Of a stretch of 45,925 nt of DNA, positions 1-45,925 are shown one piece after another (the first letter of the stretch is position 1; each line of letters starts with the position of its first letter). Under the pieces are notes generated by a model that searched no databases, was not told where the DNA came from, and saw only the letters and a list, made by a program, of their open reading frames with translations. Source of the DNA: Candidatus Pacearchaeota archaeon (GTDB lineage: Archaea > Nanobdellota > Nanobdellia > Pacearchaeales > GW2011-AR1); contig JAGVWP010000029.1 of NCBI GenBank assembly GCA_018304985.1, forward strand, positions 1-45,925, read 5' to 3'. The position numbers and the translations under genes are program-made.

Positions 1-31
1 TTGATTTGCATTTTGGACATTTAAATTTCAT
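1..31 (-). CDS. partial zinc-ribbon protein (N-terminus only, runs off window)
   Basis: Reverse complement reads aaaggaggtgcaacct-ATG with MKFKCPKCKS; strong SD AAAGGAGGTG and a CPxC knuckle. Confidence 0.6.
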   Translation of the reverse strand, partial: MKFKCPKCKS

Positions 32-142
32 AGGTTGCACCTCCTTTTAACAAGGAAGCAAACAAACTACTTAAATGTGACGTTTAGTAGACAATATCTA
101 GATATATAAATATTTATATAGTTAAATTGAATTTGCTAAATT

Positions 143-493
143 ATGGCAAGAAAACTCGACAAACTAACAAAATTATTAAAAAGTATTGAAGGAGTAAGTA
201 TAATTGATCGTTATTCTGATCATGATAGTGGAAGATGGGTTCAAACTAGTTTAGATATTAAAACAGAGGAGAATAACACAGTTTTAGGCATTCTAAACCA
301 TGTCTATGAAGGGAATTTGGTAGCTAAATTATATAGAAGTAAAAGAGTCCAAATGCAATTCCCTTCTGAAAATAGAGGAGCTATACGGGAAAAATATCAT
401 GATTTAGAAAAAGGATTAAGAGATTTAGGGTATTCTATTGAGAAGTTACCTGATGAAGATAGTATCGGCTCACATGTTATAATGTGGCAATAA
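143..493 (+). CDS. hypothetical protein
   Basis: 116 aa ORF preceded by AT-rich TATA-like sequence; no recognised family. Confidence 0.6.
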   Translation: MARKLDKLTKLLKSIEGVSIIDRYSDHDSGRWVQTSLDIKTEENNTVLGILNHVYEGNLVAKLYRSKRVQMQFPSENRGAIREKYHDLEKGLRDLGYSIEKLPDEDSIGSHVIMWQ

Positions 494-588
494 TATAAAA
501 ATAATTTCTCAGATATTATTATATATTCTATCAAGCTTGAAATAAAACCAGAGAAAAGCTTAAATAATCTCATAATCTCATTTAAATA

Positions 589-668
589 AGGCTGCAGGGA
601 CTGCCTTAAGTCTTCGGATATCCCGCAAGCGTGTTCCCGGTTATTACTTAAGTAATACCGGTCTTTTT
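589..668 (+). ncRNA. candidate structured RNA or 5' leader upstream of NYN gene
   Basis: GC-rich patch; AAGGC/GCCTT hairpin, C(UUCG)G tetraloop, ccggt-t-attactt/aagtaat-accgg hairpin followed by T-tract; TATA-like ttaaataat about 26 nt upstream. Confidence 0.4.
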
Positions 669-672
669 CAAA

Positions 673-1230
673 ATGGCAAAAAGAGTTTCTATTTATATTG
701 ATGGTGCTAACTTTGTCTATGGGATAAAGTCATTACATCCAAAATACTCAGATTATCATTTTGATTTTGAGAATTATATCAAAAAAATTATGGTTAATGA
801 TGAATTAGTAGCGATTTTTTATTATAATGCTTCTTTAAAACAGCAAATTAATCCTAGAAGATTTAGTGAGCAACAAAAACTGTTTTCTAGACTAAGAAAA
901 ATTCCTAAATGCAAAGTTATATTATGCAAAAGACAGAAAAGATTTACTAAAGAAGATGAAGAATACTATACTATAAAAGGTGATGATATCTATTTAGCAT
1001 TAGATATGCTAAATCATGCCTGGGAAGAGAAATATGATAAAGCAATTTTAATTTCAGGGGATGGTGATTTCTCCCAATTAGCAAAATATGTAAAAGATAA
1101 AAATAAGGAAATAGAGATGATTTCATTTGAAAAACTTGCGTCTAAAAATCTAATTAATGAAGTTGATAAATGTATTTTTATTAATAAAAAGATTGTCAAT
1201 AAATTTTTCTGGAGGGTTAAAAGTGGATAA
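673..1230 (+). CDS. NYN-domain (LabA/DUF88-like) putative RNase
   Basis: IYIDGANF and ILISGDGDFSQLAKYVKDKNKEIEMIS motifs. Confidence 0.85.
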   Translation: MAKRVSIYIDGANFVYGIKSLHPKYSDYHFDFENYIKKIMVNDELVAIFYYNASLKQQINPRRFSEQQKLFSRLRKIPKCKVILCKRQKRFTKEDEEYYTIKGDDIYLALDMLNHAWEEKYDKAILISGDGDFSQLAKYVKDKNKEIEMISFEKLASKNLINEVDKCIFINKKIVNKFFWRVKSG

Positions 1231-1855
1231 TTTGATATCACAAATAAAACATCTGCAAAACTCTGAAATCAGGAAAGTAATTGATGCCAGAGTTAAAGAG
1301 TTTAATGAATTAGGAATGAAGAACAGCAATGAAATATTCAAGGAATTGTGTTTTTGCCTGATGACTGCTAATTTTAGCGCTGAAGGAGGGATAAGAATAC
1401 AAAAAGATGTTAATGAAGGCTTATTAGTTCTTCCTGAAGACCTTTTGGCAAGCAAGTTAAAAGCTCTTGGCCATAGATTCCCAAATATGAGAGCTAAGTT
1501 TATTGTAGCTTCGCGGAAGGTTAAGGATAATATAAAAGAAAAGCTACAGGAATTTAATAATGATGAAGATAGGAGGCAATGGCTTGTTGATAATGTTAAA
1601 GGCCTAGGTTATAAAGAAGCAAGTCATTTTTTAAGAAATATTGGCTATAGCAATGTTGCAATTATTGATTTTCATATAATTGATCTTCTTGTTAAACATA
1701 ATCTTGTAGAACAGCCAAAAAACAAGTCATTAAACGGAAAAAAATATGCTGAAATTGAAAATACACTTAAGGAAATATCTAATAAAGCAGGAATAAATTT
1801 AGGCGAACTTGATTTATATTTGTGGTATATGGAGACTGGAAAGGTGTTGAAGTAG
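1223..1855 (+). CDS. N-glycosylase/DNA lyase (archaeal Ogg-type 8-oxoguanine glycosylase)
   Basis: HhH-GPD-like VKGLGYKEASHFLRNIGYSNVAIIDFHIIDLL; GTG start at 1223 after SD ggaggg is preferred over the ORF-track start at 1157. Confidence 0.8.
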   Translation: MDNLISQIKHLQNSEIRKVIDARVKEFNELGMKNSNEIFKELCFCLMTANFSAEGGIRIQKDVNEGLLVLPEDLLASKLKALGHRFPNMRAKFIVASRKVKDNIKEKLQEFNNDEDRRQWLVDNVKGLGYKEASHFLRNIGYSNVAIIDFHIIDLLVKHNLVEQPKNKSLNGKKYAEIENTLKEISNKAGINLGELDLYLWYMETGKVLK

Positions 1856-1921
1856 AAATAGAAATATTTATATACCCCAGATATATACTATATATACATT
1901 AAATATATACTACTTAAAAAA

Positions 1922-2167
1922 ATGGTCCAAGCAATGATTGAAATTCCTGAAGAGGCAAATCAAATATTAAATATAGTAAAAGCCAGATATAACTTAAAAA
2001 CTAAGAGCGAAGCCATTACAAAAATAGTTATTGAATGCGGGGGAAATATCTTAGAGCCTGAATTAAGGCCGGAATATCTGGAAAAATTAAAAAAAATACA
2101 AGAAGAAGGCTACGGCAAAACTTTCACTTCTATTGAACAATTAAGGAAGATAATAGAAAAGAGGTAA
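1922..2167 (+). CDS. putative antitoxin (DUF2683-like)
   Basis: 81 aa; short N-terminal strand-helix-helix pattern; immediately upstream of RelE/ParE-like gene (1 nt gap). Confidence 0.65.
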   Translation: MVQAMIEIPEEANQILNIVKARYNLKTKSEAITKIVIECGGNILEPELRPEYLEKLKKIQEEGYGKTFTSIEQLRKIIEKR

Positions 2168-2168
2168 T

Positions 2169-2441
2169 ATGCCAAGAAAGTATACGACCAGCAAGAATTT
2201 TGATAGAATTCTTGTTAGATTACAAAAAAAAGATAAGCAACTTTACGAGAACTTGGCTAATAAGATGAATGAGATTTTAAATACTCCTGATGTTGAACAT
2301 TATAAAAATCTTAGGCATGATATGAAAGACCTTAAAAGAGTTCAAATAGGCCATTTTGTTCTCGTATTCAGATATGATAAATTCGTGGATTTTATTTATT
2401 TTGAAGACTTTGACCATCATGATAATATTTATAAGAAATAA
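2169..2441 (+). CDS. RelE/ParE-superfamily toxin
   Basis: 90 aa; KNLRHDMKDLKRVQIGHFVLVFRYDKFVDFIYFEDFDHHDNIYKK is a typical RelE-type C-terminus. Confidence 0.75.
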   Translation: MPRKYTTSKNFDRILVRLQKKDKQLYENLANKMNEILNTPDVEHYKNLRHDMKDLKRVQIGHFVLVFRYDKFVDFIYFEDFDHHDNIYKK

Positions 2442-2523
2442 TCAGCCATTCATAGAAAAAGTTAAGGGAGAGTGCTGAAGTAAAAAAACTAATACATACT
2501 TTAGTTCATACAACTAATAAATT

Positions 2524-2636
2524 ATGTTAAATCTCTCTTAAAAGAGAAATTTAGTATTGTAGAGATTCATTATGTTCTTGAATTATCGCTATATCTCTCC
2601 ATAATTTTTACATCTTAAGTTACTGATTTTAATTAG
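2524..2636 (+). repeat. dispersed repeat family A, long copy with 5' hairpin
   Basis: atgttaaatctctcttaaaagagaaatttagtattg...gctatatctctccataatttttacatcttaagttactgatttt. Confidence 0.6.
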
Positions 2637-2695
2637 TTTTCTAAATTATATATAAATTTAAATTCTTTATAATATTAGTATTGATATAAAATAAA

Positions 2696-2980
2696 ATGGC
2701 ATATATAAGAGGGGGAAGTGAATTGCCTTCTGGAGCAAGAAGTGAAAGTTATGTTTTTGGTGGTCCGGAAGGGCTAGTTAATATTAATAAAGGAATTTTA
2801 ATTCCATACCAAGATATCAGAGACCTGTTTAAGACAAAAACTGATTTAGAAGTTAAAAATGAGCTAGAAAAAAGATTAAACCTAACTGGCGAAGAATTAG
2901 AAGTTGTTTGCAACAGATTATTTGATGAAAGAAATAATGGTGAATGGGAAAAGCCATTTGACTTTGAGAAGGGAATATAA
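2696..2980 (+). CDS. hypothetical protein
   Basis: 94 aa ORF with upstream AT-rich promoter region. Confidence 0.55.
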   Translation: MAYIRGGSELPSGARSESYVFGGPEGLVNINKGILIPYQDIRDLFKTKTDLEVKNELEKRLNLTGEELEVVCNRLFDERNNGEWEKPFDFEKGI

Positions 2981-3117
2981 CTAAAAAGTTAATTTGCTCC
3001 GCTCATAGCTATTGTTGCCCTCAAATTAATTTAAATATCTTATAAATCATGCAAAATTTTTCACATAGAAAAATTTTATATTGTATGTTTTCAAAATCAT
3101 TTAAAGGAGGGGTTGAT

Positions 3118-3139
3118 AAGGGTGAACCTTGGTTCCCTT
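3118..3139 (+). other. intergenic hairpin
   Basis: AAGG-gt-GAACC tt GGTTC-CCTT. Confidence 0.4.
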
Positions 3140-3140
3140 T

Positions 3141-3190
3141 ATGCCACATCCTTGCCTAATTTTAATGAGTAAGCTGCTGATTTTTATTAA
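3141..3190 (+). repeat. dispersed repeat family A
   Basis: atgccacatccttgcctaattttaatgagtaagctgctgatttttattaa. Confidence 0.65.
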
Positions 3191-3258
3191 TTATCATTTA
3201 GAGATTAAAATATTCTATAAGTTATATACAAAAACTTAAATAATCTATTTTATTTTAT

Positions 3259-3465
3259 ATGATTATGAAAAAGACAAGAAAAAAGAAATTAGAAATGCCT
3301 ATGGAATTTAATCCAGGTCTACAGAAATACGAACCTGTTTTTACATTAAGAAAAACCAATAAACAAATTAAATTAAAGATAAGCTGGAAACGGTTGACCT
3401 TTATTGCTATTATATTGCTTATTTTACTGATTACTGGTTTTTTTGTTTTAAGGTATTTTTATTAA
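3259..3465 (+). CDS. small single-pass membrane protein
   Basis: 68 aa with C-terminal TM LTFIAIILLILLITGFFVLRYFY. Confidence 0.55.
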   Translation: MIMKKTRKKKLEMPMEFNPGLQKYEPVFTLRKTNKQIKLKISWKRLTFIAIILLILLITGFFVLRYFY

Positions 3466-3509
3466 ACTAAATGCGAAGGCTTTAAATCCCTATAATTTCT
3501 GGTATTTTC

Positions 3510-3593
3510 ATGACACTATACATAATCGGACTTGGCTTGGATATTAATGGAATATGCCTTCATGGCAAAATATATAAACCTTTTTTTATATAA
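3510..3593 (+). pseudogene. truncated 5' fragment of a dph5-like gene
   Basis: Translates MTLYIIGLGLDINGICLHGKIYKPFFI*, matching the N-terminus of intact Dph5 at 4131 (MLYLIGLGLDIRGISLHGKKIL). Confidence 0.75.
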
Positions 3594-3599
3594 AAAATA

Positions 3600-3755
3600 A
3601 TGGAAACAGTAACTATATCAATGGAAGAATATGAAAAGATGAAACAGGCATTAAGAAAGCTAAAAATGCTGGAAGAAATTGACTTTGATTTAGTTAGGCA
3701 ATTTAAAGAAAGCTTAGAAGATGTAAAAGCTGGCAGGATTAGAAGAGTTGCTTAA
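3600..3755 (+). CDS. putative small antitoxin
   Basis: 51 aa METVTISMEEYEKMKQALRKLKMLEEIDFDLVRQFKESLEDVKAGRIRRVA; not in ORF track; partners the convergent RelE-like gene. Confidence 0.65.
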   Translation: METVTISMEEYEKMKQALRKLKMLEEIDFDLVRQFKESLEDVKAGRIRRVA

Positions 3756-4078
3756 TCATTCTTGTTTTTCAATAGATTTTCTAAATATAATTTATATTCA
3801 TCAAAATAAGCAATTATATGGTTTATTGTCTTTTGCTGATCTTTCTTTCCGCTAATTGCAACAACAAGAACCGCTTTTAAATCATCGTAAACTAAGTAAT
3901 AAATTCTCTTTTCATCTAGTCTCTTCTCTCTTAAATGTCTATATTTTAACTGATCTCCAACATACGGATTATCTCTTATTTGGAAAAATATGTTTTGAAT
4001 TCTTCTTTTATCGTCTTCAGAAAATTTGTTTATTTCTTTATCAAAAGTTTCAGTCGTATGGACTTCATACTTTTCCAT
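3752..4078 (-). CDS. RelE/ParE-like toxin
   Basis: 108 aa; YEVHTTETFDKEINKFSEDDKRRIQNIFFQIRDNPYVGDQLKYRHLREKRLDEKRIYYLVYDDLKAVLVVAI. Confidence 0.75.
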   Translation of the reverse strand: MEKYEVHTTETFDKEINKFSEDDKRRIQNIFFQIRDNPYVGDQLKYRHLREKRLDEKRIYYLVYDDLKAVLVVAISGKKDQQKTINHIIAYFDEYKLYLENLLKNKND

Positions 4079-4130
4079 ATTTAAAATAGCAAACCAATAC
4101 TTTTAAATTGTCTTATTACAAGATAATTAT

Positions 4131-4841
4131 ATGCTGTATTTAATTGGGTTGGGTCTAGACATTCGCGGAATATCGCTTCATGGCAAAAAGATACTGAAAA
4201 GCGCCAAAATTAAGAAAATATACTTAGAGAGTTATACTGTAGAGTTTCCATATTCAATAAAAGAACTTGAAAAAGAGTTGAAAATTAAAGTAACTGAAGC
4301 TAATCGTGAATTTGTTGAATCTGAGAAAATTGTTAGTGAAGCGAAAGAAAATGACGTTGCTTTGTTAGTTTATGGCTCTCCGTTAAGCGCTACAACACAT
4401 ATTTCTTTAATTAATTCTGCTAAAAAACAGAAAGTCAAGTATAAGATTCTTTATTCAGGAAGTGTATTTGATGCTGTTGCAGAATCTGGGTTGAGTTTGT
4501 ATAAATTTGGCAGGACAACCTCGCTTCCACGCTGGCAGAAGAATTACAAGCCAACAAGTTTTATTGATGTAATAAAGGAAAATCAAAAAATAAAAGCACA
4601 TACTTTATTATTAATTGATATAAAACTGGATTTTGAAGAAGCAAGAAAGCAGATTATAGAGACTGATAAATTATTTGAAAAAGAAAAAGTTATTGCTTGC
4701 AGCATGTTGGGAATAAAAAGCAGGTTTTTTTATAACCAGATTGATAAAATAGATGCTGAAAAAATAAAATTTCCATATTGCATTATTATTCCTTGTGAGA
4801 TGAGTGAGATTGAGGAAGAAAGCTTGAAGTTAGCAATTTAG
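4131..4841 (+). CDS. dph5: diphthine synthase
   Basis: MLYLIGLGLDIRGISL...; VYGSPLSATTHISL; YKFGRTTSLP motifs of Dph5 methyltransferase. Confidence 0.9.
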   Translation: MLYLIGLGLDIRGISLHGKKILKSAKIKKIYLESYTVEFPYSIKELEKELKIKVTEANREFVESEKIVSEAKENDVALLVYGSPLSATTHISLINSAKKQKVKYKILYSGSVFDAVAESGLSLYKFGRTTSLPRWQKNYKPTSFIDVIKENQKIKAHTLLLIDIKLDFEEARKQIIETDKLFEKEKVIACSMLGIKSRFFYNQIDKIDAEKIKFPYCIIIPCEMSEIEEESLKLAI

Positions 4842-4885
4842 ATTTTTATAGCAACATTTATAATTAAACAAGGATTAGATTATTT

Positions 4886-6148
4886 ATGGTCGGCAAAAGA
4901 GGCGGGTTTAAAAATATATTTAAGAAAGATGTCTTGTCATGGGCGCTTTATGATTTTGCTAACTCTTCTTATTCTCTTCTGATAATAAGTTTTATTTTTC
5001 CAATTTATTTTAAAGAAATTATTGCTGGAGCGCAATATGGGGATTTTTACTGGGGGCTTATCAGCAGTATATCAGTTCTATTGGCTGGGATAGTCTCTCC
5101 TGTTATCGGCGCTGCTGCTGATTATGATTACAGAAAAAAAAGAAAGTTTATCTTATGTGTAATCCTGTCAGCAATTGCAACCTTTCTGCTCTTTTTCAGC
5201 AAATCTGGAACTCTTATTTTTGCTTCTTTAGTGTTTATTGCCTCTAATTTATTCTTTTTACTAGCCTCTTCTCTTTACGATTCTTTTCTAGCCCATGTTT
5301 CTTCAAAGAAAAATGCCGGAACAGTATCTGGTCTTGGGTATGGATTAGGTTATTTAGGAGGAATTATAGCAATGCTTTTACTAAAACCTCTTTATACTAA
5401 TGGTTATTCAGGAGAATTTGAGGCATTATATAAACTCGTATTTCCCCTAACTGCATTATTCTTTATCTTATTCTCCTTACCTTCTTTTTATTATCTAAAA
5501 GAAAAAAGAATTGCCTCTAAAAATCCCAAAAAAGAGAGTTTTGTTAATTTAACAAAGATAGGATTTAGAGATACTTTCAAAAATCTTAAAGAATTAAGAA
5601 AAAATAAACCTCTTGCTTGGTTCTTAGTTGCTTTTTATTTTATGAATGATGCATTGGTAACTATTTTTGCCTTTATTTCCTTATATGCCATACAAACTCT
5701 CTCTTTATCAGTTTCTGAAGTAACTATTGTATTTTTAATAGTTCAAGTTGTTGGTATTCCTTCTGCTTTTTTATTAGGGTGGCTTGCAGATAAAAAAGGC
5801 CAAAGAAGAATATTATTAGCCAGTATAGCTCTTTGGATTTTGATAGTTTTTCTTTTGAGTTTTGGAAGCTCAAAGTTTATGATGTATCTAGTTGCTGTGC
5901 TTACAGGATTAGTTATTGGCGGCAGCCAGAGTATTGCTAGATCTTGGTTTAGCAACATTGTTCCAAGAAAAAAGAGATTTGGGTTATTTGGATTTAATAG
6001 CTTTGCTAGCAAAATCTCAGCCACAGTAGGGCCTGTTTTATTTGGAGCAATATCCTCTTTCTCAGGAAACCAAAGAATTGCTATGCTTTCTCTAGCTCCT
6101 TTTTTTATTATCTCATTTATAATATTTTCTAGAATTAAACAAGAGTAA
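4886..6148 (+). CDS. MFS transporter, UMF1/Atg22-like
   Basis: 12-TM; VLSWALYDFANSSYS signature; GWLADKKGQRR. Confidence 0.85.
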   Translation: MVGKRGGFKNIFKKDVLSWALYDFANSSYSLLIISFIFPIYFKEIIAGAQYGDFYWGLISSISVLLAGIVSPVIGAAADYDYRKKRKFILCVILSAIATFLLFFSKSGTLIFASLVFIASNLFFLLASSLYDSFLAHVSSKKNAGTVSGLGYGLGYLGGIIAMLLLKPLYTNGYSGEFEALYKLVFPLTALFFILFSLPSFYYLKEKRIASKNPKKESFVNLTKIGFRDTFKNLKELRKNKPLAWFLVAFYFMNDALVTIFAFISLYAIQTLSLSVSEVTIVFLIVQVVGIPSAFLLGWLADKKGQRRILLASIALWILIVFLLSFGSSKFMMYLVAVLTGLVIGGSQSIARSWFSNIVPRKKRFGLFGFNSFASKISATVGPVLFGAISSFSGNQRIAMLSLAPFFIISFIIFSRIKQE

Positions 6149-6211
6149 ATTAAACTCTTAAAGAAATTTCATCACAATAATTCTTAAAAAACGCCTTTTT
6201 TATTAATATTT

Positions 6212-6619
6212 ATGCCAAGAAAAGTTAAAACTTATACAAGGAAATTTGTATCAGAGAATAGAATTGCAAATTACAGAAATGAAAAGAGAAGGTTAAAACC
6301 AAATTATGTTGGGAGAAGTTCGCTTGATAGATGGGTTATGGAAAATGGAAAGAATCTTGAATATATAGAAAATGGCTGGAGGGGAGAAATAACAATCAAA
6401 GGGTATAAGTATAACATTGAGGCAAATTATGTTAATCATAGGCCCTTTAAAGTTGGGCAGGATTTAAATAAAGTAATGAGAAGCGGGAATACTATTTTAT
6501 TTGATGAAGAAATAACTATAATGTGGAAATGGAGAAAAGATATGCCCGATAGCTTGCTTAGACTTTTTATAGGTGAAAATAGATTAGGATTTTTTCAGTT
6601 TCAGGAAATTGAAATATAA
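6212..6619 (+). CDS. hypothetical protein
   Basis: 135 aa ORF, basic N-terminus. Confidence 0.6.
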   Translation: MPRKVKTYTRKFVSENRIANYRNEKRRLKPNYVGRSSLDRWVMENGKNLEYIENGWRGEITIKGYKYNIEANYVNHRPFKVGQDLNKVMRSGNTILFDEEITIMWKWRKDMPDSLLRLFIGENRLGFFQFQEIEI

Positions 6620-7138
6620 TTATTCTTCTTTATCAATCATATCCTGGATATATTGAGAAAAATATCCTGCATATCTTTCCCTTAATTCTGGTAGTTTCCA
6701 GTCATTTTCAGTAATCTTTTTTCTGCAATTTTCATAACCACAATTGCAATCCATTTCAAAAACAATATTGCTGCCTACTGATTCTGAAATAGTCATAGCA
6801 TAATCAAAAGTAATTTCTTCTCCTTTATTTATATCTCTAACTGCTACTAAAAATATTTGCCCATTAACCCCTGCATTTGGGTCGCAACTATGGTTAAAAA
6901 AGTCGGTATTGTCTGGTTTTTTAAGAGTTTTATTATATAGAACAAATCTTTCTTCAATCTGCACAGGATATTCCTGCAATTCTTCAGGCAAATCATCAAT
7001 TTCATCTATTAACAAAATATCTCCTCCAAAAATTGCCAGCCTCTCACCTTTTAGGATATTTGTTTTTGCAAATATGCCTTTTCCGTGTTTTTCAGAAACC
7101 ATCACACTTAATTTTGGATTTAACCAGCTGCTTTCCAT
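6620..7138 (-). CDS. SET-domain putative lysine methyltransferase with post-SET cysteines
   Basis: HGKGIFAKTNILKGE, DFFNHSCDPNAGVNG, INKGEEITFDYA, DCNCGYENCRKKI. Confidence 0.9.
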   Translation of the reverse strand: MESSWLNPKLSVMVSEKHGKGIFAKTNILKGERLAIFGGDILLIDEIDDLPEELQEYPVQIEERFVLYNKTLKKPDNTDFFNHSCDPNAGVNGQIFLVAVRDINKGEEITFDYAMTISESVGSNIVFEMDCNCGYENCRKKITENDWKLPELRERYAGYFSQYIQDMIDKEE

Positions 7139-7254
7139 ATTAAATTTATTAAATATTTATTAAGAATAGTGAGTGATCACTACACTTATAAGCATTTCTA
7201 TCAGAGACTACATTAAAACGCAATCTTAATAAATCATCATTGCGAGATATAGTT

Positions 7255-10086
7255 ATGTACGACTTTAAACAAATTGAAGAAGAAGCTGCAAAGATATTAA
7301 GCAAAAAGGAAATACAGAAAGCTGTTGCTGATGATGGGAAAAGAAAAAAGCTATTTAGTTTCCTTGAAGGTCCTCCAACTGCAAATGCACCTCCCGGACT
7401 GCATCATCTTGAAGTACGAACTTACAAAGATATAATCAATAAGTTTAGGTATATGCAAGGATATAATGTTCCTAGAAAAGCTGGATGGGATTGTCACGGT
7501 CTGCCTATTGAGGTTCAGATTGAGAAAAAATTAGGATTAAACAGCAAGAAAGATATTTTAAAACACGGAGAGGCAAAATTCATAAAAGAATGCAAAAAGA
7601 GTGTTTTTTCTTATATAAAATCCTGGAATACTTCTACTAAAAAATTAAATTACTGGATTGATTTGGAAAATCCGTATGTTACTTTAGAAAATGATTATAT
7701 TGAAAGTGTTTGGTGGAGCTTGAAACAGCTTTATGATAAAAAACTTCTTTATGAAGCGCATAAGGTTGTTCCTTTCTGTCCTAGATGTGAAACTCCATTA
7801 TCAAGCCATGAAGTTGCTCAAGGATATAAAAAAGTAAAGGAAGATTCTGTTGTTGTTAAAATGAGGTTAAAAACAGGTGAGAATTTATTAGTTTGGACAA
7901 CTACTCCTTGGACGCTTCCGGCAAACTTAGCTGTTGTGGTAAATCCCGATATTGATTATGCCTATATTGAAGAAAGAGAAGTTTATATTGTTGCCAAAGA
8001 CCTTGCAGAGAAATTATTCGAAGATCCCAATATAATTAAAACAGTTAAAGGAAAAAAATTAATAGGCATGACATATGAACCTTTATTTAATTATTTTAAA
8101 AATTTAGAAAGCGAAAAAGCATTTAGGATAATTGGCGGGGATTTTGTAACAACAGAAGATGGAACAGGGTTAGTTCATATGGCTCCTGCTTTTGGAGAGG
8201 TGGATTATGATGTATGCAAGAAAGAAGGATTGCCTTTTATTCAGCCGGTTGATGAAACAGGCAAGTTTACAAGTGAGGTTCCAGATTTTCAAGGCAGATT
8301 TATAAAAAGCACTGATAAAGATATTATTAAAAAACTGGAAAACAGCAATCAGTTATTCAGGGTTATTCCTTATGATCATGATTATCCTTTCTGCTGGCGT
8401 TGCAATACACCGTTAATGTATTATGCAATTAAATCATGGTTTATTGCTGTTACAAAATACAAGAAAAGATTAATTCAGCTAAATGAAGAAATAAACTGGG
8501 TTCCGGAACATATTCGGGAAGGAAGATTTGGAGAATGGCTTGCAAATGTCAAAGATTGGGCATTATCAAGAAAAAAGTTCTGGGGAACTCCATTGCCAAT
8601 ATGGCGTTGCCAGCATTGCAGCAATGAAGAAGTCATTGGCAGTATTGAAGAGCTTAAGAAAAAATCCTTAAAAAAATTAAGTGATAAAGAAGTTGATCTG
8701 CATAAGCCTTGGATTGATAATGTAAAATTAAAATGTTCTAAATGCAAGAAAGAAATGTCAAGAGTTTCAGATGTAATTGACTGCTGGTATGATTCTGGAT
8801 CTGCGACTTTTGCGCAGTTTCACTATCCTTTTGAAAATAAAGATGAATTCAAAAAAAGATTTCCATATAATTTTATCTCAGAAGCAATAGATCAGACAAG
8901 AGGCTGGTTTTATACACTTCATGTTCTTGCAACAATATTATTTGATGATATTGCTTATAAAAATGTAATCTGCGCAGGACATATTGTTGATGAAAAAGGC
9001 GAGAAAATGTCAAAATCTAAAGGCAATATATTAAATCCTGATCAAGTGCTGAAAGAGGTTGGAGTTGATGCAACACGTCTTCAATTCTGCACTGTTGATA
9101 TTGGAGATTCAAAAAGATTTGGAATAAACCTTGTTAAAGAAGATATTATCCCGTTTTTGAATATCTTATGGAATACTTACCAGTTTTATAATCAGATTGA
9201 TAATGATGAAAAAGCTGAAGTAAAAGTTGAGGATAAGTGGATTATTTCCAGATTAAATTCAGTTATAAAAGCCTCAACTGAAGCTCTTGAAGCTTACAAG
9301 ATTGAAAAAGCTCTTTATCCTATAATGGATTTTGTTACAAAAGATTTCTCGAGAACATACATAAAAATAATAAGAGACAGAGAGGACAAAAATGTCAAGC
9401 TTGTTGTCGGAGAGGTAATTGATAAAATCTCGAGATTGCTTGCACCTTATGCTCCAAATATAACCGAAGTAATTCACAAATCTTTTAATAAAAGTTCAAA
9501 ATCTGTACATTTAGAATCATGGCCTGAATATGACAAGGGAAAAATAAATTCAAAGCTTGAAGAGGAATTTTCAGTTGCATTGAATATTATTGAAAAAGGA
9601 TTGGCTGAGAGGGATAAGTTAAAAATCGGTCTGAAATGGCCGTTGGCAAAAGCAACAATATATTTATCAGATAAATCTGTCTTTTCAAAAGCATTAAATG
9701 AAATTATTAAAAGTCAGCTTAATATAAAAGATATTAATATTAAACTTGGCAAAAAATTAAGTGAAATAAAAGTAGAATTTGACACAGAAACAACTCCAGA
9801 ACTGGAAGCTGAGGGTTATGCAAGAAATATTGCAAGACAAGTTCAAGGCTTCAGGAAAAAATTAGGAATGGTAAAAACTGATAAAATTCAGTTAACACTA
9901 GCAGTAAGTAGTGATATTCAATTATTGTTGCAGAGGCAAGAAATGTTTATTAAGGACAGAACAAATGCTATTAGAATTTCAATAACCTCAGATAAAGGAG
10001 CAAGCCTTAAACTAAAGGGTTTTTCCGAGGATAAATTTAATATAAAAGACCGGGAAATAACTATTTATCTAAAGAAAAACAAGTAA
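7255..10086 (+). CDS. ileS: isoleucyl-tRNA synthetase
   Basis: GPPTANAPPGLHHLEVRTYKDI, GWDCHGLPIEV, GEKMSKSKGN; ATG at 7255 is a more likely start than 7240. Confidence 0.95.
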   Translation: MYDFKQIEEEAAKILSKKEIQKAVADDGKRKKLFSFLEGPPTANAPPGLHHLEVRTYKDIINKFRYMQGYNVPRKAGWDCHGLPIEVQIEKKLGLNSKKDILKHGEAKFIKECKKSVFSYIKSWNTSTKKLNYWIDLENPYVTLENDYIESVWWSLKQLYDKKLLYEAHKVVPFCPRCETPLSSHEVAQGYKKVKEDSVVVKMRLKTGENLLVWTTTPWTLPANLAVVVNPDIDYAYIEEREVYIVAKDLAEKLFEDPNIIKTVKGKKLIGMTYEPLFNYFKNLESEKAFRIIGGDFVTTEDGTGLVHMAPAFGEVDYDVCKKEGLPFIQPVDETGKFTSEVPDFQGRFIKSTDKDIIKKLENSNQLFRVIPYDHDYPFCWRCNTPLMYYAIKSWFIAVTKYKKRLIQLNEEINWVPEHIREGRFGEWLANVKDWALSRKKFWGTPLPIWRCQHCSNEEVIGSIEELKKKSLKKLSDKEVDLHKPWIDNVKLKCSKCKKEMSRVSDVIDCWYDSGSATFAQFHYPFENKDEFKKRFPYNFISEAIDQTRGWFYTLHVLATILFDDIAYKNVICAGHIVDEKGEKMSKSKGNILNPDQVLKEVGVDATRLQFCTVDIGDSKRFGINLVKEDIIPFLNILWNTYQFYNQIDNDEKAEVKVEDKWIISRLNSVIKASTEALEAYKIEKALYPIMDFVTKDFSRTYIKIIRDREDKNVKLVVGEVIDKISRLLAPYAPNITEVIHKSFNKSSKSVHLESWPEYDKGKINSKLEEEFSVALNIIEKGLAERDKLKIGLKWPLAKATIYLSDKSVFSKALNEIIKSQLNIKDINIKLGKKLSEIKVEFDTETTPELEAEGYARNIARQVQGFRKKLGMVKTDKIQLTLAVSSDIQLLLQRQEMFIKDRTNAIRISITSDKGASLKLKGFSEDKFNIKDREITIYLKKNK

Positions 10087-10201
10087 ATTTAAATTTTGCC
10101 CTGTAGGAATGAATATAAAAAATAACCATTTTACAGAAACACCATGATAAAAACATTTAAATATACAAATTTACTAAGAATAGTGAATCAAAAATTAAAA
10201 A

Positions 10202-11020
10202 ATGATTGTTAAAGAGGAATTTTTAGGAAGGCTAAGAAAAATATTTGACTTGAATCTTTACGAGGTGAAGGTATGGACTGCGTTGCTTTCTCGAGGTGTA
10301 TCTACTGCTGGAGAATTAAGCAATATCAGCGATGTTCCAAGATCAAGGACTTATGATATCCTAGAGTCATTAGAGAAAAAAGGATTTATTGTAATGAAAC
10401 TAGGAAAGCCGATAAAATTTGTTGCATTGAAACCAGAAGAAGTTATTGAAAGAGTTAAAAGAAATTTAGTTGTTGATGCAAGAGAAAAAAGCAAGAGGCT
10501 TGAAGAATTAAAAGGAGATGATGTTTTAAAAGAGTTAAGCACTTTATTCACACAGGGAGTCAAGTTTATTGAGCCAAGCGACCTTTCCGGAAGCTTGAGA
10601 GGAAGGAATAATATTTATAATCATTTAGATATGCTATTAGGTGGCGCTGAGAAAACAGTTACTATTGTAACAACTGCTGACGGAATAAACAGAAAGTTAG
10701 AAGCACTGATGCCTGGATTGGATAAAGCAAGAAGAAGAGGAGTTAAGATAAGAATTGCTGCTCCAATAACAGAAGCTAATGAAAAATATGCAAGAGAGCT
10801 GGCCAGAGTTGCTGAGGTGAGGGGGGTTAAGGGACTGCATGCAAGATTCTCGGTTATTGACGGCGAACAATTAATGTTTATGCTTCTTGATGACCAGAAT
10901 GTCCACCCAAGCTATGATGTTGGTGTTTGGATTAATACTCCTTTCTTTGCCCATGCTTTGGAGCAGATGTTTGAGCTTGCATGGAAAGATTTCAAGCCTG
11001 TTAAGGCAAGCAGGAAATAG
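10202..11020 (+). CDS. TrmB-family transcriptional regulator
   Basis: N-terminal wHTH LNLYEVKVWTALLSRGVSTAGELSNISDVPRSRTYDILESLEKKGF plus C-terminal sensor domain. Confidence 0.85.
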   Translation: MIVKEEFLGRLRKIFDLNLYEVKVWTALLSRGVSTAGELSNISDVPRSRTYDILESLEKKGFIVMKLGKPIKFVALKPEEVIERVKRNLVVDAREKSKRLEELKGDDVLKELSTLFTQGVKFIEPSDLSGSLRGRNNIYNHLDMLLGGAEKTVTIVTTADGINRKLEALMPGLDKARRRGVKIRIAAPITEANEKYARELARVAEVRGVKGLHARFSVIDGEQLMFMLLDDQNVHPSYDVGVWINTPFFAHALEQMFELAWKDFKPVKASRK

Positions 11021-11023
11021 AAA

Positions 11024-11097
11024 ATAAAGACAACCAATATAAAAACCTCCAGCGGGTTTCTATGCATCCAACAACCACTTATCAAACTTTCCTTTGA
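11024..11097. repeat. dispersed repeat family B, copy 1
   Basis: ataaagacaaccaatataaaaacctccagcgggtttctatgcatccaacaaccacttatcaaactttccttt; near-identical in inverted orientation at 31583-31674. Confidence 0.75.
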
Positions 11098-11255
11098 ATA
11101 AGTGATAAGAACTTCTTGAATCAATACAATAAAAAATTTTCATTAGAGAAAATTTATGGCTGATTTTTATGAGAAAGTTACTTATTCTCAACAATCAAGG
11201 TAACTTTCATTGGCTTAATCCCAAAATATTTAAAGCTTAATAGATATTCAAATTT

Positions 11256-11543
11256 ATGTATAATCTAATAAATTTTGCATTAAACTTAATGGAAGAACAG
11301 AATTATGGAAGGCCAAAATTTATGCCATCACAAAATCCGAAACTTAATATTATGCAAAATCCAGATATAAACCCCGATCAAAATCCTTCTATCAATTCTT
11401 CACAAAATCCTAACATAAATCCTACACAAAACCCTCATGGATGGAAAAATAATCAATGGAGATTATTTCAAAGAACAATTATCTGGGTCTATTTAAATGA
11501 GGAGCAGAGAAGGGAATGTAACAGATTTTTACGGTCTCTCTAG
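11256..11543 (+). CDS. hypothetical Asn/Pro-rich octapeptide-repeat protein
   Basis: QNPxxNxx octapeptide repeats from 24-nt tandem units. Confidence 0.6.
   Translation: MYNLINFALNLMEEQNYGRPKFMPSQNPKLNIMQNPDINPDQNPSINSSQNPNINPTQNPHGWKNNQWRLFQRTIIWVYLNEEQRRECNRFLRSL
11331..11438 (+). repeat. 24-nt in-frame tandem repeat (4 full copies plus partial)
   Basis: caaaatccg.., caaaatcca.., caaaatcct.., caaaatcct.., caaaaccct.. starting at 11331, 11355, 11379, 11403 and 11427. Confidence 0.85.
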
Positions 11544-11674
11544 TAAATTAAGTTAAGAGGTTAATATTAGCATTTTTCTTTATTTTTATGGTAGATACTT
11601 AACAATTGTTAATGCAAAAATATAAATAAGGGTGGTTTTTCAAGGTTATAGGGTGTAAGTTAGTTTAAGATAAG

Positions 11675-12250
11675 ATGTCATATTGCCATAAATGTGGAAC
11701 TAAAAATGATGAGGAAAGTTCGTTCTGTGAAAGCTGTGGTAATAAAATAAAAGAACTTATTCAAGAAACAGAAAGAAGTATTAAAAAGAGCCATAAGGGT
11801 TTATTTATTTTTATTATATTTTTACTTATTATTGGGTATATTGTACTGGATATTTGGGCAATGACTCAATTACAACCAGTAATTAACGCAGATAGTATCT
11901 TAAATTCAGTTAGTAATTTTGAGGGTAATACTGGATTAACCTCTGCATCTGCTTCTACAACAATTAGAATAGAAAATCCGACTTTTGTTCCTATAATTGC
12001 GGGGAAAGTTGTGTATGATGCAGGATATGGAACTACTAAGGTTGTTGAAGGTAAAACAGGCATGGTTATTGTAGGACCTTATGCAACACAAGATTTGCCT
12101 GCCGATGTAAAAGTTTCTTATGTTAATGCAGGAGTTGCCGGATTTAAAGGGATAAAAAATGCTATTTTTGGAGGAGATGATAAAATAAATGCAAATGCTT
12201 ATATGGATGTAGGCATTACTAAATTCCAACTGGGGAGATATGAAAGATGA
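11675..12250 (+). CDS. zinc-ribbon + TM + extracytoplasmic domain (LEA14-like) protein
   Basis: YCHKCGTKNDEESSFCESCGNK then TM IFIIFLLIIGYIVLDIWA then beta-rich domain. Confidence 0.7.
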   Translation: MSYCHKCGTKNDEESSFCESCGNKIKELIQETERSIKKSHKGLFIFIIFLLIIGYIVLDIWAMTQLQPVINADSILNSVSNFEGNTGLTSASASTTIRIENPTFVPIIAGKVVYDAGYGTTKVVEGKTGMVIVGPYATQDLPADVKVSYVNAGVAGFKGIKNAIFGGDDKINANAYMDVGITKFQLGRYER

Positions 12251-13866
12251 AAAAATTATTTTTACTTTTGTTTTTTGGGATATTTTTTATTAGTTTTGTT
12301 AATGCTGAGTGTAATGGTGGAGCGGATTTAGATATTAATAAAATAGAACGAACTCCAGGAGATAGTATATTTAAAATTGTTGCAACAGCAAATGGTAATG
12401 GAGATTGTTTAAATATAGCTTGGACAAAAGAGGATATAAATAATTTGCTTAATAAAGCATCTCCTGATGAATTAACTAATAAAGATATAACAGGTAGTAT
12501 AAATTTAGTCTCGCAAGAAGAAAAATTTAATACTTATGGATATGAATCTTTGTATAAATATAATATTGATTCTCCAGGATGGTTTGGTTCATGTGAAAGT
12601 CTTTGTAAAAATAAAGGATATCAAACTTTAGCCCCAGATGGATATGCGATAAGAAATGGATTTATCTTTGGATGTTATTGTGTTCATAAATCAGATTTAA
12701 TTGGCTCGGTGGGTAATATTGGTTCTAGAACTTTTAATGATAAAGTTAATGTTTTGTTTTCAGGATTAAATCCTTATACAATTGATACCTCCTATTCTCA
12801 GACAAGTGATGCTGTCGGATCTGGGAATATAGGAGGCAAAGTTGATATTGTTTATAGAGGAAGTTTAATTGGTAATAATTTTTTAACTCCTCCAGCCTTT
12901 AATCCATTTAAAAAACCAGATGGAAGTCATTTATTAGTTAAAGGTACTTCTTCACTGGCAGTAGATATTTCAACTACTTTAATAAATTGTCTTGGTAATG
13001 CAGGTAATTCAGATTTAGCTCAAGGATGTATAAGTGATTATAATAATAGGATTTCTTCTTTATTTGCAGTTGATAAAACTCAAGATTGGGTAAGTAGTCA
13101 GAATATTGTTAAAACAACATCTTTTATTGGAGATGATTTAATTGTAGAAAAAAATATTTATTCAACTACTTGGCCCCAGTTTACACTTACATTTGATGCT
13201 GCTTGGGCAGGAGTTCATTGGATCACTGGACAACCTAAAGTTACTTGTCCAAATAGTGGAGTGTTTGATAGTGGTGAGACAAAGGAAACTACCTTTTTAG
13301 TTCAGAATGTAGCTAATGAGAAAGGGGCATTTAGTTTAGATTTAAATTGTGGAGATTTAAGTTCAACATTAAGTACTAATAAAATGCTTTTAGATTTAGG
13401 TCAGTTTGGTAATGTTACCTCTACTTTAACTTTTTCTACTGATCAGGATCAAAATTTTAATTGTAACTTTAAGGCTTATGCAACACGAGATCCATCAAAG
13501 TCTGATGAGTGTTCATTTAGTGTTGAAGTGAAAAAAGTAGATAAACCTATTGTGAATATTGGGAATAGTAGTTCATCTTCAATAACAGGTAATATAATTG
13601 GAAGCAGTGGTGTAGGAGAGTCAAAAGGAATGATAATCTTAGTGATATTTGTTATTTTAATTGTAGGATTAATAAGTTATTTAATTTATTCAAAGAAAAA
13701 AGGTAAAAGTAAAGAAGAAGTGTCTATCAATGATAAAAAAGAATCGTCTGGAAAACATTGCACTAAATGTGGACATCCTCTGAAAGTGGATGCTCAATTT
13801 TGTAATAAATGTGGTGAGAAAGCTAAAGTAAAAGCTAAAGTAAAAGTTAAAAAGAAAAGAAAATAA
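12247..13866 (+). CDS. secreted/membrane protein with C-terminal TM and cytosolic zinc ribbon
   Basis: Signal peptide, TM MIILVIFVILIVGLISYLIY, then HCTKCGHPLKVDAQFCNKCGEK; ATGA overlap with upstream gene. Confidence 0.8.
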   Translation: MKKLFLLLFFGIFFISFVNAECNGGADLDINKIERTPGDSIFKIVATANGNGDCLNIAWTKEDINNLLNKASPDELTNKDITGSINLVSQEEKFNTYGYESLYKYNIDSPGWFGSCESLCKNKGYQTLAPDGYAIRNGFIFGCYCVHKSDLIGSVGNIGSRTFNDKVNVLFSGLNPYTIDTSYSQTSDAVGSGNIGGKVDIVYRGSLIGNNFLTPPAFNPFKKPDGSHLLVKGTSSLAVDISTTLINCLGNAGNSDLAQGCISDYNNRISSLFAVDKTQDWVSSQNIVKTTSFIGDDLIVEKNIYSTTWPQFTLTFDAAWAGVHWITGQPKVTCPNSGVFDSGETKETTFLVQNVANEKGAFSLDLNCGDLSSTLSTNKMLLDLGQFGNVTSTLTFSTDQDQNFNCNFKAYATRDPSKSDECSFSVEVKKVDKPIVNIGNSSSSSITGNIIGSSGVGESKGMIILVIFVILIVGLISYLIYSKKKGKSKEEVSINDKKESSGKHCTKCGHPLKVDAQFCNKCGEKAKVKAKVKVKKKRK

Positions 13867-13883
13867 GTTTTTTTCAAGTTTTT

Positions 13884-14243
13884 TTAATTAGTTATAAGTG
13901 TAGGCTTCAAATTTTTCTGGGAAAATTTAAGTTTTTCTATTTTATATTTATATCGAAAAAATAATATTATAAACATGATTATAATAATTCCTAACATTAT
14001 AATTCCAGTTTTAATTAAATCACTATTTATTATTTTGTTTATTTCTTCAGTTGTTGGTTCATCAACTGAAGTTTTACTCGATCCTGAAGCAATGCCCGCC
14101 TTCCAATTACTTTCGCTTGATATGGATTTCTTACCAATATCCATTTTAGTAAAATTAAATATTATCAAAACTACTATTATAACACATAATGTCATCAAAA
14201 TCGTAATAATTAATGTACTAGTAGATTCCATAATTTTTTTCAT
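13884..14243 (-). CDS. hypothetical two-TM membrane protein
   Basis: 119 aa with N- and C-terminal hydrophobic segments. Confidence 0.55.
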   Translation of the reverse strand: MKKIMESTSTLIITILMTLCVIIVVLIIFNFTKMDIGKKSISSESNWKAGIASGSSKTSVDEPTTEEINKIINSDLIKTGIIMLGIIIIMFIILFFRYKYKIEKLKFSQKNLKPTLITN

Positions 14244-14277
14244 ACTTTTTAAACAAATAACTAAAATTTAAACCTTC

Positions 14278-14499
14278 CTAATTCACTTTTTTCAAAGAAA
14301 ATAACCTCTCAATTTTATTAGTCTTTTTTCCCTGCCTTTCTTTAACAAGATTCATCTTTTTCATAAACTCAAGAGCTTTAATAGTAGTCTCCCATTGAGA
14401 TTTAACTTCTTCTGATATTCCTTTAACTGATAATTCTTTTTCTTTATTCAGCAATTTAATAATATCTTCAATAACATCAAGTATATTTCTTCTTCCCAT
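14278..14499 (-). CDS. small winged-helix-like transcriptional regulator
   Basis: 73 aa; DVIEDIIKLLNKEKELSVKGISEEVKSQWETTIKALEFMKKMNLVKERQGKK. Confidence 0.65.
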   Translation of the reverse strand: MGRRNILDVIEDIIKLLNKEKELSVKGISEEVKSQWETTIKALEFMKKMNLVKERQGKKTNKIERLFSLKKVN

Positions 14500-14554
14500 C
14501 TGTGTAAAAGCACAGATAGTTTTTTATACCAAATATGTGTAATTATACAGATAG
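14498..14554. promoter_or_regulatory. tandem inverted-repeat operators between divergent genes
   Basis: ATCTGTG-taaaag-CACAGAT (14498-14517) and ATATGTGTAATTATACAGATAG (14533-14554). Confidence 0.7.
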
Positions 14555-14559
14555 ATAAA

Positions 14560-14772
14560 ATGGCAAGCTGGAGCTTTTCTAATGGTTTGGACTATGGACT
14601 AAATGATACTTGGAGTATTGCTTACGAAATGAAACAGAAAAATATAATTGGTGAAAAGGCTTCTTTATGGTTGTTATTGGGTGTGGGATTAGTTAGTTTA
14701 TTTCTTCTTTGGAGATTGAGAAGAAGATTAAGAATTAAAACTATTAAGCAGCAATACCTAAGTTATGCTTAA
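14560..14772 (+). CDS. small single-pass membrane protein
   Basis: 70 aa; TM SLWLLLGVGLVSLFLLWRL. Confidence 0.55.
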   Translation: MASWSFSNGLDYGLNDTWSIAYEMKQKNIIGEKASLWLLLGVGLVSLFLLWRLRRRLRIKTIKQQYLSYA

Positions 14773-15028
14773 ATTGTAATTTTGCTATATTAAACATTTG
14801 TTTAACTTCTTCAGATAAATTCTCTTCAAATAGCTCTTTTTTTGAGTTTAACTTTAATTTAATATATTCGTCAGCACAAGATCTTGAAATAAAATAAATA
14901 TCTTTAAAATCTAATATTATATTCTTTTCAGAACTACGATTAACAAAATCAAAAAATTCAGACATTGCTTTCCTTGTTACAATATTATCAAAAAAGAAAT
15001 GCTTCAGGAAAATTCTTTCTGTAGCCAT
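14744..15028 (-). CDS. STAS-like (DUF4325-type) protein
   Basis: IILDFKDIYFISRSCADEYIKLKL matches the DUF4325 pattern. Confidence 0.75.
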   Translation of the reverse strand: MATERIFLKHFFFDNIVTRKAMSEFFDFVNRSSEKNIILDFKDIYFISRSCADEYIKLKLNSKKELFEENLSEEVKQMFNIAKLQFKHNLGIAA

Positions 15029-15029
15029 A

Positions 15030-15479
15030 TTATTCTACATACTCATAGATATTTAAGTCTTTCTCAGGAACCTTAAATCTCATGTATACAAAAGTACCAT
15101 TTAAAGGAGCATCAATGTCCATATTAACCGGTTCTTGATTAGGCTTTATAATAACTAATCCGTTTCTGGATAAAATGTGAAATTCTCCATTTAGACCCTC
15201 CTGCACAAGTCTTTTTGATGTTCCAAGACCTCGCCCTCTTCCAGATTCGTTAATTTTCGTAGAAACTCCTCTTAGTGCTTTTAGGATTGCATCACTATCA
15301 CTTAAAAAAGAAATAGAGTTTGTAGAATAAACTCCTGGAATTGTAAGACCATTATCTAAAACCCCTATGTCAATATGTCCTTTATTCTTAAAAAACTGCA
15401 CCATTACTGAACCATGAGTAAATTCGGAATGTTCACTTATATTATCCGATAATTCTGATACTAAATAAAAAGCTCCCAT
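15030..15479 (-). CDS. HATPase_c ATP-binding protein (anti-sigma/histidine-kinase-like ATPase); true N-terminus may lie upstream
   Basis: N-box LVSELSDNISEHSEF, GVLDNGLTIP, GRGRGLGTSKRLVQEGLNGEFHILSRNG. Confidence 0.8.
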   Translation of the reverse strand: MGAFYLVSELSDNISEHSEFTHGSVMVQFFKNKGHIDIGVLDNGLTIPGVYSTNSISFLSDSDAILKALRGVSTKINESGRGRGLGTSKRLVQEGLNGEFHILSRNGLVIIKPNQEPVNMDIDAPLNGTFVYMRFKVPEKDLNIYEYVE

Positions 15480-15541
15480 ATGGGTGTTTTTTGGAAAATT
15501 ATCTTTTATTACTTTTAAAACTTGATTTATTTCTTCTTCAA

Positions 15542-15889
15542 TTACTTTTGGGACTCTTTCCTTTCATTTATTGAAAAATGGTGTATTGGCATATAAGTAA
15601 GACTTGACCCTTCTTTTCCAAAGGGAAAACCAACTATAGAAAGATAATTTTTTACACTTTTATTCAATGGTTCCTTAAAAACAATATTTTGGCCTGTTTT
15701 ATTTACTTGAGATATTTTATCACTTAATAATAAAGCAGAACAAGGTAAAATCCATTCAAGATTAGTTAAGTCTATAATTAATTCTGGTTTATTAAGGCTT
15801 AATTCATTATCAATCTCTTTGATTATAACCAAACAATCTTTTATCTGTTGTAATGGATCATCACAATTTTTTAAGTTTACTTCAACCAT
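15542..15889 (-). CDS. STAS-domain protein
   Basis: ELIIDLTNLEWILPCSALLLSDKI...YLSIVGF. Confidence 0.65.
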   Translation of the reverse strand: MVEVNLKNCDDPLQQIKDCLVIIKEIDNELSLNKPELIIDLTNLEWILPCSALLLSDKISQVNKTGQNIVFKEPLNKSVKNYLSIVGFPFGKEGSSLTYMPIHHFSINERKESQK

Positions 15890-16038
15890 CGATCAACTAA
15901 AAAAAGATACTTTAAATCTTTTTATATCCCCAAACCTACTTCTTTTTTAATAATCCATTTTTATTTTTTAGAATTCTAATAATAAATTTAAAAAACTAAA
16001 AGAAGAAAAAGGAAAAATAAAAAACTAAAAACAAAAAT

Positions 16039-16377
16039 TTAATTTCTAGCCAAACTAAAGACATTCTTGATTGCTACAATTACTGTAGCAGGTGTGAAAA
16101 TTGCGAGCAATGCAGCCAATATTCCTTCAACATACATAACTCCTGTAAACACGCTTCCGCCCAATGCACTTGCTATGATTAACACAGCTCCTGAAAGCAA
16201 GAACGGAGTTACTTCTTTGCCTGTAACATTCAATAATCCCACTATTAATCCTATTAGAACAAGGACAAGTATCCAAACGCCGTCAGCAGCACCCATTGCT
16301 CCAAGGATTACAGCAAGAACTACGCCGGCTAGAAAAGCCCAACTTGCTAATTTACCCAAACTATTTCCTTTTGCCAT
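16039..16377 (-). CDS. small multi-TM membrane protein, paralogue of 16442-16657
   Basis: MAKGNSLGKLASWAFLAGVVLAVILG...; SD aaaggagg. Confidence 0.65.
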   Translation of the reverse strand: MAKGNSLGKLASWAFLAGVVLAVILGAMGAADGVWILVLVLIGLIVGLLNVTGKEVTPFLLSGAVLIIASALGGSVFTGVMYVEGILAALLAIFTPATVIVAIKNVFSLARN

Positions 16378-16441
16378 TTATACCTCCTTTTAATTTTTTT
16401 AATTATGAAACTTCCTTATTTCGTTATATTTTAATTATATT

Positions 16442-16657
16442 TTAAGTCAAGTAATCAATAATTGCAAGCACCACTCCAAGAACTGTTGTTATAATTACTA
16501 CCCACCCTGCAATTAGCGCTATTGGCTCTCCACCAAGCCATTTTGGAAGAGCGAGAGTTCCATCAGCCATTGCAAATGCAACTGACAAAGAAACAATAAT
16601 TCCTGTAAGCCAGATAACGAAACTTAAAATTTTTCTAAGTGATGCACTTTTAGCCAT
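16442..16657 (-). CDS. small two-TM membrane protein, paralogue of 16039-16377
   Basis: MAKSASLRKILSFVIWLTGIIVSLSVAFA; SD aaaagagg. Confidence 0.6.
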   Translation of the reverse strand: MAKSASLRKILSFVIWLTGIIVSLSVAFAMADGTLALPKWLGGEPIALIAGWVVIITTVLGVVLAIIDYLT

Positions 16658-16739
16658 TTTTCATCCTCTTTTTATTAAATAATATCATCCTAACAATGAT
16701 ATTCTAGTATATATTTTGCAGTATATAAAGGTTTTGCTG

Positions 16740-16856
16740 ATGTTAAGTAAAATATCAAACTTAACATTTGCTCTTCATCTCTTGGTATCGAGCTAATACC
16801 TATTATTAGTAAAAAAATTAGCGAAATCTCCGAGCAGGAAGGTTTACTTAACAGCT
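16740..16856 (+). ncRNA. candidate structured RNA with mutually exclusive stems
   Basis: GTTAAGTAAA (16742-16751) pairs with TTTACTTAAC (16843-16852) or ATGTTAAG with CTTAACAT (16760-16767); GGTAT/ATACC hairpin; TATA-like gtatataaag upstream. Confidence 0.4.
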
Positions 16857-17113
16857 GAGAAAAGACATTTATATGTGATGTTAATTTGAAAATAATACAA
16901 TAACTTTGCCTGATTTATCCACTTGAATTGCTTATTTATTTAAAATTTTAACTTATTATCTTGAATTATAAGGCTAACCTTAAATTAATAATTTTGTTAG
17001 TGTATTTCAAAATTTAATAAATAACTGCGAAATAGTCGAGCAAGAGGAGACTATGTAGCAGAGTATCTTAAACCCGTCGAGCGTAGCGAGGCGATTTATT
17101 AAAAAATTAAAAA

Positions 17114-18784
17114 TCACATCTCTTCCATAACTTCAATTCCTAAAAGATAAAGAGAATTTTTTATTGTTGTTCTGAAAGCATTAACTAGTTTTATTCTGAA
17201 TTCTTCACAATCTTCTCCCAAAACTTTGCATGAATGATAGAATTCATTAAATGACTGAGATAGCTGGAAAGAATAATTTGCAATAATGCTTGGGTTTAAC
17301 TGCTTTTCTGCTTTTTCAACAGTTTGCGGAAATTCTGAAATTTTCTTTATCAGGTTTATTTCCTGGCTTGTAAGTTCTGGTATATCATAGCTTTTTGATT
17401 TGCTCTTTAATTTTGATTTTTCTGCTTTTCTAATTATTGAACTAGCTCTTGCATAGCTGTACTGTAAATAAGGGCCTGAATCTCCTTCGAAGTTAAGGGA
17501 ATTTTCCCAGCTGAAGATTATATTTTTATCATTGTCATTTCTTAACATTGCGTATTTAATAGCAGCTATGGCTATTTTTTTAGCATCTCCTTTTGTTTTT
17601 CTCTTTTTTATCTCTTCCTGCGCTTTTTTTACAGATTCTTTGAGGAATTCCTCTAAAAGAACAAGTTCTCCACGGCGGGTTGACATTTTTCTTGCTCCGC
17701 TATCTGTTTGAAGAAGAACAAAAGAATAATGAACAACTTCTGGATATGGAGAATTCAGAAGCTTAAGAGCTTCTTTTATCTGCTCAAAATAAAGTTTTTG
17801 ATCCTCTCCAAGAACTATTATATTTTTTCCTTTTTTCATTTTATCCAGTGTATAAGCTATGTCTCTCAAACCATAAAGCCCGGTTCCGTTGCTTCTTGCT
17901 AAAACAAAATAAGGAGCTTTCATTTTCCTTGCAACGGGAGTATTTGACTGATTTAAAACAAGCCTTCCTTCTTTATCTTCAAATAACTTACCTGTTTTTT
18001 CAAATTTTTTCAAGAGTTCTTTTGAGAAACTACCTACATATTCTGATTCATAATCAAACTTGTCAAATTTAATTCCTAATTCTTCAAATAGTTGCTTTTG
18101 ACCTTGAACACATATTCCAACTATTTTCCTGAAAAGATCAACTGTTTTTTTATCTTTATTTTCAAACCTCTCTAGCAGCTGAAAAATTTGTTTTTCAAGA
18201 CTTGGATTTTTTTCAAGTTTCTTTGAAATAGAAATATAATTATTAAGCATGCTATTGAAAGTGTCTTTTGGCTTGAAAACCAAAGCCAGCATTGCTATTT
18301 GCTTGCTTACATCATTCACATAATAATGAGTTTCAATATTATTTCCACGGAATTTCAAGATTCTTACAATTGAATCTCCGATTATTGAATTTCTTGTTCT
18401 TCCAACATGGGGAGAGGCGTTTGGATTAACGCTTGTATGCTCTACAAGAATCTTTTGTTTTTCTTTAGCAGATCCAAATTCTGAAACAGTTGCTTTTGCG
18501 AGGATTTGTTTTGCAAGCATTTTTTTATCAATAAAAAAATTAAGATAAGGCCCTTTGCATTCTACTCTTGAGATTTCTTTTAATGATTTTTTATTTTTAT
18601 TAATCTCTCTTGCTAATTCCATGGCAATTTCAGCTGGATTTTTTCTAAGCTCTTTGCTTAAAATATAGCACGGAAAGGCATAATCCCCCATTTCGCTGTT
18701 TGGGGGGATCTCTATAATTTTTTCAATTTCCTCTTTTTTCAGCTTTGTTGCTTTAGCCAGCAGGTCAACAATAATTTGTTTCAT
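17114..18784 (-). CDS. argS: arginyl-tRNA synthetase
   Basis: EHTSVNPNASPHVGRTRNSIIGDSI; KMSTRRGELVLL; DALR-like C-terminus. Confidence 0.95.
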   Translation of the reverse strand: MKQIIVDLLAKATKLKKEEIEKIIEIPPNSEMGDYAFPCYILSKELRKNPAEIAMELAREINKNKKSLKEISRVECKGPYLNFFIDKKMLAKQILAKATVSEFGSAKEKQKILVEHTSVNPNASPHVGRTRNSIIGDSIVRILKFRGNNIETHYYVNDVSKQIAMLALVFKPKDTFNSMLNNYISISKKLEKNPSLEKQIFQLLERFENKDKKTVDLFRKIVGICVQGQKQLFEELGIKFDKFDYESEYVGSFSKELLKKFEKTGKLFEDKEGRLVLNQSNTPVARKMKAPYFVLARSNGTGLYGLRDIAYTLDKMKKGKNIIVLGEDQKLYFEQIKEALKLLNSPYPEVVHYSFVLLQTDSGARKMSTRRGELVLLEEFLKESVKKAQEEIKKRKTKGDAKKIAIAAIKYAMLRNDNDKNIIFSWENSLNFEGDSGPYLQYSYARASSIIRKAEKSKLKSKSKSYDIPELTSQEINLIKKISEFPQTVEKAEKQLNPSIIANYSFQLSQSFNEFYHSCKVLGEDCEEFRIKLVNAFRTTIKNSLYLLGIEVMEEM

Positions 18785-18870
18785 GAAGATATAAGAAGAA
18801 AGTGATTAATAAATGTTGTTGAAAGTCTAATGCAATAAAACTTATAAATGAGATATAATCAGAAAAATGT

Positions 18871-19233
18871 ATGAAACAATCTTTAGGTCTAGGAGAAATA
18901 TTAACTAGTTGGCTTAATGAAAGAGAAAAGATATCTAATTTTCCATGGCTATCTTGTGTAAACTCTATTGAAGAAATAAGCGATGGACAAAATTTAATTA
19001 TTATAAATAAAGATACTAAATTAAGGGTTTATGAAGATGTAAGATTTCAAGGCCCGGCAATTAATGGAGTAATTACAATGAAATTTCATAGAAAATATCA
19101 AGAATTAAGATATAGTTTTAAAGAAGGAAAGTTTGTAAGAGAAGAAAAAGAAATTGATTCTTCTAGTGGGTTAATATCAGATAGAGAGATTAGCAAAGGC
19201 AATTATTATGTTCAAACTCCAGCAGAAGGATAA
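18871..19233 (+). CDS. hypothetical protein
   Basis: 120 aa ORF with upstream TATA-like aacttataaatg. Confidence 0.6.
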   Translation: MKQSLGLGEILTSWLNEREKISNFPWLSCVNSIEEISDGQNLIIINKDTKLRVYEDVRFQGPAINGVITMKFHRKYQELRYSFKEGKFVREEKEIDSSSGLISDREISKGNYYVQTPAEG

Positions 19234-19294
19234 TTAATTTTATTATATATTTAAACACAATAATATATAAAAATACATTAATCTAAATTCTTTT

Positions 19295-19774
19295 ATGACA
19301 ACAGCAGTTTTAGATAGAATTTTAGAAGAAAGAAGTAGATTATTAAGAAAAGTTTTTGTTGATTTAAGCAATGTAATATGTGATACTGAAGGAACAGTAA
19401 TGTTTCATTCTGAAAGAGGATTAGATGGAGATTATACTGAACTTTATTGGAGAACTAGTGGTAATAGCCAAGACAGTACATTTGGAGGAGAAGTGGATGT
19501 AAGGGTAAGAAAAACTGATGGTGATAATCCAAAAAGTCAATTAACAATTGATGTTTATCATATGAAAAAAATAAGGGCAGATGCACATGGGATGATTACT
19601 GGTTATTTTCCTGAAGAAATTCTAAAAGCATTAGAAGTTCATAGAAGAATTGAAAATTATTTAACTGAACATGGAAGAAAAGTAGCTGAGATGGATTACA
19701 ATATTAAATATAATTTAGCAGTTGAACAAAATGAATCCGAATTACAAAATCCTGATCAATTAAGTTTAGTTTAA
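19295..19774 (+). CDS. hypothetical protein
   Basis: 159 aa ORF preceded by TATA-like tatatataaaaat sequence. Confidence 0.6.
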   Translation: MTTAVLDRILEERSRLLRKVFVDLSNVICDTEGTVMFHSERGLDGDYTELYWRTSGNSQDSTFGGEVDVRVRKTDGDNPKSQLTIDVYHMKKIRADAHGMITGYFPEEILKALEVHRRIENYLTEHGRKVAEMDYNIKYNLAVEQNESELQNPDQLSLV

Positions 19775-19781
19775 TTATCCT

Positions 19782-20078
19782 TTAACCCACAACTACTTTA
19801 TCGCCGCAGCTTCCGCAGAACATATCTCCGGCATTGACAATATTATAGCATTTCATGCATATTGATTGTTTTGATTTTGCTTCCATTTTTGTTCCGCATG
19901 CAGGGCAGAATTTAATATGGTGCTCAACTTCTTTCTTGCATGATTCATTAGGGCAGAATTTTGGTTCTTTTTTTTCAATAGTGGCTTTATATCCCGGCCT
20001 GTTTGAAACAAGCTTTGAGAAAGCATCCTGAATTGCAGTTTCATCCTGATATTTTCTTAAATCTAGATTGCTACCCAT
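19782..20078 (-). CDS. double zinc-ribbon protein
   Basis: MGSNLDLRKY..; FCPNESCKKEVEHHIKFCPACGTKM and ICMKCYNIVNAGDMFCGSCGDK; start revised from 20210. Confidence 0.75.
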   Translation of the reverse strand: MGSNLDLRKYQDETAIQDAFSKLVSNRPGYKATIEKKEPKFCPNESCKKEVEHHIKFCPACGTKMEAKSKQSICMKCYNIVNAGDMFCGSCGDKVVVG

Positions 20079-20181
20079 ATAAAAGACACCAAGGTTTCTT
20101 TTATGAAACTTCCTTTTTAATGTTCTCCTTTTTAATTTTAATTTATAGATAGAGTAGTTTTTAAATTTTATTGAAGTAAAA

Positions 20182-20388
20182 TTAATCTTGAGTAAGATAA
20201 ATCTCAACATATTCCTGATGTTCCTTCATACAATCTATACTGCAATATCTTCTTCCACTTACAAAATCAATAATATTCGCAGCTTCTGATCCGCAATTTA
20301 AACACTTTTCATCTGGTTGTTTTAAATTAATAGAATTCAGCAATCTTTCTAATCTTGTATTAATTAATGCCCTGGAAAATTCATACAT
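20182..20388 (-). CDS. small zinc-finger protein
   Basis: CLNCGSEAANIIDFVSGRRYCSIDCMKEH. Confidence 0.65.
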   Translation of the reverse strand: MYEFSRALINTRLERLLNSINLKQPDEKCLNCGSEAANIIDFVSGRRYCSIDCMKEHQEYVEIYLTQD

Positions 20389-20467
20389 TAAGTAATTATT
20401 ATAATATATTATTTAAATATTGTTACAATACGATAAATTATTAAAACCCTTTATTCTTAGTTTTAAA

Positions 20468-20641
20468 ATGGCAGAGAAATGTGAATTATGCAATGAGAAA
20501 ATTGAAGAAACCTTTCTTGGAAAGTTAAATGGCACAACTATAAGGGTTGAGAAGAATACTAGAACTGGATTTGTTTATGTATGCAATGGTTGCCAAAGAG
20601 AACATAGGGATGAATTAATAAAAAATGTTAATAAGACCTAG
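20468..20641 (+). CDS. small zinc-finger protein
   Basis: MAEKCELCNEKIEETFLGKLNGT..VCNGCQREH; start revised from 20420. Confidence 0.7.
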   Translation: MAEKCELCNEKIEETFLGKLNGTTIRVEKNTRTGFVYVCNGCQREHRDELIKNVNKT

Positions 20642-20681
20642 AAAGGGCAATGTAAAGGGCAACATAGTTACAAATTCAAAT

Positions 20682-20909
20682 ATGATTGAAGAAGCTGAAA
20701 AAGCTTATATCCGTGACTTTGATGATAATGTTGCTTCTCACGAGAATGAATGGGTTGTTTATAATGGAAATGAAATAGTTGGGTTTTACAGAAATTACTA
20801 TAAATTAAGAATGTCAATCAGCAAAAGAGATGATTTGGCTGGCAGAACACTTTATGCAAGAGAAATAAAATATGAAATATACCTTTGGCTGTTAAGCGAA
20901 AGAAAGTAA
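20682..20909 (+). CDS. hypothetical protein
   Basis: MIEEAEKAYIRDFDDNVASHENEWVVYNGNEIVGFY; internal ATG favoured over 20625. Confidence 0.55.
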   Translation: MIEEAEKAYIRDFDDNVASHENEWVVYNGNEIVGFYRNYYKLRMSISKRDDLAGRTLYAREIKYEIYLWLLSERK

Positions 20910-21189
20910 ATAAGAATAAATGCTTTATGCTAAAAAGTGCTTAATTTATTCGCTAGAACTGCTAATTTAAATAATTAATATAAAATTAACTTACTTAATC
21001 AATTTGTTCTTTAATTTTCAGAATGTTTAGCTAAACATACAATATTAAATTTTTCTATGTGAAAAATTTAGCCTAATTTGACATTTATTAAGATTATCTA
21101 TATTCACCTTAACTTAAATCAGTTTATAATCTATATAATAATTACTTAATCTTTTATTATTCAAGAATATATGCATTATTAAAAATAAT

Positions 21190-21342
21190 CTAATCTATTT
21201 TCTCAATTATATCTTCAACGCTTTTTGTAATATGCTCTATTACATCTTCATCTGTTTTTTTTGGATTTTGTGACTTGTGCTTTAGAGCTTCAGCAGCTCC
21301 TGCAATAACTGCCATTTTAAGATTTGAATAATTTTCTGACAT
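21190..21342 (-). CDS. small conserved-looking hypothetical protein
   Basis: 50 aa MSENYSNLKMAVIAGAAEALKHKSQNPKKTDEDVIEHITKSVEDIIEKID; not in ORF track. Confidence 0.5.
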   Translation of the reverse strand: MSENYSNLKMAVIAGAAEALKHKSQNPKKTDEDVIEHITKSVEDIIEKID

Positions 21343-21425
21343 ATTATTTTATTTTTTACCTCTTTTATTTATATAATTGTATTATTTTAATGGTATTTAA
21401 AATTAATTGTGGTTTGTTTTAAGAT

Positions 21426-21875
21426 ATGTTGTCTACAATAAAAATTGTTTTAAAGCAATATCCCCTATACTTTTATATGATCTTATGGTTAACATTATTT
21501 GCTAGTGGAATAATTTTATTGAGTATTTTAATACTGGGCATTAAATGGAAAAGACTTAAACTATTTTTTCACGACGAAAATTACACTTATTTTGAAATTT
21601 GTTTTATTACATTATATTTTCTAGAACAGGCAGTATTTATAACTCTCTCTTATTTTTATCCAGATTATAGTATATTTTTAACTGGATTTTTTGCATTAAT
21701 TGTCATAAGCACAGTAGCTATGCAGAAAGTAATGCTTGAAAGCAAGAGCAATAAGATAGCAAAATTAAGCAATAGTTATATTGAAAAATTTAGAAAAGCA
21801 AGATTAAAGTATCAAAAAAGAATATCAGATATGAGAGACTATATAAAAGTCCTTGAAGAAAATAAAAATAATTAA
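21426..21875 (+). CDS. three-TM membrane protein with C-terminal coiled coil
   Basis: 149 aa; three hydrophobic segments then charged helix. Confidence 0.6.
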   Translation: MLSTIKIVLKQYPLYFYMILWLTLFASGIILLSILILGIKWKRLKLFFHDENYTYFEICFITLYFLEQAVFITLSYFYPDYSIFLTGFFALIVISTVAMQKVMLESKSNKIAKLSNSYIEKFRKARLKYQKRISDMRDYIKVLEENKNN

Positions 21876-22012
21876 AGAAGAAAAGTAATTTTTCGATGAA
21901 TATCCAATACTTCTTCCTCTATCTTATCAACATCTCTCTCAACTTCAGCAATTTCTTTATCAGCTAGTTTTAAATAACTTTTATTATTTTTAATACTTTT
22001 TCTTTTTGCCAT
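21872..22012 (-). CDS. small charged helical protein
   Basis: 46 aa MAKRKSIKNNKSYLKLADKEIAEVERDVDKIEEEVLDIHRKITFLL; SD aaaagagg; not in ORF track. Confidence 0.5.
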   Translation of the reverse strand: MAKRKSIKNNKSYLKLADKEIAEVERDVDKIEEEVLDIHRKITFLL

Positions 22013-22128
22013 TTATCTAACCTCTTTTAATTATAGATGTTATAATAACAATCTATATAAATTATTCGGTTAAGCTGTCTGCAAGCTAACAATAATATTT
22101 ATAAGCCAAACTAACAAGTAATTTACAT

Positions 22129-22250
22129 GTGGGAGTTCCAGAGTGGTCAAATGGGCAGGACTTAAGTCTGTTGCTTATAGCTAATAGCTTGATAATTGAA
22201 AGAAATCCTGTGGCTTAGTGCCTTCGGAGGTTCGAATCCTCCCTTCCACA
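22129..22250 (+). tRNA. tRNA-Leu(TAA) with 38-nt intron (22167-22204) at position 37/38
   Basis: Acceptor GTGGGAG/CTTCCAC, CAGGA/TCCTG anticodon stem, loop CTTAAG|A, long variable arm GGC..GCC, T arm GGAGGTTCGAATCCTCC, no encoded CCA. Confidence 0.9.
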
Positions 22251-22287
22251 TAAAAAGACTTAAATATTCTGAAAAAGTTAAATAAAT

Positions 22288-22479
22288 ATGGAAAAAGAAA
22301 TGAGAGAGATATTAAATGAATTGAGAACAATAAATGTTAATATAGAATTTATAAAAGAGCATATGATAGATGCAGACACCATTCTAATGCCTGAAGAAGA
22401 AGAAAAACTGAATAAAAGCGTAGAAGAATTCAGAAATGGAAAAACTACTCCTCTTATAATGTTCAAAAGAGAGGATTAA
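22288..22479 (+). CDS. putative antitoxin
   Basis: 63 aa MEKEMREILNELRTINVNIEFIKEHMIDADTILMPEEEEKLNKSVEEFRNGKTTPLIMFKRED; antitoxin-like composition, followed 1 nt later by a toxin-like remnant. Confidence 0.6.
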   Translation: MEKEMREILNELRTINVNIEFIKEHMIDADTILMPEEEEKLNKSVEEFRNGKTTPLIMFKRED

Positions 22480-22480
22480 A

Positions 22481-22591
22481 ATGCCAGATATAGAGCTTAG
22501 CGCTTCTGCCCAGATATTCTTGAAAAAATGTGAAAAAGAGATTTATGAACCTCCCTATGGCAAGACCATAGAGCATCCGAGAACTACCTAA
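22481..22591 (+). pseudogene. truncated RelE/ParE-like toxin remnant
   Basis: MPDIELSASAQIFLKKCEKEIYEPPYGKTIEHPRTT*: RelE-like N-terminus that stops after 36 aa. Confidence 0.55.
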
Positions 22592-22640
22592 ACTTAATAT
22601 TTAATTTTATTACTTATTTGAAAACATACCATATTAAATA

Positions 22641-22682
22641 ATAAAGACAACCAATGTTTTTCTTTATCAAACTTTCCTTTTA
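22641..22682. repeat. dispersed repeat family B, partial copy
   Basis: ataaagacaaccaatgtttttctttatcaaactttcctttta. Confidence 0.65.
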
Positions 22683-22874
22683 TTTGAGAAAATTTAGCCT
22701 TATTTAAGATTCATCAATTTTTAATTTATAGTTAACTAATCTCTATTATATATTTTTAACACATTATGGTTTTATCCCTGTGCCAAGAGCTTATGATTGA
22801 TCATATAGCAAATAAACAGAACTTTTCATGCTACCTATTAACTAGAATTAACTACTTTGCCGTAATTTTTATTG

Positions 22875-23022
22875 AAACGCTGTGAAAATGAATGGTATTT
22901 AAATGTAAGCTATTCATAATTGGAATAAAGTTTTTATCGTCGCAATTTTGTTTCATTGGCAGAAAGTAACTACAAAAAACTATTTTCTCGACGATAAAAA
23001 TGCTTTTAAAGTGGCAGCGTTT
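22875..23022. other. nested inverted-repeat element
   Basis: Outer aaacgctg/cagcgttt (22875-22882/23015-23022), inner tttttatcgtcg/cgacgataaaaa (22931-22942/22989-23000). Confidence 0.55.
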
Positions 23023-23170
23023 ACTCTTTTCATTCAAAATGATATCTCAAGAGGGAATAATAGCAAAAAGAGGCGCTGAATTAAAAACACTATTGCAACA
23101 AAGCTTTTATAGTTATACCAAATCGGATAACAACACTATATTGATTGAAAGGGGGTTAATGTAAAAAGAA

Positions 23171-24265
23171 ATGAGAAAAATTTTAGGATTGTTACTAATG
23201 ACATCTATGCTTCTGTCAGTTATGCCTATGGCATTTGCTACAAGCGTAGGAACAGGAATCGGAGTTGATGTAACAACTGAAGACTTCCCTCCATTAGTTT
23301 GGATGTGCGATGACAGAGTTGTTGAAGACGACGCAACTGAACCTGGAAGAGTTTCAGATGATGATGAAGAACTTGTCGAAAGAATAAATAATTATGCTTT
23401 CGAGGGTGAATCTATTCACTGGACTGTTCTAGTAATGGACAAAAACAAAATTGATCAGAATATAGATGTATTCGCTACAATCGGAGACTCACAGGGTGAA
23501 GGCAACGATATTGAAGTAAATTGTATCAGAATTGGATGCCAGCAACGTTTAATGGATCAGTGTAATGCACAAATCCTTGAAGAAGAAATCACTGAATGTG
23601 ATGATAACATAATGGATATGTTTGAATGTACTTTGACTGTTGAAACAGCAGACTCTATGTATGGAGAATACTGGGTAACTGTTGAAGCAGTTGATGGAGA
23701 TGGCTTGTCTGGCACTATGGATGAGAATGAATTCTGGTTCTTCAATCCAGTTATTGCTGTCAGTGTTGACGGTGATTTGGCTTTTGAAGATGTAAGGCCA
23801 GGAGCATTAGCTTATTCAGATACAATATTAGTTGGAAACGATGCTGATGACGGCTCAGGAGTAATGCTGGATATGTTTATATCTGGAACAGACTTCTATG
23901 ACAGTTCATCAAGCGGAGCAAGATGCCCAACAACAAACCAATTAGCTCTTGACAACTTCAGATACTTTGTAACTAACGGCGCATACTCCTCTCTTGGAGA
24001 TGATAATGATGATGCTGTTGATGCTGACAGAGATACTGATGATGAAGGTTATACAAATATAGAATATGGAATTGGATGGAATAATCCTGATCCATTCTAT
24101 GTAAATGCTGAAATATTACAAGACCAGCAAGTAGGACCTTACTACACTGCTAATTTGCTTGCACCTGGTGCTGAAATGGCATTGACCTTCAGATTGGATT
24201 TGCCAGAACCATGTAACGGAGACTTCGACTCAGGACAATTATTCTTCTGGGGAGAAGCAATATAA
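23171..24265 (+). CDS. secreted acidic surface protein (S-layer-like candidate)
   Basis: Signal peptide MRKILGLLLMTSMLLSVMPMAFA; Asp/Glu-rich, Cys-containing beta-type sequence. Confidence 0.7.
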   Translation: MRKILGLLLMTSMLLSVMPMAFATSVGTGIGVDVTTEDFPPLVWMCDDRVVEDDATEPGRVSDDDEELVERINNYAFEGESIHWTVLVMDKNKIDQNIDVFATIGDSQGEGNDIEVNCIRIGCQQRLMDQCNAQILEEEITECDDNIMDMFECTLTVETADSMYGEYWVTVEAVDGDGLSGTMDENEFWFFNPVIAVSVDGDLAFEDVRPGALAYSDTILVGNDADDGSGVMLDMFISGTDFYDSSSSGARCPTTNQLALDNFRYFVTNGAYSSLGDDNDDAVDADRDTDDEGYTNIEYGIGWNNPDPFYVNAEILQDQQVGPYYTANLLAPGAEMALTFRLDLPEPCNGDFDSGQLFFWGEAI

Positions 24266-24322
24266 AAGGGAATTTTAATTTTTTATTTTTTATTTTCCTT
24301 CCTTTTTATTTTTATAATAAAT

Positions 24323-24360
24323 AAAAACCACCAGCGGGTTTTTATGAATCCTGCAACCAT
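24323..24360. repeat. dispersed repeat family B, hairpin half
   Basis: aaaaaccaccagcgggtttttatgaatcctgcaaccat compared with 11041-11078. Confidence 0.6.
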
Positions 24361-24669
24361 TCATGTTATATGAATTCACAGAATCCTGCAACCATAGAAA
24401 AAGATTTAGGAAGTTAGGATTATATTTAAGATATTTATAAAATCATATGACTAATCTTGAATAAATAAAAAACAACTGTATCATTAAGTTATAAGTGAAA
24501 TTGCTAATATTCAAAATAAACCTTTGAAAAGACAAGCAAAAAACCTTAAGGTTTTAAAGGTCTCCAAAATTATAAAATTAAATAAAATTAATGTTTAAGT
24601 TATAACATTTAGAATATATTGCAATAGTATAAAATAAATCATAATTAATATTAAATACCTGTTGAATTA

Positions 24670-25806
24670 ATGATAAAAATGAAAAAAAAGATGTTAATCT
24701 TAAGTTTGATATTGTTTTCTTTAACTGGAGTTATATTAACTTCTAGTTTAACAAGCGCTGTTTTCTGGGCATGCTTTTCAGACGGGCAGAGAATTGATTA
24801 CTGCAATCCAAATATTCCTGATAGAACTGCAAACTCTAATAATTACAAGCTTTGCATGGATAGTTTTGATTCTGCCAGAAACTGCTACACTCCTGGAAAC
24901 TGGAATGTTTGCAATACTCTGCCTCCAACATGCACTGGAGGAAGCGGTGGTGGAGCAAGTTTGGATATAACCCCTCCTGTAATAAATCTACAGAATCCTG
25001 TAAATAATTCTTTATACAAAGAAAGAGCAATACCATTTATTTTTAATTTAAGCGAGACAAGTGATGTTTATTATTTAGATCTTATTAATGGAAGAGGAAG
25101 ATGGACAAAAGTCTGTTCAAACTGCAAGTCTTATTCAAATAAAAGAAGCTTTAAGGAAGGCATAAACACAATAAGATTAAGAGCAAAAGACAGGGCTGGA
25201 AATGAAGCATTCAAAGATATAACTTTTTTCATTGATTCAAAAAACCCGGTAATTCATAAAATAGATCCTAAAAAAGGATGGGCTAACGGAACATTCATAC
25301 TGCAATATTCTGAGGATAATTTGAAAAAAATTAATTTAAGTTACGGAAATTCGGCTAAAGGATTTAAAGTCAGCAATCTTCAGGGTTGTGTTTCTGGAAA
25401 GAAAATGTGGTGTAAAATAAATAATATTAATTTAAGCCAGTATAATAATCAGGAAATTCAGTATTATTTCATGGTTGAAGACAATGCCGGAAACAGGGCT
25501 ATGTCAAGAATTGCAACTTTAAGCGTTGATACAATACTTCCAAAGATAAATTCAATAAACACAACAATAGATAATAATAAAGTTAAATTCAAGATTAACA
25601 TAACTGAAGTAAATTTAGATGTTGTAGAATACATGGATAATTCTGAGCTAAGGCCAAAATGGAAAAAATTATGCACTAGGTTAGATAATGGAATCTGTGA
25701 GAAACAGGTAAGCTTTAGAGAAGGAGGCCATAGCATTTTAATCAGAGTTAGTGATGATGCTGGCAATACGGCTAATAACCCGGGAATTAATATTAATATT
25801 GTTTGA
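24670..25806 (+). CDS. secreted Ig-like surface protein, A-B-A' paralogue 1
   Basis: Signal peptide; GRGRWTKVCSNCKSY..FKEGINTIRLRAKDRAGNEA; CVSGKKMWC; RPKWKKLCTRL. Confidence 0.75.
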   Translation: MIKMKKKMLILSLILFSLTGVILTSSLTSAVFWACFSDGQRIDYCNPNIPDRTANSNNYKLCMDSFDSARNCYTPGNWNVCNTLPPTCTGGSGGGASLDITPPVINLQNPVNNSLYKERAIPFIFNLSETSDVYYLDLINGRGRWTKVCSNCKSYSNKRSFKEGINTIRLRAKDRAGNEAFKDITFFIDSKNPVIHKIDPKKGWANGTFILQYSEDNLKKINLSYGNSAKGFKVSNLQGCVSGKKMWCKINNINLSQYNNQEIQYYFMVEDNAGNRAMSRIATLSVDTILPKINSINTTIDNNKVKFKINITEVNLDVVEYMDNSELRPKWKKLCTRLDNGICEKQVSFREGGHSILIRVSDDAGNTANNPGININIV

Positions 25807-25843
25807 TAACAGGATTTATTAATAATATTTCTATATTAGATAA

Positions 25844-26332
25844 ATGATTTTCGAAATAGATGTTTCTGGAGAAGATATTTTTGCAAAAGATTATACAATT
25901 GTAATTGCTGATAAAAATGATACTATAAGAGGTTTTAAGTTTAATAGTAAATCAATTCAAGATTTAGTATTAAATTATTCAAGCAACAAATATAGATATA
26001 AAGTGTCAAAACATGGTAAAGTATTATTAAAAATTAGAGTTTATTGTGTAGTTATTTATTATCTATTTGAAAATCTTAAAATAAGAAATAAGGAAATAAC
26101 TCTTGAAATATGCCGAGATTTTCACGGACATGAAAGAGAGATTACTTCACAATTAAAATTCTTTTTAGAAAATAAATTAGGATTAAAGATTAACTGCATT
26201 TATCTTAGATTGCCTAAAGGATCTAACGCAGATAAATATGCTTATTTAATGAGGAAAGATACTAAAAACCAGATAAAAGGCTATATAACAATAACTTTAG
26301 AGAATATTGAAAAATACTTAAAGAAAAAATAG
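25844..26332 (+). CDS. hypothetical protein
   Basis: 162 aa ORF, alpha/beta composition. Confidence 0.6.
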   Translation: MIFEIDVSGEDIFAKDYTIVIADKNDTIRGFKFNSKSIQDLVLNYSSNKYRYKVSKHGKVLLKIRVYCVVIYYLFENLKIRNKEITLEICRDFHGHEREITSQLKFFLENKLGLKINCIYLRLPKGSNADKYAYLMRKDTKNQIKGYITITLENIEKYLKKK

Positions 26333-26413
26333 TGTATCCGTGGGTTGTTTATAACCATAATCTAGTTACGCCCTTCTGGACTTAAACCAGATGAACTCTC
26401 TAGCTTGGATACA
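26333..26413. ncRNA. candidate structured RNA (closed multi-helix junction)
   Basis: P1 TGTATCC/GGATACA; GGTT/AACC hairpin; TCTGG-ACTTAAA-CCAGA 5-bp/7-nt hairpin; CTAG/CTAG and AGTT/AACT pairings. Confidence 0.45.
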
Positions 26414-26553
26414 TTAATTTTAATACTAAGAACTATTTAAGCCTTTTGGTTAAAAACATTCGGCTGGAAAAAGTTTTAAATACTTAGTTTAGATAATATA
26501 ATTATAATCTTCCCCATTGTTCAGCTTTTGGTTGAGCAATGGGATTTATATTT

Positions 26554-26823
26554 TTAATTTTCCCTGATAATTCTTTCAATACCCTCTTTTTTATTATTCA
26601 TCCAGAAATAAACCGAGACAAAACCAATCTCCATAAATATTAAAATTAGGCTTAATATAATAAGCAAGGATAAATTGTCATTTAGCATTTGAATAGAAAC
26701 AAAAATATAAGATAATATTGCGATAAAAAAAGATATTGCTACTGTCCAAATTACACTAATATATGTAAGGTATGTTTGACATCTAAAGTTAAGTAAAATA
26801 ATTTCTTTATTACTTAGCCCCAT
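26554..26823 (-). CDS. two/three-TM membrane protein
   Basis: 89 aa hydrophobic ORF overlapping the upstream gene by 10 nt. Confidence 0.55.
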   Translation of the reverse strand: MGLSNKEIILLNFRCQTYLTYISVIWTVAISFFIAILSYIFVSIQMLNDNLSLLIILSLILIFMEIGFVSVYFWMNNKKEGIERIIREN

Positions 26824-27002
26824 TTTCTAAGCCCGCCCATAAGGGCTAATATTGAGCCTATTATAAGAGAAAACATTGGAGCAAGAATTAAAGAACTCCT
26901 TGCAGGAATAAGTATTGCTGAACCGCCTAATCCAACTATAATAAGAATTATCCCGCATATTAGGGATAATAAATTCGCAGTTTCTTTAGCTCCTCTCTTC
27001 AT
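26814..27002 (-). CDS. two-TM membrane protein
   Basis: 62 aa; SD aaaaagagg. Confidence 0.6.
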   Translation of the reverse strand: MKRGAKETANLLSLICGIILIIVGLGGSAILIPARSSLILAPMFSLIIGSILALMGGLRKWG

Positions 27003-27197
27003 ATCTTATTCCTCTTTTTATTAATATATTTAATATAATTATCTTTTTAAAATGTTTGTTTTATGCAATAATTTCAGAGAATGATATATTATCCTTAATA
27101 AAAGTCGTAGAATTGAGTGGTAAACAAAATTTATAAACCAGATATCTATTATATAAAGTATATATTATAAAAGATATTTTGTAAGATATATAATAAA

Positions 27198-27671
27198 ATG
27201 GTATATAATAGAAAGGTTATATTGTTCTTTCTTAGCTTGTTATTTATTGTGCTGTTAATTTTTTTAGTTAAAGCAAATGATGTATTAACAGTAAAAACAG
27301 ATATTATCGGACCAAGAGTAAGCATACAAGTGCCTAATGAAATAGACTTAGGAAATATATCAAATGGAGATACTCCTCCTTGGATGAATTTTACAATAAA
27401 TAATACTGGAAATGTAAAAGTAAGAATTACTTCGGAATTGATTAATTCAGATCATGAAGTATTTAACTACATAGAGTTTGATACTACAACAGAAGCGATT
27501 AGAAGAGTTGATAATTTCACAACAACAATAAACAAACCTTCTCTAGATGAGATAACAAGTAAAAATATCAGCGTAAGAATAAATTTAGAAGATTATAATG
27601 GAACTGCAATAACTGAAGATATTCCTAACGCTCAAGCGCAGATAAGATTTTTAGCTATGGATGCTACATAA
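27198..27671 (+). CDS. secreted beta-sandwich-like protein
   Basis: Signal peptide; IDLGNISNGDTPPWMNFTINNTGNVKVRIT. Confidence 0.65.
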   Translation: MVYNRKVILFFLSLLFIVLLIFLVKANDVLTVKTDIIGPRVSIQVPNEIDLGNISNGDTPPWMNFTINNTGNVKVRITSELINSDHEVFNYIEFDTTTEAIRRVDNFTTTINKPSLDEITSKNISVRINLEDYNGTAITEDIPNAQAQIRFLAMDAT

Positions 27672-27786
27672 ATATAACTATAATAAGAATTATCATATAT
27701 TCTCCCCAACAATAATCTTAATATAGTCACTACAGCTATTATATATTATATAAATATATTATATAATTTATTAAAAGAGGGAAAAT

Positions 27787-28476
27787 ATGGGGAAACTAAT
27801 GGGATTAATTTCTTTAGCTATTATATATAGTATAATAATCTTAAGTATTTCAATAATTTCAACAGTTTCTGCTGTTGAAATCGGCATCTCTCCTGCGCAG
27901 GTTGAATTTAAAGCAGATGCAGGGCAGGAAGTCTGCAAAAAGGTAAGTGTATATTCTGGAGAAGAAGATAATTTAATTGGAAGTGATAAATGGTCTGGAG
28001 AGAAAACATTTGTAAAAGATATAAGAAAATATACTTTAAGCTCTTCTGAAAAAGGAATAACCTTCAAATATCCTAAAGAAGTATATGCTAGGAATAGATT
28101 AGAATTTAATGTATGTATTACAGGAGATAAATCTGGAACTTATTATGGTTCGCTTATATACAGCACAAACAGAAGCGCGGCTGTCGGGACATGGATAATA
28201 CTAAAAGTGAATGGGGATGTGGCTGAAGATGAAAATGATGAAGGCAATAAATCTAATGAAGAATCTATATTAAATAAAATAACTGGCAGGGTAACTGGCA
28301 TGTCTACAACGCAATTAGCAATGATTCCGATGCTGACTTCAACACTGATTTTATTTATATTTTTAATTTATTTTTTGAGATTAAACAAGAAAATTGATAA
28401 TAAAACTGGAAAAATCAAAAATAAAAATCCACTTAAAGAATTAAAAAAAGAAGTTAATGATAAACGCCGACGATAA
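27787..28476 (+). CDS. secreted protein with C-terminal TM anchor
   Basis: Signal peptide; VEIGISPAQVEFKADAGQEVCKKVSVYSG; TM MIPMLTSTLILFIFLIYFL plus basic tail. Confidence 0.7.
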   Translation: MGKLMGLISLAIIYSIIILSISIISTVSAVEIGISPAQVEFKADAGQEVCKKVSVYSGEEDNLIGSDKWSGEKTFVKDIRKYTLSSSEKGITFKYPKEVYARNRLEFNVCITGDKSGTYYGSLIYSTNRSAAVGTWIILKVNGDVAEDENDEGNKSNEESILNKITGRVTGMSTTQLAMIPMLTSTLILFIFLIYFLRLNKKIDNKTGKIKNKNPLKELKKEVNDKRRR

Positions 28477-28612
28477 AATAAAAATTATATATTTTTAAAA
28501 AAATTAACAACAGTTATTTAAAAGAAAGATTTATAAACCTCAATTATCTATATTCCATTATAGATGATGCAAAGCATACATTGCATGACTATAAAAAAGG
28601 GTTAAAAAGAGG

Positions 28613-30637
28613 ATGGCAAAAAGCAATTTATTGGTTAAGAGATTATTATTTTCATTGGGAATTCTATTTGGAGTTTTATTATTTGTTAGTTTTGCAAGTG
28701 CTGTAGTTTATATTTATGAACCTACAAATTTTACAAATTTTACAAAAACAAATGTCAGGTTTACTGTAAATTTTACTAATTCAACTGATGTTGCCGATCC
28801 AAATAATGCAACATTTTATCTTAATCCAAATGGAAATGCAACCCAGATTGTTGTAGGGGTTATTAATGGTACCTCTGGAGGAAGTTGTGGAATAACAGGA
28901 TGTTTTATTATTGTTAACCTTACTGTAGCTGATGGAAACTATAGTGTTAATGCAACTGTGCATAATATAACTAGAGATATAGCAAGCACTAATGCTTCTG
29001 TAAATGGCTCAGCACGCCTTGCTGATTCTATTACTTTTGACGCAACAGCTCCGGGAGTTGTTGTTAATGTAACAGGAAATGCAGCACAGGGAGGTCAGAA
29101 TTTTTCCAGAAATATTACTATAAATGTCTCTGTCAGTGATGCGACATTAAGCAGAATCAGTATGATATATCTTAATATTACTCCAATTAATGCTACAGGA
29201 GCTATTAATGGAACTGTTGTTGCTCAATTTAATTTAACAAATGCAACAAGTAATCTTCTCTCACTTCAATGGTGGAGTACTGGTCTTAATTCTACAGATA
29301 CTAATGGTTCAGTATGGAAAACAGATGCTATAAGTGAAGGGTTGTATAATATTACAGTATTTGCAAATGATACAGTAGGAAATGCCAATACATCCGTATC
29401 ATTTCAGGTAAGAGTTGACAGAACACGGCCACCAACGATAAACTTTACAAAACCTGCTAATGGAGATAATAGAAGCGGGACATTTGTTTTCAATACATCT
29501 GCATCTGATGCAAACAGCAGTATAAGTTCAATTATGCTAAATATCACTAATAGAAGCGGAGCGCAGAATGCAACTGTATTTGCTTCACAGGAAGCAGTAA
29601 ATGTTTGGAATTTTAGTTTTGATACAACAGGATATGCTGATGGATTATATAATATAACTGTTTATGTAAATGACACTGCAGGAAACCAGAATACAACTGC
29701 CGTAGTATATCAGTTAATATTTGATAATAATGCTGCAGTAATTACTCAAAGTTGCACTCCTAATCCTGTTGGAAGAGATGAGCAAGTAACCTGCAGTTGC
29801 AGCGGAAATGATGGAACAGCTGGATCTACTGGATCTGGAGTTAACACAACAACATTCACATTACATCCAACAACATCTGAAACAGGATCAATAGCAACAA
29901 CATGCACGGTTGTAGATTTGGCAAGCAATTCGTTAACTTCAACATACTTTTATAATGTTGGTAGTTCAGGTGGTGGAGGATCTTCAAGTGGTGGAGGATC
30001 TAGCGGAGGAGATGTAGTGCCTTCGAAGAAAACTGTAAGCACAATTGACAAAATAACACCTGGATCTGCAGAGATAATCAAGAACTTTGATAAAGAATAC
30101 GGATTAAAGGAAATAACTATTCTTGTAAAGAACCCTGCACAGAGTGTTTCGGTATCTGTATCAAAATATGATGGCAAGCCTGCTGAAGTAAGTGTTGAGA
30201 AATCAGGAGATGTTTACAAATATCTACAAATAAAGGTTGATAATATCGCTGATAAATTAGATAAAGCAATTGTAAGAATACAAGTTGAGAAATCATGGGC
30301 AAATGGCAAGAGTTTGACTAAAGATAAAATATCCATGTTTAAATTTATAAATAATGACTGGAAAGAGCTTCCAACAACATTTAAAGAAGAAGATGCAACC
30401 AATTACTATTATGATGTTGAGTTATTGTCATTCAGCTTTTTTGCAATTGGAGGCAAGGCAGGAGAAGCAGCAGTAACTCCAGAAGAAGCAACAACTGTTA
30501 ATGAACCAACAGCTCCAGCTGAAACTGGAACAACAAATAATAAAGCTGTAACTGGAGTGATAATTGGCATTGTTGTCTTAATAATTATAGTTGTTGTAGT
30601 GTTCTTTATTTATTCTAAGAAAAAGAGAAAGTGGTAG
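28613..30637 (+). CDS. large surface protein with Ig-like repeats and PGF-pre-PGF domain, C-terminal TM
   Basis: NITVFANDTVGN repeats; VSTIDKITPGSAEIIKNFDKEYGLKEITILVKNPAQSVSVSVSKYDGKP; Gly/Ser linker; C-terminal TM + KKKRKW. Confidence 0.85.
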   Translation: MAKSNLLVKRLLFSLGILFGVLLFVSFASAVVYIYEPTNFTNFTKTNVRFTVNFTNSTDVADPNNATFYLNPNGNATQIVVGVINGTSGGSCGITGCFIIVNLTVADGNYSVNATVHNITRDIASTNASVNGSARLADSITFDATAPGVVVNVTGNAAQGGQNFSRNITINVSVSDATLSRISMIYLNITPINATGAINGTVVAQFNLTNATSNLLSLQWWSTGLNSTDTNGSVWKTDAISEGLYNITVFANDTVGNANTSVSFQVRVDRTRPPTINFTKPANGDNRSGTFVFNTSASDANSSISSIMLNITNRSGAQNATVFASQEAVNVWNFSFDTTGYADGLYNITVYVNDTAGNQNTTAVVYQLIFDNNAAVITQSCTPNPVGRDEQVTCSCSGNDGTAGSTGSGVNTTTFTLHPTTSETGSIATTCTVVDLASNSLTSTYFYNVGSSGGGGSSSGGGSSGGDVVPSKKTVSTIDKITPGSAEIIKNFDKEYGLKEITILVKNPAQSVSVSVSKYDGKPAEVSVEKSGDVYKYLQIKVDNIADKLDKAIVRIQVEKSWANGKSLTKDKISMFKFINNDWKELPTTFKEEDATNYYYDVELLSFSFFAIGGKAGEAAVTPEEATTVNEPTAPAETGTTNNKAVTGVIIGIVVLIIIVVVVFFIYSKKKRKW

Positions 30638-30760
30638 AAAGGTTTGATAACATACTATATCTTGTTTGATTTATAATAGGTAAGTTATTGAGGTTGATTT
30701 AAATATTTATTAAATGAAAAATTTAGAACTATGAAGTTTTCAGGGGAAGTTTAGATAATA

Positions 30761-30805
30761 TCCCATATCTCTCCCTGATTTATCATAAATAGGTTACTGA
30801 ATAAA
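30761..30805 (+). repeat. dispersed repeat family A
   Basis: tcccatatctctccctgatttatcataaataggttactgaataaa. Confidence 0.6.
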
Positions 30806-30889
30806 AAGAACCAATATGTTAAGTTAAACTTAACATCAAGATTATATATAATCTTAAAGGTTCTTCTTATGACATCTCCTATAAAGACA

Positions 30890-30959
30890 ACCAAAGGTTT
30901 TCTTTATGAAACTTTCCTCTTACATGCCCAAGATTTTCTTTATCAAACTTTCCTTTTAA
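30890..30959. repeat. dispersed repeat family B, partial copy
   Basis: ataaagacaaccaaaggttttctttatgaaactttcctc...ttttctttatcaaactttccttt. Confidence 0.65.
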
Positions 30960-31049
30960 TAACTTAATTTAAACCTCTATTTTTAACTAAATAAAAATGA
31001 TAGGCTTTAAAAACATATTAAGCTTATTTAATTATTAAAAAGAGATAAA

Positions 31050-31403
31050 ATGCCTAATAAACAACTAATTAATTTTATAAAAGAGGCAAGAAAAAGAGAT
31101 TTTGATGATTTTCAGATTAAAGAGCCATTGCTGAAAAATGGCTGGCCTTTGGACGAGATTGAAAAAGCTTTTGCTAGCCTTAAACAGCAGGTTAAATTCA
31201 AGAATAAAATAACAATCTATCTTGATTCTGATGCTCTTAAAATAATTGATAAAAGAGCCAAGAAGAATATGTTTACAATAAGCGAGCAGATTGAGGATAT
31301 TTTAAGGCGAAGCGCTATAAACGCAAGAAAAATAAGGCGGGAAGAGGAAAAATTAGATGATCTTTTAGTTAGCTTATTCTCAAGAAAAACCTATAAAAAA
31401 TAA
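31050..31403 (+). CDS. hypothetical: N-terminal SHOCT-like helical domain + RHH-like C-terminus
   Basis: LINFIKEARKRDFDDFQIKEPLLKNGWPLDEIEKAF; ITIYLDSDALKIIDKRAKKNMFTISEQIEDILRRS. Confidence 0.65.
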   Translation: MPNKQLINFIKEARKRDFDDFQIKEPLLKNGWPLDEIEKAFASLKQQVKFKNKITIYLDSDALKIIDKRAKKNMFTISEQIEDILRRSAINARKIRREEEKLDDLLVSLFSRKTYKK

Positions 31404-31582
31404 ATTTTAATTAAAGATATAATTAATATAAGTAAATATAATAAATTAGGCAGAGGTATTATAATGATTCAAGATTATTTAATATACAACACTAAATTCC
31501 TCTTAAGGAGAAATTTAACATAATTATCAGATTTATTCAGTAAGTTTAAGGTTAAGTTATAGTAAATTGGTTCATCTAAAAA

Positions 31583-31674
31583 GAAAGTTTGATAAGTGGT
31601 TGCTGGATGCATAGAAACCCGCTGGAGGTTTTTATAAAGGAAAGTTTCATAAAGAAAACATTGGTTGTCTTTAT
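31583..31674. repeat. dispersed repeat family B, long copy (inverted relative to 11024)
   Basis: gaaagtttgataagtggttgctggatgcatagaaacccgctggaggtttttataaaggaaagtttcataaagaaaacattggttgtctttat. Confidence 0.75.
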
Positions 31675-31675
31675 A

Positions 31676-32236
31676 ATGAAAAGAACAATAACAATTAATA
31701 GGTGGGAATTTGATTTAATTAATCTTGCTATGGCCCTAATAGCCCTGATAATAGTTTTTTCTCTGATATTTTTTCTTATTCCGAGCTTGAAAGATAACAT
31801 AAAAGACATAAATGCAGAAAAAACTTCAGATAATACTTCTGTTTCTCAAAATAGCAATGCAATCCAGCAGGAAGCACTTATTATCCAGGTTATCGACGGA
31901 GATACATTTCAGATAAATACAGGCGATTATGTAAGGCTTATAGGAATTAATGCTCCTGAAAGAACTGAGAGATATTATGATGATTCAAAATTGTTTTTGG
32001 AGTCTTTGATAAACAATAAATCAGTTTTATTGGAAGGGGATTTAGACAATAGAGATAATTACGGGAGATTATTAAAATATGCTTATTCTTCTGATGGATT
32101 AATGATTAATTCAGAGCTAGTAAGGAGAGGCTACGCAGTTCCTATGGAGATTTCTCCCAATCTGAAATACAGAGAAAAGATAAGTAATGCTTATCAGCAA
32201 TGCATAAATGAGAAGTTGAGGTTATGCAATATCTAA
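31676..32236 (+). CDS. membrane-anchored thermonuclease (SNase) family protein
   Basis: IQVIDGDTFQINTGDYVRLIGINAPE; GRLLKYAYSSDGLMINSELVRRGYA; start revised from 31589. Confidence 0.85.
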   Translation: MKRTITINRWEFDLINLAMALIALIIVFSLIFFLIPSLKDNIKDINAEKTSDNTSVSQNSNAIQQEALIIQVIDGDTFQINTGDYVRLIGINAPERTERYYDDSKLFLESLINNKSVLLEGDLDNRDNYGRLLKYAYSSDGLMINSELVRRGYAVPMEISPNLKYREKISNAYQQCINEKLRLCNI

Positions 32237-32259
32237 TAGTTCAAAATTGTTCTGAAATC

Positions 32260-32310
32260 ATGCTATATCCTTGCCTAATTTATTAGGATAAGTTACTGAT
32301 ATTTATTAAA
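32260..32310 (+). repeat. dispersed repeat family A
   Basis: atgctatatccttgcctaatttattaggataagttactgatatttattaaa. Confidence 0.7.
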
Positions 32311-32340
32311 TAAAGTTAGGCATTATTATCTAAAAAATAA

Positions 32341-33015
32341 TTAGTCTTGAGCTAAACTAACCCTTATTTTTGATTTGCTGTATCCTAAAGCAATCAAAAA
32401 GGATATTAAATAGCCTATTATAAAAAATATAGCAAAGTTAATTATAATCATGATGTAATCCATTGACTCATATTCCGGCAATTTAGGCACTGGCCTGTTT
32501 AATACCTTAGCCTGCTCTTCAATAACTGTCCTGCTGCATTGATAATTTTCTTCACTAATATAAAAAGAGCAGAATTTGCTGCCAGGAACAAAAGCGCAAT
32601 CAACAGGGTATATTGGATCTATTTTAGCAAGAAAAACATTTCCTGCAATTGCATAAGCATATAATTTTTTATTGGAAGATATTTTATTAGCCATTTCCTG
32701 CTGCAGAGTTTTTGTATCTGACATTATCCTATTAAGAGATTCATTATTTTGAGTTTCTTTGGCTGTGTTAAACTGCTGACTTAAATTTAAAAATTTGCAT
32801 GAATAATCTCCAAGATTCTTATCCATGCTTTTAGTTGTTATAAATACTGAAAGTAAAATAAGAACAATTACAACCGGGAGAACTAATACTTTCCAAGTAG
32901 GCTTAAGCAACAACGGCTTGTTTTTATGCTTAACGTTAGATAGATTATTTTCAGGTATAGCATTAAGTAAAATATTTTCAGCAATTTTCACTTTTTTTGT
33001 TATCTTTTTTGCCAT
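32341..33015 (-). CDS. membrane protein, two TM
   Basis: 224 aa; N- and C-terminal TM. Confidence 0.6.
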   Translation of the reverse strand: MAKKITKKVKIAENILLNAIPENNLSNVKHKNKPLLLKPTWKVLVLPVVIVLILLSVFITTKSMDKNLGDYSCKFLNLSQQFNTAKETQNNESLNRIMSDTKTLQQEMANKISSNKKLYAYAIAGNVFLAKIDPIYPVDCAFVPGSKFCSFYISEENYQCSRTVIEEQAKVLNRPVPKLPEYESMDYIMIIINFAIFFIIGYLISFLIALGYSKSKIRVSLAQD

Positions 33016-33043
33016 TTTTCCCTTTTATCTAATTATTTTACTG

Positions 33044-33328
33044 TTACTTTCTAGATTTAGGTGCTATATAAACTTTCTGAACGGCAAAACTTTTGTAAAT
33101 TCCCTCAAGAATATCAGTGCCTGCATAGCCTGAAAGCAAAGAAAGCCTTGGATCAAAATTAAACACAATTCCGACGAATATTCCGATAATCAGGGCAATC
33201 AATACGGTAATTGTGTAATATCCCCATAAAATTCTTCTTCGCAAAGACAATGCTTTTAGTAAGCCAACAAAACCACGTGTCAGGCCTCCAATGCCTCCAA
33301 GAACTGCTGCAAGAAGAATTGGATCCAT
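33044..33328 (-). CDS. membrane protein
   Basis: 94 aa; hydrophobic; SD aaaaagagg. Confidence 0.6.
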   Translation of the reverse strand: MDPILLAAVLGGIGGLTRGFVGLLKALSLRRRILWGYYTITVLIALIIGIFVGIVFNFDPRLSLLSGYAGTDILEGIYKSFAVQKVYIAPKSRK

Positions 33329-33506
33329 TTGTCGCCTCTTTTTTTATAATTTTTATTTAATAATATAAATAATTAAAGTATGTTTTTAAGGGTTTTGGTT
33401 GAGGGAAATTTTGTATTGGTTCAGGACATATGTCCTAGTCTCGCACATAAAATGGAAAAGAAGGATTTAAAAGATATAGAATCTAATAATATATAATAAA
33501 AAGAGG

Positions 33507-33740
33507 ATGGGAATGAGAGTATCAACAAAAAGGGCTATAAAGAGAGTTATTGCAATAGCATTATTATTTCTAGGAGGCTACTACTTATTAACTGCCGCTG
33601 GAATAATTCAGTCTATTGTAGTTTTTTTTGGATATTATCCAGATAATAAAACATTAGCTCTTATTGGAATTGGGATTATCGTAATCGCTTTGCTTTTAGA
33701 TGATATTTGGAGAGCAAAGATAAAAAATGCTTTCTCTTGA
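33507..33740 (+). CDS. small two-TM membrane protein
   Basis: 77 aa; SD aaaagagg. Confidence 0.6.
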   Translation: MGMRVSTKRAIKRVIAIALLFLGGYYLLTAAGIIQSIVVFFGYYPDNKTLALIGIGIIVIALLLDDIWRAKIKNAFS

Positions 33741-33939
33741 TACTTTTGAAAAATACGCTTGGCAAACTATAATTGCATTTATAATCGGTTTACCTCCAAT
33801 TATTATTACTACAACAAAAGATAAAATTATTTGGATAATAATTTATACAATTCTTATTTTAATAGGTGTTACTTTATTTTCAATAATAAAAAATTTAATA
33901 AAATCTAGTAAGAACAGGGAAGTAAGCATTAGCAAATAA
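33727..33939 (+). CDS. small two-TM membrane protein
   Basis: 70 aa; 14-nt overlap with upstream gene. Confidence 0.55.
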   Translation: MLSLDTFEKYAWQTIIAFIIGLPPIIITTTKDKIIWIIIYTILILIGVTLFSIIKNLIKSSKNREVSISK

Positions 33940-33949
33940 ATTACAGAGT

Positions 33950-34022
33950 TATGGCATCCGTCAATCCTACTCCCCACACCAACGCTAAAGTGTATGTGGC
34001 TTTCGTCAGGTCGCGTCCCCCT
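33950..34022 (-). ncRNA. candidate GC-rich structured RNA
   Basis: GC-rich island in AT-rich DNA; minus-strand TATA-like ttaaatata about 22 nt before GGGGGACG; CCACAUAC/GGUGUGG hairpin; CGACC/GGAUUG outer pairing. Confidence 0.55.
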
Positions 34023-34204
34023 ATAAAATATCTAGGTTATGCTTATATTTAAGGTTTTTGTTTTGATTGATCTATTTGGTAAAACTTAACAATCGTTAAT
34101 CTAAAAAGGCTTTTTTCACAAATTCTAAATGACTACAGAAAAATATGGTTAGAAATACATAATTAAACTGCAGATATATATACCATTAAAAACGCCTTCT
34201 ATTC

Positions 34205-35173
34205 ATGAAAAAAAATTTGGTGATGATTTTGGTTGCATCTTTTCTAATTTTAGCGAGTTTAAGTTTTGCAAGCGCAATAACATTGACTGTAACCAGCCCA
34301 AATGATAATGGTGTTTATGATTCTAATAAAGTCTTGTTTGATTTGAAAACTAATGATAAAAGTGATTTTTATTATATATTAAATAACTCTGAGGATAGTA
34401 GATGGATTAAATTGTGCAGTAAAACCAAAGAATGTATAAAAAGAGTAAGGTTTTCAAAAGATGGAAAATATAATATTACAATAAAGGCTATTATATATAA
34501 TAATCTGAGCGATATAAATTATAGCAGTAAAACATTTACTATTGACACAAATAAACCAGATTTAACTATTCCTGCTCCAAAGAAAAGTAATCGTCCTGGA
34601 ACACAGCCTAAAAACCATCCAATTCTACTCCCTACCAGCTCAAAATTCATAAATGATTCTATAGAATTTAAAATCAAATATAATGAAGAAAATCTAGAAA
34701 AAGTAAACTTATATTACTGGATAAATGTTAATAGTGCAATTAAAAAAAATAAATCTTGTCTTGCAGGTAAAAATCAAAATTGCAGTATTAAACCATTAAA
34801 TTTAAATCAATTTAATGATAAAAATATCATTTATTGGGTGGAAATTATAGATAATGCTTTAAACAGTATTAATTCTAGTATTAGAAATGCCGAAGTAGAT
34901 ATTACTCTCCCTAGTATAACCTCTTCAAGTAATTTAATTAATAATAAGAAAGTAACTTTTATTTTTGAAATTGTAGAAAAAAATTTCGATGGTATATTCT
35001 ATAAAGACATGAACAGCAATAAGCCTATATGGAAAAGCTTATGCAAGAAAATAGAGGCCGGAAGATGTAGCACAACAAAAAGTTTCTCCGATGGAGCACA
35101 TAATCTTTCAATAAACGCTGTTGATAAAGCAGGAAATTCTGACACTGAAGATATGGAATTTACAATAATTTAA
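34205..35173 (+). CDS. secreted Ig-like surface protein, A-B-A' paralogue 2
   Basis: Signal peptide; DSRWIKLCSKTKEC; CLAGKNQNC; KPIWKSLCKK; NAVDKAGNSD. Confidence 0.75.
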   Translation: MKKNLVMILVASFLILASLSFASAITLTVTSPNDNGVYDSNKVLFDLKTNDKSDFYYILNNSEDSRWIKLCSKTKECIKRVRFSKDGKYNITIKAIIYNNLSDINYSSKTFTIDTNKPDLTIPAPKKSNRPGTQPKNHPILLPTSSKFINDSIEFKIKYNEENLEKVNLYYWINVNSAIKKNKSCLAGKNQNCSIKPLNLNQFNDKNIIYWVEIIDNALNSINSSIRNAEVDITLPSITSSSNLINNKKVTFIFEIVEKNFDGIFYKDMNSNKPIWKSLCKKIEAGRCSTTKSFSDGAHNLSINAVDKAGNSDTEDMEFTII

Positions 35174-35183
35174 TTTTTATTTT

Positions 35184-36257
35184 TTATCTTCCCAAATTTG
35201 CAATTGGCTTCTGAATCATAGGGCCAAAATTATTTGTGCTTTCAGTGTAATTTAATCTAGATTGCAAATACTCGCTTCTTTCTTTACCAGGTTCAAAGAA
35301 CCATATTCCGTATTCGCAATTTCCAATATAATTTCTTTCAATTACTGCTCCAGAATCATGAATAGACATTCCGATTCCATGATTTATTATTTCACTGTCT
35401 GCAATATAAGCATTATCAGAACCCTGCCCTGCAAAAAGAATTCCAACACTTAATCTGTTTCCGTTTCCATCAACATTAATATTTGCCAGCCTTGAAGAAC
35501 TATTTGTTGAGTCAATGCAGACACTTTCTCCGTAGTATTTTGGGTTTTTAACTGTGAGGCTTGCAAGAATTGTATCGTCTGCAGTTGCAACCTTTCCTTC
35601 AATAATTGTTTTTTCTCTTGATTCACCTATTATATGCTCATATTTATCCATTGTTACATCTTCTTTGTAAACTCCCGGAGCCAGATATAATATAGTTGGA
35701 TTATTCTCTGTTCCAATAATAGAATCCAATAAATTATTAATACTGTCTCCTGGATGCAGATAATATGCGGGTTGAGGAATATTAGAATCTTTTTCTATTA
35801 TTCCGGGTATATCGTAAAAACCAGCAAAATCATTCCAGGTCAGGTCAGTAGGATGCAGCCCAGCATAGTCTTCATCACCACTATTGTTTGGCTCGCCTGG
35901 GCCCCAACTTGTAAATTCGGCAGCTTCATTGTTTGACCAAATCCAAGTTCCTTCGGAAATAGCATCTGAAAAACCAATCCAAAGTTGACCTCCATACGGC
36001 AAGAATGTCTCAGCAAGCCATCTATTCTCTTCAGCATTATTTATTGTTGTTAAATATCCTCCCTGAGCAACTGCTTCCGCCTGCGCTTTTTCCCATGTTG
36101 TAACAGAACCTAATTTATAATAATGATTATTTGCGTGATTTAAAATCCAAGAATCTTCAGCTTTTATTTTATCTCCGCTGAAAAGACTCATTGCTGAAAT
36201 GGCTGCTGTGCCAAGGATAGTAATAAGACTTTTTTTAAATTTACCTTTAGTATTCAT
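35184..36257 (-). CDS. secreted C-type-lectin domain fused to right-handed beta-helix
   Basis: WEKAQAEAVAQGGYLTTINNAEEN..LWIGFSD..WSNNEAAEFTSWGPGEPNNSGDEDYAGL..TWNDF; then PTILYLAPGVYKEDVTMDKYEHIIGESREKTIIEG. Confidence 0.8.
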   Translation of the reverse strand: MNTKGKFKKSLITILGTAAISAMSLFSGDKIKAEDSWILNHANNHYYKLGSVTTWEKAQAEAVAQGGYLTTINNAEENRWLAETFLPYGGQLWIGFSDAISEGTWIWSNNEAAEFTSWGPGEPNNSGDEDYAGLHPTDLTWNDFAGFYDIPGIIEKDSNIPQPAYYLHPGDSINNLLDSIIGTENNPTILYLAPGVYKEDVTMDKYEHIIGESREKTIIEGKVATADDTILASLTVKNPKYYGESVCIDSTNSSSRLANINVDGNGNRLSVGILFAGQGSDNAYIADSEIINHGIGMSIHDSGAVIERNYIGNCEYGIWFFEPGKERSEYLQSRLNYTESTNNFGPMIQKPIANLGR

Positions 36258-36721
36258 TGTCCTGATTCCTTAACCATTTCTCTTAACTTTTGTTTTTTTC
36301 CAGCAGCACCATAAGCAAAAGGAAATACTGATACCATCCCTAACACTATCGAACCCATAAATCCATATGTTAAATTAACAACTTGTTTCTGTCTCATCTC
36401 AACAATCTCTCTTTGAGAAATTACTTCTTGGTCAGAATTTAAAACCTCTAATTCAGCTTTAAGACCTCTTACTCTTTCTGCAAGCCCATCATCTAAATCT
36501 CTTAATGCAATAGGCCCATTAAGTTTTTGTTCAATCTGAACAACTTGCATATATTTTTCGCTTGGTCCAGATTGATTAAATCTTGAATAATCATTAAACA
36601 TCATATAATTATAAGTAAGGATACTTAATGCAGAGCCTATACCTAAAATACACCCTAACCCTCCACCTATAAAAGGTTTATTCCCCTTAATACTTTCATA
36701 ATGCTGTTTTAAAGTTGCCAT
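36254..36721 (-). CDS. two-TM membrane protein with coiled coil
   Basis: 155 aa; ATGA overlap with 35184-36257. Confidence 0.6.
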   Translation of the reverse strand: MATLKQHYESIKGNKPFIGGGLGCILGIGSALSILTYNYMMFNDYSRFNQSGPSEKYMQVVQIEQKLNGPIALRDLDDGLAERVRGLKAELEVLNSDQEVISQREIVEMRQKQVVNLTYGFMGSIVLGMVSVFPFAYGAAGKKQKLREMVKESGQ

Positions 36722-36871
36722 AGAAAATTCATAAACAGATTATATTTAAAGCTATCTCTCTACCAACTTGTAGTGAAAATATTAAAAGTTCATCTGCTCA
36801 AAGTAATGACTATTTCTCAAAAGCATTTAAATATAAAGAATAACTCTAAAAAATATATATAAAAGGGTAAG

Positions 36872-39022
36872 ATGAAAAAGAGAAAAGAGATAATACCAAT
36901 TTTATTTTTACTGGCTTTTTTTTCAGTTTCAACTGTTTTCGCAGCAGTTGTTATTAATGAAGCTGAGATAAATCCTGCCGGAAGCGATACTGGAGCAGAG
37001 TGGATTGAGATATTTAATATTGGAAGTGAAGAAAATTTAAGCGGATGGTATATTAATACTGCCGGAGGATTAAATCATTCTTTAGATAATGTAACTTTGA
37101 ATGGAAACTCTTTTTATATTAAGCAGGGATTCACTCCTTCTATTGCAGATGCAAGCCAAAATTTAAAGCTTTTCGATAATACTAACAGCTTAATAGATCA
37201 GACAGGAATATTTACTGATAATGGAAATAATGGAAGCACTTACAGCAGAATGCCAGATGTTACTGGAAGTTTTGTGTTTCAGGCAGCAACTAAAAATGCT
37301 TCAAATCAGCCAACACTTATTCAAAATAAGACAAGTTCGCCTTCATGTATTTTAAACGGAAATAATGTAAGATTAAATGTGAATGTTAGCGGATTTTGCA
37401 TTGAGGAAGTTATATTTAGTGTTTTAATAAATGGAAGTTGGATTAATTTTACAGGAATAGAAAATAATCCGACAAATTTTACAACAACAATTAATGCTAA
37501 CCTGCTGAACAATAGTAATAGTGTTGACTGGACTGTTTATACAAGAAATTGCTTGAATATAACTGCGCAAGATGGCATTGAGAATTTTTATGTTAATAAT
37601 AAAACTGTTATTTCAGTTAATCCTGCTAGTCCTGATGGCTTGGCTGGGTGGTATATTTCCCGTTCGGAATTTACCTTAATAAACCCTGATGCTGCAAATA
37701 TTTTTTATAGATGGGACGGGTTGGCATATTCTCAGTTTTCTGGAGTGCCTTTTGGCTTGGAAAACACTCCAAACAACGGAAATACTACGGGCGGGGTAAT
37801 GACTTTAACTTATTGGAGCAATTTTAGCTGCAACAGAATAGAAAACGAACAAAGCAAAACATTTAAGTCTGATTTTACAGATCCTTTGATAAATGATTTG
37901 CAACCTCCGCATAATTCTATTGTCCATAATAATCTAATGCCCCAGATTCAGGCATTAATTGATGAGATATATCAGTCAAATTCCGGAATAAATAAGCTTA
38001 AGGTTTTCATGTTTTTAGATGATAACCCTATAATGCCCACACTGCTTAATTCGGGAAGCTTAGATGTTATTGCAAGATATAATATTCCCTCTCCTTTAGC
38101 TGTCGGCTGGCATAATGTAACAATTAATGCAACTGACAAAGCTGGAAGAAATTCGCAGTTAACATGGCAGTTTATGATTAATATCTCAAACGGTTTTAAC
38201 ATAACTGTAAACTCTCCTGAGAATAAAATGTATAACAGCAGAAGAATTGATTTCAATGTAAGCATTGACGAAACTGCAGCTATTTTAGAGTATATTAATT
38301 ACAATGACGGAAGGCCAAGATGGATAACTTTATGCAGAGAATGCAGCGAATATGGAGAGAGCAGGAGAAAAACGCAGTCTCTAAATGATGGATGGAATAA
38401 TATAACAATAAGGGGAACAAGCGAGTTTGGCATTGTAAGGCAGAGAAATATAAATTTATTTATTGATTCAAAACCTCCTCAGATAAAACAAACAATGCCA
38501 AAGAAAAACCAGGTTGTCAATGGATCTGAGTTTTTTGTAAAATATACTGAAGGAGATTTGCAGAATATTTCCCTAATATTTAACCCGGTAATTCAGTTTA
38601 ATAGTTGCGTTTCAGGCAGTAATATGATATGCTCGCAATTTGTAGATTTAACTGCATTTAATGGCGAATTTATTGATTTTTACTTCCAGTTAAAAGACAA
38701 AGTCAATACTGTTGATTCAAGTGTTACGCGAGTATTAGTCGATACACAAGCTCCTGTATTAAATGTGATGAAGCCAGAACAGGAAGTTTATAATAAAAAA
38801 GTTCCCTTTAAAGTAAGCATAAATGAAACAGTGTTGCTTGAGTACATTGACCATTCTGATTTCAAGCCTAGATGGAAAAGATTATGCTCAAACTGCCAGG
38901 ATTTTGGCATTGTGAAAAATGTTACTAAAAGCTTCAAGCCTGGAAATCATCAGTTAACAATTAGAGCAACAGACAAAGCTGGAAATTCTGACGCTGAAGA
39001 AGTTGAGTTTAATGTTATTTGA
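36872..39022 (+). CDS. lamin-tail-domain surface protein with A-B-A' modules (paralogue 3)
   Basis: VVINEAEINPAGSDTGAEWIEIFNIGSEENLSGW (LTD); GRPRWITLCREC; CVSGSNMIC; FKPRWKRLCSNC; RATDKAGNSDAE. Confidence 0.8.
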   Translation: MKKRKEIIPILFLLAFFSVSTVFAAVVINEAEINPAGSDTGAEWIEIFNIGSEENLSGWYINTAGGLNHSLDNVTLNGNSFYIKQGFTPSIADASQNLKLFDNTNSLIDQTGIFTDNGNNGSTYSRMPDVTGSFVFQAATKNASNQPTLIQNKTSSPSCILNGNNVRLNVNVSGFCIEEVIFSVLINGSWINFTGIENNPTNFTTTINANLLNNSNSVDWTVYTRNCLNITAQDGIENFYVNNKTVISVNPASPDGLAGWYISRSEFTLINPDAANIFYRWDGLAYSQFSGVPFGLENTPNNGNTTGGVMTLTYWSNFSCNRIENEQSKTFKSDFTDPLINDLQPPHNSIVHNNLMPQIQALIDEIYQSNSGINKLKVFMFLDDNPIMPTLLNSGSLDVIARYNIPSPLAVGWHNVTINATDKAGRNSQLTWQFMINISNGFNITVNSPENKMYNSRRIDFNVSIDETAAILEYINYNDGRPRWITLCRECSEYGESRRKTQSLNDGWNNITIRGTSEFGIVRQRNINLFIDSKPPQIKQTMPKKNQVVNGSEFFVKYTEGDLQNISLIFNPVIQFNSCVSGSNMICSQFVDLTAFNGEFIDFYFQLKDKVNTVDSSVTRVLVDTQAPVLNVMKPEQEVYNKKVPFKVSINETVLLEYIDHSDFKPRWKRLCSNCQDFGIVKNVTKSFKPGNHQLTIRATDKAGNSDAEEVEFNVI

Positions 39023-39027
39023 AATTT

Positions 39028-39075
39028 TGCCATATCTTTGCCTAATTTATTGAAGTAAGTGACTGAGACTTTTAA
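39028..39075 (+). repeat. dispersed repeat family A
   Basis: tgccatatctttgcctaatttattgaagtaagtgactgagacttttaa. Confidence 0.7.
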
Positions 39076-39128
39076 TTTTAACATAACTTATTACTTAATT
39101 ACTTGTTTTTTTATATTTTCAGAAATAA

Positions 39129-39494
39129 TCATCTTATCCAATCTCTAAGTTCCTGCTCAAGTGTTGCTTCAAGCAACATTCTATCAATTCTTCTTCTAAC
39201 ATCATAATCATCAGGTATATTAAAACAATGAATTTTTGCTGGATCTACATAATAATATCTCACTAATTTTTCTTGGATATAATCTTCCATTACAAATATT
39301 AGGTCATAACTTTCACATCTATTTCTCACTTCTGTTTTTGATTGTCTGTTAAGAGAGGCAATTCCAAAAAAATCAGCTTCTAGTCTAACGCCTCTTTCAG
39401 CAGCCATTTTTTTAGCAACACTTGCTGCGGTTAAACTTCTGTTTATTCCTGCGAAACATACAAAAAGGTATTTTAATTTGTTATTATCTGGCAT
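39129..39494 (-). CDS. low-molecular-weight protein-tyrosine-phosphatase-like protein
   Basis: YLFVCFAGINRSLTAASVAKKMA: CX5R P-loop. Confidence 0.75.
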   Translation of the reverse strand: MPDNNKLKYLFVCFAGINRSLTAASVAKKMAAERGVRLEADFFGIASLNRQSKTEVRNRCESYDLIFVMEDYIQEKLVRYYYVDPAKIHCFNIPDDYDVRRRIDRMLLEATLEQELRDWIR

Positions 39495-39660
39495 TTTATA
39501 TCTAACATTTTTATATTTATAAAAACTCCTGTAATGGGTTTTAAAGAATTTATGAGATTAAACAGATAATATTGGTTATCCATATAAGTTACCAAACATA
39601 CTGCTAATGATAAACCCTAAATACTTTTTTAATTTAAATAATCATCACCTGCTTTAAATT

Positions 39661-39770
39661 ATGTTAAATTTTTCACATAGAAAAATTTAGTGTTGTATTG
39701 ATTCATTCATATTATTGAAATATCACAATACTTTTCCCAATTTTCACGCTAGATCTAGTAAGTTTAATCT
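39661..39770 (+). repeat. dispersed repeat family A, long copy with 5' hairpin
   Basis: atgttaaatttttcacatagaaaaatttagtgttgtattgattcattcatattattgaaatatcacaatacttttcccaatttt.. Confidence 0.55.
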
Positions 39771-39892
39771 ATTTTTCTATAGAGTATATACACTAAATTA
39801 ACCAGAGATGTTGAAATATTTTCAAAATAAGCTTAGATATCATATAATATTTTTACCTGATTTACATGGATAAATTGTTGTATTTTAGGATA

Positions 39893-40483
39893 TTAATTTT
39901 CTAACAAACTTAAAGCTCTTTTTTGAAATTTTTTAGGGTATTTTTTTAAATATAAATTAATCTTTTTTCTGTCTGCCTTTTTTTTAATATTAATTATTGC
40001 TTCCTGACTTAACCTTTCATTGAAATAAACCATGTCAATGAATGTTTTTTCAATATCTGAATAAGGAAGGAAAAAATCTCCCTCTTTCTTATATTCAAGA
40101 CCAAAGAAATATTTTTTATCTATTCTTCTTATTAATATCCTGGAATTCATCATTGTCCTTGCTCCTGGCCTGATTTTTCTTGAAGTTAAAATTACTGGAA
40201 TTGACTCCTGCTCCCATAAATCGTGAAAGCTTAATGCATCCTGCAATCCAAAGTAAGCTGGCTTGAAACAGAAAACAGCCAGCGAGATATTATTATGAAT
40301 TGTATAATATCCCTTTGCAAGTTTCTTAATCCTATCTTTTGCAATTAAATTTCTTATCACCTGCTTGTAATATGTTGAGCTTTTTTTATCTTTTTTTATT
40401 ATTTTTTTAATAGAACTGGAGCTTACAATTGGGCTTCTTCTGAAAAGCGATTCAATTGCTGCAATGTGCTTGTTTTTTCCCAT
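39893..40483 (-). CDS. AbiEi-like antitoxin / transcriptional regulator
   Basis: N-terminal wHTH, LAKGYYTIHN, FGLQDALSFHDLWEQESIPVILTSRK. Confidence 0.7.
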   Translation of the reverse strand: MGKNKHIAAIESLFRRSPIVSSSSIKKIIKKDKKSSTYYKQVIRNLIAKDRIKKLAKGYYTIHNNISLAVFCFKPAYFGLQDALSFHDLWEQESIPVILTSRKIRPGARTMMNSRILIRRIDKKYFFGLEYKKEGDFFLPYSDIEKTFIDMVYFNERLSQEAIINIKKKADRKKINLYLKKYPKKFQKRALSLLEN

Positions 40484-40500
40484 TTTATATTTATTAATTA

Positions 40501-41145
40501 TTATTTATTTCCAATATAGGATTTTATATAGTCCAGCATTTTCTCAGTGTTTGGAACAAGACCTTCAAGAATTAATATATTAAGCTCATTTTTATCAATT
40601 GGCGGCTTGAAATTAGTGATTAATATTTTTATTTTTGGAATAATCTCTGATTTATTATTTACCTCTCTTAACAAAAAGAAAATATCATATAAATCCCTTA
40701 TCTTAAGTCTTTTCAAATAAGTATTAACCTTTTCATCTATTAATTCTTCCGGAGATAAAGTATAAATTGTCATTAAATTTCCTTCAGTTGTTTCATATTC
40801 TTTTAATATGCCGTCAGCTTTCCTGAAAATAGCTTCAAGCCTGATAGCAGTTCTATTTAAGCTTAAATTTGAAAATAAGCTGTTTTCGCTTATTTTCTTT
40901 TTTTCTATAACAAAACCTTTTTTTTCCAAAGAATCAAAAAATAAATCAAGCTTTTTTATGTCTCTTGGAATGTAAACATCAATATCTTCTGAAAACCTGT
41001 TTCCTTTATAGCATCGCCATATAGCAGTTCCTCCATGAAGCACTGCTTTATCAAAAATATTAAATAAAACTTCAACCGCAATATCATGAGCTAAAGCTAT
41101 ATCTCTATGCCTCTGCTTCTTCAATCTTGCAATTAATGGTATCAT
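40501..41145 (-). CDS. AbiEii-like nucleotidyltransferase toxin (DUF1814)
   Basis: AVLHGGTAIWRCYKGNRFSEDIDVYIP; LSPEELIDEKVNTYLKRLKIRDLYDIFFL. Confidence 0.85.
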   Translation of the reverse strand: MIPLIARLKKQRHRDIALAHDIAVEVLFNIFDKAVLHGGTAIWRCYKGNRFSEDIDVYIPRDIKKLDLFFDSLEKKGFVIEKKKISENSLFSNLSLNRTAIRLEAIFRKADGILKEYETTEGNLMTIYTLSPEELIDEKVNTYLKRLKIRDLYDIFFLLREVNNKSEIIPKIKILITNFKPPIDKNELNILILEGLVPNTEKMLDYIKSYIGNK

Positions 41146-41333
41146 TTTGTTGGTATTTTAAGCAATTAACCAAAGTTACTAATATATATAACTTTCGTTG
41201 ATTTATAAATATTTCGGTTTTATTGGTTTTAGAAAAGGTTTTGAAAATATATTAAATGTTTCTAAGTGATACATATTTGTTACACTAATCTATTTGAGAA
41301 TAGTTTTTAAATACAGCAAAACGCTATATCTTT

Positions 41334-42038
41334 ATGAAAGCTGTATTGGCAGCGCTTGCAACAATGTTAGGATTGATACTTATAGTGATAAATCTAAGGT
41401 CTTTAGACAATGAAAATAACCTTTTTGCAATTTCCAGCTTTATACTCATACTTGCCATTGTTTTCCTTGGGCTTTTGTTATTAAATAAATATTATAATAA
41501 ACTTATTGTAAAACTGCCTTCTGCATTAATCCTTTTTGCTTCCTATCTTATCCTTGTTTTAGTGATTTTCTTTGGAAGCAGGCTCTTTTCCATTGAATGG
41601 GCTTTTATTGCCTTTATAATATCTGCTTTTTTATTTTATGACACAAAAATAGATTCAAGATTTTTAATATCTCCTGCGTTAATAATCTTGGGCTATATAC
41701 CTTTTCTCCTTATCTCAAAACAAAATGCGGTTGCAGAAACAGCTGCAATTTATGTTTATTATTTTCTTGTTGCAGGTGTTGGCCTGCAGATAGCTGAGAA
41801 CATAAAAAAATACGAGAATTCCTTTGATTTTGATAAATTTATCAAGGAATTTTTAAAAAAAAGAAAATTAATAGTCTTTGCGCTGATAATAACCGGATTT
41901 ATTGCGATTGACATAAGCTTGATTAATAGGATAAAAAGTTTAGAATTATGGAAATGGACAAGCATCTATATATTCATTATTGCCCTGGTTTTTTACTGGA
42001 TTTCTGAGCTAAAACAAGAACCATTCCGGCAAAAGTAA
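41334..42038 (+). CDS. multi-pass membrane protein
   Basis: 234 aa with about 7 hydrophobic segments. Confidence 0.65.
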   Translation: MKAVLAALATMLGLILIVINLRSLDNENNLFAISSFILILAIVFLGLLLLNKYYNKLIVKLPSALILFASYLILVLVIFFGSRLFSIEWAFIAFIISAFLFYDTKIDSRFLISPALIILGYIPFLLISKQNAVAETAAIYVYYFLVAGVGLQIAENIKKYENSFDFDKFIKEFLKKRKLIVFALIITGFIAIDISLINRIKSLELWKWTSIYIFIIALVFYWISELKQEPFRQK

Positions 42039-43692
42039 ACAATGAGATAATTAATCCAAAAATAAATCTTCCAGGGATTTTTTTACTTATATTTACTTGT
42101 TTATTATCCAATTGATAAACATCCAAGCATTTTGTTTCGTAAGCTTTTATTGAATTCAACCAGCCATATGATTCTGGATAAAATGCGCATTTATCTTTAA
42201 GAACATACCTAACACCCGCATTTTCAAGGCATTTTGTATTTTGAGTGTCTAAACACTTCCCTATCTCTCTTATTAAGGTATTTTCTGAACCCCAAACATC
42301 TTCTCCCTGAACAATGTTTCTTTCAACTATCTGATTTATTGGAACAGAAATCCTTCCATCAGAAGAGGTTTTTAATGACCAGTCATAAGTCAAATATCCC
42401 TGCCATGGAAGATAAATCGCATAATTGTTTTCTGGCTGAGTTTTAAGATATTCATTTACTTTGATATATGAGTCAGGATAGTTTGCAGGAAATATTTGAG
42501 AGTTTATGTTAATCAGAGGAAAAGTATAAGTTATTATGAATAATATTAGCAGAAGATATGTTATAGATGTTATTTTTATTTTTAGTTTTTGTTTTAAGCT
42601 AATTAGCCCTATGGGTATTAAATAAGCATAAGATAATGCTATAAAACTCACAAATTTATGGCTGTCTCTAAAACCATTAAATAACGGCAGATGTTTAAAT
42701 AGAAAGTCGAAAATAGGGCTTGTATACGGATGGCTTATGCCTGTTGCTAAAATAAGCCCGACCCACCATAAAGAAAAAAAGAATTTTGATGTCTTGTCTT
42801 TATTAGTTGAATAATATCCTATTAACATTAAGGCTACAAGGATAATTGCAGAAATATACCAAAGAGGAATTGGCATTGACCTGTAAGAAGTTATATATCC
42901 TCCTTCCCGCCAGAAACCCCACATGCCCATTACTTTTGCAACTGCCGGAATATCCTGGCTAAGCTTTGGCGCAAAAAAGCTTTCGTGGCTTGAGTCAATT
43001 ACTGAAAAAATAGAGCTGTTGCTAAACAAGCCCTGAAGCCAGAGCGCATTAAGCAAGATTAATAGAATAAATAATATAATAATTCCTTTGAAATACGGCG
43101 TTATAGATAGTTTTTGTCTGTAAAAATAAAACCAAAATGATGCAGTCAGCAATATTATAACATTAAGAGCGATAAAATGGATGGAAAAAGAACCGGCAAT
43201 TGTTATTGAAATTACTGTCTTTATTACATCTTTAATCTCAAACTGGCTTTGAAACAGCTTAATAATATAAAAAATGGACATGGGTATTAATAAATAAGAG
43301 ATTATAACTCCTATCTGGCCAACCATTATTCTTGAATAAATGAACGGATTGAAGAAGAAAATTAAAGCAGACAGCAAGGTGAAAGATACCGGCAGATTAT
43401 TAAGTTTTGACAATTTCCTAATATAGGCATAAGAAATAATCATGGCTATCAGGATTGAAATTGAGAATAAGAGCTGATTTATTCCAACAGCCAGAAAGAT
43501 AAATTTAAGAGAATCAAAAATATATGAGCTGTATTTAAAATCATTCATATAAATAATTTTGGTTATATCAAAAAAAGTGCTGGGAGCGTAATCCAGCAAA
43601 ATCAAATTTGAAAACGCATTTTTCCCGAATATTAGAAGCCAAATAATTGGAATGATTAAAAAATCTAAATATTCTGTATATTTTATTTTCAT
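41977..43692 (-). CDS. large multi-pass membrane protein, GT-C-like
   Basis: 571 aa, at least 10 TM, C-terminal extracytoplasmic domain. Confidence 0.6.
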   Translation of the reverse strand: MKIKYTEYLDFLIIPIIWLLIFGKNAFSNLILLDYAPSTFFDITKIIYMNDFKYSSYIFDSLKFIFLAVGINQLLFSISILIAMIISYAYIRKLSKLNNLPVSFTLLSALIFFFNPFIYSRIMVGQIGVIISYLLIPMSIFYIIKLFQSQFEIKDVIKTVISITIAGSFSIHFIALNVIILLTASFWFYFYRQKLSITPYFKGIIILFILLILLNALWLQGLFSNSSIFSVIDSSHESFFAPKLSQDIPAVAKVMGMWGFWREGGYITSYRSMPIPLWYISAIILVALMLIGYYSTNKDKTSKFFFSLWWVGLILATGISHPYTSPIFDFLFKHLPLFNGFRDSHKFVSFIALSYAYLIPIGLISLKQKLKIKITSITYLLLILFIITYTFPLININSQIFPANYPDSYIKVNEYLKTQPENNYAIYLPWQGYLTYDWSLKTSSDGRISVPINQIVERNIVQGEDVWGSENTLIREIGKCLDTQNTKCLENAGVRYVLKDKCAFYPESYGWLNSIKAYETKCLDVYQLDNKQVNISKKIPGRFIFGLIISLFTFAGMVLVLAQKSSKKPGQ

Positions 43693-43693
43693 T

Positions 43694-44503
43694 TTACTCC
43701 CACTCTTCTCTTTCTTTTTTCAATAAAATTCTTGCTATAACCAGCATAATCAGAACAATAATTGCAATCTCATAATACGGAAATCTAATTGTGATGTTTG
43801 GTCTGCCATTAACCAAGAAATAAGCCTCTCCATTTTCTTCCCCGCCAATTTTCTCGCCATTTATTTTATTATCCACTTTTGTCTTGACTATATAAGCTTC
43901 GCTTTCGCTGAATTTAGCCTTTGAAGATATTTTTACCAGCTTGCGCACTTGAAGGTCGTCGTAGAGATTTGTTCTAAGCTCTCCTGAAGAATCGGCGTAG
44001 AAATGTATCAGAGATTTTTCAGATTTATTTGTAAATTCCAAGAGAGCCTGATAGTTGGTCCATTTATTGGTTGTTTCTAATCTTTTCTCCGGTATGCACT
44101 TGTTATCTTCTGTAGTCCAGCCGCATACTCTTGGATTGTCTCCTAGATAGTAAAATGATAATAAGTATTTTTGAGAATTATCCAATTCTTTAATAGGCTT
44201 GCTTATACAAGCGCATTGATTTTCCGAAGTCAGGTTTAATGAATATTGCCCAATAAATGCATTAACAGACTGGGAGGCAAATACCCTTGATTTGTCCGGA
44301 TATTTATTGCAGCAATCTCCAGCTGTCTGGTTAAAGTTTTCAAAACTGCCATCATCGATTAAATTGTTTTTGTCTAAAACATATGCTTCTGAAGGCGCAA
44401 CTTTATATTTTATTATAGTTGATCCTGCTAAAATTAAGAGGGTTATTGCCAGCAAGATTACCAGCAAATATTTCAAAAACGGTCTTTTTTTATTAGGTTT
44501 CAT
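43694..44503 (-). CDS. bitopic extracytoplasmic protein, jelly-roll/CBM-like
   Basis: N- and C-terminal TM; LIDDGSFENFN..YSLNLTSENQCACISKPIKELDNSQKYLLSFYYLG. Confidence 0.6.
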   Translation of the reverse strand: MKPNKKRPFLKYLLVILLAITLLILAGSTIIKYKVAPSEAYVLDKNNLIDDGSFENFNQTAGDCCNKYPDKSRVFASQSVNAFIGQYSLNLTSENQCACISKPIKELDNSQKYLLSFYYLGDNPRVCGWTTEDNKCIPEKRLETTNKWTNYQALLEFTNKSEKSLIHFYADSSGELRTNLYDDLQVRKLVKISSKAKFSESEAYIVKTKVDNKINGEKIGGEENGEAYFLVNGRPNITIRFPYYEIAIIVLIMLVIARILLKKEREEWE

Positions 44504-44645
44504 AATAATCTTGATGAGGCTTAGTTTTTAAGGCTTTTGCAATGTTAAAAATGTTCTTTTTTGATTTCACTAAAAAGATAAATAGAAAGATTTAAATAGA
44601 CTATTAACTAATGTATTAATAACTATTAACTAAAATATTAACAAT

Positions 44646-45242
44646 ATGGCATTTAAAAAATCATATGAGATACTGAAAGTCTTATTAAAGGATATTAGCA
44701 AAAAGCATACGGTAACATCCCTTTCAAAAGAAAGAGGAATAAGTAGAGTAGGGTCATGGAAACTATTGAAAGAACTGGAAAAAGAAAATTTGATTATACT
44801 AACTCCGATAGGCCCTGAAAAAACTAGTGTTCAGGAAGCAAGCCTTAATTGGGATAATCCAATATTAGAAAAAGCTTTGGCTCTTCTGCTTACAGAAGAT
44901 GCTTTAAAGCAAAACAAATGGAGATATAATTTTAAAGAGCTTGAAAACCATGCTAATTTTTTAATATTATTTGGAAGCATGCTTCATTCTCCAAAGGAAG
45001 CTAATGATATAGATATTTTAAGTTTGGTTTCAAATGAAAAAAATTTTGTAAAGATAGGCAAGAGAATATCAGATATACAAATAGCGCAGGATAAGAAAAT
45101 ACATGCCATAAACCTTACGGAAAAAGAATTAAAGCGCGAATTAAAAAATAAAAATAAATCATATATAGAAGCTTTAAAAAAAGGGATAATTTTATTTGGA
45201 CAGGAAAACTTCATAAGATTTATTAGGAAGATTTCAAAATGA
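44646..45242 (+). CDS. wHTH + MNT-type minimal nucleotidyltransferase
   Basis: N-terminal HTH; LILFGSMLHSPKEANDIDILSLV (GSx..DxD). Confidence 0.75.
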   Translation: MAFKKSYEILKVLLKDISKKHTVTSLSKERGISRVGSWKLLKELEKENLIILTPIGPEKTSVQEASLNWDNPILEKALALLLTEDALKQNKWRYNFKELENHANFLILFGSMLHSPKEANDIDILSLVSNEKNFVKIGKRISDIQIAQDKKIHAINLTEKELKRELKNKNKSYIEALKKGIILFGQENFIRFIRKISK

Positions 45243-45778
45243 ATGTAAAAATTAAAGAGTGTTTTGAATCTGCCAGAAAAGATGAGAGCAAAGGAAAGAA
45301 GCATAAAGGATTGCTTATTGCTGAACCATCACTGAAAAAAGCAGAAGAATATTTAGACAAAGCAAGAGATAGCTTGAGATTCTGCGAAATATATAAAAAT
45401 GCCGGCTCGGATTATAAAATTCCAGAAGAATGGTATTATTCTTTATATTATTGCGCTTTGGCGATTCTATGCAAATTTGGAGTAGAAACAAGAAGCCAAA
45501 GATGCACGGCATTATTTATACAATATGTTAAAGAAAAAGGATTAATTGATTATGATGATGAATTTATCAATAAAATTATAGTCTATAAAGAAAAAGAAAA
45601 TAAAAGCGCGGTTGATGAAAGAGAGGAAGCAAGATATGGCTCCAGCATAAAGATTAAGGAAGTTGAAAATCAATATGATGAAATGATGGCATTATGCAAA
45701 AGAGCTATCTCTCAAGCGCAAGACATTGTCCTCTCGGATAAAAAATATGAAGTTCCGAAAGAATTGTTTTTTAGCTAA
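45239..45778 (+). CDS. HEPN-domain protein
   Basis: SLKKAEEYLDKARDSLRFCEIYKNAG..WYYSLYYCALAILCKFGVETRSQRCTALF..VDEREEARYGSSI; ATGA overlap with MNT gene. Confidence 0.75.
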   Translation: MNVKIKECFESARKDESKGKKHKGLLIAEPSLKKAEEYLDKARDSLRFCEIYKNAGSDYKIPEEWYYSLYYCALAILCKFGVETRSQRCTALFIQYVKEKGLIDYDDEFINKIIVYKEKENKSAVDEREEARYGSSIKIKEVENQYDEMMALCKRAISQAQDIVLSDKKYEVPKELFFS

Positions 45779-45779
45779 T

Positions 45780-45829
45780 ATGTTATACCTTTCCCTTATT
45801 TATTATATGAAAGCTGCTGATTTTTTATA
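45780..45829 (+). repeat. dispersed repeat family A
   Basis: atgttatacctttcccttatttattatatgaaagctgctgattttttata. Confidence 0.6.
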
Positions 45830-45925
45830 TAGAGGGTTTTGAAAAACCTCCGATGAATCTATATACTGCAGTATATAAATGATTAAATTCTCGACGATAT
45901 TATTTATATTGCCGACGGCAAAAAG

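Follow-up and report, generated by a model that had tools for sequence, protein, structure and literature searches.

A split gene for a probable STAS-GHKL kinase and its STAS-like partner in an exchangeable cassette of a Candidatus Pacearchaeota genome

A split gene for a probable kinase, followed by a partner gene

The window, i.e. the whole stretch of 45,925 nucleotides that was analysed, is contig JAGVWP010000029.1 of a Candidatus Pacearchaeota archaeon with a genome of 0.97 Mb in 44 contigs (88% complete), in which the kinase and the partner described here are each present in one copy. Three consecutive ORFs are found on the minus strand (Table 1) exactly where the original prediction placed them, the middle one spanning 15030–15479 (149 aa) when it is read from its first ATG. 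They had been described as three separate genes encoding a STAS protein, a GHKL-type ATPase and a DUF4325-like STAS protein, but judging from the sequences the first two are the halves of one STAS-GHKL gene that is split here, and the locus consists of this gene and a single partner gene. In relatives the two ORFs form one chain of 266–290 aa (285 aa in L034, a Candidatus Pacearchaeota genome, which is the same contig as the nearest relative, G364 of the same family; 266 aa in L005; likewise fused in L035, L038 and L046). A profile of the fused family, A5, matches the window in two adjoining pieces in the genome search, at 15545–15883 (profile positions 3–105, E 1.2e-12) and 15033–15539 (positions 100–272, E 3.4e-68), with no third match in the source genome, and the three-gene reading is thereby ruled out. 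The same two pieces are covered by the PHROG family phrog_3364 (304 aa) with its positions 21–92 and 125–294, the latter with an E-value of 1.2e-29.

Table 1. Features of the kinase-partner locus in the window.
Feature	Position	Strand	Basis or remark
First half of the STAS-GHKL protein, with the N-terminal STAS domain, 115-aa ORF	15542..15889	-	own weak STAS match, fused-family profile, phrog_3364
Second half of this protein, with the GHKL (HATPase_c) domain, 177 aa of open frame	15030..15563	-	PF02518, phrog_3364, fused-family profile
Region shared by the two frames, with the break of the fused frame (-1 relation)	15542..15563	-	uninterrupted in L034, L035, L005, L038 and L046
STAS-like (DUF4325/VapS-like) partner, 94 aa	14744..15028	-	starts 1 nt past the kinase stop
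Ser48-Arg49-Ser50 codons of the partner	14879..14887	-	Arg49 in the acceptor Ser column of VapS/SpoIIAA
Trp46 codon, conserved aromatic of the N-terminal STAS half	15752-15754	-	
Exchangeable slot	14678..15964	.	L070 of the same genus has these flanks around another gene pair

The profile searches proposed with the prediction returned matches for both domain types. HATPase_c is recognized in the middle ORF above the curated cut-off (PF02518, E 8.7e-7) and the GHKL boxes are invariant in the kinase alignment, which confirms the ATPase. The first ORF gives a weak STAS match when taken alone (TIGR00377, E 0.016), and its assignment holds through the N-terminal match of the fused family, although not as a separate protein. 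The GHKL frame is open from 15563, and according to the L034 model a start at the ATG at 15479 would remove a strand and a helix ahead of the N-box. The break between the two halves may be a real frameshift or an assembly error. A programmed frameshift appears less likely, as inspection of the 21-nt overlap by eye gave no convincing slippery site. The kinase gene is broken or shortened also in L036 (G261), L042, L007 (G027) and L004 (G190), with an intact partner ORF in each; the break in L036 sits at a run of eight C, and the gene in L042 is interrupted by a short palindromic insert at about 6199–6243. Given these breaks, here and in several relatives, some copies of the module may be dead.

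The partner is a single STAS domain. Its predicted structure (mean pLDDT 92.9) matches TM1442, SpoIIAA, RsbV and SLC26 STAS domains with modest E-values (Foldseek best E 0.027, probability 1.00), and on the basis of this model the small protein has a STAS fold. Among the sequences in PDB the best match to it is Escherichia VapS, 9Z7O (E 7.5e-4 with one profile and 3.4e-3 with another). The window partner has no meaningful match in Pfam, where it does not reach the curated cut-off of DUF4325 (PF14213), and the partner in L002 is also below it; those in L005, L038 and L048 exceed it (E-values of 2.5e-7, 6.8e-6 and 6.5e-7 among the relatives), and together with the structural matches this bears out the DUF4325-like STAS assignment of the third ORF. 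The model of the fused L034 kinase (mean pLDDT 88.1), which contains the STAS and GHKL domains alone in its 285 aa, has SpoIIAB as its best match (E 1.3e-4, probability 1.00). PADLOC gave weak matches to DrmA and Cyclase, which at best reflect a shared GHKL fold and are uninformative on function.

Relation to CapKS, VapKSC and sigma-directed switches

CapK and VapK are STAS-GHKL kinases encoded ahead of a STAS partner (PMC13373217). CapK is activated by ssDNA, upon which CapS is phosphorylated and an immune promoter is freed, and VapS inhibits the PIN nuclease VapC, which is freed by a phosphomimetic change in VapS (PMC13373217). The VapKSC operon protects against a phage (PMC13373217; EMBO J 2026). 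These systems are from diverse bacteria, the word "archaea" being found just in one cited title (PMC13373217).

The module resembles VapKSC of Escherichia sp. E4736 in its gene order, with a gene for a single-domain STAS protein after that of the STAS-GHKL kinase, in the VapS match of the partner, and in the PIN-like third gene that is added in insert IFa of phage psiM100. The kinase of VapKSC is one chain of STAS and GHKL, as it is in relatives of the window kinase, whereas it is split in the window. VapKSC has an adjacent VapC PIN gene and the window cassette has none; VapS has a conserved acceptor Ser48 where the window partner has Arg49 with a Ser on either side; and the C-terminal tail of VapS, residues 94–116, blocks VapC, whereas the window partner stops at residue 94 (longer tails are present in L005, L038 and L048). 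VapKSC is moreover described from bacteria and the window module is archaeal. The arrangement of a STAS-GHKL kinase gene ahead of a STAS partner gene is shared also with CapKS, but CapK is an HTH-STAS-GHKL protein and the window kinase is without the N-terminal HTH, CapS is a promoter-binding STAS-wHTH protein and the window partner is without the wHTH, and the immune operon downstream of CapKS has no counterpart in the cassette. Since there is no PIN, no HTH or wHTH and the acceptor is shifted, the window module is, by sequence, a variant and not VapKSC or CapKS proper. The original prediction was incomplete in that it included neither this kinship nor the swappable nature of the cassette.

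The acceptor Ser48 of VapS, nine residues after an Asp (the chain reads LDFSNVKMFASPFF), aligns without gaps with Arg49 of the window partner, and so does the acceptor of a canonical anti-anti-sigma protein. Arg occupies position 49 in 18 of the 19 partners of family 1, and the second family has Gln there, while position 48 is Ser or Thr in every partner row aligned and position 50 is Ser in all rows save L047. In the partner model Ser48 lies just ahead of the helix 49–61, with Ser50 inside its first turn. The Ser that had been flagged in the ISRS motif is thus off the acceptor position of SpoIIAA and VapS, but Ser48 and Ser50 remain as flanking candidate phospho-acceptors, if phosphorylation occurs. 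The occupation of the acceptor position by Arg or Gln would also be consistent with an ATP-driven switch without phosphotransfer, in which the partner stays unphosphorylated and acts on the ATPase site through Arg49. This we regard as unlikely, as Ser/Thr48 and Ser50 are nearly invariant too, and we know of no GHKL-STAS pair that works that way. In the N-terminal STAS domain, the family-1 rows read have an aromatic residue six positions after the conserved Asp and a Pro at nine, in the window Trp46, which corresponds to Trp45 of L034, and Pro49, the latter where the acceptor Ser would sit. This domain was considered as a second substrate and rejected, since with Pro at the acceptor position it should not be a second phosphorylatable antagonist. 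The ssDNA-site residues are W68 in CapK and F54 in VapK (WP_135559716.1 in Escherichia; PMC13373217), and the conserved aromatic at D+6 is at most suggestive of activation by ssDNA as in CapK.

The SpoIIAB fold of the L034 kinase model and the STAS partner also recall the pairs SpoIIAB/RsbW and SpoIIAA/RsbV, but the module kinase bears its own STAS domain, and the window partner, which matches the STAS fold of SpoIIAA/RsbV, has no acceptor Ser at D+9 as the register differs. The SpoIIAB/RsbW switches act on a sigma factor, whereas archaea are without bona fide sigma factors (PMC2686161); the predicted resemblance to a partner switch in an archaeal host, with a target other than a sigma factor, is upheld. 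In 2009, Methanomicrobiales were reported to possess sets similar to SpoIIAA, SpoIIAB and SpoIIE, whose targets were unknown (PMC2686161). These sets are likewise archaeal GHKL/STAS switches, but they have a serine phosphatase and were described as a signature of the order, whereas the window module is a mobile two-gene cassette. No SpoIIE-type phosphatase (PF07228) was found in ten module-bearing genomes (the genome of the window being 88% complete), and control genomes were positive. A reversible switch of the SpoIIAA/SpoIIAB type, whose target would be TFB, TBP or another transcription factor instead of the sigma factor, would fit with the SpoIIAB-like fold and with the Methanomicrobiales sets, but with this phosphatase result, a different acceptor register and a sporadic, mobile distribution it is unlikely.

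Distribution, mobility and neighbouring genes

The partner ORF is located directly after the kinase in the module loci read, with one exception at a contig end, with a spacing of about -45 to +50 nt across the loci surveyed. In the searched genomes the partner is present solely beside the kinase. The neighbourhood survey that had been proposed thus shows that synteny is kept in relatives, as a two-gene module. A Nostoc plasmid protein carries HATPase_c (E 2.7e-6) and DUF4325 (E 1.4e-13) in one chain, and this natural fusion argues for a physical partnership; the two are likely a kinase and its substrate. The pair is found in DPANN loci, in Methanomassiliicoccales (L038, L040, L041) and Thermoplasmata (L044, L045), on a Halobaculum plasmid (L051), in the Methanothermobacter provirus psiM100 (L048), and among bacteria in Bacteroides and a Bacteroides phage (L043, L049), Rhodonellum (L046) and Berkelbacteria (L047). 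As phage protein families the two proteins correspond to phrog_3364 and phrog_20761, both labelled "unknown function" in PHROG. A more distant pair, family 2, consists of a GHKL protein of about 320 aa and a 96-aa DUF4325 protein with a conserved TQSF, encoded by overlapping genes (DUF4325 E 3.5e-13; TIGR01925 spIIAB E 1.1e-6), and turns up in several other genomes of this class (L008–L021, e.g. L011:1102-2357). In a tree of 26 kinases the archaeal family-1 rows form one group (92/91) with the Bacteroides and phage rows beside it, and family 2 is placed elsewhere. No relatives were found with the single window protein as query against the genome contigs, or with A3 against viral contigs, and the literature on archaeal DUF4325, or STAS combined with HATPase, yielded no statement on function when searched. 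On a Streptococcus agalactiae plasmid with phage lysis genes, an annotated sensor kinase gene and a STAS-like gene directly follow the lysozyme gene (L055:2572-3770).

The pair is absent from four genomes of the same genus. In one genome of the genus (G286, L070) the flanks of the slot align with the window at 14269–14677 (87% DNA identity) and 15965–16740 (90%), and the slot instead holds genes for a DUF5678 protein and an aspartyl-protease-like protein (L070:5484-6349). Because of this different gene pair in the same slot, the module is, as far as these sequences tell, an exchangeable accessory cassette of 1.3 kb, usually without an effector. A VapBC pair is located between ArgS and the flanking 112-aa gene in another genome (G138, L068:1165-1796), and the region beside ArgS is in this genus host to differing accessory pairs, the DUF5678 with aspartyl-protease-like pair and VapBC. 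Also in the flank, window 14278–14515 encodes a winged-helix protein of 73 aa that is 93% identical to its counterpart in G286, with a palindrome CTGTG-N6-CACAG and a TATA-like stretch directly preceding the gene start, perhaps its own operator. In L042 the module is located between 114-nt direct repeats of 98% identity (5755–5868 and 6910–7023) whose sequence is that of a peroxiredoxin gene end. In psiM100 it constitutes most of insert IFa (L048:4661-7453), where ORFB is VapK-like, ORFC VapS-like and ORFD PIN-like, the last with a PIN-like N-terminus below the cut-off (PF01850, E 0.011); the record notes of psiM100 name MTH315/MTH316 as homologues. By its gene content IFa is a candidate archaeal VapKSC.

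No PIN gene (PF01850) was found on the window contig, though PIN genes are common in these genomes. In L045 a PIN gene is located directly upstream of the module. Nucleotidyltransferase/HEPN pairs are found near two relatives of the module (L034:7338-8413; L036:4274-5460 and 8597-9683). No adjacent effector is conserved across the loci, where PIN, nucleotidyltransferase/HEPN and others were looked for. The module could be a two-gene toxin-antitoxin or anti-virus unit, with the partner itself or a host protein held by it as the effector, considering the other gene pair in the same slot, the adjoining VapBC in a second genome of the genus, the carriage by provirus, phage and plasmid, and the PIN or nucleotidyltransferase/HEPN genes near some copies. 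This remains a tentative possibility, as the effector neighbour varies between loci and PADLOC has no model for the module, the weak GHKL matches aside. The broken kinase genes, in the window and in L036, L042, L007 and L004, and the window contig without PIN could also be understood if the locus were the decaying remnant of a VapKSC-like toxin or defence locus that has lost its effector and kinase frame and is inactive here. We find this doubtful, given that the conserved motifs are retained in both halves and every one of these loci has an intact partner, that L034, L035, L005, L038 and L046 are intact two-gene modules without PIN, and that a homopolymer as in L036 is a usual site of assembly errors.

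The proposed switch and its implications

In the preferred reading, which we consider probable, the two genes make up a mobile partner-switch cassette that is the archaeal counterpart of the bacterial CapKS/VapKS. The large protein, if the split copy is in working state, would be a STAS-GHKL Ser/Thr kinase, and the small STAS-like protein an adaptor that in the resting state binds and holds a target. By analogy with CapK the activating signal, ssDNA or DNA damage, may be perceived at the groove between STAS and GHKL, and the kinase would then transfer phosphate to Ser48 or Ser50 of the adaptor, where helix 2 begins, and the target would be released. The switch is more likely one-way than reversible, since no SpoIIE-type phosphatase was found. 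The cassette itself contains no target, and the target gene must be at another locus; in VapKSC, by contrast, the PIN toxin gene is next to the switch genes.

With a kinase-STAS switch that travels on an exchangeable cassette among organisms lacking sigma factors, the targets of archaeal anti-sigma-like kinases become directly testable, a question that dates from the Methanomicrobiales report (PMC2686161). The long-known and unexplained insert IFa of psiM100 is tied to a mechanism of defence whose bacterial form was characterised in 2026, and the two phage protein families phrog_3364 and phrog_20761 gain a mechanism to test. A further-reaching reading, speculative and in our view rather unlikely, is that of a self-sufficient mobile phospho-switch of archaea that senses virus or DNA damage, controls a non-sigma target encoded in trans and has its acceptor shifted beside an invariant Arg, with IFa of psiM100 as the PIN-armed form. 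If true, archaea and their viruses would thereby have their first defence system resembling VapKSC.
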